A program made the position numbers and the translations under genes. Positions 1 to 64,000 of a stretch of 64,000 bases of DNA are shown here, in pieces. Under the pieces are notes generated by a model that had not been told where the DNA came from, did not search any database, and saw only the letters and a list, made by a program, of their open reading frames with translations. The stretch's first letter is position 1, and each line of letters opens with the position of its first letter. The DNA lies in NCBI RefSeq assembly GCF_002243515.1, contig NZ_CP022657.1:712001-776000 (forward strand), in the 5' to 3' direction. The stretch comes from Tumebacillus algifaecis. Its GTDB lineage: Bacteria > Bacillota > Bacilli > Tumebacillales > Tumebacillaceae.

Positions 1-1298
1 TGCAGCAACGCGGCGAGCAACGTGGAAAAATGACTGGACATCCGCTCGATGCTGGCCCGCTCGAACAGGTCGGTTTTGTATTCCAGTTCGCCGCGCAGAC
101 CGTCTGCCGTCTCGTTGATCGATAGCGTCAAGTCAAATTTGGCTGTGCCGCTCGTTAGTGGCAAGAGGCTCCATTCGAGTCCGACCAACTCCAAGTTGGC
201 AAGCGGCGTGTTTTGCAAGACGAACATCACTTGGAACAGCGGCGACACGCTCAGGTCGCGTTCCGGCTGCAACTGTTCGACCAGCATTTCAAACGGGATC
301 TCTTGGTGCTGATAGCTGGCAAGTGCAGACTTGCGCACGCGGCGCAAGACTTCTCGAAATGAGGGCGTTCCTGCCAAGTCGGTGCGCAACACCACATTGT
401 TGACGAAAAAGCCGATCAGCCCTTCGACCTCTTCCGCATCGCGCCCCGCGACCGGAGTGCCGATTCGAATATCGGTCTGGCCGGACAAGCGGTACAACAG
501 CGTTTGAAACGCGGCGGCCAGCACCATGAACGAGGTCGCATTTTCATGCTGACAAAGAGTTTGTAACGGCTCGTTCAGTTCGCGGGGGAGCGCAAATGTG
601 ATCGTATCCCCGCGCACGCTCGCTCCTGCCGGGCGCGGATGGTCGGTCGGCAGTTGCAGGGCGGTCGGTCGCTCGCCCAGTTCGTTTTTCCAAAATGCGA
701 GCATGTCTTCGAGCGCCTCACCTTGCATCCATTCGCGTTGGTAGTGGGCGTAATCGGCGTATTGCACGGGCAGTTCTTCCAGCGGGGAAGGGACATCGCG
801 CACGAACGCTTCGTAGAGCACAGACAGCTCGCGCACCAGCACTCCCATCGACCAGCCGTCGGAGATGATGTGGTGGAGGTTGAGGAGCAAGATGTGTTCC
901 TCTTCCTCCAACTTGTACAAACTGGTGCAAAACAGCGGACCTTGGCTGAGGTCGAACGGCTGGCAGGCTGCGGCACGCACCGCTTCCCACATGCGTTCCT
1001 CGCGTTCGGTTGCGGGCAGAGCAGTTAGGTCGAACAGCGGCAGGTCGTGGTGACGGGCGCTCTTGACCACCTGCATCAGTTCCTCCTCCTGTAGGCGGAA
1101 GGTGGTGCGCAGCGTTTCATGACGGCGCACGATCTCTTGCAAGGCTTGCATCAGCGCCGCAGTGTGCAACACACCGCGCAGACGCAGCGCGGCCGGCATG
1201 TTGTACAGCGCCTGTCCTGGGGTCAATTGGTCGAGAAACCAGAGCCGCTGTTGGGCGAAGGAGGCAGGAAAAGCGTACGTTTCAATCGAGGGGATCAT
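1..1298 (-). CDS. Nonribosomal peptide synthetase, 5' part (condensation domain), truncated by the window edge
   Basis: Reading the minus strand from the ATG at 1298 gives an open frame to the window edge that starts directly with a condensation (C) domain: an early FAxxFAQQRLWFLDQL motif, RRHETLRTTF, and the catalytic HHIISDGWS motif near residue 140. Later core motifs (IGTPVAGR, IGFFVNNVVLRTD, HQEIPFE) are also present, so the domain appears intact. It would form a peptide bond between the upstream donor and the acceptor amino acid. A second in-frame ATG at 1310 abuts AAAGG too closely; the ATG at 1298 has AAGGATGG at a normal distance, so I prefer it. The gene is divergent from the tail operon. 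A C domain at the N-terminus means an upstream partner or a lipo-initiating role. The A and T domains must lie outside the window. Confidence 0.9.
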   Translation of the reverse strand, partial: MIPSIETYAFPASFAQQRLWFLDQLTPGQALYNMPAALRLRGVLHTAALMQALQEIVRRHETLRTTFRLQEEELMQVVKSARHHDLPLFDLTALPATEREERMWEAVRAAACQPFDLSQGPLFCTSLYKLEEEEHILLLNLHHIISDGWSMGVLVRELSVLYEAFVRDVPSPLEELPVQYADYAHYQREWMQGEALEDMLAFWKNELGERPTALQLPTDHPRPAGASVRGDTITFALPRELNEPLQTLCQHENATSFMVLAAAFQTLLYRLSGQTDIRIGTPVAGRDAEEVEGLIGFFVNNVVLRTDLAGTPSFREVLRRVRKSALASYQHQEIPFEMLVEQLQPERDLSVSPLFQVMFVLQNTPLANLELVGLEWSLLPLTSGTAKFDLTLSINETADGLRGELEYKTDLFERASIERMSSHFSTLLAALL

Positions 1299-1417
1299 CG
1301 ACGGTACCATCCTTTCAGAGTTGTGTTGAAGCGAGCCGCTTTACAGCGCGAGAGAGTTGACCGAGCGATTGTACGAGGTGAACACCGTCATGCCAATTGG
1401 CAGTCACACTCACTTTT

Positions 1418-1444
1418 CTTTCAATCAATGTAGTCGATTGAAAG
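1418..1444. promoter_or_regulatory. Inverted repeat, probable operator upstream of the NRPS gene
   Basis: CTTTCAATC, nine spacer bases, then GATTGAAAG: a perfect 9-bp inverted repeat. It lies over the predicted -10 of the minus-strand NRPS promoter, a position expected for a repressor site. The binding protein is unknown. Confidence 0.5.
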
Positions 1445-1456
1445 GAAGGGCGTCAA
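1427..1456 (-). promoter_or_regulatory. Putative NRPS promoter
   Basis: On the minus strand, TTGACG (complement of 1451-1456) is followed after 18 bases by TACATT (complement of 1427-1432). The -35 is good and the -10 only fair. It would give a leader of about 120 bases before the NRPS start at 1298. The inverted repeat at 1418-1444 covers the -10. Confidence 0.4.
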
Positions 1457-1810
1457 TCATTATTAGAAAATTCCATAATTTAAGTGTTGCTTGGTTTGTT
1501 GATCTCGTTTTAATGAAAATCAGAGGATGATTTCGCTGATACGCTCGGGCACGAGCGCATCGATTGCGCAGAACGAATTAAGAAGAATCGCGATTGGCTC
1601 AAAGCGTTTTGAACATCGATCACACACGATGAGTTCGATTTCAAATTCAGCAGGACCTCCATTAAATAAAAACAATGAATCCGTACTGGAACCTACCTAT
1701 ATAAATGTCGCGCTTTCCCGATTATAGCACTGCGCTGAAAATTTTGTATATCTATCGCGCCTCAAGAAAACAGCGCCCTTGCGGACTAGAGAGTAGGGAG
1801 GTGAGCAAGC

Positions 1811-2602
1811 ATGTCGCTCGATCTGGTCTCACAGATCAAAAGCATCATGCGCTTCGTGGAAGAACAGTGCCCCGGCATTCCGCTACAAACGGAAAAAAGC
1901 CAGGCGGCCACTCTTGCCCCCGCCCTCTTAGCAGAGCATGTGCGCTCACAGGCCGCTCCGATGATGGCGACGGCACAGCAGGACATCGCGTACTGGAAGA
2001 TCACCTTTTTCTCCCCCGATTATTGGGCGAGCAAAAAGGTGATCGGTGATCTGAAAGATGCGATTCAGCAGTTGCGCGAGATTCCTGCCTGCCTGTTCGA
2101 CTTCAGTTTTCCAGCGCCTACCGGTGCGACGGCGACAGACGGTCATCTGCCCGCAGGCGTCTACCGCTTGCAGGTGACGGGAGTTGGTCGCGATGGGGCG
2201 GAGAGCTTGCCGAGTCAGCCAGTCGATGTGACCTTGGCCGAACCGGGCAGCATTCGGCTGACCATTCCGCGCTTGGAGCACGGGGTGGGCCCGTTCGTCA
2301 GCTACCGCGTCTATCTGGGCGGCGCGTTGGCGGGGGAGGTAGAGCAAGATGCGGTTGGCAACACCAGTTGTCAAGTCGCTGACTTGCCCGCGAACCATGC
2401 GGCCGCCCCGCCCGACACATCGGTGCTCTTGGAGCGCTTCTTCTATGTAGAAGACGTGCAGGCGGTCACGTTCGGTGAGCGAAACGAGCTGGGTCTCTTC
2501 GAAGGCATCGTCCGGCTGAAGACGCGGCTGACCATTCCGAAACGAGCCGTTTTTGCGGAAAAAGTAGCTCAAGTTTCGGCGGTCGTAGCGGCTACTAAGT
2601 AG
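1811..2602 (+). CDS. First gene of the tail operon: tail-associated protein with an embedded Ig/FnIII-like domain
   Basis: 263 aa, ATG behind GGGAGGTGAG. Residues 1-100 and the last 60 or so look like one folded tail protein, interrupted at about residues 105-185 by a beta-rich segment (YRLQVTGVGRDGAESLPS, YRVYLGG) that resembles a fibronectin/Ig-like insertion. It is the first gene of the operon, ahead of the sheath gene. In PBSX-type clusters this position is occupied by tail-completion or terminator-type proteins, so a tail-end role is plausible by context only. I do not recognise the sequence itself. An Ig-like insertion in a tail protein is often surface-exposed and non-essential for assembly. 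Confidence 0.6.
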   Translation: MSLDLVSQIKSIMRFVEEQCPGIPLQTEKSQAATLAPALLAEHVRSQAAPMMATAQQDIAYWKITFFSPDYWASKKVIGDLKDAIQQLREIPACLFDFSFPAPTGATATDGHLPAGVYRLQVTGVGRDGAESLPSQPVDVTLAEPGSIRLTIPRLEHGVGPFVSYRVYLGGALAGEVEQDAVGNTSCQVADLPANHAAAPPDTSVLLERFFYVEDVQAVTFGERNELGLFEGIVRLKTRLTIPKRAVFAEKVAQVSAVVAATK

Positions 2603-2615
2603 GGAGGTGAGCACG

Positions 2616-2810
2616 ATGGAACAGCTTCAAAACGAAACGGTGTTTCGACTTCAAGAGTTTTTGGAGATCGATTCGCATGAGGTGCTGCAGGTAGCACCGT
2701 TTGTTCTGAAAGGTGCGATTGCACATGCCGGATTGTCGGCAGATGACCAAGCGACATTGTCGCAGGTGAAACAAGCAGTTCAAGCGTTTTTGCAGGCTCC
2801 GGCGAAGTAA
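2616..2810 (+). CDS. Small hypothetical tail-operon protein (64 aa)
   Basis: Starts at the ATG at 2616, nine bases behind GGGAGG; an upstream in-frame GTG lies inside the ribosome binding site and is rejected. The protein is short, mostly helical and soluble (LQEFLEIDSHEVLQ, AVQAFLQAPAK), without cysteines or membrane segments. It sits between the first tail gene and the sheath gene, 13 bases behind one and 32 before the other, so it is co-expressed with the tail. I do not recognise a family; an assembly helper or minor structural protein is possible. Confidence 0.6.
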   Translation: MEQLQNETVFRLQEFLEIDSHEVLQVAPFVLKGAIAHAGLSADDQATLSQVKQAVQAFLQAPAK

Positions 2811-2842
2811 GCGGAGCGATAACTCTCGGAGGTGAAGGTAAG

Positions 2843-4255
2843 ATGGCAGGAGGAAAATGGACGATTCTCGATACTCTCGATCCGTCTCAACGTTCTGGTT
2901 TTTATATTAACTTTGTGGCAGATGCTGCAGCCGGCGTACAAGCGGGTGTGCAAGGCATCGTCGCGATTCCGGTCACCGCGCCGTGGGGCCCGGAAGGTCA
3001 GCTGGTGAAAATCACCTCGGACCTGGAATTTGCTGCTACGTTCTCCAACCTGGAAGAAGGTTCGGCAGCTGCGTTGATTCTGCAGGCGCTCAAAGGCGGC
3101 GCCAGCACCGTGCTGGCCTACCGCATGGCGACTGGTGCCATGAAAGCGAAAGCGACGCTGAAAGAGGGCGCGGAAGATCTGGTCAAAGTGGATGCGAAAT
3201 ACAGCGGTGCCTACGGCAACCGTTTGACTTTGTCGATCAACGGCTCGCTGGCCGACGCATCGGAGAAAGAATTTAAAATCTACGATGGCGCGAAACTGCT
3301 GGAGAAGTATGCGTTTGACGGCACCGCTACTGGGCTGGTCGCAACAGTTGGCAATAACTCCAAATATGTGGTGCTCAGCAAAGTGGCAGACGGCACGTTC
3401 AGCACGATCGCCAACCAACCGCTGACGGGCGGCGTTTCCGGGCTTACGGTGACCAACTCCGAGTATATGGATGCGTTTGCGGTGTTTGAAGGGCACGCGT
3501 ATGAGTTTAACATCCTCACCATCGGTTCTGGCGAATCCTCGCTACAGCAGTCGGCAGCAGAGTTTATCCGCCGTCTGCGCGGGGAAGGCCATTTTGTCCA
3601 ATTGGTGCTCGGTCATGGCGAAGCGGATGAATTTGATGCGGCGAAGGCGGCAGCATTGAACCTGAACCATGAAGGCATCGTCTATCACAACATCGGGGTC
3701 AAACTGGCAGGTTCGGAGCTGACTCCGGCCGAATTCTCGGGCCGGATCGCCGGGATGATCGCCGGAGCGGGCCCGGATGCTTCGATCACCTATGCGCAGG
3801 TGCGTGACATCGATAGTCTGACCAATATGCTCAACCACAACCAAGTCCGCGAAGCGAACAAAGCAGGTCTGGTCACTGCCTTCTATGACGGTGAAATCTA
3901 CCGCATCGAAAAAGGCATCAACACCTTGACCTCCTATTCTGAAAGCCAGCACGAAGGCTACAGCAAAATCAAAAACATCTCCGTGCTCGATGCGATCGGC
4001 AATGCGCTGACCATCTCGGCGAACAAAAACTACATCGGCAAAGTGCTCAACGATGTGGTGGGCCGCGACGCCCTGCTCGGCGCAATCCGTGCGGCGTTTG
4101 ACATCTTCGAACAAGGCCGCCTGATCCAAAAAGGCTCTCTGGTCGGCCTTGACCCGACCCGTCCATCGGTGGGCGACCAAGTGTTCCTCGACCTTCGCGT
4201 CACCCCGATCGACGCGATGGAAGAAATCTATACAACCATTCGAGTGGGCCGCTAA
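2843..4255 (+). CDS. xkdK: Contractile tail sheath protein (XkdK-like)
   Basis: 470 aa, start ATG behind GGAGGTG. It has the typical build of a Gram-positive myovirus/PBSX sheath: an N-terminal part with AAGVQAGVQGIVAIPVTAPW, a variable middle, and a conserved C-terminal core (DAIGNALTISANKNYIGKVL, LDLRVTPIDAMEEIYTTI) that in this family forms the inter-subunit handshake. It polymerises around the tube and contracts to drive the tube through the target envelope. The tube gene follows after 36 bases, the normal order. Presence of a sheath makes the particle an R-type (contractile) rather than an F-type tail. Confidence 0.93.
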   Translation: MAGGKWTILDTLDPSQRSGFYINFVADAAAGVQAGVQGIVAIPVTAPWGPEGQLVKITSDLEFAATFSNLEEGSAAALILQALKGGASTVLAYRMATGAMKAKATLKEGAEDLVKVDAKYSGAYGNRLTLSINGSLADASEKEFKIYDGAKLLEKYAFDGTATGLVATVGNNSKYVVLSKVADGTFSTIANQPLTGGVSGLTVTNSEYMDAFAVFEGHAYEFNILTIGSGESSLQQSAAEFIRRLRGEGHFVQLVLGHGEADEFDAAKAAALNLNHEGIVYHNIGVKLAGSELTPAEFSGRIAGMIAGAGPDASITYAQVRDIDSLTNMLNHNQVREANKAGLVTAFYDGEIYRIEKGINTLTSYSESQHEGYSKIKNISVLDAIGNALTISANKNYIGKVLNDVVGRDALLGAIRAAFDIFEQGRLIQKGSLVGLDPTRPSVGDQVFLDLRVTPIDAMEEIYTTIRVGR

Positions 4256-4291
4256 CAGCGGTCCGCTCTCATCTTAGGAGGGTGATCTAAC

Positions 4292-4744
4292 ATGGCGATG
4301 AACGCGGGCTACGCGATCAACGGTTCCTTCGGCACACTGTACGAAGGCGATACCTTTATGGCGAACTGTAAGAAAGTTGAAGCAAAAGTGACGATCGATA
4401 AAGAGGAGCTCAAGCTCTCATCCACCCGCCGCACCGGCTTCAAGTCGAAAGGCGTCAAAGGCGAAGGTACGCTGGGCCTGTACAAAGTGGACAGCAAATT
4501 TTTGGAGCGTGTCACTTCTTACATGAGCAATGAGCGCTCGGTGCAGTTTGTCGGCCAACTCCTCGTCGTGCTCGACGATCCGGAATCGCTCGGCGTGGAG
4601 AAAGTGCTGTTGAAAAATGTCAAGTTCTGGGAAGTCAACTTCGGTTGGTCGCTCGACACGATCTTGGAAGAAGAAATTCCGTTCACGTTTGAAGACATTC
4701 AAATCTCTTCTGCGATCAAAGGCGATTCGACGAAAGCTCGTTAA
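4292..4744 (+). CDS. xkdM: Tail tube protein (XkdM-like)
   Basis: 150 aa, start behind GGAGGGTGAT. Features are typical of PBSX-type tube proteins: an early AINGSFGTLYEGD motif, a basic beta hairpin rich in K/T (STRRTGFKSKGVKGEGTLGLYK) around residues 45-65, and a C-terminal acidic FTFEDIQI segment. Hexameric rings of this protein stack into the inner tube. It sits directly between sheath and assembly chaperone genes. A strong terminator-like hairpin follows the stop codon and probably sets the high sheath/tube output relative to downstream genes. Confidence 0.92.
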   Translation: MAMNAGYAINGSFGTLYEGDTFMANCKKVEAKVTIDKEELKLSSTRRTGFKSKGVKGEGTLGLYKVDSKFLERVTSYMSNERSVQFVGQLLVVLDDPESLGVEKVLLKNVKFWEVNFGWSLDTILEEEIPFTFEDIQISSAIKGDSTKAR

Positions 4745-4769
4745 GTTTTGGACCGACTTGTACGATATT

Positions 4770-4812
4770 GTGGCTGGGAAGGGAATTTCGGTTCCTCCCA
4801 GCCACTATTTTT
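4770..4812 (+). terminator. Intrinsic terminator inside the tail operon
   Basis: A GTGGCTGGGA / TCCCAGCCAC stem, extended inward by GGAA/TTCC, is followed by TATTTTT. It lies between the tube gene and the assembly-chaperone gene, which are otherwise in one operon. It probably works as a partial terminator that lowers transcription of catalytic-copy tail genes relative to sheath and tube. Confidence 0.75.
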
Positions 4813-4828
4813 CTAGGAGGTTGTACTG

Positions 4829-5266
4829 ATGAAAAAAGAAGAAAGCAAAGCGATGACCCAAGACCTGTATGTCGATCCGCTCGAAGCACTGCTCGCGGTG
4901 GATGCAGAACGAGCACCGGAAGATGATGTCTACCTGAAACGCCTCAACGCCAAATTCCGCGTGCGCGGGCCGAAACAGTCCGAATACAAAGCGACCTTGG
5001 AGCGCTGCGTCAAGGAGACGGGCAAAGGCAAAAACTTGCGCCGCTCGCTCGATACGGACATGTTCCAAAAGCTGATCGTCTACACGTTCACCGTCACGCC
5101 GAATCTGTCCGACCCGAAACTGATGGAGAAATACGGCGCGCTGGTGGCCGAAGAGGTGATCGAAAAAGCGTTGTTGCCGGGCGAGGTTGACAAGTTGGCG
5201 GAGCGCATCCTCGAACTTGGCGGTTACGGCGATGACGACGACATGGTGGAAGACGCAAAAAACTAA
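4829..5266 (+). CDS. xkdN: Tail assembly chaperone, short form (XkdN-like)
   Basis: 145 aa, start ATG behind AGGAGG. Charged, helical protein typical of the chaperone encoded just before the tape measure gene in PBSX-like and other long tails. It coats the tape measure during tail assembly and is not part of the finished particle. The last sense codons, AAA AAC followed by TAA, form the slippery heptamer that allows the longer form described separately. Acidic tail (GDDDDMVEDAK) before the slip site. Confidence 0.88.
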   Translation: MKKEESKAMTQDLYVDPLEALLAVDAERAPEDDVYLKRLNAKFRVRGPKQSEYKATLERCVKETGKGKNLRRSLDTDMFQKLIVYTFTVTPNLSDPKLMEKYGALVAEEVIEKALLPGEVDKLAERILELGGYGDDDDMVEDAKN

Positions 5267-5439
5267 TTCGCGAAGGGCACGGCGAGGCGGTGCTCCTGCA
5301 CGCGATCTTTATCGAAACGGGCCGTTTCCCATCTGAGGTTCAAAAGTTACCTCGGGGGAAAGGGCCTTTCTTTATGCCTCCATCATGGTTGAAATGGAAA
5401 ATCGCCAAAAAGCGGTCAAGTAAGGAGGTGAACGACTGA
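4829..5439 (+). CDS. Tail assembly chaperone, long form made by -1 ribosomal frameshift
   Basis: The zero frame ends GCA AAA AAC TAA at 5255-5266. The heptamer A AAA AAC (5257-5263) is a classic -1 slippery site. After slipping, reading continues from 5263 in the -1 frame for 58 codons to TGA at 5437-5439, giving a 203-aa fusion. The extension contains HAIFIETGRFPSEVQKLP and GKGPFFMPPSWLKWKIAKK, which resembles the second half of gpGT-type chaperones. A hairpin starting about 11 bases downstream (5274-5297, AGGGCAC/GTGCTCCT) could stimulate slipping. The extension's stop overlaps the tape measure ATG (TGATG). The frameshift is seen as a sequence signal; its use is inferred from the family. 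Confidence 0.85.
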
Positions 5440-8400
5440 TGGCAGACACGATGCAGACAGTGGGACAGCTTAGCCAACTGGAACGAGCGCTCGATCGAGT
5501 CCAGCGGGGCTGGTCCAGATTCAACGCGGAAATGCAGCGTAGCGATGGAGTTATGCACCGCGTGTACCAGACGGGGAATATGGCTTCGGATGGGTTGATG
5601 AAGCTGAGCAACATCAGCTTGGGCCTGGTGATCGATCAGGCGACCGCGCTGGCTGGCAAGATGAAAGAGATCGGGCAAGAGGCGCTCAATGTATCGGCCG
5701 ACACGGAAGTGATGGCCGTCACGCTGCGAAAAGTGTACCAAGCTGAAGGCCCTGCGATCTATAAGCAGTTGAACCAGATTGCAGAAGGCTCGTTACATGA
5801 TAAGAGCGACATCCTCAAAGCGCTCAAAACGTTGCATGCGAGCGGCATGGGTGATGACAAGTCGGTGAAGATGGTCGGGGACTGGGCAGCTGCCAAGGGC
5901 AAGACGATGTCAGAAGTAGCGGACGTCTTCAAAATGATCAACGGTGGCGACTATGCCCGCGCGGTGCAATTCGCAATCGACAACGGGATCCGTCGGGATG
6001 ATTTGATCAACACAGAAAAGCTGGAATTTGGCGGCGTTAACAATGCCGATTATCGAGGGAAAGCGGGCGCTGATAAAACGGAAGCGCTGAAGACTGCGAT
6101 CATCAACCAGATCGGTGAAAAGTATATCGGTACGATGGATGAGCAAGCCAGCTCCTATCGCGGGATCTGGGGCACGATCGGGTTACAGGTGGAGAAACTC
6201 TACCTGAAAGCGATGGGCTTTGATGAAAACACGCTGAGTTTTCGCAGCGACTCGCTATTTATGAAGATCAAGGAAGCGAGCTTGGCGGTACAGGAGGCGA
6301 TGAGCTCTGTCCTAAGCCTCGGTGCCTTGCAGGATGACAGTTTGAGCATCTGGGAAAAGACGGGTGCTGTGCTGAGCGAATTGAACACCAAGCTGTGGGA
6401 GTGGTACACGAAAAGCGGGAAGAAGACGATCGAAGACATCGCGTTCAACTTGGGCGAAGGGTTTGGCAAGCTGTTGATGAGCGTGTTCGGGATGAGTTTA
6501 GATTCCGACCAAAATCTGTTCATCTCGGCGGGCAAGACGATCGCAACCGGGTTGTACAACGGTTTTAAAGAGTCGTTCGATCTGAGCGGTTTGATCGACA
6601 CGAGCATGGGGCAACTGACGGCCACGCTCGGAGGAGCTTGGCTTGGCGGGAAACTATTTGGTCCTGGCGGTGCGCTTATCGGAGCTGGGCTGGTCGGTGG
6701 CGGTGCGACTCTCTTCAATGGGAAGAATGACGGTTGGGGAGATGTCGTCGCCGCTGGTGGGCTGGCTACTGCCGCCTTCATGGGGCTGAAGGGCGGGAAG
6801 AATCTGCTTGGCGGCGGACTGATTGGGTCGCTGAAAGACAAGTTCTTCAAGAAAAAAGAGGTAGACTCCGGCAAATTGATGGTCGGGAAGATGGATAAGG
6901 TCATCTCGCGTCTCGATAAGATCATCCAATGCGTTTGCGCAAGATGTGACTGCGACAATGTGAAAAATCGCAATGGATCACGCAACGGTGGTGGGAATCG
7001 CTCACAAGCGAGAGGAGCGACACGGGCCTTGCCTAGCGCAGCGACACGGGCCTTGCCAAGCGCAGTGACGCGGGCCTTGCCAAGCGCAGTGACGCGGGCC
7101 TTGCCAGCAGGAGCGACACGAGCTCTGCCAGCAGGAGCGACGAGAGCATTGCCAGCAGGAGCGACGAGAGCGTTGCCAGCAGGAGCGACGAGAGCGTTGC
7201 CAGCAGGAGCGACGGGAGCGTTGCCAGCAGGAGCGACGAGAGCGTTGCCAGCAGGAGCGACGAGAGCGTTGCCAGCAGGAGCGACGGGAGCGTTGCCAGC
7301 AGGAGCGACGAGAGCGTTGCCAGCAGGAGTGACGGGAGCGTTGCCAGCAGGAGTGACGGGAGCGTTGCCAGCAGGAGCGACGAGAGCGTTGCCAGCAGGA
7401 GCGACACGAGCTCTGCCAGCAGAAGCGACACAAGCTCTGCCAGCAGGAGCGACACGAGCTCTGCCAGCAGGAGCGATGCGAGCCTTGACGGGCGGTGCCG
7501 CACTTGCTCTACCAGGAAGCGTCATGTTGGACGCGCCGGACCGTGCGCCGCGCTTGATGCCAAATGGTGCCACACAGGTACTGCCTGGCGCTGGGGCCGA
7601 TCGAGCAGGAAGCGGGCGACAATCTTCTATCAACCGCCCACAAGGACCTGGCCGCTGGGTTCCGACGGGACAAGCTGGTGTCGATGTATGGGAGCCTGAA
7701 ACCTCCGCTCGTTCCGCAACTGCGCGTTCCGGTGCGACCAGAGGCGGCGGCATGAAAGGTGCATTTGGCAAAGTCGCTCGAAAAATTCCATTTCTCGGAG
7801 CCCTGCTGGGCGGACTTGCGGTCGCAGAGTCCTCCGATCCGCTCGCCACGGGCGCACAAGTGGCCGGTAGTCTAGCTGGCGGTTTTGCAGGCGGTCAGGC
7901 TGGAGCGGCCCTTGGAGCGGCGATCGGTTCGATCGTGCCGGGCGCGGGGACAGCGATCGGCGCGGTGGTAGGCGGAGGCATTGGCTCGATCGCGGGTGCG
8001 ATCGGTGGTGAAGAGGCGGTTGTTTGGATCCAAACGCACATGGATTCGATCAAAGGCGTTCTCTTCGACGGTTGGGAAGGCATCAAAAACTTTTTTGGCG
8101 GCATTGGCAATTGGTTTGGCGGTCTATTCGATACGATCGGTACGGCCGTCACCGACGGTTTCTCCGCGGTCACAAACTTTTTCACCCAGATTCCAACTTT
8201 CTTTTCCGACACGTGGGACCGTGTGATCGAAGGTGTGACTTCGTTCGGTTCCAATCTGTGGAACGGGTTGACCGGATGGGTTGACCGCGCGATCAGCTCG
8301 CTCGTCGAAATCTTTTTGGACATCCCGTACTATGTCGGATACGGCATCGGACAAGCTGCAAAGTTCATCACGGAAACATTGCCGCAAATGTGGATGCAAT

Positions 8401-9284
8401 TTCAGACCTGGATCGGTCAACTGCCTGCGAACATCTGGAACTGGATGCAAGGGGTGTGGACCAACTTCAGCACCTGGCTGACCCAGACGGCTGTCGATGT
8501 GGCAGTTTGGGCGGTGAACATTTGGAACCAGTTTACGACGTGGGTCGGTCAATTGCCCGCTGCAATCTGGAATTGGATGCAGGCGCTTTGGACGAACATG
8601 ACGACGTGGCTCGGACAATTGTGGACCGATGCTGGCATCTGGTTGTCCAATCTGGCCACCTCGTTTAGCACGTGGTTTGAAACGGCGGTCACAAACGCGG
8701 TGCAGTGGGTACAGGAGTTGCCAGGCCGGATCGCCAGCTTTATCCAGTCGATCCCCGAACGGGTCGAAGCGTTTATCGCAGGGGTGGGCGAAACGTTCCT
8801 GAAGTTAGGTGCTACGATCATCGACAGCATCGCCAGTGGGATCACCTCCGCACTCCAGAAGGTGACGGGCGTTGTGAGTTGGGCGATCGAAAAGGCGTCG
8901 GCAGGTTTCGATTTTGTCGTTTCGTCCGTCTCCAAAGGGTACTCGGATGGCAAAAGCGGCAAGTCGGCCACAACGGGAGGCGTTGCGAAGCAGTATCACG
9001 GCGGCGGTCTGGTGGATGAGGAAGGCTGGGCGATCTTAAAACGCAAAGAGATGGTGCTCGATGAAAATCTCTCCTCGTTCATTCGCACGTCCGCTTCACA
9101 GGCGACAGGAACTGCCCCAGCGGGCGCTGGAACTGAGGTCAATGTCCAGATCGGCGCACTGGCCAACACGCTGAACGTGCGGGAAGAAGCGGACATTCAA
9201 CAGATTGCATCCTCCTTGTCGGCTGAGCTGCGGCGTGTGCTGTCCAATCAAGGTGCATACCGATTAGGGGAGGTGGCGAGGTAA
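5439..9284 (+). CDS. Tape measure protein with tandem-repeat linker
   Basis: 1281 aa, start ATG overlapping the upstream frameshifted stop and preceded by AAGGAGGTG. N-terminal half is helical (QLSQLERALDRVQRGW). A Gly-rich hydrophobic stretch lies at about 390-430, and a run of some twenty 8-residue repeats of the type ATRALPAG at about 526-690. A second Gly/Ala membrane-like stretch spans about 786-861, followed by Trp-rich segments repeated around WNWMQ and TWIGQLP, typical of tape measures. The protein sets tail length and probably passes through the tube to the target membrane. By the usual rule of about 1.5 angstrom per residue the tail would be near 190 nm. The gene ends one base into the next start codon. 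Confidence 0.92.
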   Translation: MADTMQTVGQLSQLERALDRVQRGWSRFNAEMQRSDGVMHRVYQTGNMASDGLMKLSNISLGLVIDQATALAGKMKEIGQEALNVSADTEVMAVTLRKVYQAEGPAIYKQLNQIAEGSLHDKSDILKALKTLHASGMGDDKSVKMVGDWAAAKGKTMSEVADVFKMINGGDYARAVQFAIDNGIRRDDLINTEKLEFGGVNNADYRGKAGADKTEALKTAIINQIGEKYIGTMDEQASSYRGIWGTIGLQVEKLYLKAMGFDENTLSFRSDSLFMKIKEASLAVQEAMSSVLSLGALQDDSLSIWEKTGAVLSELNTKLWEWYTKSGKKTIEDIAFNLGEGFGKLLMSVFGMSLDSDQNLFISAGKTIATGLYNGFKESFDLSGLIDTSMGQLTATLGGAWLGGKLFGPGGALIGAGLVGGGATLFNGKNDGWGDVVAAGGLATAAFMGLKGGKNLLGGGLIGSLKDKFFKKKEVDSGKLMVGKMDKVISRLDKIIQCVCARCDCDNVKNRNGSRNGGGNRSQARGATRALPSAATRALPSAVTRALPSAVTRALPAGATRALPAGATRALPAGATRALPAGATRALPAGATGALPAGATRALPAGATRALPAGATGALPAGATRALPAGVTGALPAGVTGALPAGATRALPAGATRALPAEATQALPAGATRALPAGAMRALTGGAALALPGSVMLDAPDRAPRLMPNGATQVLPGAGADRAGSGRQSSINRPQGPGRWVPTGQAGVDVWEPETSARSATARSGATRGGGMKGAFGKVARKIPFLGALLGGLAVAESSDPLATGAQVAGSLAGGFAGGQAGAALGAAIGSIVPGAGTAIGAVVGGGIGSIAGAIGGEEAVVWIQTHMDSIKGVLFDGWEGIKNFFGGIGNWFGGLFDTIGTAVTDGFSAVTNFFTQIPTFFSDTWDRVIEGVTSFGSNLWNGLTGWVDRAISSLVEIFLDIPYYVGYGIGQAAKFITETLPQMWMQFQTWIGQLPANIWNWMQGVWTNFSTWLTQTAVDVAVWAVNIWNQFTTWVGQLPAAIWNWMQALWTNMTTWLGQLWTDAGIWLSNLATSFSTWFETAVTNAVQWVQELPGRIASFIQSIPERVEAFIAGVGETFLKLGATIIDSIASGITSALQKVTGVVSWAIEKASAGFDFVVSSVSKGYSDGKSGKSATTGGVAKQYHGGGLVDEEGWAILKRKEMVLDENLSSFIRTSASQATGTAPAGAGTEVNVQIGALANTLNVREEADIQQIASSLSAELRRVLSNQGAYRLGEVAR
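7014..7490 (+). repeat. 24-bp tandem repeat tract inside the tape measure gene
   Basis: About 20 direct copies of a 24-base unit (core GCGACGAGAGCGTTGCCAGC) that encode ATRALPAG with R/G, A/V and SA/AG variants. The unit keeps the reading frame, so copy-number changes would lengthen or shorten the protein by 8 residues without breaking it. The most uniform copies are in the middle and the edges are degenerate, as expected for slippage or unequal crossing-over. Confidence 0.95.
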
Positions 9285-10006
9285 TGTCGATCGGCCCTTT
9301 TTTGTTGACCTATTGGGATGAGGTCGGTTCACAGCGCGCGCTGGTCTTCCCAGTTGCGCCGCAAAACATCAATGTCAAATACGCGCATGAATATCATGAA
9401 GTCAGTGTGTTAGGCCAAGGTCAAACGGCATTTCGAGGCGGGGATCAACTGGCGGAGCTTTCCTTCTCCAGCTTTTTCCCCCGCGATTATGATCAGACGT
9501 TGGTCGATACTTGGTTTTACAAAAATGCTGGGTCACTCAAGTCCCCACAAGAGTTCGAACGGATCATCCACGAGATTCGCCAAGTCGGCAAACCGTCGCG
9601 GCTGATGATCGGCGGAACTTTTTTTAACGCCGATGTGATGATCCGCTCCTTCGATGTGGAACATCGCGGCGGCGAACCGGGTGATGTCTATTTTACGATC
9701 ACGTTTAAAAAACACCGGGCTTTGTCGGTGAAAAAGACGGAACCGAAACAGGCTGCCGATCCGGCGAGCGGCGCGGGACGCCCACCGAGCGCTCCAGCCC
9801 CGAAGACGCATACGGTGGTCTCAGGCGATACGCTGTGGGCGCTGGCCAAGCGCTATCTGAGCGACGGAGCGAAGTACATGGAGATCTACAACCTCAATGT
9901 CGGTGTGATCGGAAAAGATCCCAATCTGATCCGTCCAGGGCAGGTGTTGAAACTGCCGGAATCCGCGGCTGGTGGCGCGCCAAGCTTGGCTGGGGCGATG
10001 AAGTAA
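9284..10006 (+). CDS. xkdP: LysM-containing tail/baseplate protein (XkdP-like)
   Basis: 240 aa; its ATG overlaps the tape measure stop (TAATG). Residues 1-150 form the XkdP-type N-domain (PVAPQNINVKY, FSSFFPRDYD). A Pro/Ala linker follows, and a LysM domain spans about 172-222 (HTVVSGDTLWALAKRYL ... LIRPGQVLKLP). In PBSX and diffocin-like tails this protein sits at the baseplate hub region and the LysM domain can bind peptidoglycan. It lies between tape measure and gpD-like genes, the conserved order. Confidence 0.9.
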   Translation: MSIGPFLLTYWDEVGSQRALVFPVAPQNINVKYAHEYHEVSVLGQGQTAFRGGDQLAELSFSSFFPRDYDQTLVDTWFYKNAGSLKSPQEFERIIHEIRQVGKPSRLMIGGTFFNADVMIRSFDVEHRGGEPGDVYFTITFKKHRALSVKKTEPKQAADPASGAGRPPSAPAPKTHTVVSGDTLWALAKRYLSDGAKYMEIYNLNVGVIGKDPNLIRPGQVLKLPESAAGGAPSLAGAMK

Positions 10007-10019
10007 GGGAGGGAGCCTT

Positions 10020-11051
10020 GTGCCGATCATCAAACTGGAAGAGCGCAAACTATTCGGATATACGTTGCTCGCCTATAACGAAAAAGGTGTCAAAGTCGAA
10101 CTCAACCCCTTGGTGCAAAGCTTTACGTGGAGTGGGGATCTGGATCAGTCTGCGATGCAGTTGGAAGTCACGCTCTCCCCGCACGACGAGATGAAGACGT
10201 TGGTCAAACCGGGCGATCGCTTGGTGCTCTATGTGTTTCAAACCGATACGGGAAATACGATCCAACTGTTTTCCGGCATGGTCATCGATCAGCAGTTACA
10301 AGGCGGCTTTGCTGGCAGTACGCGGTTGGTCGCGCATGACCTGATGTACTTTTTGCTGAAAAACAGCGATGATTTCGTGTTTCGCAACATGAAGGCGTCC
10401 GACATCATCAAGTCGCTCTGCGGTCAATTCGGTGTGGTATGCGGAGTTATCGACGACTCCGTGCATCGCATTCCAAGCCTCGTCTGCCGCAATCACACCT
10501 TGTATGACACGATCGTCAAAGCGCTGCAGATCACGCGCGATGCGACAGGTGATAAATTTTTCCTGCGCGCCGATGCGAGTGGGATCATTTTGCGCAAGAA
10601 GCCGAAGGACCCGTCAATGTGGCTTTTTCAGGGCGGCGATACGTTGCTGTCGGCCAATTTTTCGGAGAGCATCGCCAACCTGCGCAATCATGTCAAGGTG
10701 GTGGGTCATGCGGCCAATGAAGAGACGAGCCCGATGCTGGCTGAGGTCAAAGATGATGCGAGCATCAAGCGGTTCGGCAGATTGCAGGAAGTGCACACAG
10801 CCGAAGAGACGGGCAAAGACAAAGCATCGGCCCTCTCCGTCGCGCAGACCGTGCTGAAAAAATTGAACAAACCGGAGCGCACGGCGCGCATTCAAGCGGT
10901 CGCGGTGCACGGGCTGTATCCAGGCGACCCGGTACAAGTCTATGAGCGCTTCACCGGGCTTTCCGGCGTGTACTATGTGAAAAACATTCGGACGACCGTT
11001 TCCTCAGGCAGTGCGACGGTCGATCTCGATCTGGTATTTGATGAAGCATAA
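10020..11051 (+). CDS. xkdQ: Baseplate hub protein, gpD/XkdQ-like
   Basis: 343 aa. GTG start at 10020 behind GGGAGGGAG. Sequence is of the late-control gpD/XkdQ type: beta-rich N-terminus with QSFTWSGDLDQSAMQLEVTL and PGDRLVLYVFQTDTG, a middle IKSLCGQFGV segment, and an OB-like C-terminus (PGDPVQVYERFTGLSG). These proteins form the central hub that joins tube, spike and baseplate. Tightly packed between the LysM gene and the XkdR-like gene. Confidence 0.88.
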   Translation: MPIIKLEERKLFGYTLLAYNEKGVKVELNPLVQSFTWSGDLDQSAMQLEVTLSPHDEMKTLVKPGDRLVLYVFQTDTGNTIQLFSGMVIDQQLQGGFAGSTRLVAHDLMYFLLKNSDDFVFRNMKASDIIKSLCGQFGVVCGVIDDSVHRIPSLVCRNHTLYDTIVKALQITRDATGDKFFLRADASGIILRKKPKDPSMWLFQGGDTLLSANFSESIANLRNHVKVVGHAANEETSPMLAEVKDDASIKRFGRLQEVHTAEETGKDKASALSVAQTVLKKLNKPERTARIQAVAVHGLYPGDPVQVYERFTGLSGVYYVKNIRTTVSSGSATVDLDLVFDEA

Positions 11052-11065
11052 AGCGGGGTGAAGAG

Positions 11066-11404
11066 ATGGGAGTAGGTGAATTGGCCGGGCTGATGGCAGA
11101 CATCGCCGACCGCCAAGTCGGCGTTCAACTGTTGCCGGTCGAACTCGGCACGGTGCTGGAAGACACGATCAACGGCTCTGACCTGCGGATGAAGCCCGAC
11201 TCGATGAAGATCGATCTGTCGTGGAAGCACAAAGAGCTGTTGGTCGCGGACAACTTGATTTTGCGCAAAGGTGACCGCGTGTTGGCCGTCGGGATCAACG
11301 GCGGGCAAAACTATGCCATCCTCTGCCGCCTCAGCAAAAATCCGGCGCGGGCTGTGATCGGCAACGGCCAGTATCGGGCCGGGGATCGGACGGTGGTCGA
11401 ATGA
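11066..11404 (+). CDS. xkdR: Baseplate spike-like protein (XkdR/DUF2577-like)
   Basis: 112 aa, ATG behind GGGGTGA. Compact beta-rich protein (VGVQLLPVELGTVL, DRVLAVGINGGQNYAILCRL) that matches the size and place of XkdR/DUF2577 proteins. In this family it is thought to act as an OB-fold spike or spike-associated protein at the tail tip. Its stop overlaps the next start by four bases (ATGA), indicating translational coupling. Identification rests on gene order plus general resemblance. Confidence 0.75.
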   Translation: MGVGELAGLMADIADRQVGVQLLPVELGTVLEDTINGSDLRMKPDSMKIDLSWKHKELLVADNLILRKGDRVLAVGINGGQNYAILCRLSKNPARAVIGNGQYRAGDRTVVE

Positions 11405-11853
11405 GCATCCTGCCGCAATTTGCGATGATCGAGGAACCGACTTTGATGGCCTCGAACCTCCAGACAACGGTGCGCTCGGGCAAAAATCCGGTGTTCGATT
11501 ATCAAAAAGGCGAATATGTCCGCACTGCGACCGGGCGGATCGCCGAGGTGGAAGGTCTGGAGAGCTTGAAAGGATGGGTTCTGAAAGCGCTGATCACGGC
11601 GCGCAATCGTTTTCTCGTCTATACGAGCGAGTACGGCAATGAGGCGCACGAACTGATCGGGGTCGATCTGCCCGATGAGATTTTGTTTATGGAACTGCAG
11701 CGGCAAATTACGGAAGCACTGATCTACGACCCGCGCATCACCTCGTGCACCGACTTTCGTTTTGAAAGGGAGGCGGAGCGGGTGTCCTGCGAGTTCGCGC
11801 TGATCACGCCGCTTGGCACGGAGACGATGCACTATACGTTGGAGGTGAGTTGA
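11401..11853 (+). CDS. xkdS: Baseplate wedge protein (XkdS/DUF2634, gp25-like)
   Basis: 150 aa. The middle of the protein (GWVLKALITARNRFLVYTSEYGNE) and the C-terminus are characteristic of XkdS/DUF2634, the Gram-positive equivalent of gp25-type wedge proteins. It joins the hub to the sheath at the baseplate. Overlaps the XkdR-like gene by four bases and is followed immediately by the baseplate J gene. Confidence 0.85.
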   Translation: MSILPQFAMIEEPTLMASNLQTTVRSGKNPVFDYQKGEYVRTATGRIAEVEGLESLKGWVLKALITARNRFLVYTSEYGNEAHELIGVDLPDEILFMELQRQITEALIYDPRITSCTDFRFEREAERVSCEFALITPLGTETMHYTLEVS

Positions 11854-11854
11854 T

Positions 11855-13009
11855 GTGAGTGAAAAAGCAGGGTTGACAGTCTTTCCGTACCGCGATCAGA
11901 GCGAAGAGGTAATTCGCGAGCGGATGATGTCCAAAGTCAATCAGACGTGGGATCGCACGGAAGGCAGTTTTATTTGGGATTCGCTGTCTCCGCCCGCCAT
12001 CGAGTTCGCACTCGCCTACATCCGCGCGAAAGAGGTGTTGGAGTGGGGGTTTGCAGCGACCACGTTTGGTCTGTACCTAGATGCGCGCGGTGCGGAGCGC
12101 GGCGTGTTCCGTCGGCCGGCGCAAAAGGCGACAGGCGTGATCACCCTCACTGGTGAAAAGGACGTCTACGTGCCAAAAGGGACGATGTTCGCCACTGAGA
12201 TTGACGAGTTGAGCGCGGAGAATTTGCAGTATTTTGTGACGACAGAAGGCGGCACCTTCTCGGCTGAGAAAACGCTGAACCTGAAAGTGGAATGCACGGT
12301 CGAAGGCAGTTTGGGCAATGTGTTAGGCGGCACGATTTCGATTGCGGTCAGCAAAATTGCCGGACTCACCTCGATCACCAACGACCATCCGATGGCAGGT
12401 GGGGTCGATGAGGAGACCGATGAGGCTTTTTTGGAGCGCTACCTCAAACATGTGCGCAACCCGGGAGCATCGGGCAACATCGCCGACTACATCCGCTGGG
12501 CGACCGAGGCAGACTCTTCGGTCGGCAAGGTTCGCGTGCGTCCGCTGGTGGGTGGCAACGGTCATGTTCAGGTGTTGATCGTCGATCTGAAGGATCACCC
12601 AGCGACCCCCGAACTGCTCGAAAAGGTGCAGACCTACATCGATCCGGACGGCAGTGGTTTCGGCGCAGGGGTGGCACCGATTGGAGCTAAGGTCACGGTG
12701 ATCACGCCGTTAAAACTCGATTTGCAGCTCAAACTGAAATTGACGGTGATTCGTGGGTACGACGCGCAAAAAATCAAACGTGATGTGGTGCAGAGCATCG
12801 GGGAGTATCTGCGGACGCTCGTGCTGAACACGGAGGATAACGATGTTCGGCTCTCCAAAGTCGGGCAGGCGATCATGATGACCCAAGGTGTGCAGGACTT
12901 TGATCAGTTGACGATGACGCTGGGTGAGGAAATCGATGTGACACACAATTTAGACATTCCAGATGATGCGATGGTCGTTTTGGCCTACGACGACGTCGTA
13001 TGGTTGTGA
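11855..13009 (+). CDS. xkdT: Baseplate J-like protein (XkdT)
   Basis: 384 aa, GTG start at 11855 behind GGAGGTGAG. The sequence carries standard baseplate-J motifs: RGAERGVFRRPAQKATG early, GGVDEETDEAFLERYLKHV near residue 180, GNIADYIRWATE and VRPLVGGNGHVQVLIVD in the middle. It forms the wedge ring of the baseplate. Two bases separate it from the XkdS-like gene. Confidence 0.93.
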   Translation: MSEKAGLTVFPYRDQSEEVIRERMMSKVNQTWDRTEGSFIWDSLSPPAIEFALAYIRAKEVLEWGFAATTFGLYLDARGAERGVFRRPAQKATGVITLTGEKDVYVPKGTMFATEIDELSAENLQYFVTTEGGTFSAEKTLNLKVECTVEGSLGNVLGGTISIAVSKIAGLTSITNDHPMAGGVDEETDEAFLERYLKHVRNPGASGNIADYIRWATEADSSVGKVRVRPLVGGNGHVQVLIVDLKDHPATPELLEKVQTYIDPDGSGFGAGVAPIGAKVTVITPLKLDLQLKLKLTVIRGYDAQKIKRDVVQSIGEYLRTLVLNTEDNDVRLSKVGQAIMMTQGVQDFDQLTMTLGEEIDVTHNLDIPDDAMVVLAYDDVVWL

Positions 13010-13023
13010 GCGGGTGATCGGCG

Positions 13024-14349
13024 ATGAGTGAACGAGATGCGATCACCCAAGCGAAATTGTCAGCCTTGATGTCCTATGCGCCCGATCATTACCGCCGATC
13101 CGAGCTCTATCAGGAGCTGATGGAAGCGACGGCTGTGGAGACGGTCGCACTGCGCAAGGTGTTGGAAGATGTGTTCGCCCAGTTTTTTGTGGAGACCGCC
13201 ACATGGGGGCTCGCCTATTGGGAACTGGAGTATGGCCTGATCACCAATGAGTCGTTGTCTTATCCGTTGCGTCGAGCTCTCGTCTTGCAAAAGATGCGAG
13301 GGACCGGAACGCTGACCTACGAAAAGATGGCTTCGATCTTAAGCTCGTATGGTGCGCGGACGGCAGTGATCGAATCTGATTTTGAAAACTATCATTTCGA
13401 TGCGGTGCTCGTCGATTTTCTGTTGTCACCAAAGCGGCCACACGACGATGTGGGGGCGAACATACGCGATACGATCGAAGCGGTCCGCCCGGCCCATCTC
13501 GGGTTTTTGGTGCATTATCGCGAACATCTTGCCGATTCCTTTCGCGATTGGTTTAAAGACAAGACCGGACTGGAATTTGAACAAAGTGACCAGTTGCTCG
13601 GTCTGCACGTGACCTCGCAATATGCTGAAATGAAGTTTGGCATGAGCGAGAGTGATGAGTTTCGCTTAAATCACTCGCGGCTCGGCGTGGACAAACTGGG
13701 CGGCTCGAAGCGATTGGCTGATACGGTCGCCACCTATTTTGAGCGTTTGCAGGATCAGGAGTATTACGAGTTGCAAGGGAAAGAAGGTCGCGCATTCCGA
13801 ATCAACCAGTCGCGAGTGAATGCGGCCCGAACGCTCGACGTGCCAGACGCTGTCCTGTTGGAAGCCGAGCAGATCAATGCGGAGCAGGTAGCGGCGGCTG
13901 TCGATCTCCATCGCGGCATGCAGATCGATGTGGTGAGTTCGGAACTTTCTTATCGCGTGCTGCCTCAAGCTTTCCGTTTTTCCACGTCCACGCAGGACGA
14001 GCCACTGATTGCGGAGCGGCTCGAAGCTGGGTCAGAAATCGAGCAGACGCAGAGCGCTTCGGAAAGCCACCCGCTTCAACTTTTGGCAGGGGAAGCGGCT
14101 ACTACAATAGGGACGACTTCCGTAGCAGAGCGTCTAGAAACGCCGCGTGAACAACCGGCCGCCTTGGTAGCGGAGCTCCGAGCGAGCGAACTGGCGTATG
14201 CCACAGATCAAGCGGAGACCTTCCAATTGGGTCAAGTGTTGATGAACAGAGTCTTGTACAAACAGCGCTATGCGGACGTCTCGACCTGTGTGCTGTATCA
14301 GGCAGATCAAAACGGTGTGGAAACGGTGTTGGAACAAAGAGTCCTGTAG
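13024..14349 (+). CDS. xkdU: Baseplate protein XkdU/DUF2313-like with a long C-terminal extension
   Basis: 441 aa. The first 190 or so residues match the XkdU/YmfQ (DUF2313) type: LMSYAPDHYRRSELYQELM, VETATWGLAYWELEYGL, RALVLQKMRGTGTLTYEKM, RPAHLGFLVHYRE. The family is usually about 180-200 aa, so the remaining 250 residues are an extension. It is rich in Glu, Ala and Leu with loose repeats (MKFGMSESDEFRLNHSR, RAFRINQSRV, AERLE). The extension could reach toward the fibres. A hairpin overlaps its stop codon. Confidence 0.82.
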   Translation: MSERDAITQAKLSALMSYAPDHYRRSELYQELMEATAVETVALRKVLEDVFAQFFVETATWGLAYWELEYGLITNESLSYPLRRALVLQKMRGTGTLTYEKMASILSSYGARTAVIESDFENYHFDAVLVDFLLSPKRPHDDVGANIRDTIEAVRPAHLGFLVHYREHLADSFRDWFKDKTGLEFEQSDQLLGLHVTSQYAEMKFGMSESDEFRLNHSRLGVDKLGGSKRLADTVATYFERLQDQEYYELQGKEGRAFRINQSRVNAARTLDVPDAVLLEAEQINAEQVAAAVDLHRGMQIDVVSSELSYRVLPQAFRFSTSTQDEPLIAERLEAGSEIEQTQSASESHPLQLLAGEAATTIGTTSVAERLETPREQPAALVAELRASELAYATDQAETFQLGQVLMNRVLYKQRYADVSTCVLYQADQNGVETVLEQRVL

Positions 14350-14370
14350 AACGCAGGGCTCTTTCATTTT
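14338..14370 (+). terminator. Terminator-like hairpin before the fibre module
   Basis: AGAGTCCTG / CAGGGCTCT stem with a 7-base loop, followed by TTCATTTTCC. It overlaps the stop of the XkdU-like gene. The U tail is interrupted, so it may be a partial terminator that separates baseplate from fibre expression. Confidence 0.5.
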
Positions 14371-14390
14371 CCCAAGGGAGGTTGACTTGA

Positions 14391-14963
14391 ATGAAATTGG
14401 AAGAGAACAAAGAAAAGCTGGCGATCGGTGATGTGACGATCCAGATGTACAAAGTGGACGGTACGATCCTCCAAGAACAGGAACTGCGCAACTTGATCGT
14501 GAAATCGGCCAGCGTGCTGATGGCCCGCCGGATGGCGCCGAGCGACAATGCGGCGACGTACAACGGCACCTTTCAAAATCACGTGGCCAACGGCTTTCAG
14601 TACCTGGCGCTTGGCAAAGGGGTCGGTACGGGCAACCTGCAAGCGCCGCAAGCGGAAAATCCCGACTTGGCTGGGCTGCGCGATGAAGTCTATCGGAAGA
14701 AGATCTCGTCCTGGCGCTTCTTGAACAGCGATGGCACCGCTTCGACCGCGCCGACCAACATTTTGGAATTGACGACCGAGATTACCGAAGCGGAAGCGAT
14801 TCCGGACGGTCAGAACAACGTGCCGCTGACCGAGATGGGGTTGTTTGGCGGGGACGCGACCGACAGCAAAGGAACCGGTTTTCTGTTTAACCACAAAGTG
14901 TTCCCGGTGTGGAACAAGCCGAACGATGCACGACTGCGCATCATTTGGAAAATCACGTTCTAG
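14391..14963 (+). CDS. Putative baseplate/fibre-connecting protein
   Basis: 190 aa, ATG behind GGGAGG. Beta-rich, soluble, no signal peptide; the C-terminus (LTEMGLFGGDAT ... GFLFNHKVFPVW ... LRIIWKITF) resembles the end of small phage tail proteins that couple fibres to the baseplate. It sits directly between the XkdU-like gene and three fibre-like paralogues. Function is inferred from position; I cannot name the family with certainty. Confidence 0.6.
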   Translation: MKLEENKEKLAIGDVTIQMYKVDGTILQEQELRNLIVKSASVLMARRMAPSDNAATYNGTFQNHVANGFQYLALGKGVGTGNLQAPQAENPDLAGLRDEVYRKKISSWRFLNSDGTASTAPTNILELTTEITEAEAIPDGQNNVPLTEMGLFGGDATDSKGTGFLFNHKVFPVWNKPNDARLRIIWKITF

Positions 14964-14974
14964 GAGGGAGAAAC

Positions 14975-16366
14975 ATGACCTACTCGCCTAGCTATAGCCG
15001 ATCTGCAACAGGCGGGTACCATCCGGACAAGGCGTTCAGTCTTGTCCGGGCTGGTACATCCGCTTACCTGCTAGAAGATGAAGTGAATGAAATGCAAGTC
15101 ATCCTCCGCGAGCAGACGCGCGACGTTGTGCGTACCCTGATCTCTTCTGGTCTGCTTAATCAGGTGAGCGCTTCTGTTGACCCGACCCGGACCAACACGT
15201 TGCTCATTCCGCCGTTTGAAGCGATTCTTGACGGGATGAAAGTCAAAATGTGCGGTGCCAATCTCGGAACTGCCGAGCGCCTGCCTGCCGACGGTGAAGC
15301 GAATCTGGTTGAATTGCTTCCGCATCGCTTTTCGGACAGTAACGACCTGCTGTACCTCGAGGTGTATGAAGAAGAAGTGACAGGTGGACAGAGCTTGTTC
15401 AAGTACGGCGTGCAAAACAGCGATTTTGTGATGAGCAACGATGTGATCGATCCCCGAGTGGGCGTGGAGTCATCGCGCCGCATGCAACTGAAAAGCGTCC
15501 TTTGCCTGCAAAGCCGCACTACAGTGTTTGCGCCGAGCACCGACTCGACGAACAGTCCGTACACCGAAATCGCGCCGGGTCTTTACCGTTCTGGGAATGC
15601 TCGTTACGCCATCCCGCTATTCTACATCCCGCGCTCCGCAAGCGAAACAGGGCTGAGCACGCCCGTTCCGGTCTATCCGCAAGCCGGGTTGAAAAATGAG
15701 GTGAGCTCCAATCGCGGTGTGGGAATTCCTGTCCATTCGTCTGGAACGCCAGGTTTTATTCCGATCTTGCGGTTTGCCACAGTTCCCAACTACCTCAGCG
15801 GCTTGGTCGGAAATGCGGTGAGTTGGGGCAATCTCCTGCTCAGCAATACGACCAGTCCGTGGGCCGCTTTTACAGGGATCGAACCGATGAGTCCATGGCA
15901 GGGATTCAATGATCCGGCGCAGTATGTCAGCCTTCCGCATGCGGACATGTTTTGGGAAAACGTATCGGTATTGTGTATGCAAAACACGTCCAATCAAGCG
16001 GTGAATTTCCGCGCACAATGTCGCTATTCGGGTGACCCTGCAAAATCGCCGCAGTATGACGCGAAGGGGTCGCTCGCCTATAAGATCTTTGCGGCAGATG
16101 AAAAGCCATCGCTCGCTGCCGATTTCATCAATGGCTGGACGACGGAGATGCCTGCCACAGCCACTGGGCTCGTCAGCGTCAGTGTTCCAGCTGGAAATGT
16201 GATCGTGCTCGTGTTGCGTACCGTGCCATTGTTTCAAAGCAAGGAGACGGTCACGCACTGGTACTACAACTATCATGGCATCAACAAGTTGGACCCGACA
16301 ACGTTTGCCAACTTCAAGCCGCATCTGGCGACATACCGTCGCTTGTTGACCGGGAAATGGGAGTAA
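14975..16366 (+). CDS. Fibre-like/receptor-binding protein, paralogue 1
   Basis: 463 aa from the ATG at 14975 behind GGAGGGAG; an upstream GTG inside the previous gene is rejected. Residues 1-200 form a module shared with the two following genes: FxPDxAFxxVRAGT, EDEVNEMQxILRE, PPFEAILDGMKVK, FKYGVQNSDF, SRRMQLKSVL. The end (VPAGNVIVLVLRT, WYYNYHGIN, FKPHLATYRRLLTGKW) is shared with paralogue 2 only. The middle is unique. The conserved ends would hold the protein on the baseplate while the middle binds the cell surface. Receptor binding is an inference from position and modular variation. Confidence 0.7.
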   Translation: MTYSPSYSRSATGGYHPDKAFSLVRAGTSAYLLEDEVNEMQVILREQTRDVVRTLISSGLLNQVSASVDPTRTNTLLIPPFEAILDGMKVKMCGANLGTAERLPADGEANLVELLPHRFSDSNDLLYLEVYEEEVTGGQSLFKYGVQNSDFVMSNDVIDPRVGVESSRRMQLKSVLCLQSRTTVFAPSTDSTNSPYTEIAPGLYRSGNARYAIPLFYIPRSASETGLSTPVPVYPQAGLKNEVSSNRGVGIPVHSSGTPGFIPILRFATVPNYLSGLVGNAVSWGNLLLSNTTSPWAAFTGIEPMSPWQGFNDPAQYVSLPHADMFWENVSVLCMQNTSNQAVNFRAQCRYSGDPAKSPQYDAKGSLAYKIFAADEKPSLAADFINGWTTEMPATATGLVSVSVPAGNVIVLVLRTVPLFQSKETVTHWYYNYHGINKLDPTTFANFKPHLATYRRLLTGKWE

Positions 16367-16381
16367 GGGAGGGGGAATTTC

Positions 16382-17878
16382 ATGACGTACAACCCGCAGT
16401 ACAACCGTCCTGTTCAAGGCAACTTCGACCCGGACAATGCATTCAGCCAAGTCCGGGCTGGGACGGGCGCCTATTGGCTGGAAGATGAAGCCAACGAAAT
16501 GCAGGCGATCTTGCGTGAGCAGAACCGCGATACCGTTCGGCGCTTGTTATCGAGCGGTGTGATGCAGCCGCTCACCACGAAGGTAGACACTGCACGAACC
16601 AATACTCTGAAGATTGCGCCATTTGAAGTGGTGCTCGACGGCCTCACCATCAAAGTGAAAGGGGTCAACACCACGGGCACTGCGCGCACCGGGCCGGATG
16701 GGGAGGACAACTTGATCAAGCTGGGGGCGAAACCGACCAGAGGATCTCGCACCGACCTGATCATCTTGGAAGTATTTGAAGAAGAGGTGCAGAGCGGTCA
16801 GGTTCTGTACAAGCATGGGGCGCAAAATAGCGATTACAAGGTTGCCAACAACCTGCTCGATGAGCGAATCTCCGCAGAGACGGCGCGCCGTGTACAGGTG
16901 AAAAGCGTGCTCCGCGTCATCGAGGACGAGTGGAACGGCTGGAAAAATGATTTGAACGGCAGTCCGTATACGGAGCTTTCACCGGGCGTGTTCCGTTCGG
17001 CTGCAGGTCGTCTGATGTTGAAGTTGCTGTCCGTGGCCCGTAGGTCGGATGAGACGGGACTGTCTTCCATCTTCGGAACCACCCCGCGGGCGACCTTGAT
17101 TTCGCAGATGATTCCAAGCAGTTCGATCACATCGGATAAGCTCGCCAGCGCAAGTGTCACGTATGACAAACTTGCATTGGATACAAAGGATACGCTCCAT
17201 CCGTACGAAAATTTGAAAGTTCCGTTTGGAGCGTGGAGTGAGGGAGGGTTCGTTCCGATCCTGCGCTTTTTCCAATGGTTTACCATGAGTTCGCCTGTAA
17301 ATGAAAATGTCTCCTATGGTTCGGCTAAAAACTGGGGAGAGAACTTGCAGAATCGAACGAGTCCCTGCTGGACTACTTTTGAAGGATTCAAGTACATGCC
17401 GTCGCGGGCGGAGCATTTTCGCGACAGTAATCAACAAATGATGACCTACAACGGTCCCTACTACAGTGAGAACGTTTCCCTAATCTGTCTGCAAAACAAG
17501 TCGAGTTTGACAAGGACCTGTAAGTTAGGGATTTATTACTCAAGCAATGCAGTTGAGAATAAGAATGCCGCAGCATCCTTTGCCACTGCAATTATTGACC
17601 CCAATATAAAGCCGCAATTATCAGGTCGATTTGTCGGAAATTGGGAGGCAACAGCGACAGAAAGCAAAATTGACAACAATATCTCTTTCGAAGTGCCTGC
17701 CGGTCATGTGATCATCTTCATTCTCAAAACAAGTCCGCAATTTTTTGCGAACAATGCGCACGACTGCTACTGGTATCACAATTACCATGGAATTACCTAT
17801 TCACACGATGACACGACAACATACTTTAAACCCCACTTGGGTACCTATCACCGTCTGTTGACAGGTGTATGGTCCTAA
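16382..17878 (+). CDS. Fibre-like/receptor-binding protein, paralogue 2
   Basis: 498 aa, ATG behind GGGAGGGGG. It shares the N-terminal module (NFDPDNAFSQVRAGTGAYWL, EDEANEMQAILREQNRD, YKHGAQNSDY, ARRVQVKSVLRV) and the C-terminal motif set (VPAGHVIIFILKT, WYHNYHGI, YFKPHLGTYHRLLTGVW) with paralogue 1. An extra stretch around 235-265 (SSSITSDKLASASVTYDKLA) looks like a repeat-type fibre segment. Base composition is lower in GC toward the 3' end than in neighbouring genes, which suggests a recombined specificity region. Confidence 0.7.
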   Translation: MTYNPQYNRPVQGNFDPDNAFSQVRAGTGAYWLEDEANEMQAILREQNRDTVRRLLSSGVMQPLTTKVDTARTNTLKIAPFEVVLDGLTIKVKGVNTTGTARTGPDGEDNLIKLGAKPTRGSRTDLIILEVFEEEVQSGQVLYKHGAQNSDYKVANNLLDERISAETARRVQVKSVLRVIEDEWNGWKNDLNGSPYTELSPGVFRSAAGRLMLKLLSVARRSDETGLSSIFGTTPRATLISQMIPSSSITSDKLASASVTYDKLALDTKDTLHPYENLKVPFGAWSEGGFVPILRFFQWFTMSSPVNENVSYGSAKNWGENLQNRTSPCWTTFEGFKYMPSRAEHFRDSNQQMMTYNGPYYSENVSLICLQNKSSLTRTCKLGIYYSSNAVENKNAAASFATAIIDPNIKPQLSGRFVGNWEATATESKIDNNISFEVPAGHVIIFILKTSPQFFANNAHDCYWYHNYHGITYSHDDTTTYFKPHLGTYHRLLTGVWS

Positions 17879-17939
17879 GTGTCGTCCTACAGGGAGGGGA
17901 AAGTCTCCCTCTCCCTCACATATCAGGAGGTGATCGAAC

Positions 17940-18860
17940 ATGACCACACATCCCAAATTCAACCGCAACCCGCAAGGAAATTTCTCTGCAGATCATGCCT
18001 TCACTCAAGTGGTGATCGGCTCCGATGCTGTGCTGCTCGAGGATGAACTCAATGAAATGCAGGCGATCCAGCACCATCGGATGAAGGCCTTTTCTGACCA
18101 GAATGGTTACGACGGGGTAAAGACTCCCCTGTGGCATTTCGTTTTTGAAACGTTACCAGGGGTGATTGTGATCCCCGAATTTACGGTGCAAGTTGCTGGA
18201 CATCAGGTCCGTGTGGCGGGGATTGGCAATGACGGTCAAATTCCTCCGGAAACGTGCAATGTGATCCGGATTGTACATGACGAGATACCGACTTTCCGGT
18301 ATGACTTGTTATTCCTCGAAGTCAAAGAACAAATGGTGTCCGTTGCAGACATGTTATACCGTGACGGTGCCCAAGGCTCACAATTTCAACTCACGAATCG
18401 TTTGAACGATCCTCGCCTGAATGAGGAGACAGCCCGTCGTGTTCAGGTGCAAAGCACGCTGCGGGTCGAAACGATCACTTCACAAAACGTGGGGGCATCT
18501 GCCCTTAACGACATGCGAGATCCACAAGGCAGCCCCTATGTATACCATCAAAACGGGCGTTGGCGTTCAACGAATGACTACTACGCCATACCGATTGGCC
18601 GTATCTGCACGGAGGAGCCTGACCCATTTACCCCGATGAACTCAACTTTGTACCCCTTTACCACCACATACAGTCCTTCCTATGACACCAAAGGCGATCT
18701 CGTCCAGATGGTGACGAAGATCGACGATGTCGAACTGGCTAAGGTCAAGGTTACCTATAGGGAATACGACGTCAATGTGGTCAACATCTACAAAGATGGT
18801 CGTGAAGTCACGAGTTATAGGAGTCAGGGCGACGGAAGTTTCGAAAAAAGAGGAGAATAA
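17940..18860 (+). CDS. Fibre-like/receptor-binding protein, paralogue 3 (short)
   Basis: 306 aa, ATG behind AGGAGGTGAT. N-terminal module again shared (NRNPQGNFSADHAFTQV, LEDELNEMQAIQ, YRDGAQGSQFQLTN, TARRVQVQSTLRV) but the C-terminal part differs and lacks the WYxNYHG block. From about residue 230 it is a beta-rich segment with repeated KVTYREYDVNVV-like strands. It may be a second specificity protein or a shortened version. Lower GC than the baseplate genes. Confidence 0.68.
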   Translation: MTTHPKFNRNPQGNFSADHAFTQVVIGSDAVLLEDELNEMQAIQHHRMKAFSDQNGYDGVKTPLWHFVFETLPGVIVIPEFTVQVAGHQVRVAGIGNDGQIPPETCNVIRIVHDEIPTFRYDLLFLEVKEQMVSVADMLYRDGAQGSQFQLTNRLNDPRLNEETARRVQVQSTLRVETITSQNVGASALNDMRDPQGSPYVYHQNGRWRSTNDYYAIPIGRICTEEPDPFTPMNSTLYPFTTTYSPSYDTKGDLVQMVTKIDDVELAKVKVTYREYDVNVVNIYKDGREVTSYRSQGDGSFEKRGE

Positions 18861-18881
18861 CTTCTCGAAGGAGGTTTCAGA

Positions 18882-19268
18882 ATGTTCCAAATTGTTGCAG
18901 GTAAAGTGAGCGTCGGTGGTGGAGTCCGGCTCGCTCGTGAAGCCGAAAAAAATGTGATTGCTGCCGATACGAAAGATGTCACAGCGGTCAATACAGTATT
19001 GGCTACAATCACAGTGCCTCAGTGGAAAACCTACCACCTATCCGAGATCAGCGTAGGCGGCGATGCGGCCAACCGCGTGGACATCATGATCAATGGCGTG
19101 CTGGTGCAGACCATGTATTACCCGGCCTACGGGATGAGCAACAAAACGTACGCGGCAATGCCGAAAGCGAGCGCTGGACAAACGATTCAAGTGATTTCCA
19201 GACAAGCCGTTTCCGGCAAGCATTCCGCGACGATCATCACCCATGAGGGCGCGATTCTGCCCTCCTAG
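18882..19268 (+). CDS. Small beta-sandwich-like tail protein
   Basis: 128 aa, start behind AAGGAGG. Alternating hydrophobic strands (TVLATITVPQWKTYHLSEISV, VDIMINGVLVQTMYY, ATIITHEGAIL) suggest a small jelly-roll or Ig-like domain. It lies at the end of the fibre module and before XhlA. Possibly a fibre tip, decoration or fibre-folding partner. I do not recognise the family. Confidence 0.6.
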   Translation: MFQIVAGKVSVGGGVRLAREAEKNVIAADTKDVTAVNTVLATITVPQWKTYHLSEISVGGDAANRVDIMINGVLVQTMYYPAYGMSNKTYAAMPKASAGQTIQVISRQAVSGKHSATIITHEGAILPS

Positions 19269-19315
19269 CGGTGGCTTGCCACAGATACGAACCGAACAAG
19301 CGAGGTGAAACACCT

Positions 19316-19639
19316 ATGACGATCAACATCGAAGCGCTGAAACAGGGGTTGGACGATGTGAGAGAACGGCACTTGCAGTTTGAAAGCGAGGTCAAAGATG
19401 AACTGAGCAAGATCAAAGACACGCTGGTCGCCCAAGCAGTGGCCAATTCCCGCAATGAGACGATCCTCTCTTCGCTGGTCGAGGAGATCAAAAGCTTTCG
19501 CAGTGAATTTATGAACCTGCTCACCGAAAGCGTCAAAGCATCGAACAGCCAAAACTCCGGCTGGCACGAGTTGGCGGTCAAAGTGGTGATGAGCGTCCTC
19601 GCCCTCGCCGCTGCTGCTTATGGCGTGTCCAAGCTGTAA
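19316..19639 (+). CDS. xhlA: XhlA-like haemolysin/holin partner
   Basis: 107 aa from the ATG at 19316 (GAGGTGAAA ahead); an upstream in-frame start at 19271 has no ribosome binding site. Residues 1-70 are a coiled coil (DDVRERHLQFESEVKDELSK), and the C-terminus is a single membrane segment (VVMSVLALAAAAYGVSKL). This is the build of PBSX XhlA, which associates with the membrane and works with the holin in host lysis. It is followed by the amidase and holin genes, the usual PBSX lysis order. Confidence 0.85.
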   Translation: MTINIEALKQGLDDVRERHLQFESEVKDELSKIKDTLVAQAVANSRNETILSSLVEEIKSFRSEFMNLLTESVKASNSQNSGWHELAVKVVMSVLALAAAAYGVSKL

Positions 19640-19660
19640 GCAAAAGGAGGTGTAGGCGCG

Positions 19661-20404
19661 ATGAACATCATCGACCTGCTCTTGACCAACCCTGACGCCC
19701 GATCGCGTCGCGCGATCACGCCAAAAGGCGTAGTCCTGCACTGGGTCGCCAACCCAGGCAGCACCGCGCGCAACAACCGCGATTATTTTCAAAACGGAGT
19801 CAGTGCCGCCAAGCAAAACTGGGCATCGGCCCACTATGTCATCGATGATCGCGAGACCGTCCGCTGTATCCCGGAGATGGAGATGGCCTACCATGTCGGC
19901 GCTACTTCGTACAACCAAGCGGCCCTCAAGCAATTTGCCACCACTTACCCGAACGACTGTCTGATCGGCATCGAACTCTGCCATGCCGATTGGACAGGCA
20001 CGTTTGGCACAGGCACGTGGTCGCAGGCGGTGGAGTTGGTCGCCGACATCTTGCGTCGCTACAAGCTGCCCGTGTCGGCCATCGTGCGCCACTACGACAT
20101 CACGGGCAAGGAATGCCCGCGGGTAATGGTCCGTGATCCGGCGGTGTTCACCGCCTTTAAAGCGGATGTCGAGCGCTTGCTCAACCCGCCGTCCGCACCG
20201 CCCAAACAGCCGAAGTCGCCCGGTCCGGCACCAGATGTATCTGGGGATCATTTTGCGGCCGAAGCGGTGGCCTGGGCCTACAAACACAAGATTTCGGCTG
20301 GCATCGACAGTCAGAAAAACTTCGCGCCAGACCGCCCGGTCACGCGCGCGGAGATGATCGTACTGCTCAAGCGCACCTTCGATCTGCTACAAGGAGGTGA
20401 ATAA
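19661..20404 (+). CDS. N-acetylmuramoyl-L-alanine amidase with SLH domain (endolysin)
   Basis: 247 aa, ATG behind AAAGGAGGTG. Amidase_2 fold at residues 10-165 with zinc-ligand candidates in GVVLHWVANPG and RHYDITGKECPR; cleaves the stem peptide from muramic acid. A Pro-rich linker at about 172-190 leads to one S-layer homology domain (AVAWAYKHKISAG, FAPDRPVTRAEMIVLLKR). No signal peptide, so export needs the holin encoded just downstream. SLH targeting suggests it binds secondary wall polymer of an S-layer-bearing host. Role: lysis of the producer to release tail particles. Confidence 0.93.
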   Translation: MNIIDLLLTNPDARSRRAITPKGVVLHWVANPGSTARNNRDYFQNGVSAAKQNWASAHYVIDDRETVRCIPEMEMAYHVGATSYNQAALKQFATTYPNDCLIGIELCHADWTGTFGTGTWSQAVELVADILRRYKLPVSAIVRHYDITGKECPRVMVRDPAVFTAFKADVERLLNPPSAPPKQPKSPGPAPDVSGDHFAAEAVAWAYKHKISAGIDSQKNFAPDRPVTRAEMIVLLKRTFDLLQGGE

Positions 20405-20405
20405 C

Positions 20406-20786
20406 ATGACCGAATGGCTTTCCTACCTGCAAGAGCCCCTCGTGCTGATCAGCATTGCTGGGGCTTTTGTCGTCCTCACCCTCTTTCTCGATCTCAACCA
20501 CAACACGCATCGCCTGCGCCAAGCGCTGTTGCAACTGATGCTGCGCGCGGAAAAACAGGCGACCTCGGGTGCATACGGCTCGGTCAGCGGCCCGGAACTG
20601 ATGGATCTCGTCGTCAAAAAAGCGGTGGCGTCCGTCGTTCCGCTGTTGCCGATCTACCTGCGCCCGTTTCTCACCGAAAAATTTGTGCGTCACATGGCCC
20701 AACTGCTCTACGAAAAAGCGTATGACTATCTCGATGACGGGCAGCTCAATCACTCGTTCGTCTTGGATAAACGGGACGAAGCGTAA
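20406..20786 (+). CDS. Holin-like protein (LLH type)
   Basis: 126 aa from the ATG at 20406 behind AAGGAGGTGA; the GTG at 20397 lies inside the ribosome binding site. One N-terminal membrane segment (PLVLISIAGAFVVLTLFLDL) is followed by a helical cytoplasmic region (RQALLQLMLRAEKQATSG, VKKAVASVVPLLP). This matches LLH-family phage holins. The ribosome binding site overlaps the end of the amidase gene, coupling the two. Last gene of the tail operon; a strong terminator follows. Confidence 0.78.
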   Translation: MTEWLSYLQEPLVLISIAGAFVVLTLFLDLNHNTHRLRQALLQLMLRAEKQATSGAYGSVSGPELMDLVVKKAVASVVPLLPIYLRPFLTEKFVRHMAQLLYEKAYDYLDDGQLNHSFVLDKRDEA

Positions 20787-20793
20787 CCGAACC

Positions 20794-20828
20794 TGCCTGC
20801 CTCTTTCAATGAGGCAGGCATATTTTTA
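20794..20828 (+). terminator. Terminator of the tail operon
   Basis: Perfect 10-bp stem TGCCTGCCTC / GAGGCAGGCA with a 7-base loop, followed by TATTTTTATT. It lies just behind the holin stop. Confidence 0.9.
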
Positions 20829-20864
20829 TTGCGCATTGTTGGATCTTATATTATATTCAAAATG

Positions 20865-20878
20865 AGAACATAGGTTTG
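20865..20878. promoter_or_regulatory. LexA (SOS) box-like site
   Basis: AGAACATAGGTTTG fits the Bacillus LexA pattern GAAC-N4-GTTY with good flanks. It lies 24 bases ahead of the small gene at 20903, over a region that also has AT-rich promoter sequence (TTATATTATATTC). Confidence 0.65.
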
Positions 20879-20902
20879 TATCGATTATGGAAGGTGGCCG
20901 CG

Positions 20903-21211
20903 ATGTACGACCTAAAGGACGTCTATGGCGAAACGGTGCGTGATCCTGACTTCATGAGAGCGACCCGGCAACAGATGCTTTCCGAATTTCGAAAACGCAG
21001 TCTTGAGGCCGGTTATCCGCCGATTGTCGCGGACTTTTTCCTCGAAGTCGAAGGGCCCGACCGTTCGGATCGCGCGCTTTTGGAATTATTTAGCAAGCTG
21101 CGAGCACGATGGATGCTGGAGGGCCGCTGGTTGACCACAGAAGAAGCACAAGCAGCAGGGACTTGGGACGACATGCTCCAAGTCGCCCACAATATTTACG
21201 ATTTTGAATAG
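20903..21211 (+). CDS. Small SOS-box gene, unknown function
   Basis: 102 aa from the ATG at 20903 (GGAAGGTGG ahead); the longer in-frame start at 20876 lies within the operator region. Acidic, soluble, helical protein (LKDVYGETVRDPDF, RKRSLEAGYPPIVADFFLEV, WDDMLQVAHNIYDFE); no HTH or membrane segment seen. It lies between the lysis module and the sigma gene with its own LexA-like box and its own terminator. A checkpoint, anti-sigma or immunity role is possible but unsupported. Confidence 0.7.
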   Translation: MYDLKDVYGETVRDPDFMRATRQQMLSEFRKRSLEAGYPPIVADFFLEVEGPDRSDRALLELFSKLRARWMLEGRWLTTEEAQAAGTWDDMLQVAHNIYDFE

Positions 21212-21219
21212 TCGTACGA

Positions 21220-21247
21220 AGACCCACAACTGCCGGGTCTTTTTTTT
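21220..21247 (+). terminator. Terminator behind the small SOS gene
   Basis: AGACCC / GGGTCT stem with a 9-base loop followed by seven T. Confidence 0.75.
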
Positions 21248-21322
21248 ATGTCCATTTGTTAGCGGTTACAACCGTTTCGATTAAATTAGTCATTGTACTG
21301 TGCGGCTAGATCGTTTAAGATA

Positions 21323-21336
21323 AGAACATACGTTCG
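21323..21336. promoter_or_regulatory. LexA (SOS) box, near-perfect
   Basis: AGAACATACGTTCG contains GAAC-ATAC-GTTC, matching the Bacillus LexA consensus CGAACRNRYGTTYG at all positions except the first base. It lies 40 bases ahead of the sigma-like gene, so DNA damage should induce that gene. Confidence 0.88.
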
Positions 21337-21375
21337 TGTTTTTGTTTGGCGCAAGCAGCGTGCAGGAGGAAAAAG

Positions 21376-21963
21376 ATGGAGAAACAAACAAATCACTTAG
21401 ATCAATTGGCAGAAGACTGTAAGCGCGGCATGATTTCATTTGAAGAAGTGGTACGGTTGATGCATAAACGAATCAAAGCGATCGCGTGGCAGGCGGCCAG
21501 AGCCTACGAGCGCTTTAAACCGATGTACGATGTTGACGATTATGAGAACCGCGTCCTGTGGGCGCTCGAGAAAGCGATCAATAGTTGGAATCCACACAAG
21601 GAGGCCGGTTTTGCGACCTACTTTGAGCGGGTGGCGCAATACGAATTAAATGCGGTGCGCAAGGAGATGAACGCCTTGTCTCGCCAAAGCAACCTCGACG
21701 CGTTCTCTTATGAGTTTCATCTGCAAGAGGGCCGAGGCACTGAGCTTGCTTGTGCAGATGACGGATATAAAAGCGGCGAATTTCGCGCCGTGCTCGACGG
21801 CGTTCCCCTGTCGGAGCAACAGCGGAAAATCTGCCGGCTGGTCATGCAAGGATACAAAAATAAAGAGATTGCGGCTGGCCTTGGCGTCACCGAAGCGGCG
21901 ATCTCGATGACGCTGAAGCGGCTTCGTCCCAAATTTGCTGATGCCGAATTGTCCGGCTATTAA
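21376..21963 (+). CDS. Sigma-70 family factor, probable activator of the tail operon
   Basis: 195 aa from the ATG at 21376 behind AGGAGGAAA. Residues 20-100 resemble sigma region 2 (YDVDDYENRVLWALEKAINSW, FATYFERVAQYELN). Residues 140-190 form a region 4/LuxR-like helix-turn-helix (LSEQQRKICRLVMQGYKNKE, AAGLGVTEAAISMTLKRLRP). Its size and two-domain build resemble Xpf-type phage sigma factors that drive late tail genes. The LexA box directly upstream makes it the likely SOS switch. The target promoter is not proven; the tail operon lacks a visible sigma-A promoter, which fits. Confidence 0.85.
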   Translation: MEKQTNHLDQLAEDCKRGMISFEEVVRLMHKRIKAIAWQAARAYERFKPMYDVDDYENRVLWALEKAINSWNPHKEAGFATYFERVAQYELNAVRKEMNALSRQSNLDAFSYEFHLQEGRGTELACADDGYKSGEFRAVLDGVPLSEQQRKICRLVMQGYKNKEIAAGLGVTEAAISMTLKRLRPKFADAELSGY

Positions 21964-21983
21964 GATACGTGAAGTGGTGGCAG

Positions 21984-22019
21984 AGAGGCAGGTTCTGTTT
22001 TTAGAACCTGTCTCTTTTT
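21984..22019 (+). terminator. Terminator behind the sigma gene
   Basis: 13-bp stem AGAGGCAGGTTCT / AGAACCTGTCTCT (one G-U pair), 6-base loop, then TTTTT. Confidence 0.92.
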
Positions 22020-22087
22020 GTGTTAATTTGGAATGTTTATTGGCCTATATAGATGGCACAAGGAACTTGACGAAAGGAATGATTACG

Positions 22088-22393
22088 ATGAGTCAAAAGA
22101 TCATTTTACCGAACCAACAAGAGATCGAACGCGTACAATCTGCCGTCGCCAACAATGGGAAGCGTCTGGACAGCGTGCAACAAAGCCGCTACTGGAACGA
22201 ACCGATCACACGCGGCGAAGCGCAGCAGGCGATGGGACAGATCGTCAACGAGGCTTTGCAAAGTTTTGTCCACTTTTTAGGTGAAAATTTCGAACTGACA
22301 GCCAAGACACCGCTTGGCGAACAGATTTTGCAAGAACTTGAAACGGTGCAATCGACAGCAGGAACGGCAGCAGATGAGCCTTCCGACCACTAA
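22088..22393 (+). CDS. Small hypothetical protein of the tail-control region
   Basis: 101 aa; ATG at 22088 about nine bases behind AAAGGA, with an alternative ATG at 22079. Soluble, helical (QQEIERVQSAVANNGKRLD, EAQQAMGQIVNEALQSF). It overlaps the next gene by 20 bases, so the two are co-translated. No family recognised. Position suggests a role in regulation of the tail element. Confidence 0.6.
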   Translation: MSQKIILPNQQEIERVQSAVANNGKRLDSVQQSRYWNEPITRGEAQQAMGQIVNEALQSFVHFLGENFELTAKTPLGEQILQELETVQSTAGTAADEPSDH

Positions 22394-22802
22394 GCGGCCA
22401 GGATTGAGAGGGGGCAAGATCATCGTGGGGATGGTGAAACGCGATATCGACAAAGGAAGACGGATGGCCGATGTGTTTGACTATGGATCGACCGCGGCGC
22501 TGAAGACAGCTTTGCGCTCCCTGCACAAGTTGCGCTTGAGCGCTGAGCAGGGCTGTCCGACCGCGCAGGCGATCCTGATCGATTTGAAAACGGCGCTGGG
22601 TGAGTACAAAAGTGACGAGGTGTTGGGGCGCGTGGTCGTAACCGATCGCCAGAAGGAGGCGATCGTCCTACACCTGATCGACGACCGGAGCCTGCAAGAG
22701 ACGGCGCAACTGCTCGGCGTCGATCCGACGGCGATCTCGCATCGCGTCGCCTCGGGGCTCAAGCGCATGATGCACTTTTTGCAAACGGGCAGGGCGGCTT
22801 GA
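22374..22802 (+). CDS. Sigma region 4/ArpU-like transcriptional regulator
   Basis: 142 aa from the ATG at 22374; a start further in (GTG or ATG near 22425-22431) cannot be excluded. The C-terminal third is a sigma region 4-type HTH (VTDRQKEAIVLHLIDDRSLQ, TAQLLGVDPTAISHRVASGL). There is no region 2, so it should not direct polymerase by itself. Phage late regulators of the ArpU/RinA kind have this build. Together with the upstream sigma factor it may form the control circuit of the tail operon. The stop overlaps the next start (TGATG). Confidence 0.7.
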   Translation: MSLPTTKRPGLRGGKIIVGMVKRDIDKGRRMADVFDYGSTAALKTALRSLHKLRLSAEQGCPTAQAILIDLKTALGEYKSDEVLGRVVVTDRQKEAIVLHLIDDRSLQETAQLLGVDPTAISHRVASGLKRMMHFLQTGRAA

Positions 22803-23083
22803 TGAACCGCTCGGCCACCAGCCGCCCGGCACGCACCCGCCAAGAGGTGGAGGAGTACCTGCGCAACCCAGACAACGTGCTTGGCGCAGATATTTTGGAG
22901 GAGCTGGCCAACGACCTGCTGGCGCCGATCCTCAAAGACAAATCGCGCACCAAGTCGGCCCGCCAAGAGTACTCCATCCTCTCCCCGCGCCAACTCGAAC
23001 GCCGCTGGGAGCGGGAAATCGTCTTCACCAGTCTTTCCAAAGGTGCCAAGGTACTGCTGGGACTTACGGTGGAGGATGACTGA
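22802..23083 (+). CDS. Small hypothetical protein coupled to the regulator
   Basis: 93 aa; ATG overlaps the upstream stop. Highly charged, helical (RTRQEVEEYLRNPDN, ADILEELANDLLAPILKD, SPRQLERRWEREIVFTSL). No membrane segment, no HTH clearly visible. Translational coupling suggests it works with the ArpU-like protein. Last gene of the element; a symmetric hairpin terminator follows. Confidence 0.6.
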   Translation: MNRSATSRPARTRQEVEEYLRNPDNVLGADILEELANDLLAPILKDKSRTKSARQEYSILSPRQLERRWEREIVFTSLSKGAKVLLGLTVEDD

Positions 23084-23122
23084 ACAGAAGGAGGCTACAA
23101 ACGTGTCGCCGTTGGTTCGAAA

Positions 23123-23150
23123 AAGAGCTCTGCCGATCGGCAGAGCTCTT
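23123..23150. terminator. Bidirectional terminator
   Basis: Perfect 12-bp arms AAGAGCTCTGCC / GGCAGAGCTCTT around GATC, with A/T runs on both sides. It separates the control genes of the tail element from the convergent 1131-aa gene. Confidence 0.85.
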
Positions 23151-23154
23151 TTGC

Positions 23155-26100
23155 TTAACGCTGTACGGTCGGGGCAAAGTAGCCTGTCATGCTGTCTGTC
23201 ATCTGCTGGCAGGCGTTGCCAAAATGGGTGACCGTGGCGAGGATCGCTTGGGGAGTGGAAGCGTGGAAGGAGATCTTCCAGTTCAGCGTGAACTGCTCGT
23301 CCCCGCGTTTCGGCTTGCTCACCGTGAAGCTGGCGGTGTAGGCGCTGACACCTTCAAGGCCCGTCATGGCGTAGCTGTGCGAATCGCCATTTTTCTTGAG
23401 CAGCGTTTCGGTGATCTCCGTTTTGTTCGGGAGTTTCAAGGTGCGCGATTTGCCGTCTTTCGAAACTTTGTACGCGGCCCAAAACGGGCTGTCAAAGTGG
23501 CAGGCGAAGTCGGTGACCAACTTTTGCATCGCGAGCGGGAAGGACCAACTGCGGGTCAGTTCGATCGGCTCTGTGGACGCTTGAACGTGGATCGGGATGT
23601 ACATCTCACCGAAGACGAGGTCGCGAATCGCGTCGGTGTCCATGACGCCTTTGGTGTACTTGACCAGCCAGCGCGAGTTGGCGGCGTCGCGCTGATCGCT
23701 TTCTGCCAGGCTGAGTTGCAGGTTGGTTTTCTGGGCCAGAGCGGTCAGAATCGGATTCTCGCCATCGCCTTGTGCCAGATGGCCGCTGACAGTGTGCCCG
23801 TAGTGCAGCAAGAAGTTGAGCCAGATCATCGTCTCCATGCGTGGGACGTTGATCAGGCGCATCCGCTCGGCCAGCGACACGGCCTGATCGACCGTGCTTT
23901 GCGAATCGACCGACCCTTGGAACTGTTGCTCCAGCGCTTGGCCGAGCTTGCGCGAACGGTTGACGAGATACGACATCGGATAGCCCGGGCATTCGAATAG
24001 CTTGCGGTCTTTTTCTGGCATTGCGCCCATCACCCACGGCGGGATGTTGTGCACATCGTCAAATCCGCACGGTCCGCGCGAGGTGGAGATGCGTTGCAGT
24101 GGTTCCATCTCCATCATTGTCAAGCCTTGGTTGAAAATCTCACGCTTGAACAACAGCTTTGGATCGTCCGTTTGAGCTCCCGGTTTTGGATCGGCAAAGA
24201 GAGCGAGGATGAACGGGTCGATCGGCTCGCCATCCTTCCAGACGAGATGGTTTTGGCCATTGAGAAACGGCTTTTGTCCGTTTTTCTCGAGCAGGTCGAT
24301 CCGCAGTTTGCGGTTGTCGCCCAGAATGTCCTGCGGCGTCAGGTTGAGCAGATCGAAGAAGCCGTCAACGCGCAGTTCCTGCTGAACACCGGACGTCTGC
24401 ACGGCGCCCAGCGAGTTCATCACCTGCAGCGGGACGAAGCCAGCGTTTGCTGTGCCGTTGGTGACGACAAGCGATACCTCTTGCGCGTTGACCCCAAGCT
24501 CCGGCAGGTCGTGGTGCGGCCCGCGCACGATGTCATGCTGTTTGTCGTTGTTCTGCCAGACCAAGGCGCGGTCGAAGCGCTTGTTGCCGTCAGATGCATG
24601 CATCATGTGTGTCCCGCTGGCGCCGACTTCGTCGCTCGGCGGGTCTGGGTCGGTCGCCATCTGCACGAGCCCCCAGCCGGAGAAGCGAATGCGAAGCGCC
24701 AAGGTCTCTTCGAACAGGGCAGGCACTGCGGTCGGGTCTTCTTCGTATCGTCCACTGTCCGGATGCTTTTGCTGATAGGTCAGGTCGGGCATCTTGTTCG
24801 AATAGCCGCCATGCACGCGGAACGGGAACTGTTTTTGGAACTCGTCGAGCTGAGAGAGGATGGTCAGGCGCGAGAGCAACATGTCCTTGGTGTGGTCATC
24901 GAGGGCGATGCCTGCAAGCGCCGCTTTTTGCGCTTCGGCCCACTTGGCGACATCGGAGAGCACGCGCACCGCCAAATAGTCCATGCGGGCGTTGATCGCT
25001 TCGGAGCGCTCCGCCATCGCGTAGACCTGATGCAGTTGTTGCGCGTGGATCGGCAACAGTGGCAGGGCGGTCGGATCGAGGCGATACAGATCGTGCAAGT
25101 CGATCGGGAAGAAGGAGGCGAGTTCAAGGAACGGCCGGATCGCAAGTGACATCAACGGCCAGGAGGCGAGCATTTCGATGGCCAGACGGCGCGGCTTGTC
25201 CGCTTCCCAGTGTGGGATTTCGTACATGCGAGAAAGCCAAGCGAGCATGACGAGATAGGTCGCGTTAAATTGGGCGGGCAGCTCGGATGTGATCTGTTTC
25301 AGGCGCACGTTGTCTTCCACGGCGAGCGGCTCGCGAGATGCGGAAAATTCCAATCCGGACTCGCGGGCAAGCTCCTGTTCCTGCTCCAATTCGGTCATGA
25401 TCAGCGCAAAGCGGTACAGATGTGATTTGCGCAGTCGCTCGCCAAGTTGGACGATCGGAGTGGATGGCTTGCGGCGGTTCGGGTCGCGCAACACTTTGGT
25501 CAGGTAGTTGCGAACGCCGCCGATTTTGTCCACCTGTTGTAAAAACGCTTCCGCATTGCTTTCAAAGTGGGAGGCCCCTTCGCCTTCTTCGACGATCTCT
25601 TTGATGATGTTCTCGACATGTTTGTAATTTTGCAGCGGGTTCTCCAGGTTGCCGCGGGCAAAATGGTTGAAGTTCATGTCGCGATTGACCGGGCCGATCG
25701 GCAAAAAGCCTTCCGCCGCATAATTGGTGTCGAGCATTTCGTTGTTCAGGTCTCGGTTGTCGTGTTTGACCCAGTTGAAGTCGAACGCTTGCTGATACAG
25801 CGGCAAGATGCCGCGCAGGTAAAAGTCGGCGATCGATTGGAAACGTAGCTCTTCCACCGCAGGCAGGCCGACCTGTTTCATCGCCGCGAACAATCGTTCC
25901 TCGACGTGCCGATCTTCAGGTGCCAGCGGGGTGAGCAAAGTGTAGAGGTCGTACAGCTTTTGCTTCAGTTCGGCACGGCGCGCTGCGTTTTCGATGTGAT
26001 AGAGCATGCTTTCGAAGCGGTATTCCAATTCGAAATGGTGTAACCGTTTAAATAAGAGCGTCGATTGCTCACCAAAGGGATTCTCGTCTTGCAGGGAATC

Positions 26101-26550
26101 GGTCGCTTCGTAGAGCACAAAGCGGCGGATGTTTTCCAGACTCAATGGCCCGATCGGAACTTCCACACCCGTTCCGCCGTCCACATCTTCGCCGGCGACT
26201 TGCGCTTTCCAGTTCGGAATCTGCCAGTTGCCGCTCTCTTGGCTGCGATTGGGCAAGCCAAAGCGTGGAGCTTCTCCGAGGGCGCGAAGCAGACATTGGA
26301 CATAGTGGAGATGCAGCATCTCTTCATGGGCGACCAGAAGAATGCTCTGTTTCCACGAGCGTGCCCGCTCAAACTGCACGGCGCGGCGCCTGTTTTCCTT
26401 ACCGCCTACAACGGCGAACTCCTGTGGCGTGCTCTTGATCGAGCAGGCTGTATAGAGGTAGGCATCGAGTAGACTGTGCTCAAGTTCTGCCGCTTCGTGC
26501 AGCAGAGCGACCAGCAGGCTACGTGCCTCATGATTTTGATTTTCGCTCAT
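23155..26550 (-). CDS. Large ferritin-like domain protein (VioB/RebD ferritin-domain relative)
   Basis: 1131 aa, ATG behind GGAGAGGGGG. Residues 8-130 match the ferritin-like domain of iminophenylpyruvate-dimer synthases: LLHEAAELEHSLLDAYLYTA and a second helix with LLVAHEEMLHLHYVQCLLRAL, giving Glu/His residues for a di-metal or haem site. In VioB and RebD this domain lies near the C-terminus; here it is N-terminal and followed by about 900 residues I do not recognise. No signal peptide. No VioA-like amino acid oxidase is adjacent, so a bisindole pathway is not supported. The gene stands alone between terminators. An oxidase role in a secondary or stress pathway is an inference. Confidence 0.7.
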   Translation of the reverse strand: MSENQNHEARSLLVALLHEAAELEHSLLDAYLYTACSIKSTPQEFAVVGGKENRRRAVQFERARSWKQSILLVAHEEMLHLHYVQCLLRALGEAPRFGLPNRSQESGNWQIPNWKAQVAGEDVDGGTGVEVPIGPLSLENIRRFVLYEATDSLQDENPFGEQSTLLFKRLHHFELEYRFESMLYHIENAARRAELKQKLYDLYTLLTPLAPEDRHVEERLFAAMKQVGLPAVEELRFQSIADFYLRGILPLYQQAFDFNWVKHDNRDLNNEMLDTNYAAEGFLPIGPVNRDMNFNHFARGNLENPLQNYKHVENIIKEIVEEGEGASHFESNAEAFLQQVDKIGGVRNYLTKVLRDPNRRKPSTPIVQLGERLRKSHLYRFALIMTELEQEQELARESGLEFSASREPLAVEDNVRLKQITSELPAQFNATYLVMLAWLSRMYEIPHWEADKPRRLAIEMLASWPLMSLAIRPFLELASFFPIDLHDLYRLDPTALPLLPIHAQQLHQVYAMAERSEAINARMDYLAVRVLSDVAKWAEAQKAALAGIALDDHTKDMLLSRLTILSQLDEFQKQFPFRVHGGYSNKMPDLTYQQKHPDSGRYEEDPTAVPALFEETLALRIRFSGWGLVQMATDPDPPSDEVGASGTHMMHASDGNKRFDRALVWQNNDKQHDIVRGPHHDLPELGVNAQEVSLVVTNGTANAGFVPLQVMNSLGAVQTSGVQQELRVDGFFDLLNLTPQDILGDNRKLRIDLLEKNGQKPFLNGQNHLVWKDGEPIDPFILALFADPKPGAQTDDPKLLFKREIFNQGLTMMEMEPLQRISTSRGPCGFDDVHNIPPWVMGAMPEKDRKLFECPGYPMSYLVNRSRKLGQALEQQFQGSVDSQSTVDQAVSLAERMRLINVPRMETMIWLNFLLHYGHTVSGHLAQGDGENPILTALAQKTNLQLSLAESDQRDAANSRWLVKYTKGVMDTDAIRDLVFGEMYIPIHVQASTEPIELTRSWSFPLAMQKLVTDFACHFDSPFWAAYKVSKDGKSRTLKLPNKTEITETLLKKNGDSHSYAMTGLEGVSAYTASFTVSKPKRGDEQFTLNWKISFHASTPQAILATVTHFGNACQQMTDSMTGYFAPTVQR

Positions 26551-26703
26551 GGTAGGAATGACCCCCTCTCCGCTTAATTGTTTACAAAATTAAATCTAAC
26601 AGATTGAAGTTATAGACACAAGAAACAAATGTGTATATATTTTAATTGATATTATTCGTTAGAATTATCCTTGAATAAGCGTGATTAACTGGAGGAAATA
26701 GGA

Positions 26704-27288
26704 ATGGAAATGGGCGATTTGCAGATCATCCTCGATCAATACAGGGCGTTTGGTCCGTTGCCAGGCATCGTCTTGGCGCTGTTGGAAACGTTTTTCCCAG
26801 TGTTGCCCTTGATTCCGATCGTGATGGCCAACGCGATGGCGTTTGGACTGTGGGAAGGGTTTTTCTATTCGTGGATCGGGGTCGGGCTAGGCCAGAGCCT
26901 GCTGTTTTTACTGGTGCGACTGTTGGGTCATCGCTTGCGTGATCGGATGATGAAAAAGTATCCCGATTCGCGTCGCTTTTTGCGCTGGGTGGAACAGAAG
27001 GGCTTTACGTCTATCTTTATCTTGTGCGCCTTTCCGTTTTCACCGTCCACGACGGTGGCGGTGGTCGGGGGCCTGACGACCATCTCGATCCGCACCTTCA
27101 TCTTGGCGACATTTGCTTCCAAAGGCGTGATGGTGTTCATTCTGTCGTACATCGGGCATGACCTGCCGACTTGGCTGGAGCACCCGTGGAAATTTGTGGT
27201 GGTCGCCATCGTGATGGTCGGTCTGTGGTATGGCGGGAAATGGGTGGAGAAGCGTGGTGATCGGCAAACCCTAGAAAAAGCGGCCTAG
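26704..27288 (+). CDS. VTT/DedA-family membrane protein (TVP38-like)
   Basis: 194 aa, ATG behind GGAGGAAATA. Integral membrane protein with four to five hydrophobic segments and the VTT signature region (AFPFSPSTTVAVVGGLTTIS) near residue 105-125, preceded by PDSRRFLRWVEQKGF. Family members move lipids (undecaprenyl phosphate, phosphatidylethanolamine) across membranes or support membrane potential. Divergent from the ferritin-like gene; a terminator overlaps its end. UppP, 2.3 kb downstream, acts on the same carrier lipid. Confidence 0.85.
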   Translation: MEMGDLQIILDQYRAFGPLPGIVLALLETFFPVLPLIPIVMANAMAFGLWEGFFYSWIGVGLGQSLLFLLVRLLGHRLRDRMMKKYPDSRRFLRWVEQKGFTSIFILCAFPFSPSTTVAVVGGLTTISIRTFILATFASKGVMVFILSYIGHDLPTWLEHPWKFVVVAIVMVGLWYGGKWVEKRGDRQTLEKAA

Positions 27289-27307
27289 TGTAGTAGGTCG
27301 TTTTTTT
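27281..27307 (+). terminator. Terminator behind the VTT protein gene
   Basis: CGGCCTA / TAGGTCG stem (one G-U pair), 6-base loop, then seven T. The stem overlaps the stop codon. Confidence 0.65.
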
Positions 27308-27448
27308 GCATTTCCGGCGGTGTTTTGCGATGATGGAGGGAAGTGTTGCCATCGGTGTCACAGATTTGAAAGAAGATAGCCCGTTCGAGTTATGCAATCC
27401 AGCCTGATAGTCTGGTATCATTGCCCTTGTAAGCAGGAGGTGCAGAAG

Positions 27449-27853
27449 ATGACAGGAAAAGTATGGATCGCAGCATTCTTGATCGCAGCATTCGCAGGCT
27501 TCGGCTGCGGCACGAACGGAGCGGATGAGCATGAGAACCATCAAGGGGCAAACGTTCCGCAAAAGCTGACCATTACCTTTGCCACCAATCCAACCCCCGC
27601 GAAGACGGGCGGTGAGACGGAGCTCGTCGCGACGATCGCCCAGGTGGGCAAACCGGTTCAAGGGGCGAAAGTAGAGTTTGAAATCTGGCAGGGTGAAGAG
27701 GCTCATGAGACGCTCGAAGCTCATGCAGGTAAAGACGGTGCGTATTCGGTGAAAAAAACGTTTACCAAGCCGGGCACCTATCAAGTGACGATACACACGA
27801 CAACAAAAGAACTGCATCAGATGCCGACCGAGACATTTGAAGTTGTAGAATAA
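27449..27853 (+). CDS. Lipoprotein with YtkA-like domain
   Basis: 134 aa from the ATG at 27449 (AGGAGG ahead); the longer frame from 27392 is not needed. Lipobox AGFGC after a hydrophobic stretch (VWIAAFLIAAF), so it should be lipid-anchored outside the membrane. The mature part carries a YtkA/FixH-type beta-sandwich (PTPAKTGGETELVATIAQVG, FTKPGTYQVTIHTT). Such domains occur near copper and cytochrome oxidase assembly genes, and an SCO1 gene lies two genes downstream. A role as a metal or redox accessory protein is inferred. Confidence 0.85.
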   Translation: MTGKVWIAAFLIAAFAGFGCGTNGADEHENHQGANVPQKLTITFATNPTPAKTGGETELVATIAQVGKPVQGAKVEFEIWQGEEAHETLEAHAGKDGAYSVKKTFTKPGTYQVTIHTTTKELHQMPTETFEVVE

Positions 27854-28000
27854 CCTGTCCAATGCGCTAAGCGTTGGAAACAAGTCGGGAAGTTGCGTTG
27901 CGACGCGCGTGTGAAACGTGAGCTGTCCTGCGATGAAAATCGGTTTGTGCGAAGTTGCGAGGACGGGCCGTGGTCAGGCTTTTTTGAAGGAGGTGCTTGG

Positions 28001-28798
28001 GTGAGGGAGTATTTGTTTACGATTTTCGGCTTTGGGATTCCATCGCATTCGGTGCTGTCGGCGTTGGCGATTTTGCTCGGGCTTGGCGTGACCGCCTATT
28101 TTGCGAAACAGGAAGGCAAGGACCCGGAAAAATTGAGCGAGATGGCGTTTGCCGTCATCTTGGGCGGGCTGTTAGGCGCCCGTCTGTGGGAGGTGCTGTT
28201 CTTTCAAGGCGGCTACTACCTGTCCAATCCGCTGGAGATTTTGGCGGTCTGGGATGGCGGTATGTCGGTGCAGGGCGGCTTGATCGGCGGCATTTTGACC
28301 GGAGCGTGGTATGTTCGCAAGCTGAAATGGTCGTTTTGGGACACGGCAGACATCTTCGCGCCCGGCCTGATCCTCGGACAAGCGATCGGCCGAGCGGCCT
28401 GCTTTATGAACGGAGACGCGTATGGAGCGCCGACTAACAGTGGATTTGGCATCGTCTATCCGCCAGGCACCAACGCCTACGCCGAATATGGCGACCAACC
28501 GCTCTGGCCGGCAGAAGTGTTTGAAAGCATGTGGTGCATGGTCGTGTTTGCCGTGCTGATCTTGCTGAAGTTCAAACCGCTACCTAAAGGTATGATCTTT
28601 GTTATCTATGTAACACTTTATTCGATCGCGCGCTTCTTCCTCGAATATCTGCGCGGCGATACACCTGAATATCTGTTTAATTGGACAGCAGGCCAATGGA
28701 CCAGCATCGCTGCCATTCTGGTGACGCTCGTGCTGTTTGCTGGAACGCGCCTGCTGACGAAGAAAGGGCTGGGAAGCGATGGAACAAGCAAGTACTAA
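28001..28798 (+). CDS. lgt: Divergent prolipoprotein diacylglyceryl transferase-like protein
   Basis: 265 aa; GTG at 28001 behind GAAGGAGGTG is preferred over the longer frame from 27893. Polytopic protein with the Lgt layout, but signature residues differ. The stretch equivalent to FHGGLIGG reads SVQGGLIGG, and GRxGNFxNGE reads GRAACFMNGD. The late Arg/Glu pair is kept in ARFFLEYLR. In E. coli Lgt the replaced His is important for activity. It could therefore be a second, specialised Lgt or an Lgt-fold protein with another role. Overlaps the SCO1 gene by 20 bases and follows a lipoprotein gene, so the three probably act together. Confidence 0.8.
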   Translation: MREYLFTIFGFGIPSHSVLSALAILLGLGVTAYFAKQEGKDPEKLSEMAFAVILGGLLGARLWEVLFFQGGYYLSNPLEILAVWDGGMSVQGGLIGGILTGAWYVRKLKWSFWDTADIFAPGLILGQAIGRAACFMNGDAYGAPTNSGFGIVYPPGTNAYAEYGDQPLWPAEVFESMWCMVVFAVLILLKFKPLPKGMIFVIYVTLYSIARFFLEYLRGDTPEYLFNWTAGQWTSIAAILVTLVLFAGTRLLTKKGLGSDGTSKY

Positions 28799-29399
28799 AC
28801 GAAACAACCAGTGGGTCAATGGTTTGATCATCCTCTTGATTCTCGCGTTTCTAGGCGGGGTCGGCTACTGGTTCTGGTCGGGCTATACCAAGTTGCCCAT
28901 CTTAAACCGCGCCCCCGACTTTACGTTGCAAAATCTCGCCGGACAAGATGTCAACTTCACCGACTACAACGGTAAAGTACGCCTCGTCGAATTTATCTAT
29001 ACCAACTGCCCGGACATCTGCCCGATCACGACGGCGAAGATGGTCAATGTGCAAGATGACTTAAAAAAGAAAGACCTGTTCGGAAGCAAAATCCAATTTG
29101 TCTCCGTCACGTTCGACCCTGAATTTGACACGCCTGAAGTGCTGCAGAAACATGCCGAAGCGATGGGTATCGACCAAAGCGGCTGGGTGCTCTTGCGCGG
29201 TACGGAAGAGGAGACGCAACAGGTCGTGGAAAGCTATGGCAACTTCGCCGAAAAGCAATCGGACGGCACGTTCATCCATGCGACCCGCTCGCTCTATCTG
29301 GTCGATGCGAAAAACAACGTCCGCAAAGTGTACTACATGGGCGATGAGATGCCGATCGACGAAGTGCAGAAAGATCTGGTCAAATTAGCCAAAGAATAA
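28779..29399 (+). CDS. SCO1/SenC-type copper chaperone/thioredoxin-like protein
   Basis: 206 aa. An N-terminal membrane anchor (GLIILLILAFLGGVGYWFW) is followed by a thioredoxin fold. The copper-binding CPDICP motif is near residue 78, and the partner His is in FIHATRSLYLVD. SCO proteins insert copper into the CuA site of cytochrome oxidase or handle thiol redox outside the membrane. ATG overlaps the end of the Lgt-like gene, so they share an mRNA. A terminator follows. Confidence 0.93.
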   Translation: MEQASTKRNNQWVNGLIILLILAFLGGVGYWFWSGYTKLPILNRAPDFTLQNLAGQDVNFTDYNGKVRLVEFIYTNCPDICPITTAKMVNVQDDLKKKDLFGSKIQFVSVTFDPEFDTPEVLQKHAEAMGIDQSGWVLLRGTEEETQQVVESYGNFAEKQSDGTFIHATRSLYLVDAKNNVRKVYYMGDEMPIDEVQKDLVKLAKE

Positions 29400-29468
29400 T
29401 CGTGCTAGCGGAGTGAAGTGCCGAGCAGGTGCTTGTCGCCCGCTTGGAGGTGCTGAAGTTTTACATGC

Positions 29469-29499
29469 GCCGATTCCTGGGTCGGGAATCGGCTTTTTT
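29469..29499 (+). terminator. Terminator behind the SCO1 gene
   Basis: GCCGATTCC / GGAATCGGC stem, 7-base loop, then TTTTTT. Confidence 0.9.
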
Positions 29500-29559
29500 G
29501 TTTTTTAAAAATGAGGTAGAATGCTAGATGGATACTTTGAAGAGGAAAGGACGGACTGT

Positions 29560-30357
29560 ATGGATTACATTACAGCGCTAATTATGGGCCTGATTGAGGG
29601 CTTGGCGGAGTTTTTGCCGATCTCCTCGACAGGGCATCTGATTTTGACGGGCGAACTGCTCGATTTCCACGGGGAAGCGGCTAAGACGTTTGAGATCTTC
29701 ATTCAGCTTGGTGCGATTCTGGCGGCGACCGTTTTATATTGGAAACGGATCTTGGGGCTGTTTGGGATACGTGGAGCGAAAACACCGAAATATAAGATCA
29801 ACCTGTTGCATGTGTTCTTGGGCATTTTGCCGGCGATGATTCTGGGGCTGATCTTCCATGATTTCATCAAAGATGTGCTGTTCTCCCCCGAGACGGTGGT
29901 CGTCGGTTTGGTTGCCGGAGGGGTGCTGATGATCTTGGCGGAGTGGTACGGTGACAAGCGCGAGATCAAGGCGCCGACGATCGACGATATCACCTACAGA
30001 CAAGCGCTTACGATCGGCCTGTTCCAGTGCCTCGCGATGTGGCCGGGCTTCTCTCGCTCCGGTTCCACGATGTCGGGCGGTCTGATGTTTGGCGTGCACC
30101 GCAAAGCGGCTGCCGACTTCTCGTTTTTCATCGCGATCCCGATGATGGTCGGTGCGACTGGCCTCGACCTGTTCAAAAGCTGGGATCATCTGTCGTCAAA
30201 TGACATCGGCTACTTTGCAGTCGGCTTCATCACCTCGTTTGTCGTCGCCCTGTTCGCGATGGTCGGTTTCCTCAAACTGCTCGAGCGCGTCAAACTGGTA
30301 CCGTTTGCAATTTACCGTTTTATTCTGGCCGGCGTCTTCTGGCTGTTCGTACTGTAA
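29560..30357 (+). CDS. uppP: Undecaprenyl-diphosphatase
   Basis: 265 aa from the ATG at 29560 (GGAAAGG ahead); the frame from 29521 has no ribosome binding site. Polytopic BacA/UppP protein with both hallmark motifs, [15 protein letters not shown] near the N-terminus and [14 protein letters not shown] in the middle. It dephosphorylates undecaprenyl pyrophosphate to recycle the cell-wall lipid carrier and can give bacitracin resistance. Single-gene unit with its own terminator, directly ahead of the Lia envelope-stress operon. Confidence 0.96.
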
Positions 30358-30360
30358 GCA

Positions 30361-30395
30361 AAAGACCTTTGCAGTTCTTGCAAAGGTCTTTTTTT
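30361..30395 (+). terminator. Terminator behind uppP
   Basis: 13-bp stem AAAGACCTTTGCA / TGCAAAGGTCTTT with a 5-base loop and a T tail. Confidence 0.92.
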
Positions 30396-30420
30396 GTTGG
30401 CGAGACCTTGTCCTACTCGC

Positions 30421-30440
30421 ACTACGACCAAGGTCGTAGT
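30421..30440. promoter_or_regulatory. Perfect inverted repeat, candidate LiaR operator
   Basis: ACTACGACC-AA-GGTCGTAGT is a perfect 9-bp inverted repeat about 100 bases ahead of the first Lia gene. LiaR is encoded in the same operon and autoregulates it in Bacillus; VraR/LiaR sites contain ACT...AGT half-sites, which fits. Assignment to LiaR is an inference. Confidence 0.55.
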
Positions 30441-30540
30441 CGAAGATTCAACTCTGGTACATGAGAAAAAGAAACGATATCCCGTAAGATAAAGACATAA
30501 CAAACAACCACACACGAACGATGAAAGGAGTGAAACAGAA

Positions 30541-30891
30541 ATGGGCGGTTTGATAAGCTTTTTGATCTCCCTGATGTTCTTCTACTTTGGGGTGAAGAAA
30601 TACAGACAGCACAAAAAAATCCAAGCTGTCATTCTGCTGCTGCTCGGCGTGATGTTCACAGGCGGCTGGCTCCCGGCACTGATCGGGATGGTGTTCTCCT
30701 TGATCATCACCTTGGCGCTTCTCGCAGGCGGCGTGTACCTCGTACTCAAGCTGATCAACAAATTGAAAGACAACGATCCGGACTTCACCTTTCCCGGAAG
30801 CAGAACTGAGACTCGTCACGCAGGACAAGCCAAAATGGATGACGGCTTTGACGACGATTGGAAAGCATTCCTGAAAAAGCAAGGCAAATAA
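30541..30891 (+). CDS. Small membrane protein, LiaI-like position
   Basis: 116 aa, ATG behind AAAGGAGTG. Two to three hydrophobic segments (FLISLMFFYFGVKKY, IQAVILLLLGVMFTGGW, LPALIGMVFSLIITLALL) and a charged cytoplasmic tail. It is first in an operon with PspA/LiaH, LiaF, LiaS and LiaR homologues, the place of LiaI in Bacillus. There LiaI anchors LiaH oligomers at the membrane. Sequence similarity to LiaI is not obvious, so the call rests on context and size. Confidence 0.72.
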   Translation: MGGLISFLISLMFFYFGVKKYRQHKKIQAVILLLLGVMFTGGWLPALIGMVFSLIITLALLAGGVYLVLKLINKLKDNDPDFTFPGSRTETRHAGQAKMDDGFDDDWKAFLKKQGK

Positions 30892-30924
30892 CAAATCGAA
30901 CGCACATCCTAGGAGGAATCTCTC

Positions 30925-31572
30925 ATGATCAAACGCATTCTCAACATCATCTCTGCTGCGATTCACGAAGGACTCGACCAAATCGAAGACCCGAAAATGA
31001 TGCTCAACCACACCTTGCGCAACATGGAAGACGAGCTGTCGAAAGCGCGCCACGCGATCGTGAAACAGCAAGCGATCGCCGCATCCTACGAAAAGAGTTT
31101 AGATGAGGCGCAGGCGCTCGAAGATAAGCGTCGTCGCCAAGCGGAACAAGCGTTCAACGCTGGTGCAGAAGACCTCGCTCGCAAAGCGCTGAGTGAGATG
31201 AAGCACTACGAAGCGCGCGCCCAATATTACGACGAGCAGGCTGAACTTGCGTATGGACAAGTTCGCGAGCTGAAAGAGCAGGGCGTTCTGCTCGAACGCC
31301 GCTACGAAGAGCTGAAAGACAAAAAACAAGCGTTGATCGCTCGCGCCAACGTGGCACAGGTGAAAGAGCGCATCGTCACCGCTTTGCACAGCATCGATAC
31401 GGACAGCTTCTGCCGCGAGTTTCAACGTCTGGAAAACCGCATCCTTGAAAAAGAGATCCGCGCGAAAGCCGGCACCTCCTTCGCCACTGACGAAATGTGC
31501 TATGCACGCGTCGAGTATGCGGACGAGGTTGAAAAAGAGCTGGAGCGCATGCGCAAAGAGAAAATCTCCTAA
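30925..31572 (+). CDS. liaH: PspA/IM30-family protein (LiaH)
   Basis: 215 aa, ATG behind AGGAGG. Almost entirely alpha-helical coiled coil of PspA type; N-terminus IKRILNIISAAIHEGLDQIEDP is the amphipathic membrane-sensing helix and MMLNHTLRNMEDELSKAR the start of the helical hairpin. It oligomerises and binds damaged membrane. Second gene of the Lia operon, 33 bases behind the small membrane protein. Confidence 0.92.
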   Translation: MIKRILNIISAAIHEGLDQIEDPKMMLNHTLRNMEDELSKARHAIVKQQAIAASYEKSLDEAQALEDKRRRQAEQAFNAGAEDLARKALSEMKHYEARAQYYDEQAELAYGQVRELKEQGVLLERRYEELKDKKQALIARANVAQVKERIVTALHSIDTDSFCREFQRLENRILEKEIRAKAGTSFATDEMCYARVEYADEVEKELERMRKEKIS

Positions 31573-31664
31573 GTCTCGTGCGCAAAAATCGAGAGGGTGC
31601 CCAAATGATGGGCCCCTTCTTGTGTTTTTGGTTTATAATAACAGCTAGAAAGGGGGGTCACCTT

Positions 31665-32420
31665 GTGCGCATGCCTCAAAATCCTGTTCTTATCATTGGT
31701 GCAATCCTTTTAGTCGTCATCATTCTGAGCGCCTTGGGACTGTTTCTCCCGTTTCTACTCGCCGGGGTCGGCTACTGGCTCTATCACAATCGTTCGAAAA
31801 AAGTGGGTCTGGTGCTGATGATCATCGGCGGTGTCCTGATCGTACAGCAGTTGGTCGGCGTGGAGATCATCGGAATTTTGGTGGCTGCACTGCTCATCTA
31901 CATCGGCTATCGAATGATCAAAGGTCAGGAGATCAAGTGGCCGGATCAGTGGAACTTCGCTTGGAAAGAAGAGCCAGAAGCCAAGACGGCGATGGACGCT
32001 ACAGCGGAGCAGGCAACAGAGCCTGAGCACGATGAATCTGGCTGGTCGAGATCGACGTATGGCGGGACGATGATCGGCAATCTGCGCTTGATCAACGGCC
32101 AATTTGACCTCGACGGGATCAACGCCTCCTATGGGGTCTGCGATGTGAAGATCGACCTGTCCAAAGCGATCATTCCGGAAGGCGAGACAACGCTTGTCAT
32201 CTCCGCGCTGATCGGTGACATTGACATCTATGTGCCGTATGATCTGGACGTTACGGTAAGCACCTCCGTCACGGCCGGCAACTTGGAAGTGCTCGGCAGC
32301 AAACAGGGCGGTGTCAACTGCAACCTGCAAAAAACCTCAGCAGGCTATTCGAGCGCCGCACGCAAAGTGAAAATTTCGATTTCACTGCTGCTCGGCGATG
32401 TGGATGTGAGGTACTTATGA
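31665..32420 (+). CDS. liaF: LiaF-like membrane regulator
   Basis: 251 aa with a GTG start at 31665 behind AAAGGGGGG; an ATG at 31671 is the alternative, and the frame from 31578 overlaps a hairpin. N-terminal membrane segments (VLIIGAILLVVIILSALGLF, ILVAALLIYIGYRMIKG). The C-terminal LiaF/DUF2154 beta domain holds MIGNLRLINGQFDL, YVPYDLDVTVS and SISLLLGDVDVRY. In Bacillus LiaF keeps the kinase LiaS inactive without envelope damage. Its stop overlaps the liaS start (ATGA). Confidence 0.9.
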   Translation: MRMPQNPVLIIGAILLVVIILSALGLFLPFLLAGVGYWLYHNRSKKVGLVLMIIGGVLIVQQLVGVEIIGILVAALLIYIGYRMIKGQEIKWPDQWNFAWKEEPEAKTAMDATAEQATEPEHDESGWSRSTYGGTMIGNLRLINGQFDLDGINASYGVCDVKIDLSKAIIPEGETTLVISALIGDIDIYVPYDLDVTVSTSVTAGNLEVLGSKQGGVNCNLQKTSAGYSSAARKVKISISLLLGDVDVRYL

Positions 32421-33505
32421 GCCGCAAACGCTTAATGAACATCCAATGGCGCATGACGCGCTTTACGCTGAGCGTTGGCTTGATGGCAGCACTCCCTGTA
32501 CTGACGCTGTTCATCATCTTTTTCAAAATCGATCTGATGGAGTTGTTCACCGCCACCTGGCTCGACATTCCGGTGCTGTTGATCGGGCTGGTCCTGATCG
32601 TGATGGCAGGGGTCGTGTCTGGATTTACGTTTGGCACCGGTTTGAAGCAGCGCTTGGAAGAGCTGGTTGAAGCGACGCTGCGCTATGAAAAGGGCCAGTT
32701 TGCCCATCGCGTTCCACCGCTTGGTGATGATGAGATCGGGCTTGCAGGCGATCGGTTAAATGAGATGGCACAGCGCATCGAAAAACAGGTCGCCTCTTTG
32801 CAGCGCCTATCGACCGAAAAAGCGGAGATGCAGGATCAATTGAAAAAATCGGTGATCCTCGAGGAGCGCCAGCGTTTGGCGCGCGAGTTGCACGACGCGG
32901 TGTCACAGCAGTTGTTCGCCATCTCGATGATGTCATCTGCTGTGCAAGAGAATCTGACGAACACCGATGAGGTTAAGATTCAAAAGCAGATCGCGATGAT
33001 CGAAAAAATGGCCGGGCATGCGCAAAAGGAAATGCGTGCGCTCTTGTTGCATTTGCGACCGGCGACGCTGGAAGGCAAGGGGCTGCGCGAAGGGTTGGAA
33101 GAATTGTTGCAGGAGTTTCAAGCGAAGCAGCCGATCGACATTCGCGCGGAGATCACCGACATTCCGCCACTGCCAAAAGGGGTGGAAGACCATCTGTTTC
33201 GCATCGTGCAGGAAGGCTTGTCCAACGTGTTGCGCCACTCGCAGGCCACCTCGGTCAACATTCGGCTCGGAGCGACCGATGCGCAGGTGTTTTTGCGGAT
33301 GATCGACAACGGGGTCGGCTTCGAGATGAACGGGCAGAAGGCAGCTTCATACGGGATGCAGATGATGCAGGAGCGGGCCGACGAGATCGGCGGCGTGCTC
33401 GATCTGATCTCAGCGCCGGGGAAAGGCGCACAGCTGTCGTTGAAAGTTCCAATCGTTGAAGATAAAGGGGAGCGAGCAGATGATCCGCGTGTTGCTGGTA
33501 GATGA
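32417..33505 (+). CDS. liaS: Sensor histidine kinase LiaS
   Basis: 362 aa. Two membrane segments (LMAALPVLTLFIIFF and IPVLLIGLVLIVMAGVVSG) with a very short outer loop, a HAMP linker, then HisKA_3 with the phospho-acceptor His in ARELHDAVSQQLFAISMM. An ATPase domain follows (DNGVGFEMNG, PGKGAQLSLKVP). This is the intramembrane-sensing NarL-type kinase of envelope stress. Overlaps LiaF by four bases and the liaR ribosome binding site lies in its end. Confidence 0.93.
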   Translation: MSRKRLMNIQWRMTRFTLSVGLMAALPVLTLFIIFFKIDLMELFTATWLDIPVLLIGLVLIVMAGVVSGFTFGTGLKQRLEELVEATLRYEKGQFAHRVPPLGDDEIGLAGDRLNEMAQRIEKQVASLQRLSTEKAEMQDQLKKSVILEERQRLARELHDAVSQQLFAISMMSSAVQENLTNTDEVKIQKQIAMIEKMAGHAQKEMRALLLHLRPATLEGKGLREGLEELLQEFQAKQPIDIRAEITDIPPLPKGVEDHLFRIVQEGLSNVLRHSQATSVNIRLGATDAQVFLRMIDNGVGFEMNGQKAASYGMQMMQERADEIGGVLDLISAPGKGAQLSLKVPIVEDKGERADDPRVAGR

Positions 33506-34112
33506 TCATGAAATGGTGCGCATGGGTCTGGCCGCCTATCTGGAAGCACAGCCGGACATCGAAGTGGTCGGGGAAGCGGCAGACGGTCGAGAAGGCGTGC
33601 GGCTGGCGGTCGAGCACAAGCCGGATGTGATTATGATGGATTTGGTGATGGAAGGGATGGACGGCATCCAAGCGACAAAAGAGATCTGCTCGTTGCTACC
33701 CGACCCGAAGATCATCGTCCTGACCAGCTTTTTGGATGATGACAAAGTGTATCCGGTGATCGAAGCGGGGGCGCTGAGCTATCTGTTGAAAACCTCGAAG
33801 GCGCAGGAAATCGCAGAAGCGATCCGTTCGGCTAGCAAAGGTCAGCCTGTGCTGGAAGCGCAAGTGACGGGTAAAGTGCTCTCCCGCATGCGACGCGCCG
33901 ACGAAGCCAAGCCGCATGAGATGTTGACCGCACGGGAGCTGGAGATCTTGCGTTTGATCGCAGAAGGGAAAAGCAACCAAGAGATCGCCGACCAACTGTT
34001 TATCGCGGTGAAAACGGTCAAAGCGCACATCACACAAATCTTGGCCAAGTTGGAGGTCGATGACCGCACGCAGGCGGCCATCTATGCCCATCGCAACAAA
34101 CTGGTGGAGTGA
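33480..34112 (+). CDS. liaR: Response regulator LiaR (NarL/FixJ type)
   Basis: 210 aa from the ATG at 33480 (AAGGGGAG ahead), overlapping liaS by 26 bases. Receiver domain with DD pair (LLVDDHEMV), phospho-acceptor Asp in VIMMDLVMEGMDG, Thr/Ser in VLTSF and Lys in YLLKTS. LuxR-type HTH at about 145-205 (LTARELEILRLIAEGKSN, VKTVKAHITQILAKLEV). Probably binds the inverted repeat at 30421-30440 and drives its own operon. Confidence 0.94.
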   Translation: MIRVLLVDDHEMVRMGLAAYLEAQPDIEVVGEAADGREGVRLAVEHKPDVIMMDLVMEGMDGIQATKEICSLLPDPKIIVLTSFLDDDKVYPVIEAGALSYLLKTSKAQEIAEAIRSASKGQPVLEAQVTGKVLSRMRRADEAKPHEMLTARELEILRLIAEGKSNQEIADQLFIAVKTVKAHITQILAKLEVDDRTQAAIYAHRNKLVE

Positions 34113-34125
34113 GCATGTGTAGCAC

Positions 34126-34153
34126 GAGCCTTGGCGATTGCCGAGGCTCTTTG
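34126..34153 (+). terminator. Terminator of the Lia operon
   Basis: GAGCCTTGGC / GCCGAGGCTC stem (one G-U pair), GATT loop, short T tail. Confidence 0.75.
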
Positions 34154-34242
34154 TGTGGGCGGAACAAGCGTTGTTTTTGGGCATCGTGCATCGCAGCGAA
34201 GGAAAATCGCATCTATTTTATTTTCTGAATTTTTAGTATTGA

Positions 34243-34311
34243 GTTAAGCTATTTGCCCTGATACAACAACGTGACTCGGTCAGGGCTCCCGATCCAGTTC
34301 GTATGCTTAAC
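34243..34311 (+). other. Nested stem structure in the leader of the acyl-CoA dehydrogenase gene
   Basis: An outer stem GTTAAGC (34243-34249) / GCTTAAC (34305-34311) encloses an inner stem GCCCTGA (34255-34261) / TCAGGGC (34280-34286). It ends about 60 bases ahead of the start codon. It could be an RNA regulatory structure or chance; it matches no riboswitch class I know. Confidence 0.3.
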
Positions 34312-34371
34312 GAAAAAGGTGTTGATTTAAGTAAATAAAGTTTGTACGATAAATTCTAAGAGGTGAAAAAA

Positions 34372-35505
34372 ATGAGAACCGAACTGACTGCAGAACAACT
34401 TGCTAGAAAAGAAGAGTTTCGCGCATTTGCTGATCAACATGTGGTTCCATACGCAGCTTGGAACGACCGTGAAGAAAACCTGCATGAATCGATCATCCCG
34501 AAGATGATCGAACGTGGATACATCGGTTCGATGTTGCCCGCAGAGTATGGCGGCATGGAACTCGACAATGTGACGCTCGGGGTACTCAACGAAGAACTGG
34601 GCCGCGCCTGCTCCTCGACCCGCGTGCTGCTGACCGTACACGGCATGCTGGCTCTGGCCTTGCTGCGCTGGGGCACACGTGAACAGCGTGACTACTATTT
34701 GCCGAAACTGGCGAAAGGTGAAGTGATCGGCGGCTTCGCACTTTCTGAGCCGGAGGTCGGTTCTGACGCGAAAAGCGTGAAGACCACGGCGGTGCTTGAA
34801 GGTGATGAATACGTTTTGAACGGCAGCAAAAAATGGATTTCGATGGGGATGCTCGCCGATCTGTTCTTGGTGATCGCAAGTCTCGACGGCAAGCCGACCG
34901 CCTTTCTGGTCGAAGCGGACCGTGCAGGTTTCTCCCGCACACACATGAAGGGCTTGATGGGCTCGCGTGGCTCGCTGATCGCGGAGTTGCATTTTGACAA
35001 CTGCCGCATTCCCAAATCGAACCTCGTCGGTCGCGAAGGCATGGGTTTGACCGGGGTAGCGCTCTCCTGCCTCGACTATGGCCGCTATACGGTAGCTTGG
35101 GGCTGTGTCGGATTGGCACAAGGTTGTCTGGAAGCGAGCGTGCAATACGCCAAGACTCGCCAACAGTTTGGCGCACCGATCGGGGACAACCAGTTGATTC
35201 AAAAGATGATCACCGAGATGGTCGTTCAGGTCAAAGCGGCTCGTTTGCTTTGCTACCATGCGGGTCATCTGAAAGACGTGATGAATCCCGATTCGATCAT
35301 GGAAACATGGAATGCCAAATACATGGCCTCCGTCATGGTCAACAAAGTGGCCAAAGATGCGGTGCAGATTCACGGCGGCAACGGCGTACACCCCGACTAC
35401 CCGGTCGAACGCTATTTCCGCGATGCGAAAATCAATGAAATCATCGAAGGCTCGACGCAGATTCATGAGTTTTTGATCGCCAAAAACGTACTGCGGTCGA
35501 TGTGA
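34372..35505 (+). CDS. Acyl-CoA dehydrogenase
   Basis: 377 aa from the ATG at 34372; a GTG at 34363 is part of the ribosome binding site AAGAGGTG. Full-length FAD-dependent acyl-CoA dehydrogenase: GGFALSEPEVGSDAKS (FAD/substrate region), NGSKKWISMG, ARQ-like TRQQFGAPIGDNQ, IHGGNGVHPDYPVERYFRD, and the catalytic-base Glu in NEIIEGSTQIHE. It introduces a 2,3-double bond into an acyl-CoA. No electron-transfer flavoprotein or other beta-oxidation genes are adjacent, so its substrate is unknown. Single-gene unit. Confidence 0.95.
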   Translation: MRTELTAEQLARKEEFRAFADQHVVPYAAWNDREENLHESIIPKMIERGYIGSMLPAEYGGMELDNVTLGVLNEELGRACSSTRVLLTVHGMLALALLRWGTREQRDYYLPKLAKGEVIGGFALSEPEVGSDAKSVKTTAVLEGDEYVLNGSKKWISMGMLADLFLVIASLDGKPTAFLVEADRAGFSRTHMKGLMGSRGSLIAELHFDNCRIPKSNLVGREGMGLTGVALSCLDYGRYTVAWGCVGLAQGCLEASVQYAKTRQQFGAPIGDNQLIQKMITEMVVQVKAARLLCYHAGHLKDVMNPDSIMETWNAKYMASVMVNKVAKDAVQIHGGNGVHPDYPVERYFRDAKINEIIEGSTQIHEFLIAKNVLRSM

Positions 35506-35508
35506 TAA

Positions 35509-35543
35509 AAAGACCTTTGTGACACATCGTCACAAAGGTCTTT
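35509..35543. terminator. Bidirectional terminator
   Basis: 15-bp stem AAAGACCTTTGTGAC / GTCACAAAGGTCTTT with a 5-base loop between convergent genes. Confidence 0.9.
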
Positions 35544-35566
35544 GTTCATAAGATCGAATATGGAGA

Positions 35567-36343
35567 TCAATTACAGAGCGGTGCGACCAACCCGTCCGAT
35601 CCTGTGTAGACATAGGTGTCGGAGATGTATTGGCCGGTGCCGATGCGATTCCAGATGTTCGAAGTGCCATAGGTTCCCGTCACGGTCGTGCCGTACGTTT
35701 GGCAGTAGATCGTCACTTGTGCGCCGTTCGCCACCGAACCGACAATCGAGTATGAGGTGCCTGGGCCGGAGCGCACGTTCAAGTCGGCCCCTGCCGTTTT
35801 CACTGTGCCTTTGGCGGTAGAACTGCCGCAGGAATTTTTCGAAGTGTAGTTTTGCGTGCCCCAGTACAAAGCTTGGGTGCCGTTGAAGACGATTTTCTGT
35901 GCGCTTCCGTTCAGGCGTTGTTCGAAATGCAGATGCGGGCCGGTCGAGCCGCCGGTCGAGCCGACGGTGCCGACCTTTTGACCTTGAGAGATCTTTTGGC
36001 CTACCGAAACGCTGAACGAATTGAGATGCGCATAGTAGGTGGTCCAGCCGCCACCGTGGTCGATCACGACATACTTGCCGTACGACGTGCTGCCCAAGTC
36101 TTTGACGGTAGTGACCGTACCGCCTGCCGAGGCGACGACCGGATCACCCAGATCGTCGGTGCGGTTGAAGTCGATCGCGTTGGCCGGGCTGTGGTCGGAG
36201 CGAGTCTGTCCGCTCCAGACTTGGCCGCATGGGAACGGCACTTGGAACGCCGGAGCTGCAGACGCGGTCTGTGGTGCAAGGCTGATCAGCAAACCGAAGA
36301 TCAGAAACACCGGGAAGAACAGCGTGTTCATCCACTTTTTCAT
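35567..36343 (-). CDS. Secreted M23 metallopeptidase with SH3 domain
   Basis: 258 aa. Signal peptide (KKWMNTLFFPVFLIFGLLISLA ending ASAA). LytM/M23 domain with zinc motifs DHSPANAIDF and GPHLHFE, and STGG-type glycine loops (GTVGSTGGSTGP). C-terminal SH3b domain (LNVRSGPGTSYSIVG) for wall binding. It should cut peptide cross-bridges of peptidoglycan outside the cell, in growth, lysis of competitors or spore processes. Monocistronic; a terminator is shared with the convergent acyl-CoA dehydrogenase gene. Confidence 0.93.
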   Translation of the reverse strand: MKKWMNTLFFPVFLIFGLLISLAPQTASAAPAFQVPFPCGQVWSGQTRSDHSPANAIDFNRTDDLGDPVVASAGGTVTTVKDLGSTSYGKYVVIDHGGGWTTYYAHLNSFSVSVGQKISQGQKVGTVGSTGGSTGPHLHFEQRLNGSAQKIVFNGTQALYWGTQNYTSKNSCGSSTAKGTVKTAGADLNVRSGPGTSYSIVGSVANGAQVTIYCQTYGTTVTGTYGTSNIWNRIGTGQYISDTYVYTGSDGLVAPLCN

Positions 36344-36499
36344 TTCTTATGGCCTCCTCTTTCTGTTAATGATTGTTTATTAAATGGTGCAAATAAATTA
36401 TATAATGAATCATCTACTAGATCAATCCTCCCAGGCGACCAGTAGGTAAAGAAGGTTCAGATGATTTCGAAAAAAATGAGCAAAGGTCCGTTATTTATC

Positions 36500-36528
36500 T
36501 TTAACTTAAATTGGAAATATACTATAAT
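36500..36528 (+). promoter_or_regulatory. Sigma-A-type promoter of the synthetase/ATP-grasp operon
   Basis: TTTAAC, 17 bases, TATAAT: perfect -10 and a weak -35 with optimal spacing. It lies 33 bases ahead of the start codon at 36561. Confidence 0.65.
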
Positions 36529-36560
36529 GAAATGAATACAAGGAGGCGGGTGAATTCAGG

Positions 36561-37853
36561 ATGAAGGCATTGGAATTGCGGGAACGATATGCGGATTTTT
36601 TTCTGAAAAAAGGCTATCACAGCTTGCCAGAGCATCGTGTGGTGAACACAGAAGGGGATGGGCCACATTTTAACGGGTCTGCACTGACCCCCAATCTCGG
36701 TTATTTTACGGGAGCGAAGGCGCTCGAACATACGCATCTCTTTACCCAACAGCGGGTGTTTTGGACTTCCTATTCCTATACGCAGATGCCTTCCTCGCTC
36801 TGGACGATCTTTCAGGTGATGATGAGTTACTACCAGTTCGGACAACCCGATCTGCGAGAGGCGCTGACGGTGGGCTGGGAGTTGCTGACCGAAGGACTGC
36901 ACTTGCCCAAAGACGATCTGTTTGTCATCTTGCCGCAGGATCGCCTCGATCTGCAGGACACGATGCGAAAGATTGGAATGCCTGAGCAGAATATGGTGCT
37001 TTGGCAATATGCGCCGCGATTTGCGATCGATGGGCTGATGAACGGCTTTTATTGCAAGTTCTTCTTGCGCCACCAGCACGCGTTTCTGCCGATCTTCGAT
37101 GTGGTGAACATCATCGGACCGGATGGGCAACTGAAGACGGATAGCTGCCTGTTGCTGGAACGGATGTCGTTCATTTTGCAGGGGAAGAAGACGTGGTATG
37201 AGACGGAGATGTTCTTGCCGCTGATGCAACGATTGGAGGCGCTGGAAGGGACGAAAGTGAATGATCCCTTTGGGCAACGGGTGGCGGCGACAGTCAGGTC
37301 GCTGGTTGCAGCTTTGGCTGACGGTGCGCAGATGACAGGGAAAGGGCAGGGGCATGTGTTGAAGAAAATACTGCGCGAACTGCTGCATGATCGCTATCGG
37401 ATGGGCTACGATTCGGAAATCGTGCAGTTGGTGGAGCCAGGGCTTCGGTGCTTGCGCGAGATCGGCTATGACTGGATGGCAGATCGAGACCGTATTGAAG
37501 CGATCTTTGCCGGAGAGGAACACAGCTACCAGAAGGTGCATCGCGAATCGTTGAAATTTTTGGAAAAGCAAGTGAAATTGGCGGAAAACGGCAAGCGCGG
37601 GCCGTTCACGCAGGAGGACCTCGATGTCTGGAAAGACTCGCGCGGCATCACCGTCGAGTTGGCGCTCGATGTGTTGCGAGCGCAGGGATACGATGTGCAA
37701 GTGGCCGAGGCCAAACCGCGGCAGTTCATGACCTTCTCCGATGCGTATGACCATGAGGAAAACGTTCACGATGTGAAGGGCTGGCTGCTGGAGATGGAGG
37801 AAAGGACTTTGGCCCAGGCTAGGGCGAGGGCGCAGGCGCAGGCAAAAGCCTAG
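36561..37853 (+). CDS. Stand-alone alanyl-tRNA-synthetase-like protein
   Basis: 430 aa, AAGGAGGCGGGTGA ahead. It follows the N-terminal half of AlaRS throughout. LRERYADFFLKKGYHSLP matches the AlaRS start. FTQQRVF matches motif 2 TTSQRCV and keeps its Arg. ALTVGWELLTEGLHLPKDDL matches the WELLT...LPKERL helix, and FDVVNII keeps the Asn of the alanine pocket. TDSCLLLERM matches motif 3 DTGMGLER and keeps Asp and Glu-Arg. ADGAQMTGKGQGHVLKKIL matches the ADGVMPSNENRGYVLRRII tRNA-recognition helix. Editing, oligomerisation and C-Ala domains are absent. E. coli AlaRS cut to about 461 residues still charges tRNA, so this could activate an amino acid and perhaps charge an RNA. It heads an operon with two ATP-grasp ligases. 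Confidence 0.8.
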   Translation: MKALELRERYADFFLKKGYHSLPEHRVVNTEGDGPHFNGSALTPNLGYFTGAKALEHTHLFTQQRVFWTSYSYTQMPSSLWTIFQVMMSYYQFGQPDLREALTVGWELLTEGLHLPKDDLFVILPQDRLDLQDTMRKIGMPEQNMVLWQYAPRFAIDGLMNGFYCKFFLRHQHAFLPIFDVVNIIGPDGQLKTDSCLLLERMSFILQGKKTWYETEMFLPLMQRLEALEGTKVNDPFGQRVAATVRSLVAALADGAQMTGKGQGHVLKKILRELLHDRYRMGYDSEIVQLVEPGLRCLREIGYDWMADRDRIEAIFAGEEHSYQKVHRESLKFLEKQVKLAENGKRGPFTQEDLDVWKDSRGITVELALDVLRAQGYDVQVAEAKPRQFMTFSDAYDHEENVHDVKGWLLEMEERTLAQARARAQAQAKA

Positions 37854-37879
37854 TCCGATCGAAGGAGGAGAGATTGCAG

Positions 37880-39100
37880 ATGGCCATCTTGATTTTGAAT
37901 GTGTATCCCGCGAAGTTGGTGCGGTTTAAGGAATGGTTGGAGGCGTTAGACGAGGAATTGTACATCTTTACTCCCGATGTTTATGTCAATGATTTTTCGG
38001 ATTACGATCTGGTCAAAGGGTTTGCAAACTATCTGAGCAACAGTCAGGTCGAGATCGAAGCGTTGAAACTGCATCAGCAGCACCCGTTCCGAGCGGTGGT
38101 GGCGCTGGATGAGGTTGATATCAACCGCGCGGCGCGGATTCGGGAGCGTCTGGGACTTGACGGGCAGCTCACGGAGAGCGCGCTGGCGTTTCGCGATAAA
38201 GTGGTGATGAAGACGCTGGTGGCACCGCATGTGCGATGCCCGCACTTCCGACGCTTGGAGACGGGGCTTGATCTCTATGATTTTGTGACCGAGCACGGTC
38301 TGCCCGTCGTGATCAAACCGGTGGATGGCATGGGGGCGATGAATACGACGCTGGTGCGGGACGAGCAGCAGTTGGAGGCGTTCTATCGCAAAGGCAGACT
38401 GACTGGCATGATGGTCGAATCGTTTGTCGAGGGCAAGATGTACAACATCGACGGGCTGGTCGTAAACGGTGAGGTCAAGCTGGCGTCTGTTGGGACGTAC
38501 AACGATGCCTGCCTCAATTATCGGGACAACCAAGGCTTGTACATTCGCCTGTTGACGCCAGAACACGAGATGTTCACACGGTTGCAGAACCTGACGAAAC
38601 AGGTACTAGCCGTGTTGCCGACGCCAACGTTTACGACCTTCCATTGCGAGGTCTTTCACACGCCGCAAGATGAACTGGTGTTTTGCGAAATCGCGTCCCG
38701 CACAGCGGGCGGTCGCATCTCCACCTGTGTTCGCTTAGCGTACGGTGTCGAGTTGGATGAGGCGTGGACGAAGCTGTCTTGCGGTCTCGATGTGGAACTC
38801 CCGACGTCTGGGGAACCGCAGGTGCTGTCGGCCGTGTACTTGATTCCCAAACAGGTCGGACGATTGGTGAAGTTTATCGACCAATTTCCGTTTGACTGGG
38901 TTGCCGAATACCAGCCTCGCCTCAAGGTGGGGATGGAATCGAAAGGCCAGATGGCCGCAGCCGATACGGTCGGCTCGGTGGTGTTTTATGCCGAAAGTGA
39001 AGAAGAGCTCGAGCAGCGCTATGCGCAGTTGCTCGCCTATATCGATGAAAATGTGATCTGGTCGGTGGAAGAAGAGGCTGTGGTCGCGGCCGACAAGTAA
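37880..39100 (+). CDS. ATP-grasp ligase, paralogue 1
   Basis: 406 aa from the ATG at 37880 behind GAAGGAGGAG. N-domain at 1-105, then the ATP-grasp core: ALAFRDKVVMK, LPVVIKPVDGMGAMNT, VESFVEGKMYNIDGLV, and metal-binding VFCEIASRTAGGRIS. This is the carboxylate-amine/thiol ligase fold (as in L-amino acid ligases), which makes an acyl phosphate and joins it to an amine. It lies 26 bases behind the AlaRS-like gene and 19 before its own paralogue, so the three act in one pathway. Substrates are not readable from sequence. Confidence 0.88.
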   Translation: MAILILNVYPAKLVRFKEWLEALDEELYIFTPDVYVNDFSDYDLVKGFANYLSNSQVEIEALKLHQQHPFRAVVALDEVDINRAARIRERLGLDGQLTESALAFRDKVVMKTLVAPHVRCPHFRRLETGLDLYDFVTEHGLPVVIKPVDGMGAMNTTLVRDEQQLEAFYRKGRLTGMMVESFVEGKMYNIDGLVVNGEVKLASVGTYNDACLNYRDNQGLYIRLLTPEHEMFTRLQNLTKQVLAVLPTPTFTTFHCEVFHTPQDELVFCEIASRTAGGRISTCVRLAYGVELDEAWTKLSCGLDVELPTSGEPQVLSAVYLIPKQVGRLVKFIDQFPFDWVAEYQPRLKVGMESKGQMAAADTVGSVVFYAESEEELEQRYAQLLAYIDENVIWSVEEEAVVAADK

Positions 39101-39119
39101 GGGAAGGGAGGCGTGAGCG

Positions 39120-40313
39120 GTGGCGATTTTGTTGATCAATCGGTTTGCAAGAAGTGCGATCGATTATACGGAGTGGTTGACCGGGTTTGAGGAAGAGGTG
39201 TACATGTTTGCCGCACAGGAGGTTGTTGATGACTTTCCGGAGTTTCCGGTGCGAAAAGCGTTCGACGTGTTGGCACGGGACGGACGCGTGGAGGTCGAGG
39301 CGGTCAAACTGCATCAGGAACGTCCGTTTCGACAGATCATTGCGCTGGAGGAAAGCGAAATTGTGCGGGCCGGACGATTGCGCGACCGACTAGGACTGGC
39401 TGGGCAGGGCTATCAGAGCGCGCTGGCCTTCCGCGACAAGGCGGTGATGAAAGAGACGGCACTGCGCGGCGGGTTGGAGGTGGCGGCGCATCGCAAGTTG
39501 GAGAGCCCGCTCGATCTGTATGATTTTGTGGTGGAGCATGGCTACCCGGTCGTCGTCAAACCGCTGCGTGGGATGACGTCGATGTACACGCATGTGTTGC
39601 GTACAGAAGCGGAGATGGAAGCATGGTTGAAGACGGGCGCATCGGCAGGGATGCTGGCCGAGGCGTTTGTCGAAGGCGACATGTATCAGATCGACGGTGT
39701 GGTGCTGGACGGCGTTGTGAAGTTCGTCTCCGTCGCTTCCTATGTCAACACCTGTCTGTCCTACACCGATCAGCTCGGAGTCGGCAACGTGCTGTTAGAG
39801 CCAGGCCATCCGCTTGGCGAGCGCTTGGTCGCCTATGCGCATCAGTTGATGGCTGCGATGCCGCGGCTTGACGCAGCGACGTTCCATGCGGAAGTTTTCC
39901 TTACGCCTGATGATCGCATTGTGCTGTGTGAGGTAGCGTCCCGCACGACAGGCGGGCGCGTCAACGATATGATCGAACTTGCGTACGGGCTGCACCTCGA
40001 CCGCTACATCATGCGCGCACAATGCGGCATGATCGATCCACTGCCGAATCGGATGGACGTGACCCGTCTCTATGGCACATTTTTTATCCCGCCGAAAAAA
40101 GGCACTTTGGTCAGCTTTCCGCAGACGGTGCCTTTTGACTGGTGTGTCGAAGCATCTGCATCGGGCGAGATCGGCAAGCGATACAACGGGGTGACCCGAA
40201 GCACAGAGAGCTATGTGACGGTGATGGTCACAGGCAGTACGGCAGAAGAGGTGCTTGCGAGGTTGCAGGAAGCGGTAACTTATGTGGAAACGAATACGGT
40301 CTGGGAAGACTAA
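39120..40313 (+). CDS. ATP-grasp ligase, paralogue 2
   Basis: 397 aa, GTG start behind GGGAAGGGAGG. Aligned along its length with paralogue 1: MAILLINRFARSAIDYTEWL, ALAFRDKAVMKET, YPVVVKPLRGMTSMYTHV, AEAFVEGDMYQIDGVV, VLCEVASRTTGGRVND. The glycine-rich loop differs (RGMTSM against DGMGAM), so substrate or nucleotide handling may differ. Two ligases in tandem suggest two sequential couplings, for example a di- or tripeptide-like product or ligation to a carrier. Confidence 0.87.
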   Translation: MAILLINRFARSAIDYTEWLTGFEEEVYMFAAQEVVDDFPEFPVRKAFDVLARDGRVEVEAVKLHQERPFRQIIALEESEIVRAGRLRDRLGLAGQGYQSALAFRDKAVMKETALRGGLEVAAHRKLESPLDLYDFVVEHGYPVVVKPLRGMTSMYTHVLRTEAEMEAWLKTGASAGMLAEAFVEGDMYQIDGVVLDGVVKFVSVASYVNTCLSYTDQLGVGNVLLEPGHPLGERLVAYAHQLMAAMPRLDAATFHAEVFLTPDDRIVLCEVASRTTGGRVNDMIELAYGLHLDRYIMRAQCGMIDPLPNRMDVTRLYGTFFIPPKKGTLVSFPQTVPFDWCVEASASGEIGKRYNGVTRSTESYVTVMVTGSTAEEVLARLQEAVTYVETNTVWED

Positions 40314-40361
40314 AAACTTTCACTAAAATACAGCAGTTCGTGGAAAATGCATCGGGTCTGC

Positions 40362-40367
40362 TATAAT
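40362..40367 (+). promoter_or_regulatory. -10 element ahead of the TetR gene
   Basis: Perfect TATAAT in the 86-base gap between the second ATP-grasp gene and the TetR gene. No convincing -35 is seen at 16-18 bases, so the promoter call is tentative. Confidence 0.4.
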
Positions 40368-40399
40368 AGAGGGAGTGTATTTTTTCCCGGAGGTAAGAG

Positions 40400-41011
40400 A
40401 TGGAGCGTGTGGACAAGCGACAGGCGATACTAGAAGCGGCCGCGAAGCGTTTTAGCACGAATGGGTTTCACGAAACGAAAGTTGGGGAGATTGCGGAGGA
40501 TGCAGGGATCGCTAAAGGAACGGTCTATCTGCATTTTAAGGACAAGGAAACGCTGTTGTCCGAAGTGGTTCACTATCAGATGGTTCGCTACCACCGATAC
40601 ATTTGCGAGGCGATCGAACCTTATGAGTCGGCGACAGACAAACTCCGCGCCTTTGCCCGCTTTCAAATATCAGCTTTCCCTCAGATGATCAAGTTCTATA
40701 AGCTCAACTTCGAGCACATGATGAAGTTTAAAGAGAATAGCAGGTTAGCTGAACGGCAGACGGAGCAACATCGCCAGATGATGGAGACGATCATCGATGT
40801 GATCCGGTACGGAATTGAGCGTGGAGAATTTCGCGAGATGGATGCGACCGATGCGGCGCTGATCTTACGCGGTACGATGCATGCGTACATGCAGTCAGCG
40901 ATCAGCGGAGTGGTCGCTGAGAAGGATCAGGCCGGAGCGGACGCGCTGGTCAATCTGCTGATTCAAGGATTCGCTCCCTCGTGTAAAGGAGAAGTCCGTT
41001 TCGATGTCTGA
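40400..41011 (+). CDS. TetR-family transcriptional regulator
   Basis: 203 aa, ATG behind CCGGAGGTAAG. N-terminal TetR HTH (RQAILEAAAKRFSTNGFHET, VGEIAEDAGIAKGTVYLHFKDKE), helical ligand-binding C-domain with EHMMKFKENSRLAERQTEQ. Build resembles fatty-acid-responsive regulators of the FadR/KstR2-like type. It lies directly behind the ATP-grasp operon and may control it, but it has its own promoter element. A long hairpin overlaps its stop. Confidence 0.9.
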   Translation: MERVDKRQAILEAAAKRFSTNGFHETKVGEIAEDAGIAKGTVYLHFKDKETLLSEVVHYQMVRYHRYICEAIEPYESATDKLRAFARFQISAFPQMIKFYKLNFEHMMKFKENSRLAERQTEQHRQMMETIIDVIRYGIERGEFREMDATDAALILRGTMHAYMQSAISGVVAEKDQAGADALVNLLIQGFAPSCKGEVRFDV

Positions 41012-41027
41012 CATCGAAACGGACTTC
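40991..41027. terminator. Bidirectional terminator between TetR and ArsR genes
   Basis: 17-bp perfect arms GAAGTCCGTTTCGATGT / ACATCGAAACGGACTTC around a 3-base loop. The T-run is short, but the stem is very stable and lies between convergent genes. Confidence 0.75.
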
Positions 41028-41031
41028 TTAT

Positions 41032-41355
41032 TTAGTGCGGATCTTCGAACAGTTGCTTGAGGTTGTTGAGCTTTTGATTCCATAAGCGCTCGTATATATC
41101 GAGCCAGTCGCGGATTTCCTGCAAGGGTTCCGCACGTAGTTGATAGAGGCGCTCACGGCCTGATTTGGTTTCGGTGACAAGACCTGCTTGGCGCAGGACG
41201 TGCAAGTGCTTGGAGATCGCAGGACGGGAGACGGGAAAGTGCTCGGCCAGCCGGGTGACCGACCGTTCCCCGTCCACGAGGATTTCTAACAGCTTGCGGC
41301 GGGTCGGATCGGCGAGTGCCGCATAAACGTCGTAGCTTTGACCTTCTGAGGTCAT
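41032..41355 (-). CDS. ArsR-family transcriptional regulator
   Basis: 107 aa. Winged HTH of ArsR type: YAALADPTRRKLLEILVDGE, VTRLAEHFPVSRPAISKHL, VLRQAGLVTETKSGRERLYQL. No metal-binding Cys cluster, so it is a non-metal sensor of the SdpR/YczG-like branch. The repeat GTAAC-N6-GTTAC just upstream is a likely autoregulatory site. No divergent transporter or START-domain gene is adjacent, so its target is unclear. Confidence 0.9.
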   Translation of the reverse strand: MTSEGQSYDVYAALADPTRRKLLEILVDGERSVTRLAEHFPVSRPAISKHLHVLRQAGLVTETKSGRERLYQLRAEPLQEIRDWLDIYERLWNQKLNNLKQLFEDPH

Positions 41356-41743
41356 CTCTCAACTGGCCCTCCTTATCGTAGATACGTAACTAAATGGTTA
41401 CCTATATCATTATAGTGAGCAGAGCGGTGCTTTGTCAAGGTCGGTCGCTCTTCGTTTGGGCGGTATCGGCAGCTGCTTCGCTCTTAATTTATGTGCACGG
41501 CTGGAGCTCGGAGCTGTCTCGTCAACCGTTTGAGATCAGCATGTGGCCGCAGTTCTGCGGAAAGCTTGCGCGCGGAACGGGAATGGGGTACTTTGTTAGC
41601 AGACCGTGCTGTCTTGACTTCCTGTGGGAAGCCGATTGAAAGGAGCCTGCGCGATGACGAGCGGCCGGGTGAGAAGGATGTAAACAGCAAGCATCGCCTT
41701 GAACATGCTAGTCGGGCGGTGGCGTTAGAGGAGGTTTTCTAGG
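41356..41743. other. Intergenic region between arsR-type gene and GNAT gene
   Basis: 388 bases. The left end holds the ArsR promoter/operator. I see no convincing protein in the rest; the open frames lack ribosome binding sites. The right end gives GAGGAGGTTT as ribosome binding site for the GNAT gene. Confidence 0.5.
41386..41401. promoter_or_regulatory. Inverted repeat, candidate ArsR operator
   Basis: GTAAC-TAAATG-GTTAC, a perfect 5-bp inverted repeat of the size bound by ArsR-family dimers, about 30 bases ahead of the ArsR start. Confidence 0.55.
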
Positions 41744-42415
41744 ATGGAGTACAAGCGCATTACGAGCATTGACGACCCGTTGTTCAAGCAGATGCATGAA
41801 CTGATGGGCAAGGTGTTTCCGAAAGAAGAGGTGTTGGAATTTTCGCTGTGGGCCGAGCCGCTGCAAGACCCAGGGATTCGCGTGTTCGTCGCTGTGGATG
41901 CAGGTCAGGTTGTCGGTGCGACCGAGTATCGCTATTATGCGGACATGCAGGTGGCGATGACCGACTTTACGATCATCGGCGTTGATGGCAAAGGCATCGG
42001 GCCGTTCTTGGCGAACAAGCGCCGCGAAGACCTGCTCACGGTGGTACAGGAAGCGGGCCGCGAACTAAAAGGCATGTTTGCAGAGATTTACAACCCGTAT
42101 CTCGTTGAAGAATACGGTTTTGGCGGCGTGAAGTCGATGAACCCGTATGTGCGCCGCGAAGTGTTGTCCCATCTGGGGTATCGCAATCTCGATTTCCCTT
42201 ATGTTCACCCCTCGTGGGAAGGTGACGGCGAAGCGGTGTCTGGGCTCGATTTCTGTTACTTGAGCTACGAGCAAGGCGTGGAATCGCTGCCTGCCGAGTT
42301 GATCGTGCAGTTTTTGACGACCTACTACGCCATTTTGCCGAACAAGCCGGAATCGTGGCTGAAGATGATCGAGACCCTGCAAGGACAGGATACTGTCGCT
42401 CTAGCGGCAATTTAG
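41744..42415 (+). CDS. GNAT-family acetyltransferase-like protein
   Basis: 223 aa, ATG behind GAGGAGGTTTT. N-terminal half looks like a GNAT fold (GIRVFVAVDAGQVVGATEYRYY, MTDFTIIGVDGKGIGPFL). The C-terminal half is less typical. Substrate unknown. Single gene followed by two terminator-like hairpins. Confidence 0.7.
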   Translation: MEYKRITSIDDPLFKQMHELMGKVFPKEEVLEFSLWAEPLQDPGIRVFVAVDAGQVVGATEYRYYADMQVAMTDFTIIGVDGKGIGPFLANKRREDLLTVVQEAGRELKGMFAEIYNPYLVEEYGFGGVKSMNPYVRREVLSHLGYRNLDFPYVHPSWEGDGEAVSGLDFCYLSYEQGVESLPAELIVQFLTTYYAILPNKPESWLKMIETLQGQDTVALAAI

Positions 42416-42442
42416 CAGATCGCAATTTAGCAGAATAAAGGA

Positions 42443-42471
42443 AAGGGCGAGTGTGTATACTCGTCCTTTTT
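42443..42471 (+). terminator. Terminator behind the GNAT gene
   Basis: AAGGGCGAGT / ACTCGTCCTT stem, 6-base loop, T tail. Confidence 0.75.
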
Positions 42472-42503
42472 ACGTTCCAGCGCTTCTATTCACCAGCAGA
42501 TAC

Positions 42504-42538
42504 GCCAAGCCGATGCTCATGTTCGGCTTGGCGTTTTC
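42504..42538 (+). terminator. Second terminator-like hairpin
   Basis: Perfect 10-bp stem GCCAAGCCGA / TCGGCTTGGC with a 9-base loop followed by GTTTTCC. The remaining bases to 42686 hold nothing I can support. Confidence 0.6.
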
Positions 42539-42686
42539 CTATTTTTCATTCGATCGGCGAGCGCGCCTGCCTGTCACGAATGCTTGGATCGCAGCCAAGA
42601 CAAGCGGAGGGCAGAGCGAGCACCACCTAATTGAAACGAGCAGAACGGAGCAGAGGTGCTCTTGAACAGGTGTCATTTTGACGTAC

Positions 42687-42722
42687 AAAAAAAGACTCCC
42701 TTGTCATTAGAACAAGGGAGCC
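42687..42722 (-). terminator. Terminator of the HTH-TPR regulator gene
   Basis: On the minus strand, an 11-bp stem of GGCTCCCTTGT and ACAAGGGAGTC followed by seven T. It overlaps the stop codon. Confidence 0.85.
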
Positions 42723-44053
42723 GGATTGGTTCTGGTCGTTTCGAGACGCTGTTTGTAGAACTGAGCCGCTTGTTCGAACTGGCCCAATTTGAAATAGGTG
42801 TCGGCAAGTTTCTCTTGCAGTTCGGCGATCATCTGGCGGTCGGTACCTTGTAAAAAGAGGGCGTAGGAGGCTTTGAAATTGAGCAAGGCCTCGGTGTAGC
42901 GCTCGCGTTTGAAATCGACGCGACCAAGGTAGAGGTGCGCGTACGCTTTGAATTTTGGCTGGTGGTCTTCACGGATGATCGTGTTGCAGATCTGCAGCAC
43001 TTGCGCTGTCTCGCCAAGTAACAGGAAGGCGCGGGACATTTCGAGCCGGGCATTGGTCGCGCGTGCTTCGAGGCGTGCGGCTTCGACCAGATCTGACTTC
43101 ACCTGCGCGAGGCGCAGTTCTTCATAGATCGTGATCGACGATGCCAACGCTTGCAACGCTTTTTCCCCTTGGCCGATATTGGTGTAGAGGATGCCGAGGT
43201 TGGTGATGACGCCCGCTTTGTTTTCGCTGTGTTCCGCATATTCGTAGAAGTCGATGGCGCGGCGGAATAGTTCGATCGCCTGCTCGGTTTCCCCGATCTG
43301 CATCTGGCAGGTGCCCAGCGTAAAGTAGATGTGTCCCGCCTTGTAATGCACGTTCATCGCATGGTTGAGGTAGTTGGCTTCATTCAGCAAGCGAATGGCC
43401 GAATGATACTCGCCAAGCTTGGCGTGCGCCACCCCGGTGTTGATCAGCACGGAAGTTTTCACGAGGCCGCCAAGCTGGGAGCGAATGATCAGCTCGTTCG
43501 CTTGGTTTAGAATGCGCAGCGCTTCCTGATTGTCACCGAGTTGCAAATAGCAGTAGGCAAGCGAGTCGTAGGAGCGGACCAACTCTTTGGAATCCACATA
43601 TTCCTTCAAATGCTCGCGGCTCGCTTCATAAAACGGGATCGCTTCTTTGAACTGATGGGTCTGTTCCAGCAATCGACCTTGTACCCATGACAAGATACCT
43701 AAATCGAAGTCGTTTAACTCATCCTTTGATGCATGGTTTAAGTTATCGACGATCTTCTTGGCCTGTTCAAATTGGCCCGATTCGGCATGACCTTCTGCGA
43801 ATCGCACAAATTTCTTCCAGTCCGTGATGAGCATCGCTTTGTTTTCTGGTTCTTTGAAAAAATCTTCGACAGAACATTGCAGCTTTTGTGACAGCTTTTC
43901 CAACGTGTCATAAGACGGTTGAATTAAGCCTTTTTCGATCTGGCTGATATAGCTGCGCGTGACTACCCCTTCGGCTAACTCTTGCTGTGTCAGTTTGGAG
44001 GCTTTACGCAACTCTTTGATTCTTTGTCCAACTCCTGCCATCCCCGATAACAC
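42707..44053 (-). CDS. HTH-TPR regulator (RNPP-like quorum-sensing receptor)
   Basis: 448 aa. N-terminal Xre-type HTH (GQRIKELRKASKLTQQELAE, TRSYISQIEKGLIQPSYDTL) at about 8-65. From about residue 75 to the end there are tandem tetratricopeptide repeats (e.g. YDSLAYCYLQLGDNQEALRI, LYTNIGQGEKALQALASS, AYAHLYLGRVDFKRERYTEA). This is the architecture of RNPP/PlcR/NprR-type regulators that bind short imported peptides in the TPR groove. A small gene for an exported propeptide lies divergently 287 bases away, the usual pairing. A start four codons downstream (second ATG) is equally possible. Confidence 0.88.
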   Translation of the reverse strand: MLSGMAGVGQRIKELRKASKLTQQELAEGVVTRSYISQIEKGLIQPSYDTLEKLSQKLQCSVEDFFKEPENKAMLITDWKKFVRFAEGHAESGQFEQAKKIVDNLNHASKDELNDFDLGILSWVQGRLLEQTHQFKEAIPFYEASREHLKEYVDSKELVRSYDSLAYCYLQLGDNQEALRILNQANELIIRSQLGGLVKTSVLINTGVAHAKLGEYHSAIRLLNEANYLNHAMNVHYKAGHIYFTLGTCQMQIGETEQAIELFRRAIDFYEYAEHSENKAGVITNLGILYTNIGQGEKALQALASSITIYEELRLAQVKSDLVEAARLEARATNARLEMSRAFLLLGETAQVLQICNTIIREDHQPKFKAYAHLYLGRVDFKRERYTEALLNFKASYALFLQGTDRQMIAELQEKLADTYFKLGQFEQAAQFYKQRLETTRTNPAPLF

Positions 44054-44241
44054 TCCTATGTCAAGTCATTGTATGCAAACAAGACGCCTCTATCTATTAA
44101 GTAAGTATAGCATACTAGTACAAGAGCCAATTGTCCTTCTTTTAAAGTCGCAATGTAAGTATCGACAACAAAATGGTCGAGATAATCATTTAGACAAAAC
44201 GATACATTATTCGGATTGTATATAAATGTTCAAAAATGTCA

Positions 44242-44270
44242 TTGACTAGATGGGGGAATCCGTCTACTAT
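44242..44270 (+). promoter_or_regulatory. Promoter of the propeptide gene
   Basis: TTGACT, 17 bases, TACTAT: a good sigma-A promoter. Start of transcription would be near 44277, at an AACAATTGTT palindrome (44290-44299 region) that could be a regulator site. Confidence 0.7.
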
Positions 44271-44339
44271 ATTTGTAACAATACTAAACAATTGTTCTAT
44301 GTTTTAGAAATGTATATTTGTGTATGTATAGGAGGAACT

Positions 44340-44486
44340 ATGATGAGAAAGAATAAGATGCTGAATGTATTGGCTTGCGGTTTGTTGGCAGTTGCAGTTG
44401 TTGTGGCAGTTTCAGCTATGGTTGAACCGAATGCAGTTTTGCAGGCTGAACTGGTGTGGCCGATCGGCAACGCTCCGGTGCGCTAA
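44340..44486 (+). CDS. Exported signalling propeptide (Phr/PapR-like), 48 aa
   Basis: Starts at ATG 44340 (or 44343) behind AGGAGG. Lysines at the N-terminus, a hydrophobic core (VLACGLLAVAVVVAVSAMV), then a short polar tail ending ELVWPIGNAPVR. This is the standard build of a Phr/PapR/NprX propeptide: secretion signal plus a C-terminal piece that is cut to a short pheromone. It is divergent to the HTH-TPR regulator and has its own promoter. The active peptide is expected within the last 5-12 residues; which cut is used cannot be told. Confidence 0.75.
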   Translation: MMRKNKMLNVLACGLLAVAVVVAVSAMVEPNAVLQAELVWPIGNAPVR

Positions 44487-44633
44487 GCTCAAGCTTACAT
44501 TTGGATCGTTGAGTAAAACGGGACGACAAGAAGTATAGAATCCAGCAAGAACGCGAAAGTGCTCACCTTCAAGCAAAAGTGGAGAGTGGACGGGCTTTCG
44601 CGTTTTCTTGTTTATCAGCAGGAGGGAATCTCG

Positions 44634-44861
44634 ATGGTAGACACGGCAGACGGCGGGCAGCAGATGGCGTATGTGGCAGCAGTTCAGGAAGAGGAGCTGT
44701 GCCGGACGCTGCTGGAACAATTGCGTCGTGAGTTGAGCGATGCAGGGGCGGGGGCAGAACGGATCAGACCGCTCTACGCGCAGGTTGAAGTCGGTTGGCG
44801 CACAGCGGTCAATCGGGTCGAGTGGTGCAAAAGTGAACTTGTGAGAATGGCTCAGCGTTAG
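44634..44861 (+). CDS. Small hypothetical protein (75 aa)
   Basis: ATG at 44634 behind AGGAGGGAA; the longer frame from 44559 runs through an inverted repeat (AACGCGAAAG ... CTTTCGCGTT, 44544-44614). Soluble, helical, with two Cys ([32 protein letters not shown]). No family recognised. It lies between the propeptide and glmS and ends in a terminator-like hairpin. Confidence 0.6.
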
Positions 44862-44880
44862 TTGCTGGCCATTTTTTTTA
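44848..44880 (+). terminator. Terminator ahead of the glutamate mutase genes
   Basis: TGGC-TCAGC / GCTGGCCA stem with one bulged base, followed by eight T. Confidence 0.6.
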
Positions 44881-44963
44881 TTCAGGCAGATTAAAGGTAA
44901 TTTTTCGAGGAGAGGGGAGGAATCGAATCACGCTGATAGAAATTTTATTTATATGATTAATTG

Positions 44964-44981
44964 TTCGCAATTTAATGCGAA
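44964..44981. promoter_or_regulatory. Inverted repeat at the glmS ribosome binding site
   Basis: TTCGCA-ATTTAA-TGCGAA, perfect 6-bp arms, next to AAAGGA. It may be an operator or an RNA hairpin that masks the ribosome binding site. I see no adenosylcobalamin riboswitch in the short leader. Confidence 0.4.
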
Positions 44982-44994
44982 AGGATCGATCCAA

Positions 44995-45408
44995 GTGAAG
45001 GCAACGGTCGTTATCGGGGTCATCGGGGCAGATTGTCATGCGGTAGGTAATCGAATATTGGATCACGTGTTTCGTGAAGCAGGGTTCGATGTTGTGAATA
45101 TTGGTGTGCTATCTTCGCAGGAAGATTTTATTGCGGCGGCGATCGAGACCGGAGCGAAGGCGATGCTGGTCTCTTCGCTGTACGGGCATGGTGAGATCGA
45201 CTGCCGTGGATTGCGCGAGAAATGTCAAGAAGCAGGACTCAGCGACATCGTGCTATACGTCGGCGGAAATCTGGTCGTCGGCAAGCATGATTTTCCTGAG
45301 GTGGAAGCGCGCTTTTTAGAGATGGGTTTTGACCGGGTGTTTTCACCGGAGACCCCCCTCGATGTGGCCGTTCGCAATCTGCATGAGGATTTAGGGCTGG
45401 TGGTGTAG
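44995..45408 (+). CDS. glmS: Glutamate mutase sigma (S) subunit, B12-binding
   Basis: 137 aa with a GTG start at 44995 behind AAAGGA, the normal length for GlmS/MutS; the longer frame from 44953 is rejected. Base-off/His-on cobalamin motif in [16 protein letters not shown], then [15 protein letters not shown] and [14 protein letters not shown]. With GlmE it carries out the adenosylcobalamin-dependent rearrangement of L-glutamate to (2S,3S)-3-methylaspartate. First of three glm genes directly ahead of an NRPS. Confidence 0.96.
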
Positions 45409-45410
45409 AC

Positions 45411-46814
45411 ATGGAAGCGATACTTTGCATCGATTTTGGCAGCACGTATACGAAACTGACGGCGATCGACTTGCAAGGCGAGCAAATACTGGGCACGTCG
45501 AAAGGTCTGACCACTGTGGAAGACGGGATTATGGTCGGGTTTGAAAAGGCGCTCGCGTCGCTGACCGCCCTGATCGGCCCTGTGGAATTTACTGAAAAAT
45601 TGGCCTGCTCCAGCGCGGCCGGAGGATTGAAGATGGTCGCGGTCGGGCTGGTTCCTGAGTTGACGGCAGAAGCGGCCAAGCGCGCTGCGCTCGGTGCGGG
45701 TGCAAGAGTGCTCGGCGTCTACTCCTACGAGTTGACGAAAAGCGATCTGGCAGAGATCAAAGCGGTAGAGCCCGATCTGCTGTTGCTGGCAGGCGGTACC
45801 GATGGCGGGAACCGCGATTGCATTTTGCACAATGCGCGGATGATCGCCGAGCATGTGCCAGGCGTGCCTGTCGTTGTCGCCGGGAATAAGAACGCGCGGG
45901 ATGACATTGAGGCGGTGTTTGACCAACAGGGCATTTATTACAAGCTGGTGCCCAATGTGATGCCACGCTTAAATGAACTGCAAGTCGAACCGGCGCGCGA
46001 GGCGATCCGCGGAATCTTTATGGAAAAGATCGTCGAGGCGAAGGGGCTTGCGCAGGTGGAGGAACTGGTCGGCGGGATCTTGATGCCGACTCCGGCGGCG
46101 GTGTTGGCAGCGGCGCAAGTGCTGTCCGACGGCACCGACCGAAGTGTCGGGATCGGGCCGCTGATCGTCGTGGACATCGGCGGCGCGACCACCGATATTC
46201 ACTCGATCGGCAGTGGTGAACCGACCAAGCCCAGCGTGGTTTGGAAAGGATTGCAGGAGCCGCACGCCAAGCGGACGGTCGAAGGCGACCTCGGCATGCG
46301 CGTCTCGGCGGTGTCGCTCTGGGAGACGGCCGGAACGCGGCGGATCGCCAAGCACCTGCCAGATTTTCAAGGCTCGGTCGAAGCACGGTGCCGAACGCTG
46401 CAAGATGAGGTGAGCTTTGTGGCTGATACGCCAGAAAGCGTCGCTTTCGATGAAGCGCTCGCCAAGACGGCGGTGGAAATTGCGATGGAGCGTCACTGTG
46501 GAGTGGTCGAGAGCGTGTATACCCCGATGGGGCTGTTCTTGTCTCAGACGGGCAAAGATTTATCAGAGTGTAAAACGGTGATCGGTACGGGCGGGGTGCT
46601 GGTGCACAGTGCCAATGCGTCGGAGCTGGTCGGGGCCGGTTTTTATACGGAGGACAATCCGACCTGTCTCAAGCCGCTGGCCCCGCACGTGCTGATCGAC
46701 CGATCCTATATGTTGTCGGCGATGGGGCTGTTGGCGGAGCGCGATCCGGAATTGGCGCTTCGGCTGATGAAAAAATACCTGATCCAAAGCGCGGAGGTTC
46801 GACATGGAGCTTAA
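45411..46814 (+). CDS. glmL: Glutamate mutase reactivating protein MutL/GlmL
   Basis: 467 aa, two bases behind glmS. ASKHA-type ATPase: [15 protein letters not shown] (phosphate 1), [37 protein letters not shown] (phosphate 2). It belongs to the MutL family found between the S and E genes in clostridial mutase operons and is thought to reactivate the B12 enzyme by cofactor exchange. Overlaps glmE by 11 bases. Confidence 0.94.
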
Positions 46815-48255
46815 AAATGTGAAGTGGAGTCTGGATCAGTTCATGGAAGTGCGCAGCGGAGTGCTCGGACAGTGGGAAACGGGCAGCGGTGTCGATTTGC
46901 AAGATGCGGTCGAGTATCAAAACGGAGTGGCGCCGGAGAAGCGCTTTGCCCCCGCCTTGATGCGCGCCAAGGAAGCGGGGATCACGTTAGCCCAGCCCCG
47001 CGCTGGCGTGGCGACGGTGGAAGGGCAGATCGAACTGTTGCTCCATTTGCAAAATGTTGGCTTGGCCGACCTGCTTCCGGTTACGATCGACAGCTATACG
47101 CGGCAAAATCGCTATCGGGAGTGCATCGTCGGGCTGGAAGAGAGCAAGAAGACGGGCCGCTCGATGCTGAACGGATTCCCGGCGGTCAATCACGGAGTGG
47201 CCGGATGCCGCGAGCTGTTTGAAGCGGTTGGGCGGCCTTTGCAAGCGCGTCACGGTACGCCCGATGCCCGCTTGCTGTCGGAGATCGTGCTGGCCTCTGG
47301 CTGGACATCGAATGAAGGCGGCGGGATTTCCTATAACATCCCCTATGCGAAAAGCGTAAGCCTGGAGCGTTCCCTGCTCGATTGGCAGTATTGCGACCGT
47401 CTGGTCGGGCTGTACGAGGAGATGGGGATTCGGATCAACCGCGAGCCGTTTGGTCCGTTGACCGGTACGCTGGTGCCGCCGAGCATGTCCAACGCTGTAA
47501 TGATTCTGGAAGGGTTGCTGGCGGCAGAACAGGGCGTGAAGAGTTTGACGCTCGGCTACGGACAAGGTGGACATCTGTTGCAGGACGTGGCGGCAGTGCG
47601 GGCCTTGGAAGAGCAGGCGGGTGCCTATTTCCGCGAATTTGGATATGACGACATCGAGATCACCACCGTGTTCCACCAGTGGATGGGCGGCTTCCCGCAG
47701 GATGAGGCGCAGGCGTTTGGAGTGGTCTGCCTGGGTGCGCAGGCTGCCGCTTTGGCCGGAGCGACGAAGGTGATCGTCAAGACGCCGCACGAAGCGGCTG
47801 GCGTTCCGACGAAAGAAGCGAACGCGCAAGGCATTTTGGCGACACAGCAGACTTTGCGGATGCTACGAGGGCAACGGATGGCGATGTCCAAGCAACTGCA
47901 GGAAGAGATCGCCTTGATCAAGGCGGAGACCAAATGCCTGCTCGACAAGGTGCAGGAGCTTGGCGAAGGCGATTTTGCCGTGGGGGCGGTGCGCGCGTTT
48001 CAGGCGGGCGTGCTCGATGTGCCGTTTGCACCGAGCAAACACAACGCTGGACAAATGCTCCCCGCCCGCGACAATTCGGGGGCGATTCGCTATTTGGAGT
48101 TTGGTCAGATCGCGTTTTCACAGGACATCAAAGATCACAACCGCGCACTGCTCGAGGAGCGGGCGCAGTTTGAAGGCCGTTCCGTGTCGTTTCAAATGGT
48201 CATCGATGACATCTACGCGGTGAGCAAAGGGACGCTGGTCGGGCGGCCCGTATAG
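46804..48255 (+). CDS. glmE: Glutamate mutase epsilon (E) subunit
   Basis: 483 aa, full length. Catalytic TIM-barrel subunit of glutamate mutase: [84 protein letters not shown]. These are the well conserved substrate and cofactor segments. Product is 3-methylaspartate. The NRPS start lies 63 bases downstream without a terminator between, so mutase and NRPS are co-transcribed. Confidence 0.96.
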
Positions 48256-48318
48256 GACTTGAAGTGCAGCCGGGACTGATAATCTGTGGTTTGGCTAGAG
48301 AAAAGGAGGCTGTTAGTG

Positions 48319-51300
48319 ATGGCAGATGAGTTAACAAAACAGGGCGAGTTGTTGCTGGAAGCGGACGGGGAAGAGATCGAGTATTACGAATTTCCGGCAT
48401 CTTTTGCGCAAAATCGGATGTGGCTGATCAACCAGATGAACGAAAGCAGCGGGATGTACAACATGCCGATGGCCGTGCGCTTTGAAGGCCCGTTGCACAT
48501 CGAAGCGTTAGAGAAGAGCTTGCAAGAGATCGTCGAGCGCCATGAGACGCTGCGCACGACGTTTGCGATGGAGGACGGTGAACTGTTTCAGTTGATCGCC
48601 TCGCAAGCAAAGGTCAAGATTCCACTGCTCGACCTCACGTCTCTGTCCAAAGCGGAGCAACAGGCCAAAGTGGAGGCGCTGTCCTCACTGGAGGCGGAGA
48701 CGCCGTTCGATTTGGAAGAAGGGCCGCTGTTGCGCTCGACACTGCTCAAACTGGGAGAGCAGGAGCACGTGTTGCTGTTCGCCAAACATCACATCATCTC
48801 CGACGGGATGTCGATGGCGGTGATGATTCATGAGCTGGTCATGCTCTATGAAGCGTTTATCGACGGCAAACCGTCACCGCTGCCACCGCTGGAGATTCAG
48901 TATGCGGACTTTGCCGCTTGGCAGCGCGATTGGTTCACCGGATCGGTTTATGAGAAGCACATCGACTACTGGCGTGGCCAGCTTGGCGGCTCGATCGCTC
49001 CGCTGCAACTGCCGACCGACCGAGCGCGCCCTGCGGTAGCGAGTCCGGAAGGCGGTCATGTGTTGCTGCCCTTGCCCGATTCGCTGATGGAGCAAGTGAA
49101 CGCGCTGACCAAGCAGTTCAAAGGCTCGACGCTGTTCATGACGATGCTTGCGGCGTACAAAGCGTTTTTGTACCGCTACACCGGGCAGGACGATCTTGCT
49201 GTCGGCACGCCGATCGCCGGGCGCAAACAGCCGGGCATTGAGCATCTGATCGGCTTTTTTGTCAACACGCTGGTGTTGCGCACCGACCTGTCGGACGATC
49301 CGACGTTCCGTGAACTGCTCGAGCGCGTGCGTCGCGTAACGCTCGATGCCTATACCTACCAAGAGATGCCGTTTGAAAAATTGGTCGAGGAGCTACAGCC
49401 GGACCGAAGCGTCTCAAATCCATTTTTCCAAACGATGTTCGTCGTGCAAAATGTGAGCACGCCCGATTTGACGTTGCGCGACTTGAAGATTTCTGCTGTC
49501 GAAGTTCAGCGCAACACGGCCAAATTTGACCTGATGTTCACCGTGGACCAGAAGGATGGCAAGCCGATCTTGTTTGCCGAATACAGCACCGATCTGTTCG
49601 ATTACGAGACGGTCGAGCGGATGATGGGCCACTACCTCAATCTGTTGCAAGCGGTGGTGGACAATCCTGATCTGCCGATTTCACAGCTTTCTATGCTGAC
49701 CGAAGCGGAGATTCATACGCTTACGGTAGACTGCAACCAGACAGAGCGCGACTTCCCGACCGATCGACTGGTGCATGAGCTGTTTGAGCAGCGGGCGGCA
49801 GACAATCCGGACGCGATCGCGATCCAGTACGAAGAGGAGCAAGTGACCTATCGGGAACTGAACGAGCGTGCGAACCAGTTGGCTCGTCTGCTCAAAGGAG
49901 AAGGAGTTGGCCCGGAAAAAGTGGTCGGCATCTACTTGGAGCGCTCTCCGAACATGATCGTGGCGCTCTTGGCGATTCTGAAGGCGGGCGGCGCCTTTGT
50001 CGCTTTCGATCCGGCGTTCCCACAAGATCGGATCGGCTTCATGATGGAGGATTCGGAAGTGCCGGTCATCTTGACACAGCAGTCGCTGGCCGGTCTCTTG
50101 CCGCAACATGAGGCGAAGACGTTCTGCTTGGACGCGCAGTGGGATGAGGTGGCAGGGAATGGCACCGACAATCTGCCGAATGAAGCGACGCTTCAGAACC
50201 TCGTCTACCTGATCTTCACCTCGGGCTCGACTGGACGTTCCAAAGGGGTGCAGGTCGAGCATCGCAACTTGCTCAACTACCTGTACGCGATCGAAGAGGT
50301 CGCCCAGCTTGGCGACGGGGCTAGCTACGGCAACGTTTCGACGCTGTCTGCAGACGTCGGTCACACGGCGATCTTCCCGGCGCTCTGCCGCGGCGGCACA
50401 CTGCACATCATCGCGCAGGAGCGCCTGACCGATCCCGATCTGATGGCCGAGTATTTTGAGAAGCATCCGGTGGACTGCCTGAAGATCGTCCCGACCCACT
50501 TGGCGGCGCTGATGGCCTCGCAGCCGCTGAAGGTTCTGCCAAAGCATGGGGCGGTGGTCGGCGGTGAGACGTTGCGCTGGGACATGATCGAGCGCGTTGA
50601 ACAGTACCGCGACGATGTCTGGCTGATCAACCACTACGGGCCAACCGAAGTGACGATCGCAGGCGTGGTGTACAAAGTGGAAAAAGACCCGGCGATGCGT
50701 CAGACGGTGACGGTGCCGCTCGGACGTCCGCTTGGCAACGTGCAGGTCTATGTGCTGGACAAACATCTTCATCCTGTGCCATACGGGGTGGCAGGCGAGG
50801 TGTATTTTGGCGGCGCAGGCATCACGCGCGGCTATATCAAACGCCCCGATCTGACGGCGGAGCGCTACTTGAAAGACCCGTTCAAAAGCGATCCGGACGC
50901 GCGTTTCTATCGCACCGGCGACTTGGCGAAACGCCATCCGGATGGGCGCTTGGAGTTCCTGACCCGCGCCGACACCCAAGTCAAGATTCGTGGCTACCGC
51001 GTCGAGCTTGGCGAGGTAGAAACGGTGATCGGTCAGCATGAGCTGGTCAAAGAAAACGTTGTTGTCGCTCGCGAAGACGTGCCGGGGGATCGCCGTTTGG
51101 TCGCCTATATCGTCAAAAATGAAGGCGTTGAAGGCGGCACGACCGATGTGCGCAACTACCTGAAGGAAATTCTGCCCGACTATATGATTCCGGCCGTGTT
51201 CGTCTACCTTGATGCGATCCCGCTGACCGCAAACGGTAAGATCGACCGCCGCATCCTGCCCGACCCGGAAGCGGAGTTGATGGAGCAAAGCGAGTACATC

Positions 51301-54300
51301 GCGCCATCGACCGAACTGGAAGCGAAGGTTGCCCAAATCTGGGCGGAAGTCCTGCATGTCGAGCAGGTCAGCGTCGTTGACAACTTCTTTGACCTCGGCG
51401 GGCACTCGCTGATGGTGACCCAAGTCGTCTCCCGTGTGAACAAAGAGTTTGCGATCAAGATCCCGCTGCGCACGCTGTTTGAAGCGCCGACCGTCGTCGA
51501 TCTCGCGTTGCGCGTGGAAGCACAGATGCAAGAGACGCTCGCACCGACCGCGTCCGAAGCGCCGATCAAGCCGGTCGCTCGCGACACCAAACTGCCGCTC
51601 TCCTTCTCGCAGCAGCGCTTGTGGGTGTTGGAGCAGTTGATCCCAGGGCTTACAGCGTACAACATTCCGTACGCGGTGCGCTTGACGGGCGCGTTGCACA
51701 ACGAGCACTTCGAACGGGCGCTCAACATGATGATCGAGCGGCACGAGTCGTTCCGCACAACCTTCTCCGATGCGTCCGGCGAGCCGGAACAGCTGATCCA
51801 TGAAGCGGTGTGGACGCCACTGCAACTGGTCGATCTGCAACATTTGAGCGGCACGGAACAGGAGGCGGAAGTCGCCCGTCTGGTGCGGGCGGAGAACGAT
51901 ACGCCGTTCGATCTGCGCAAAGGTCCGTTGATCCGCAACCAACTGCTCAAGCTTGGCGAGCAGGAGCACGTCCTGTTGCTCACCTTGCACCACATCATCT
52001 CTGACGGCTGGTCGCGCGGCATTCTGACCAAAGAGCTGACTCACCTCTACGATGTGCTGGTCACAGGAAAGGAGTCGGCACTGTCACCGCTTCCGCTACA
52101 ATATGCAGACTTTGCGGTATGGCAGCGTGAGTTCTTGGAGCAGGAACTCGGTTCGCAACTCAGCTATTGGAAAGAAAAGCTCGGTCAGGACCTGCCTGTC
52201 CTGCAACTGCCGACCGATCGTCCACGACCGCCGATGCAGACACACAATGGCGCACAGTTGACGTTCCGCCTGCCGCAGAAAGTCGGCGATCAATTGACAG
52301 CGCTCAGCCAGAAGCAAGGCGCGACGCTGTTCATGACCCTGCTCGCGGCGTTCCAAACGCTGATCTTGCACTACTCCGGTCAGGAGGACTTTGCGGTCGG
52401 GACACCGATCGCCAACCGCAATCGTCAGGATACGGAGTCGATCATCGGCTTCTTCGTCAACACGCTCGCTCTCCGCGCCGACCTGTCGGGCAACCCGACG
52501 TTCCTCGAACTGATCGGACGGGCGAAAGATGCGGCGCTCGGTGCGTATGCCAATCAGGACGTGCCGTTTGAAAAGATCGTCGAAGAGTTGGAAACGGATC
52601 GCGATTTGAGCCGCAGTCCGGTCTTCCAAGTGGTATTCGGTCTGCAAAACTTTGAGCAGAGCAAAATCGAGCTGGCGGGCCTGACCTTTGAACCGGTGGC
52701 GGACACTGGCACCACGTCCAAATTTGACCTGTCGCTTCTGATGTCTGAACACGAAGATCAAAGCATCGGCGGCACGTTCGAATACAACTCCGATCTGTTC
52801 GAGGCGAGCACGATCGAGCGGATGCTCCACCAGTTTGTGCAGTTGACCGCGGCACTTGTCGAGAACCCGGCTCAGCGCGTCGGCGAGCTGTCCTTGCTGA
52901 CCACAGCAGAGCGAGAGCAGCTGGTGGTCGAATGGAACCGCACAGCGTCTGCATATCCGGGCGCATCGCTTCAGGAGCTGTTCGAGGCGCAGGCCGCGGC
53001 GATACCTGATGCGGTGGCCGTCGTATCTGGCAACGATTCCCTTACCTACCGCCAGTTGAACGAACGCGCCAACCAGATCGCTCACCATCTCAAAGCGCTT
53101 GGAGTCGGACCAGATGCGTTGGTCGGTCTCTGCATCGAACGCTCGCTGGAGATGGTGACCGCCCTGCTCGCCATCATCAAAGCGGGCGGTGGTTACGTGC
53201 CGATCGACTCGGACTACCCGCAGGAGCGGATCGCCTTCATGCTCGAAGACACCAACGTATCGGTGCTGGTCACCCAGTCGGCGCTGGCAGAAAAACTGCC
53301 TCTGCCAGACAGCCACGTGATCTGCCTCGACCGCGACATGCAGTTGTTTGCCGATCAAAGCACCGACAATCCGAACTGCGCGACGACGCAGGACAACCTC
53401 GCCTATGTGATCTACACATCCGGTTCTACCGGGCGTCCCAAAGGCGTCTTGGTTCCGCAGCGCGGTGTGGTGCGTCTCGTCAAAAACACCAACTACATGC
53501 AGATGACAGCCGATCAAGTCTTTTTGCAGACGGCATCGCTCTCCTTTGACGCGGCGACCTTTGAAATCTGGGGGCCACTGCTGAACGGAGCAAAACTGGC
53601 GCTGATGCCAGTTGGACAGTCCTCGCTGGAGGACTTGGGCCGTCTGGTCAAAACGTACGGTGTCACCGTGCTGTGGCTGTCAGCAGGTCTCTTCCATCAG
53701 ATGGTCGAGTTCCGACTTGATGACCTGCAAGGCGTCAAATACTTGCTCTCCGGCGGCGATGTGCTGTCGGTGGCGCACGTGAAAAAGGCGCTGGACAACC
53801 TGTCCGGCTTGACGATCATCAACTGCTACGGTCCGACCGAAAATACGAGCTTTACGACCGTTCATGCGATGACCGATGTTGCGCAGGTCGGGAACACCGT
53901 CTCGATCGGCGGCCCGATCTCGAATACGACCGTCTATGTGCTCAACCAGCATCTACAGCCTGTACCAGTCGGGGTGCCGGGCGAACTGCTCACCGGAGGT
54001 GATGGGCTTGCGGTCGGCTATCTGAACCGACCCGATCTGACGCAGGAGAAATTTGTGGAGACTGCGTTCGGGCGTCTCTACAAAACGGGTGACCTTGTGC
54101 GTTGGCTGTCAGACGGCACGCTGGAATTCATGGGTCGAATCGACCAGCAGGTGAAAATTCGCGGCTTCCGCATCGAAATCGGCGAGATCGAAACGTTACT
54201 CAGCAACCTGCCGGGAGTGCGTGCGTGTACGGTTATCGCCCATGAGGCGGACGGTGATAAACGTCTGGTCGGATATGTGGTGCCAGAGCCGGGCGAGCAA

Positions 54301-55263
54301 GTGCAAGTCGAAGAGTTGCGCACGCTCTTGCGCAAGCAACTCCCGGACTACATGATGCCGTCCTTCCTGGTCCTGCTCGACGAATTGCCGCTCACATCAA
54401 ACGGCAAAGTGGATCGTAAACGCCTCCCATCTCCGGAAGGGACGCTGAGCGACCGTGACGACTATGTGGCCCCGCGCACGGAAGAAGAGCAAAAAGTGGC
54501 GCAGATCTTTGCCAATGTTCTCCGCGTCGAAAAAGTGGGCATGCATGACAATTTCTTTGCCCTCGGCGGTCACTCGCTGTTGGCGACGCAAGTCGTTTCT
54601 CGCATCGCGGAGGAGTACGGAGTGGCTGTGCCGTTGCGTCTGCTGTTCCAATTCCCGACGGTCGCGGAGTTCACCGCCGAACTGCTCAGAGCGCGTGCGG
54701 AAGGCACTGTCCAAACGACGGGTGCCATGGAGATCCAAAGGGTCTCCCGCCGTTCGGAAGTGCCGGAGATCAGCGCCGTGCCGCGCCGTCGCGGCGGTTC
54801 ACCACGCTCAGCAGATGCGCAGCGTGCGGAGGAGCCGAAGCATACAGGCGAACCGTATGTGCATCCACTGCGAGAAGCGGTGCGCCTCGACTTGATGGAG
54901 CGTGCCCAATACGAGCTGTTTGCCGCCCACGATGTGCTGCGCACCTTGCTTCACGGGACGGAAGACGAGTTGGTCAAACAGGTGAAAGACGCCAAATGGA
55001 GCCCGCTGCACGTCATCTATCTGCGCGATCTCGAGGAGCAGGCGCTGGAAGCGAAGCTTCAAGAACTGCTGCAAACGGAGCGTCAAAAACCGCTTGAGCC
55101 GCAGAGTGAAACGGTGCGCTTCTACCTGATCCAAAAGGGAGCATCCGATTTTGTCTTCGTGCTCAACCTCCATCCACTGCTGGCCAAAGAGGTATCGGCT
55201 GCCGAATTGGTCAAGGAGTTGCTCACCAAGTACCAATCGTATCTACAAGAGCTTGCCCAGTAA
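48319..55263 (+). CDS. Bimodular nonribosomal peptide synthetase (C-A-T-C-A-T plus vestigial C)
   Basis: 2314 aa from the ATG at 48319 (AAGGAGG ahead). C1 has HHIISDGMS with His at 157; A1 at about 470-985; T1 with LGGHSL Ser at 1030. C2 has HHIISDGWS with His at 1224; A2 at about 1510-2020; T2 Ser at 2086. My reading of the A1 pocket is D-V-T-K-V-G-H-I-A-K, close to the aspartate code DLTKVGHIGK. A2 reads D-A-F-W-L-G-C-S-F-K, close to valine codes. No epimerase, methylase or thioesterase. Residues 2182-2314 are the first lobe of a C domain whose HHxxxDG is HPLLAKE. Substrate prediction is by eye. Co-transcribed with glmSLE. Confidence 0.95.
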   Translation: MADELTKQGELLLEADGEEIEYYEFPASFAQNRMWLINQMNESSGMYNMPMAVRFEGPLHIEALEKSLQEIVERHETLRTTFAMEDGELFQLIASQAKVKIPLLDLTSLSKAEQQAKVEALSSLEAETPFDLEEGPLLRSTLLKLGEQEHVLLFAKHHIISDGMSMAVMIHELVMLYEAFIDGKPSPLPPLEIQYADFAAWQRDWFTGSVYEKHIDYWRGQLGGSIAPLQLPTDRARPAVASPEGGHVLLPLPDSLMEQVNALTKQFKGSTLFMTMLAAYKAFLYRYTGQDDLAVGTPIAGRKQPGIEHLIGFFVNTLVLRTDLSDDPTFRELLERVRRVTLDAYTYQEMPFEKLVEELQPDRSVSNPFFQTMFVVQNVSTPDLTLRDLKISAVEVQRNTAKFDLMFTVDQKDGKPILFAEYSTDLFDYETVERMMGHYLNLLQAVVDNPDLPISQLSMLTEAEIHTLTVDCNQTERDFPTDRLVHELFEQRAADNPDAIAIQYEEEQVTYRELNERANQLARLLKGEGVGPEKVVGIYLERSPNMIVALLAILKAGGAFVAFDPAFPQDRIGFMMEDSEVPVILTQQSLAGLLPQHEAKTFCLDAQWDEVAGNGTDNLPNEATLQNLVYLIFTSGSTGRSKGVQVEHRNLLNYLYAIEEVAQLGDGASYGNVSTLSADVGHTAIFPALCRGGTLHIIAQERLTDPDLMAEYFEKHPVDCLKIVPTHLAALMASQPLKVLPKHGAVVGGETLRWDMIERVEQYRDDVWLINHYGPTEVTIAGVVYKVEKDPAMRQTVTVPLGRPLGNVQVYVLDKHLHPVPYGVAGEVYFGGAGITRGYIKRPDLTAERYLKDPFKSDPDARFYRTGDLAKRHPDGRLEFLTRADTQVKIRGYRVELGEVETVIGQHELVKENVVVAREDVPGDRRLVAYIVKNEGVEGGTTDVRNYLKEILPDYMIPAVFVYLDAIPLTANGKIDRRILPDPEAELMEQSEYIAPSTELEAKVAQIWAEVLHVEQVSVVDNFFDLGGHSLMVTQVVSRVNKEFAIKIPLRTLFEAPTVVDLALRVEAQMQETLAPTASEAPIKPVARDTKLPLSFSQQRLWVLEQLIPGLTAYNIPYAVRLTGALHNEHFERALNMMIERHESFRTTFSDASGEPEQLIHEAVWTPLQLVDLQHLSGTEQEAEVARLVRAENDTPFDLRKGPLIRNQLLKLGEQEHVLLLTLHHIISDGWSRGILTKELTHLYDVLVTGKESALSPLPLQYADFAVWQREFLEQELGSQLSYWKEKLGQDLPVLQLPTDRPRPPMQTHNGAQLTFRLPQKVGDQLTALSQKQGATLFMTLLAAFQTLILHYSGQEDFAVGTPIANRNRQDTESIIGFFVNTLALRADLSGNPTFLELIGRAKDAALGAYANQDVPFEKIVEELETDRDLSRSPVFQVVFGLQNFEQSKIELAGLTFEPVADTGTTSKFDLSLLMSEHEDQSIGGTFEYNSDLFEASTIERMLHQFVQLTAALVENPAQRVGELSLLTTAEREQLVVEWNRTASAYPGASLQELFEAQAAAIPDAVAVVSGNDSLTYRQLNERANQIAHHLKALGVGPDALVGLCIERSLEMVTALLAIIKAGGGYVPIDSDYPQERIAFMLEDTNVSVLVTQSALAEKLPLPDSHVICLDRDMQLFADQSTDNPNCATTQDNLAYVIYTSGSTGRPKGVLVPQRGVVRLVKNTNYMQMTADQVFLQTASLSFDAATFEIWGPLLNGAKLALMPVGQSSLEDLGRLVKTYGVTVLWLSAGLFHQMVEFRLDDLQGVKYLLSGGDVLSVAHVKKALDNLSGLTIINCYGPTENTSFTTVHAMTDVAQVGNTVSIGGPISNTTVYVLNQHLQPVPVGVPGELLTGGDGLAVGYLNRPDLTQEKFVETAFGRLYKTGDLVRWLSDGTLEFMGRIDQQVKIRGFRIEIGEIETLLSNLPGVRACTVIAHEADGDKRLVGYVVPEPGEQVQVEELRTLLRKQLPDYMMPSFLVLLDELPLTSNGKVDRKRLPSPEGTLSDRDDYVAPRTEEEQKVAQIFANVLRVEKVGMHDNFFALGGHSLLATQVVSRIAEEYGVAVPLRLLFQFPTVAEFTAELLRARAEGTVQTTGAMEIQRVSRRSEVPEISAVPRRRGGSPRSADAQRAEEPKHTGEPYVHPLREAVRLDLMERAQYELFAAHDVLRTLLHGTEDELVKQVKDAKWSPLHVIYLRDLEEQALEAKLQELLQTERQKPLEPQSETVRFYLIQKGASDFVFVLNLHPLLAKEVSAAELVKELLTKYQSYLQELAQ

Positions 55264-55269
55264 TCGTTT

Positions 55270-55302
55270 AACCGGTTCTCTGCATCTGAGAACCGGTTTT
55301 TC
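55270..55302 (+). terminator. Terminator of the NRPS operon
   Basis: 11-bp stem AACCGGTTCTC / GAGAACCGGTT with a 7-base loop and T tail. Confidence 0.9.
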
Positions 55303-55466
55303 TTCTTTCGAACACTTCCCCTTGACGTTACTCTAAATAATTAATCATGAATCATCATTTAACAAAGGAGAAATCAAACGATTGTCGAAGTTTGAATTTG
55401 TTGACAATACGGAGCAGAAATATGAATCGCATTCAGAAGGAAATGCGACGTGGAGGGAAGTCCGGG

Positions 55467-56693
55467 ATGTGGGCGATACTGCAAAGCAACCCGAAGTTCG
55501 TTAAATTTTGGCTCGGGTTGTGGTGTTCGGAGTTGGGTGACTGGATTCGGAAAATGGCGCTGATGTACCTTGTGCTCGACATGTCGGGCGGTTCGGCGGT
55601 CGCCGTATCGATCAATCTATTTTGCGAGTTTGGCCCGTTGGTCGTCCTCGGTCTGTTCGTCGGAGTGTATGCGGATCGCTGGGATCACCGCAAGACGATG
55701 CTCGGCGCGATCGTGTTGCGCGTCGTGCTGATGGCGTTATTGATTCTTGCCGTCCTGATCGATTCACTTATGATCGTCTATGCGGTCTCGTTCTTCTCCG
55801 CGATCGGCACGGTGCTGTTCCGAGCGCCAAGCTCAGCGTTTACGATGCGCCTCGTGCCGAAGGAACAGTTAAAATCGGCAGCCAGCCTGCGTCAGATGGC
55901 AACCAGCTCGATGTTCTTGATCGGTCCGCCCGCCGGAACGCTGCTTTATTTCTGGTTGGGCACGGCGGGGGCGCTCGCGATGGCCATCGCCTTCCTGCTG
56001 TTGAACTATGCGTTATTTGGTGCGATCAAATTGGCGAAGCTGGAGAAGACTGGCACCGCATTGCGTGGGCCAAGCGGCGTGCTGTCTGAGATGAAGGACG
56101 GTCTTCGTCAGGCTTGGCACAACAAGATGGTGCGTCCGCTCTTGTATAGCAACGTGCTGTTCGGGATCAGTTCGGGGCTGTCCAACGTGCTGAGCATCTT
56201 TATTCTCACAGAGTTTCTCGGGCAACCTAAAGAGGCCTTTTCGATCTTCGTCGCCGTACAGGGCGGAGGCATGTTGCTCGCCACCTTCGTGGTGCCGAAA
56301 TTGAAAGTGTCGCGGCAGGCGCTGTTGTCGGGCGGGATGCTGGTGATGGGATTGGGAGCGCTCGGCATGGTCTCCTATCCGCATTTCTTGCTGCCCTACT
56401 CGTTTGTCGTGCTGTTTGCCTTCGGGATGGTCGCCTTTAATATCTCGTTTGCCACAGTGTTGCAGACGACGGTTGACATCAGCTATCAAGGGCGGGTCTC
56501 GACGACGCTGATGACCGTTGCCACCGGGGTGATGGCGCTGACGATGCCGATCGCCGGGTGGTTGCATGAACTGTTCCCAGTGCAGCCGATTCTGCTTGGA
56601 GCAGGCTGCTCGATCCTACTAGGTGGGCTGTTGTTGCTGGTGATGTACAAGCGTGTGCCGATCGATTCACAAGAAAAACCGCTGGCTCTTTAA
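55467..56693 (+). CDS. MFS transporter
   Basis: 408 aa from the ATG at 55467 behind GGAGGG; ATGs at 55422 or earlier lack a good ribosome binding site. Twelve-helix-type MFS protein of the MFS_3/enterobactin-exporter kind (FWLGLWCSELGDWIRKMALM, GVYADRWDHRKTMLGAIVL, LVPKEQLKSAASLRQMATS). Its place behind the NRPS suggests export of the peptide or self-resistance. It is separated from the NRPS by a terminator and needs its own promoter in 55303-55466. Confidence 0.9.
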   Translation: MWAILQSNPKFVKFWLGLWCSELGDWIRKMALMYLVLDMSGGSAVAVSINLFCEFGPLVVLGLFVGVYADRWDHRKTMLGAIVLRVVLMALLILAVLIDSLMIVYAVSFFSAIGTVLFRAPSSAFTMRLVPKEQLKSAASLRQMATSSMFLIGPPAGTLLYFWLGTAGALAMAIAFLLLNYALFGAIKLAKLEKTGTALRGPSGVLSEMKDGLRQAWHNKMVRPLLYSNVLFGISSGLSNVLSIFILTEFLGQPKEAFSIFVAVQGGGMLLATFVVPKLKVSRQALLSGGMLVMGLGALGMVSYPHFLLPYSFVVLFAFGMVAFNISFATVLQTTVDISYQGRVSTTLMTVATGVMALTMPIAGWLHELFPVQPILLGAGCSILLGGLLLLVMYKRVPIDSQEKPLAL

Positions 56694-56710
56694 GAGTCCA
56701 GCGGTTTTTT
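56675..56710. terminator. Bidirectional terminator
   Basis: Long stem: outer AAAACCGCTGG paired with CCAGCGGTTTT, inner CTCTT/AAGAG, with T runs on both sides. It overlaps the MFS stop codon. Confidence 0.9.
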
Positions 56711-56754
56711 GTCGTCGCGTGATTTGGGCGGATCGCGTTCTGTACGTAAGGTTG

Positions 56755-57969
56755 CTACTTGGTGCGTTGCGCTTCGATCAGCTCACCGATCGCTTGGATG
56801 CCTTGTTCGATCTGCTCATGAGTGGCGTTGGAGAAGTTGAGGCGCATCGAGTGCTTGCCGGCCACACTGCCCGCCGTCTCAAACGCCTGACCGGGGAAGA
56901 AGGCGACGCCCTTTTGCTCAACCGCGTCGCGAAGCAGGGTCGGAACATCGACGAAGTCGGGCAGTTGGACCCAGATGAACATGCCGTTGGACGGCTGTTC
57001 GGCGCGCGTCTCAGACGGGAAGTGCGACTGGATCGCCCGGAGCATCGTGTCACGGCGGGATCTGTATTCGCGGCGCAACAGGTCGAGGTGGTCGGCCAGC
57101 TCGCCCGTCTCCAAGTAAGCGGCCACCGCATGCTGACTCCAATTGGCCGTGTTGATGTCATACGATTCCTTGACGATCGACAGCTTATTGGTCAACGCTT
57201 CTGGGACGATCACCCAGCCGATGCGCACGCCGGGAGCGAGGATTTTCGAGAAGGAACCGACGTAGAACACCCACTCGTTTTCCAGCGCTTTTACGGGAGG
57301 AATCGTCAGCTCCTCATAGGCGAGGAACCCATAAGGGTCGTCTTCGATCACCGGCACGCCGTACTCGCGGGCGAGACGGGCCAATTTTTCACGCTTCGCT
57401 TGGCTCATCGAAGAGCCGAGCGGATTGTGACCATCGGTGATCGCATAGATGAACGATGGCCGCTGTCCAGCCTGCAGAATCGCTTCAACCGCATCGACAT
57501 CCATGCCCGTCTTGGGGCAGGTCGGCACGGTGAGCAGTTTTGCACCGAACGGCTCCAGCACCTGCAAGAAGCCGGTGTAGATCACTTCTTCGGCCAGCAC
57601 TAGACCACCTGGCTCCAAGAGCAGGCGGGCCAGCATGTTGATCGCTTGCTGCGCGCCTGTGGTCAGGAAGATCTGCTCCTCGCTGGTCGTCACCCCACGC
57701 TGTTTCATCAACTGAACGATCGACGCCTTCAGGTTGTGCGCGACCCCAGCCGGACCGTATTGCAAGGTGTGCGGTTTGTTGTGCAAAACTTGCATCGAGG
57801 CATGAGCGAACGCAACACGTGGGAACAGCTCTTGGTTCGGCAGTCCCAAACCAAATGAGATCAAACCTGGACGCGCAGTCAGGGCCAGCATGTCCTGCAT
57901 CGGCGAAGGAGCTGTTTGTTCGGCCCAACTGGCCAGGCGGAGCTTTTTATCGGTCGGGATCGTCGTCAT
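56755..57969 (-). CDS. PLP-dependent aminotransferase class I/II (LysN/HpgT-like)
   Basis: 404 aa. Fold-type I aminotransferase: ISFGLGLPNQELFP near the N-terminus, LTTGAQQAINMLARLLL, ITDGHNPLGSSMS, VIEDDPYGFL, PLP-lysine in VGSFSKILAPGVRIGW, and the substrate-carboxylate Arg in HSMRLNFSN. This is the 2-aminoadipate/MocR-type branch, which includes aromatic transaminases and HpgT-type enzymes. Last gene of a three-gene minus-strand operon with a 4-hydroxyphenylpyruvate-type dioxygenase and an FAD oxidase, so an aromatic substrate is likely. Confidence 0.92.
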   Translation of the reverse strand: MTTIPTDKKLRLASWAEQTAPSPMQDMLALTARPGLISFGLGLPNQELFPRVAFAHASMQVLHNKPHTLQYGPAGVAHNLKASIVQLMKQRGVTTSEEQIFLTTGAQQAINMLARLLLEPGGLVLAEEVIYTGFLQVLEPFGAKLLTVPTCPKTGMDVDAVEAILQAGQRPSFIYAITDGHNPLGSSMSQAKREKLARLAREYGVPVIEDDPYGFLAYEELTIPPVKALENEWVFYVGSFSKILAPGVRIGWVIVPEALTNKLSIVKESYDINTANWSQHAVAAYLETGELADHLDLLRREYRSRRDTMLRAIQSHFPSETRAEQPSNGMFIWVQLPDFVDVPTLLRDAVEQKGVAFFPGQAFETAGSVAGKHSMRLNFSNATHEQIEQGIQAIGELIEAQRTK

Positions 57970-57995
57970 GTTGGGGTCATCTCCTCTTTGGGTAG

Positions 57996-59114
57996 CTACA
58001 GGTTGCCGCGCTTCTCCTGTTCACGCTCAACCGCTTCAAAAAGTGCGCGGATGTTGCCGTTGCCAAATCCGTTCGAACCTTTGCGCTGGATGATCTCAAA
58101 GAACATCGTCGGGCGGTCTTGCATCGGTTGCGAGAAGATTTGCAGCAGATAGCCCTCCTCATCGCGATCGACGAGAATGTTCAGGCGATTCAGCTCGTCG
58201 AGCGACTCGTCGATCTCACCGACCCGCGACGGCAGCAATTCATAGTAGGAATCGGGCGTGTGCAGAAAACGGATGCCGTTTTTCTGCAAGTTTTCGACCG
58301 CTTTCAAAATATCGTCCGTCTCAAGTGCGACATGTTGCACGCCTGCGCCAAAGTTGTAATCGATAAACTCTTGAACTTGCGACTTTTTCTTGCCCGGCGC
58401 TGGCTCGACAATCGGCATCTTGATGCGGTGGTTGCCATTGCTCAACGCTTTGGTCATCAAGGAGGAGGAGTCGGAGGAAACCTCTTCTTTGCGGAACTCC
58501 TTAATCATCGTGAACCCAAACACCTTTTCGTAGTATTCGACCCATTCGTCCATCTGTTCCACGTTGATGGCGAGATGGTCGAAACGGGCGATCGCCGTGT
58601 CGATTTCCGGTTCTTCCTCATCGACCGAATCATAGCCGGGTACGAAGCTGCCAGTGTAGCCGCTGCGCTCGATCAAGGTGTGCACCGTGTCGCCAAACGT
58701 GCCGATCACCGCTTTTTTCACCGTGCCAAGCTCATCTACCTCCACGAATGGCTCACAGATCGCGACCCCACCCCGCTCGATCGCTTGCTGGTAGGTCTGT
58801 TCCAAATCATGGACGCGCAGTGCGATGTCTTTGACCGCATCGCCATGCTTTTTAACAAATTCGGCGATCTCATGGTCAGGTTCAAACGCTCCGGTTATCA
58901 CCAAGCGGATGTCGCCTTTTTCCAACACATAGGAAACGTGATCGCGGCAACCCGTCTCTAGGCCCTTATAAGCAACTACCTTCATCCCGAACAGCTTGCA
59001 ATAGTAAAAGACAGCTTGCTTGGCGTTGCCAGAATAGATTTCTACATAATCGATATCCTCGATCGGCAATACGTCACGCATCAAATCTAGGCTCTGCTCC
59101 TGTTGGATGACCAT
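57996..59114 (-). CDS. 4-hydroxyphenylpyruvate dioxygenase or 4-hydroxymandelate synthase
   Basis: 372 aa, ATG behind GAGGAGG. Two vicinal-oxygen-chelate halves with the iron ligands His in FDHLAINVEQ, His in GVQHVALETDDI and Glu in MFFEIIQRKG. HPPD turns 4-hydroxyphenylpyruvate into homogentisate; the close relative HmaS makes 4-hydroxymandelate. The C-terminal helix reads GFGNGNIRALFEAVE; as I recall, many HPPDs have Phe where Ile stands, and HmaS enzymes have Ile. No homogentisate dioxygenase or fumarylacetoacetase is adjacent. Which reaction it performs cannot be settled by eye. Confidence 0.9.
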   Translation of the reverse strand: MVIQQEQSLDLMRDVLPIEDIDYVEIYSGNAKQAVFYYCKLFGMKVVAYKGLETGCRDHVSYVLEKGDIRLVITGAFEPDHEIAEFVKKHGDAVKDIALRVHDLEQTYQQAIERGGVAICEPFVEVDELGTVKKAVIGTFGDTVHTLIERSGYTGSFVPGYDSVDEEEPEIDTAIARFDHLAINVEQMDEWVEYYEKVFGFTMIKEFRKEEVSSDSSSLMTKALSNGNHRIKMPIVEPAPGKKKSQVQEFIDYNFGAGVQHVALETDDILKAVENLQKNGIRFLHTPDSYYELLPSRVGEIDESLDELNRLNILVDRDEEGYLLQIFSQPMQDRPTMFFEIIQRKGSNGFGNGNIRALFEAVEREQEKRGNL

Positions 59115-59144
59115 GTGTAGTTCCTCCTCGGAAAAGGTTGAGTG

Positions 59145-60524
59145 TCACTGAAAGATTTTACCGGGGTTCAGAATGTCCTTTGGGTCGAGCAATCTTTTGA
59201 TCGCCTGCATCATCTGCACGGCACCAGCCCCATGTTCAGCGGGCAGGAATTTCGCTTTGCCAAGACCGATGCCGTGTTCGCCCGTGCAAGTGCCGCCGCG
59301 CTCCAAGGCGAAGCGGACGATCTCTTGGTTGACATGGCTCGCCCGGCGCATGTCCTCGGGGTTCTCGGGATCGACGACGAGCACGGCGTGGTAATTGCCG
59401 TCACCAACATGTCCTAAAATCGCCCCGTCCAGTCCGTTCTCATCGATGGCGATCCGCGCTTCGACGATCGCGTCTGGCAAGGCCGACAAGGGCACGCAAA
59501 CATCGGTTGTCATCAGCTTTTTGCCAGGCTGCGAAGCGGAAAAGGCGAACGCCGCTTCGTGACGCGCCGTCCACATTCTCGTGCGCGCCGCCCCGTCCGA
59601 ATCGAACTCCAACTCGAGACAGCCTTCCTCGGTCAGAATTTCTTGAGCCAGCAAAAAGGAATGGTCAACGGCCGCTTTGTTGCCGCTCACCTCAACAAAG
59701 AGGGTTGGCGCTTCGGTGAACTCAGTTCCTTTGAACTTGTTGACCACTTTCACGGTGTGCTCATCGACCAGTTCGACGCGGTCGAGCGTGACCCCGCACA
59801 TCATCATGCCCATCGCGGCCTGCGAGGCGGAGCGGACATCGGGAAAGACGGCGCGCGCCGCCAGCGTGTACTCGGGGATGCCGTAAACGCGCAACGTCAG
59901 CTCGGTAAAAGTGCCGAGCGTCCCTTCAGAACCGACAAAAAGTCCGGTCAAGTTGTAGCCTGCCGAAGATTTGGCGGCGAGGCCGCCAGTCGTGATCACC
60001 GAGCCATCTGCCGTCACGACGGTCAAGCCCAACACGTTGTCGCGCATCGTGCCGTAGCGCACAGCCGTCGTGCCCGACGCATTGGTGGCAGCCATGCCGC
60101 CGAGCGTCGCATCTGCGCCAGGATCGACAGGAAAGAACAGTCCGTACTCTTTTAAATGCTGGTTGAGCTGCAGGCGGGTCACCCCTGGTTGCACACGCAC
60201 GAGGAAGTCCTCTGCGCGAACCTCCAACACGCTGTTCATCTGCGTGAAATCCATAGAAATGCCGCCTCGGATCGGCACCACTTGACCTTCGACCGATGAG
60301 CCAATTCCGAAGGGCACGACCGGAATCCCGTTTTGGTCCGCATGCTGCATCACCAGGCTGACCTCTTCGGTGGTGGTAGGGAAGACAACGACGTCGGGCG
60401 TCACGCCAGGATGATAGGAGGTGACATCTTTGCTGTGATGTTCGAGCACCGTTTCGTTGACTGACACCTGCTCAGGTCCTGTTAAAATCGTCCTCAGCGC
60501 CTCTGCTAAACTCAAGCGGTTCAA
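59145..60524 (-). CDS. FAD-linked 2-hydroxyacid oxidase/dehydrogenase (GlcD-like)
   Basis: 459 aa. FAD_binding_4 domain at about 40-215 (VVFPTTTEEVSLVMQHAD, VPFGIGSSVEGQVVPIRGG, DPGADATLGGMAATNASGTT). FAD-oxidase C-terminal domain with GHVGDGNYHAVLVVD and GTCTGEHGIGLGKAKFLP. Family members oxidise 2-hydroxy acids such as D-lactate, glycolate or mandelate-like compounds. First gene of the operon with the HPPD/HmaS-like and aminotransferase genes. A 4-hydroxymandelate or 4-hydroxyphenyllactate substrate would fit the neighbours but is inferred. A consensus promoter precedes it. Confidence 0.92.
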   Translation of the reverse strand: MNRLSLAEALRTILTGPEQVSVNETVLEHHSKDVTSYHPGVTPDVVVFPTTTEEVSLVMQHADQNGIPVVPFGIGSSVEGQVVPIRGGISMDFTQMNSVLEVRAEDFLVRVQPGVTRLQLNQHLKEYGLFFPVDPGADATLGGMAATNASGTTAVRYGTMRDNVLGLTVVTADGSVITTGGLAAKSSAGYNLTGLFVGSEGTLGTFTELTLRVYGIPEYTLAARAVFPDVRSASQAAMGMMMCGVTLDRVELVDEHTVKVVNKFKGTEFTEAPTLFVEVSGNKAAVDHSFLLAQEILTEEGCLELEFDSDGAARTRMWTARHEAAFAFSASQPGKKLMTTDVCVPLSALPDAIVEARIAIDENGLDGAILGHVGDGNYHAVLVVDPENPEDMRRASHVNQEIVRFALERGGTCTGEHGIGLGKAKFLPAEHGAGAVQMMQAIKRLLDPKDILNPGKIFQ

Positions 60525-60592
60525 CTCCTGTGATGAGAGATTCTTGCATCAGTTACTGTTGCCGTTCGTTAGGTAATATTCATTATTGAAAT

Positions 60593-60602
60593 GAAACGTT
60601 TC
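60593..60602. promoter_or_regulatory. cre-like palindrome at the transcription start of the oxidase operon
   Basis: GAAACGTTTC palindrome. Read on the minus strand as TTGGAAACGTTTCAT it fits the CcpA site pattern WTGNAANCGNWNNCW with one mismatch. It lies about 7 bases downstream of the -10, where CcpA binding would repress. This speaks for catabolite control of the operon. Confidence 0.5.
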
Positions 60603-60606
60603 CAAT

Positions 60607-60635
60607 ATTATAAAATTGTGCCTGTACTCTGTCAA
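60607..60635 (-). promoter_or_regulatory. Consensus sigma-A promoter of the oxidase-dioxygenase-aminotransferase operon
   Basis: On the minus strand: TTGACA (complement of 60630-60635), exactly 17 bases, TATAAT (complement of 60607-60612). Both hexamers are perfect. The leader to the start codon at 60524 is about 75 bases. Confidence 0.9.
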
Positions 60636-60741
60636 TTCTAATAGTAACAGATTTAAGCCATCTTACAGTTAGCAACTTGATCATAAGATCGCAAGCGGGG
60701 TGCGCAGACTCGTCTGGCTACACTTCCCCGTTTGGAGAAAA

Positions 60742-60778
60742 GAAAAAGGGGGCGGTACCTGTTGCTGGAACCGTCCCC
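60742..60778 (-). terminator. Terminator of the SgrR-like gene
   Basis: On the minus strand, a 12-bp stem with one mismatch, GGGGACGGTTCC paired with GGTACCGCCCCC, around a 7-base loop, then TTTTT. Confidence 0.85.
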
Positions 60779-60822
60779 AAAAATCAATCAATTATCAACA
60801 GATCGCGAGATATTGTTGCACG

Positions 60823-62607
60823 CTACTTTTGCCTGAACCACAAGTTGCGGTAATCGACCCAACCCTGCGAGTTAAGCGTGACACCGTGCACAAGTGGGTG
60901 CGTCGAGACGGTGACCCACGTTCGGTACAGCGGCAGGACGACGTGCTCGGCGAGCAGGCGAGATTCGATCTGGCGCAGGAGGTCGAGCCTTGCCTCCCGC
61001 GAGGTTTGGGATAGCAGGTTGTCGATCGTCCGAGCGGTGTAGGCGCGCAGTTCCGGGCTCAAGTGCGGAGCGAGGAAAGAACACGAGGAGAGAAAGAGGT
61101 CGAGGTAGGACAGTTCGAGATTGTCCTCGATCGTCGCACCGTCGAGGATCAGATCGGCCGCTGCGATCTGTTCAGGTTGGATCATCTCGCGGTAGGGAAG
61201 CGGTCGGATGGTGATGGCGACACCTGCCGCTTGGCAGGTCTCTGCGATCCACATGGCGTCTTCGAGATGGTCAGGATCGCCAAAGGTGGAGAGGAGCAAG
61301 GGCTCGCCGTCGTAACCGCTTTGGGCAAGCAGCGCCGCAATCTGCGAACGATCGGACGGGGTGTCTGTCGTCATCTGCTCCAAGACGACATCGAAGCGGG
61401 TGGCCGGGGCATAGCGGTCGCCGCCGAGGTCTGCGATCAACTGCCTTTTGTTGAGCAACAGGGAAAGCGCCTCGCGAAAGGCGAGGTGCTGCTGGGGGCG
61501 GTGCGGCTTGTTCAGGTTGCAGGTCAGCATTTGAAACGACGTCTCTAACTGCTCGGTCGTCGCCCAGTCGGCGCTGGCTGTGCCGTATTTGATCGTATCT
61601 TCGAAAACGGCTACAGGCAGGTCGAGGTCGGACACGATCCAGATCTCAATGCGGTCGAGCAAAGCCCGCTCGCGGAAGTAAGGAAGGAACGCTTCGCAGA
61701 CGAGCATCGTCTCATCGTTGCGGATCACTTTGAACGGACCGCTGCCGACCGGAAGGCGAGCGAAATCGGCGCCGATTGCTGTACAGTAGTCCTCAGGAAC
61801 GATCGAAGCGCGCGCCGTGCTGAAAAATTGCAGCAAAAGCTGATTCGGCGCATCGAGCGTAACCTGTAGCGTGAGATCATTGAGGGCGGTAATACTGCGG
61901 ACGCCTGCGAACATCCAAGGGTAGAGCGAGTCGTTTTGCAGGCGCTTGATCGAAAAAACGGCATCGCGAGCGGTGAGCGGGGCTCCATTATGAAAGAACA
62001 CCCCTTTGCGCAGATAGAACGTGTAACAGGTCTCATCGTCGCTGATCTCCCAGTTGTGAGCGAGATGAGGGCGGATCTCAGCAGTTGTCGGGTCGCAGAT
62101 GACGAGCGTGTCAAAAATGTGATTGAGCACATGCAGTTCGGAGCGCAACATCGCGATGGCCGGATCGAGGTAGAACAAAGGATTGGAGTGGGTCAAGCGC
62201 AGCGTGTCGAGCGCCTCGGTGCCGCTCTGGTCGGCTGCATGAAAGCCGAAGTGCGAGGACAGCCATGTCTCATAGCGAGTGTGCAGCGCGGGATACTTGC
62301 TGCGGTAGGGCTCGATCAGTTGTGTGGCGGTGCGGAGATCGCCTGCGCGGACAAGCTCTTGGGCAAGGGAAAACAGCAGATCGGCAGGTGCGATCTGCAA
62401 GGTGAGCTGGGAGGTATGGCCGCGTCCACGCCCAGGTTGCCAGTGCAGCCAGTTGTGCTCGGTCAGCTTTTTCAAAATCAGTTTGGCGTTGCGCGGGGTG
62501 CAGCAGAGCATGTTCGCCACACCGGCAGAGGTGATCGGTACGGACTGCCCGATCACACAGCTTTGGAGCTGTTCGGTCAAACGGATATAGTGATGGACAG
62601 CTTGCAT
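60823..62607 (-). CDS. SgrR-like regulator with solute-binding domain
   Basis: 594 aa from the ATG at 62607 behind GGAAAGAAGAG; the frame extends upstream to 62847 but that part overlaps the divergent ABC gene. N-terminal DNA-binding SgrR_N domain (VANMLCCTPRNAKLILKKLT, NWLHWQPGRGRGHTSQLTL). From about residue 160 an SBP_bac_5 oligopeptide/solute-binding fold (LTHSNPLFYLDPAIAMLRSE, LAHNWEISDDETCYTFYLRKG, PVGSGPFKVIRNDE). No signal peptide, so it senses a ligand in the cytoplasm. The divergent ABC exporter is its likely target. Confidence 0.9.
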   Translation of the reverse strand: MQAVHHYIRLTEQLQSCVIGQSVPITSAGVANMLCCTPRNAKLILKKLTEHNWLHWQPGRGRGHTSQLTLQIAPADLLFSLAQELVRAGDLRTATQLIEPYRSKYPALHTRYETWLSSHFGFHAADQSGTEALDTLRLTHSNPLFYLDPAIAMLRSELHVLNHIFDTLVICDPTTAEIRPHLAHNWEISDDETCYTFYLRKGVFFHNGAPLTARDAVFSIKRLQNDSLYPWMFAGVRSITALNDLTLQVTLDAPNQLLLQFFSTARASIVPEDYCTAIGADFARLPVGSGPFKVIRNDETMLVCEAFLPYFRERALLDRIEIWIVSDLDLPVAVFEDTIKYGTASADWATTEQLETSFQMLTCNLNKPHRPQQHLAFREALSLLLNKRQLIADLGGDRYAPATRFDVVLEQMTTDTPSDRSQIAALLAQSGYDGEPLLLSTFGDPDHLEDAMWIAETCQAAGVAITIRPLPYREMIQPEQIAAADLILDGATIEDNLELSYLDLFLSSCSFLAPHLSPELRAYTARTIDNLLSQTSREARLDLLRQIESRLLAEHVVLPLYRTWVTVSTHPLVHGVTLNSQGWVDYRNLWFRQK

Positions 62608-62722
62608 GTCTCTTCTTTCCACTCCTTGTGCAAAAAGGTGAAACTTCAGTCTACAAATCTTACCCTTTTTCCAAGCGGCCTGCCAGCTTACGATGGGAGG
62701 CAAGGAAAAGGGGGCGGTCTTT

Positions 62723-64000
62723 ATGTATGGCGAGCTGTTGAAAAAGGGACTTGGGCAGCAAAAGGGCAATGTGGTGGGACTTGGCGCCTTGCTGGCAGGC
62801 GGAGCGCTGGTGCAGATCGGCAGTCCGCTGTTGCTGCGCAGGTACATCGATACCGCTCATGTTGGCGGCGCGCTGGACGTGCTGATCTGGGCTGCGTTCC
62901 TGTTTTTGGTGTTGCAGGCGGTGCGGCAGGTCTTGCAGGTCGCGGGGACGTATCTGGCTGAGACGGTGGGGTGGACGGCGACCAATCGTCTGCGGACGGA
63001 GCTGTTTTTGCACAGCTTGAAGTTGGATCTAGGCTGGCACAAAGGAAAGACGGCAGGCGAGATGATGGAGCGGGTCGATGGAGATGTGACGGCGCTGGCC
63101 AACTTTTTCTCGCGGTTTGTGTTGAATGTGGCGGGCAATGTGCTGTTGCTCGCCGGGATGGTGGTGGTGCTCGCGCTGGTTGATGTGTGGGTGGGTCTGG
63201 CCTTTCTACTGTTTGTCGGCGGCGCGTTGTGGGTGCTCAATAGGATTCGGGAGATCGCAGTGCCACATTGGGTAGCGGCGCAGGCATCCCGTGCCGAGCT
63301 GTACGGATTTTTGGGGGAGCGGCTGGCCGGGCTTGAGGAGATCAAAGCAAACGGTGCAAGCGGGCATGTGCTGCGGCAGTTTTGGGCGCGGATGGCTGCA
63401 CTGTTTGGCAAGGAGCGGTCAGCCTATGTGCGCGGGCGGTCGTTGTGGCCGATGACTGTGGCCCTTTTTGCGGCGGGCTATGTGATGGTGTTTGTGCTGG
63501 GCAGTTTTCTGTACGATAGCGGACGGATCACGCTGGGCACGTTCTATTTGATGTTTAGCTATGTTGAGCTGTTGCGCGGGCCGCTCGATCAGATCACCGA
63601 AGAACTGCAGGATTTTCAAAAGGCGGCGGCGAGCGTGAAGCGGGTCGAAGCGTTGCTCGCGGTGCAAAGCAACGAGCAGGATACGGGTGATGCCGAGCTT
63701 GGCACTGGGGCGCTCGGGGTAGCGTTTTCCGAGGTGGAATTTGGCTATGGTGCGGAATCGGCGCTGGCAGGCGTGTCGTTTGCGGTGCGGCCAGGCCGCG
63801 TGCTCGGAGTGTTGGGGCGCACCGGAAGCGGCAAGACGACGCTGACGAGGTTGCTGTTGCGACTGTACGAGCCGCGGGCGGGTGCGGTGCAGGTTGGCAG
63901 TGTGGATGTGCGGGACGTGCCGCTGGCCGAGCTGAGACAGAAGATCGGCGTGGTGACGCAAGAGGTGCGCCTGTTTCGAGGGTCGGTGCGCGAGAATGTG
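62723..64000 (+). CDS. ABC exporter (membrane domain plus start of ATPase), truncated by the window edge
   Basis: First 426 residues. Six-helix ABC exporter membrane domain (LLAGGALVQIGSPLLLRRYI, TAGEMMERVDGDVTALANFF, GRITLGTFYLMFSYVELLRG), then the ATPase with Walker A GRTGSGKTT and the Q-loop VVTQEVRLF. The signature motif and Walker B lie beyond the edge. GGGGGCGG precedes the ATG at a fair distance. Divergent to the SgrR-like regulator. Half-transporters of this kind usually pair with a second one downstream. Role in efflux of drug, lipid or peptide unknown. Confidence 0.92.
   Translation, partial: MYGELLKKGLGQQKGNVVGLGALLAGGALVQIGSPLLLRRYIDTAHVGGALDVLIWAAFLFLVLQAVRQVLQVAGTYLAETVGWTATNRLRTELFLHSLKLDLGWHKGKTAGEMMERVDGDVTALANFFSRFVLNVAGNVLLLAGMVVVLALVDVWVGLAFLLFVGGALWVLNRIREIAVPHWVAAQASRAELYGFLGERLAGLEEIKANGASGHVLRQFWARMAALFGKERSAYVRGRSLWPMTVALFAAGYVMVFVLGSFLYDSGRITLGTFYLMFSYVELLRGPLDQITEELQDFQKAAASVKRVEALLAVQSNEQDTGDAELGTGALGVAFSEVEFGYGAESALAGVSFAVRPGRVLGVLGRTGSGKTTLTRLLLRLYEPRAGAVQVGSVDVRDVPLAELRQKIGVVTQEVRLFRGSVRENV

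Follow-up and report, generated by a model that had tools for sequence, protein, structure and literature searches.

A regulator gene of Tumebacillus algifaecis and a small gene divergent from it probably form an RRNPP(A)-type pair of receptor and pheromone, in a subfamily whose pheromone carries a Trp-Pro core; we put the probability of this reading, in which the peptide would be exported, imported and bound by its receptor, at about 0.83. The pair lies in the window, as we call the whole 64,000-nucleotide stretch of DNA analysed, which comes from a closed genome of 4.5 Mb (positions 712001-776000). An earlier note on this DNA had described a 448-residue Xre-HTH plus TPR protein beside a 48-residue exported propeptide, had proposed RNPP quorum sensing, and had suggested the neighboring glutamate mutase-NRPS locus as its output. 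The two-gene observation, an HTH-TPR regulator with a divergent 48-residue ORF, is confirmed. The quorum-sensing reading is borne out insofar as ORF and core are conserved throughout the family of related genomes and the regulator has a predicted NprR-like architecture of HTH plus nine TPRs; the NRPS output is not. This family (f1, dubbed Tumebacillus and kin) comprises seven genomes, G000-G006, from two genera, with G000 the genome of the window.

The two genes and the region between them

The regulator gene runs on the minus strand from an ATG at 44041 to 42707 and encodes 444 residues, within the range of about 250-500 for RRNPP(A) receptors. An Xre-type HTH (approximately residues 1-65) precedes nine predicted TPR helix pairs, and Pfam matches are to HTH_3 and many TPR models (TPR_12, E-value 5.8e-30). 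The earlier note was right about the reading frame and its domains, but its 448 residues require a GTG start (42707-44053). The ATG is more likely on alignment, because orthologues in the sister genus have an ATG at the equivalent position and because the window's AGGAG overlaps the GTG. There is no upstream in-frame ATG start at locus L047; an earlier start is possible at L045 and L046, and the GTG, which is also kept in G001 and G002, is a possible alternative. A terminator-like hairpin of the gene, with 12 pairs and a T-run, lies at 42694-42722 (minus strand). In Tumebacillus avium, the nearest named relative that we met, the regulator is 79% identical.

On the plus strand, the propeptide gene occupies 44340-44486 and translates as MMRKNKMLNVLACGLLAVAVVVAVSAMVEPNAVLQAELVWPIGNAPVR, 48 residues with a hydrophobic start and the tail ELVWPIGNAPVR; an ATG at 44343, giving 47 residues, is an equally good start. 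A Shine-Dalgarno sequence, AGGAGG, stands at 44330-44335, so that both the ribosome site and the tail of the earlier note were found again. Precursor lengths in the family, 44-48 residues, fall within the 10-100 of RRNPP(A) precursors. The N-terminus is basic and followed by a hydrophobic stretch, a secretion signal as judged from hydropathy only, and the likely signal-peptidase sites, compared by eye, align poorly across the seven family precursors. Codons 44448-44477 (plus strand) would specify the predicted pheromone region ELVWPIGNAP, with core E-L-V-W-P and putative ends. A hairpin 3' of the gene (44544-44612, plus strand; -31.3 kcal/mol for 44540-44620) is a candidate terminator or attenuator, and G001 and G002 have a similar one after the propeptide gene.

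The promoter TTGACT-17-TACTAT (44242-44270, plus strand), which the earlier note had placed before the small gene, was recovered by a promoter scan. The match alone proves little, because the scan gave six promoter-like sites and shuffled sequence gave 2.9 +/- 1.9, but TTGAC and its spacing are conserved in all seven family genomes. The intergenic alignment of these genomes reads TGTTCA, TTGAC, a -10 element (TACTAT, TACCAT or TAGTAT) and then TAAC. A candidate operator, TGTTCAAAAATGTCATTGAC (44227-44246, plus strand), overlaps the -35 and might be bound by the regulator; its TGTTCA and TTGAC are kept in the whole family and in the five Priestia plasmids examined. The alignment also points to a likely regulator promoter with the extended -10 TATGCTATACT (44104-44114, minus strand), which is kept on the regulator side of all seven genomes in the minus-strand form TATGNTATACT.

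A 21-base operator pattern was searched in the seven genomes with up to three mismatches, with the reversed pattern as control. The site at the peptide promoter is perfect in five genomes, with two mismatches in G000 and three in G005, and it is the best match in six of the seven. There were 73 sites in all against 43 for the reversed pattern, seven of them being the peptide promoters. The other 66, a mild excess, may reflect promoter-like TTGAC sequences or a few hidden targets, and no second operator copy stands out in these searches. Since 66 compares with 43, the attempt to derive a regulon from the pattern was given up, and the peptide promoter is the sole target that sequence supports.

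Conservation and distribution of the pair

At E<=1e-60, a search of 61 genomes found one regulator orthologue in each of the seven family genomes and none in the other 54. A gene-order search at E<=1e-40 matched 7 of 14 genomes, and the window's own genome has one extra, truncated copy. Directly adjoining the regulator in 7/7 family genomes is a divergent ORF of 44-48 residues with a hydrophobic start and a Trp-Pro in its tail, so that the comparative search suggested in the earlier note found both the small ORF and its C-terminal core conserved. The core reads (A/D/E)(L/V)(V/I)WP, and columns M2, W40, P41 and N44 are invariant. A profile of the seven precursors finds those seven at E-values of 3.8e-23 to 3.6e-20 and the next best sequence in 41 genomes at 0.0052, a clean separation that is partly by construction because the profile was built from the same seven. 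The HTH is nearly invariant. Such sequence comparisons establish the pairing of the genes, the conservation of the Trp-Pro core at the protein level, and that of the HTH and promoter motif. HTH and promoter are kept in all seven genomes, while the two genera differ in the neighboring genes, and the pair therefore appears to be a self-contained module.

Within the window's genome, the best-scoring paralogue of the regulator, the truncated copy, is 42% identical over half the length, and no other exceeds 29% over most of the length. A class search of 398 genomes (E<=1e-45) found 17 regulator matches outside the family. A divergent Trp-Pro ORF with a hydrophobic start occurs at four of these loci, three in genus g45 and the fourth in genome G284 (L147, L148, L151 and L153 together); the G284 precursor, a single 50-residue ORF, carries SPVWP twice. 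The same criterion found no such ORF at the other 13. Locus L156 has an ORF with EEIWPLIV but low hydropathy. For g45 the search was widened to 80 family genomes and detected the regulator in seven, which are all seven of genus g45, and each has a divergent ORF with DEEWPRI. At five of these seven loci (L183-L189, except L187 and L189) the precursor also has a lipobox-like LSGC or LTGC, so export by a lipoprotein route may occur in some species. A G284-family scan of 19 loci, eight of them shared with the class search, found no divergent Trp-Pro ORF. The peptides at L170 (ESDAWG) and L182 (APDWGW) have Trp but no Trp-Pro.

Taking 14 close and 17 farther loci together, 18 of 31 homologues have a divergent Trp-Pro ORF, in a sample that is not fully independent (L144 equals L145, and L141 is nearly L142) and by a criterion fixed after the peptides were seen. 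By comparison, the count is 0 of 26 for HTH-TPR paralogues of the window's genome (30 loci from 35 matches, less the window's own L001 and the short frames L019, L022 and L030) and 0 of 3100 for dinucleotide shuffles. In a tree of 38 rows, from which L145, L154, L158, L160, L162 and 14 of the 26 paralogues were omitted, the 17 Trp-Pro rows and the 12 paralogues fall on opposite sides of a branch with support 100/98; the long branches L018 and L028 may be falsely joined. Nine rows without a Trp-Pro ORF fall inside the Trp-Pro side, and the motif is therefore not universal in the clade. Viral contigs (27 loci) match mainly over the HTH, and phages (five records) over the HTH only.

A tblastn search against plasmids found seven from Priestia with near full-length regulator matches at 37-39% identity. 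All seven (L139-L145) have one to three divergent tiny ORFs of 28-31 residues, which end in DPVWP, DPVWPRV or DPAWP and extend 5-7 residues beyond the hydrophobic stretch. The peptide is identical in L144 and L145, as is that of the first ORF in L141 and L142, so there are fewer than seven independent cases. None of the tiny ORFs appears in the PLSDB gene table, itself incomplete. Five aligned promoters have AATGTTCA with TTGACA-17-TACTAT, an arrangement like that of the family but two bases tighter. On every plasmid, the last peptide ORF ends 22-25 nt before the next gene, which is annotated as an RCCLKC-tail radical SAM protein in all seven records and in L139 scores 698.9 bits (cut-off 450) to NF040542, the arsinothricin biosynthesis radical SAM protein ArsL; L139:259-2266 is an example of precursor genes ahead of arsL. 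Beyond the radical SAM gene lie, by name, an aquaporin or MIP channel and a GTP-binding protein (once cobalamin biosynthesis). On the other side of the regulator are ArsR, an ATP-grasp protein and a permease, of ArsP_1 type in L139. The position of the peptide genes suggests that the organoarsenical pathway may be under pheromone control. Should the plasmid systems operate as their gene order implies, the pathway of an arsenic-containing antibiotic would be governed by quorum sensing. The available part of the arsinothricin paper PMC8552651 contains no word beginning with "quorum", and in a literature search on arsinothricin with quorum neither word stood in the title or abstract of any paper returned.

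Predicted receptor fold and known systems

An AlphaFold2 model built from five sequences (pLDDT 88.2) shows the HTH followed by the nine TPR helix pairs. In a second-look structural alignment the best quorum sensor was NprR without peptide (5dbk; Z 27.7, rmsd 3.4, 346 residues), with RapI at Z 26.1 and NprR with NprX at Z 24.6. Several eukaryotic LGN TPR structures outscore NprR (up to Z 30.2 over 314 residues); superhelices of this kind are common, and a TPR fold by itself does not identify a quorum sensor. By sequence, most PDB matches were eukaryotic or engineered TPR proteins and HTHs of the SinR type; PlcR matched through its HTH, and NprR was not among the 60 of 121 matches listed. Clan B, as described in PMC12700828, consists of QssR, NprR and Rap, and the predicted nine-TPR form points to a place for our regulator there. 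Its TPRs are readily recognized by Pfam; nine degenerate TPRs mark AloR and AimR of clan C.

A conserved Asn that anchors the peptide backbone is a feature of RRNPP(A) receptors; in RapF this is Asn227, strictly conserved in the RNPP superfamily according to PMC3601957. Asn281 of our regulator lies in an NLG sequence of a kind common in TPRs and does not vary among 15 aligned clade members. A weak alignment (hhalign 92.1%) pairs it with the YHNLG asparagine of Rap pLS20, which on our own reading may be the equivalent of RapF Asn227. The genome encodes six homologues of SBP_bac_5 oligopeptide-binding proteins, which say little about re-import because 11 of 14 control genomes match the same family too. 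One oligopeptide-binding-protein-like gene lies in the window itself (61084-62079, minus strand; SBP_bac_5 E-value 7.8e-43; open frame of 677 residues).

The sign of regulation and its targets are inferred, as are the steps from export and cutting to import and binding, which most likely follow the standard RRNPP cycle. The 48-residue precursor would be exported by way of its hydrophobic N-terminus and then cut, leaving as the signal a C-terminal stretch around E-L-V-W-P-I-G-N-A-P. An oligopeptide permease would bring the signal back into the cell, where it would bind on the concave side of the nine TPRs. The bound peptide would alter the action of the HTH at the TGTTCA/TTGAC site that overlaps the peptide gene's -35, so that the signal would feed back on its own production. 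Since the short Priestia precursors end 5-7 residues past the hydrophobic stretch, D-P-V-W-P(-R-V) may be near the mature signal there, which suggests E-L-V-W-P plus part of IGNAP as its probable counterpart in the window.

NprR-NprX likewise has an HTH and nine TPRs, a fold that in the window is predicted; the NprX gene lies directly after the receptor gene on the same strand, whereas our peptide gene is divergent (7/7) and its signal has a Trp-Pro core. Rgg-SHP systems are divergent, like the window pair. PlcR-PapR is likewise an HTH-TPR system, but its peptide gene is not known to be divergent. Both PlcR and Rgg (clan A) have a five-TPR fold, and SHP is exported by PptAB (PMC12700828), in contrast to the nine TPR pairs predicted here. 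AloR-AloP of Paenibacillus also combines a TPR receptor with a small precursor, of 32-50 residues (PMC7425212), but belongs to clan C, with more degenerate TPRs (PMC12700828).

Qsr-Qsp (QssR) of Clostridium acetobutylicum belongs to clan B (PMC12700828). A proline and a tryptophan are common to the Qsp tails, and the heptapeptide AEPTWGW is active (PMC7376267); among the tested signals that we met in the literature, this one comes closest in kind. The likeness, by signal and clan description, lies in a conserved Pro and Trp, as in W40 and P41 of the window precursor (7/7), but their order differs. The earlier note held that RNPP systems have exactly this pairing; that is accurate for an HTH-TPR receptor with an adjoining small gene, but not for the layout, since aloP and qsp lie downstream of their receptor genes and the precursor gene here is divergent.

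PMC10075063, the source of a five-criterion RRNPP signature, reports that RRNPP_detector found 21 novel candidate subfamilies, and 10 Alicyclobacillaceae biosynthetic clusters with candidate systems; Priestia koreensis FS-1 is noted there as having two plasmid-borne NprR-NprX systems. Tumebacillus is not mentioned in the main text, and a literature search combining RRNPP and Tumebacillus returned no paper. The window pair may already be among the predictions of RRNPP_detector, in the supplement on the Alicyclobacillaceae clusters. The kind of system is known. In the portion of the literature covered by our searches, we met neither a subfamily marked by a divergent gene and a Trp-Pro core nor its location ahead of arsL.

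Alternative readings, possible outputs and other receptors

The small ORF might instead encode a membrane or secreted effector (a small toxin, a bacteriocin or a membrane-anchored peptide) under the control of a regulator that responds to a different ligand. Divergent layouts of regulator and effector are common in general, and a hydrophobic stretch would suit such a product. We nevertheless consider it improbable, as the strongest constraint is in the polar tail, the Priestia versions leave so few residues beyond the hydrophobic stretch, and the doubled SPVWP of G284 resembles the signal repeats in pheromone precursors (PMC11343458). It is scarcely credible that conserved regulatory DNA happens to contain this reading frame by chance. 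The upstream DNA is itself conserved, but substitution counts in the core favor constraint on the protein: pN is 0.04-0.23 against pS of 0.31-0.75, with pN below pS in all eight genome pairs compared of 21 possible. A similar core beside Priestia regulators of such low identity and the empty result of the shuffles also speak against chance. The linker before the core is variable (pN 0.33-0.88). For the most distant pair compared, the window and G005 (L041), the full-length ORF gives pN 0.50 and pS 0.53, so constraint outside the core is slight at that distance.

A pheromone pair could also be dedicated to the adjacent locus, where mutase genes and an NRPS (three condensation, two adenylation and two carrier stretches) lie downstream of the pair. 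The first mutase genes also follow the pair in G001 and G002, so that mutase genes adjoin it in three genomes of the window's genus; there is no promoter room between the hairpin after the peptide gene and a 75-residue ORF ahead of glmS; and the Priestia peptide genes directly precede a biosynthetic gene. Because this ORF, at 44634, starts right after that hairpin, read-through from the peptide promoter is possible. The evidence on the other side makes such a dedicated system unlikely. MutE occurs in three of the seven family genomes, all of the window's genus, and was not found at E<=1e-30 in the four sister-genus genomes that have the pair. Besides the hairpin after the peptide gene, a terminator-like one (44852-44868) stands just before glmS, and no operator match with up to three mismatches lies between 44486 and 45000. 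The locus as output, as the earlier note had proposed, is for these reasons not upheld, and we keep to the reading of a self-contained receptor-pheromone pair. The 75-residue ORF (44634-44861, plus strand) has counterparts in G001 and G002, and a longer reading of 100 residues has no Pfam match.

More tentatively, at a little under even odds, we propose a distinct RRNPPA subfamily with a divergent precursor gene and a Trp-Pro core, present on chromosomes of several families and on Priestia plasmids, in which the plasmid arsL and organoarsenical antibiotic pathway would be under pheromone control and a truncated receptor with nearly the same HTH, in a phage-like region of the window's genome, could interfere with the host circuit. 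Irrespective of that proposal, the pairs found here give a testable pheromone code (E/D-L-V-W-P, D-P-V-W-P, S-P-V-W-P, D-E-E-W-P), along with a receptor, a candidate operator and a promoter suited to reporter assays. The truncated receptor is the paralogue L002 / L043 (G000:C1:3050264-3050944), which has a very similar HTH and about half of the TPRs. It sits among a DnaB-like helicase, a DnaD-like loader and other phage-type replication genes, and no precursor gene was seen beside it; judging from its sequence, it might eavesdrop on the signal or have a dominant-negative effect.

Roughly 25 further HTH-TPR genes occur in the window's genome (G000, L002-L029). Seven of them (L004, L010, L011, L013, L018, L023 and L024) have a small ORF with a hydrophobic start overlapping or just after the 3' end, the usual RRNPP layout. 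Among these precursor candidates SITTPI occurs twice at L010, and PGPGPMS twice or nearly so at L011. At L020 a divergent ORF has LPPQH twice. The repeats at these three loci recall the tandem-pheromone precursors described in PMC11343458.
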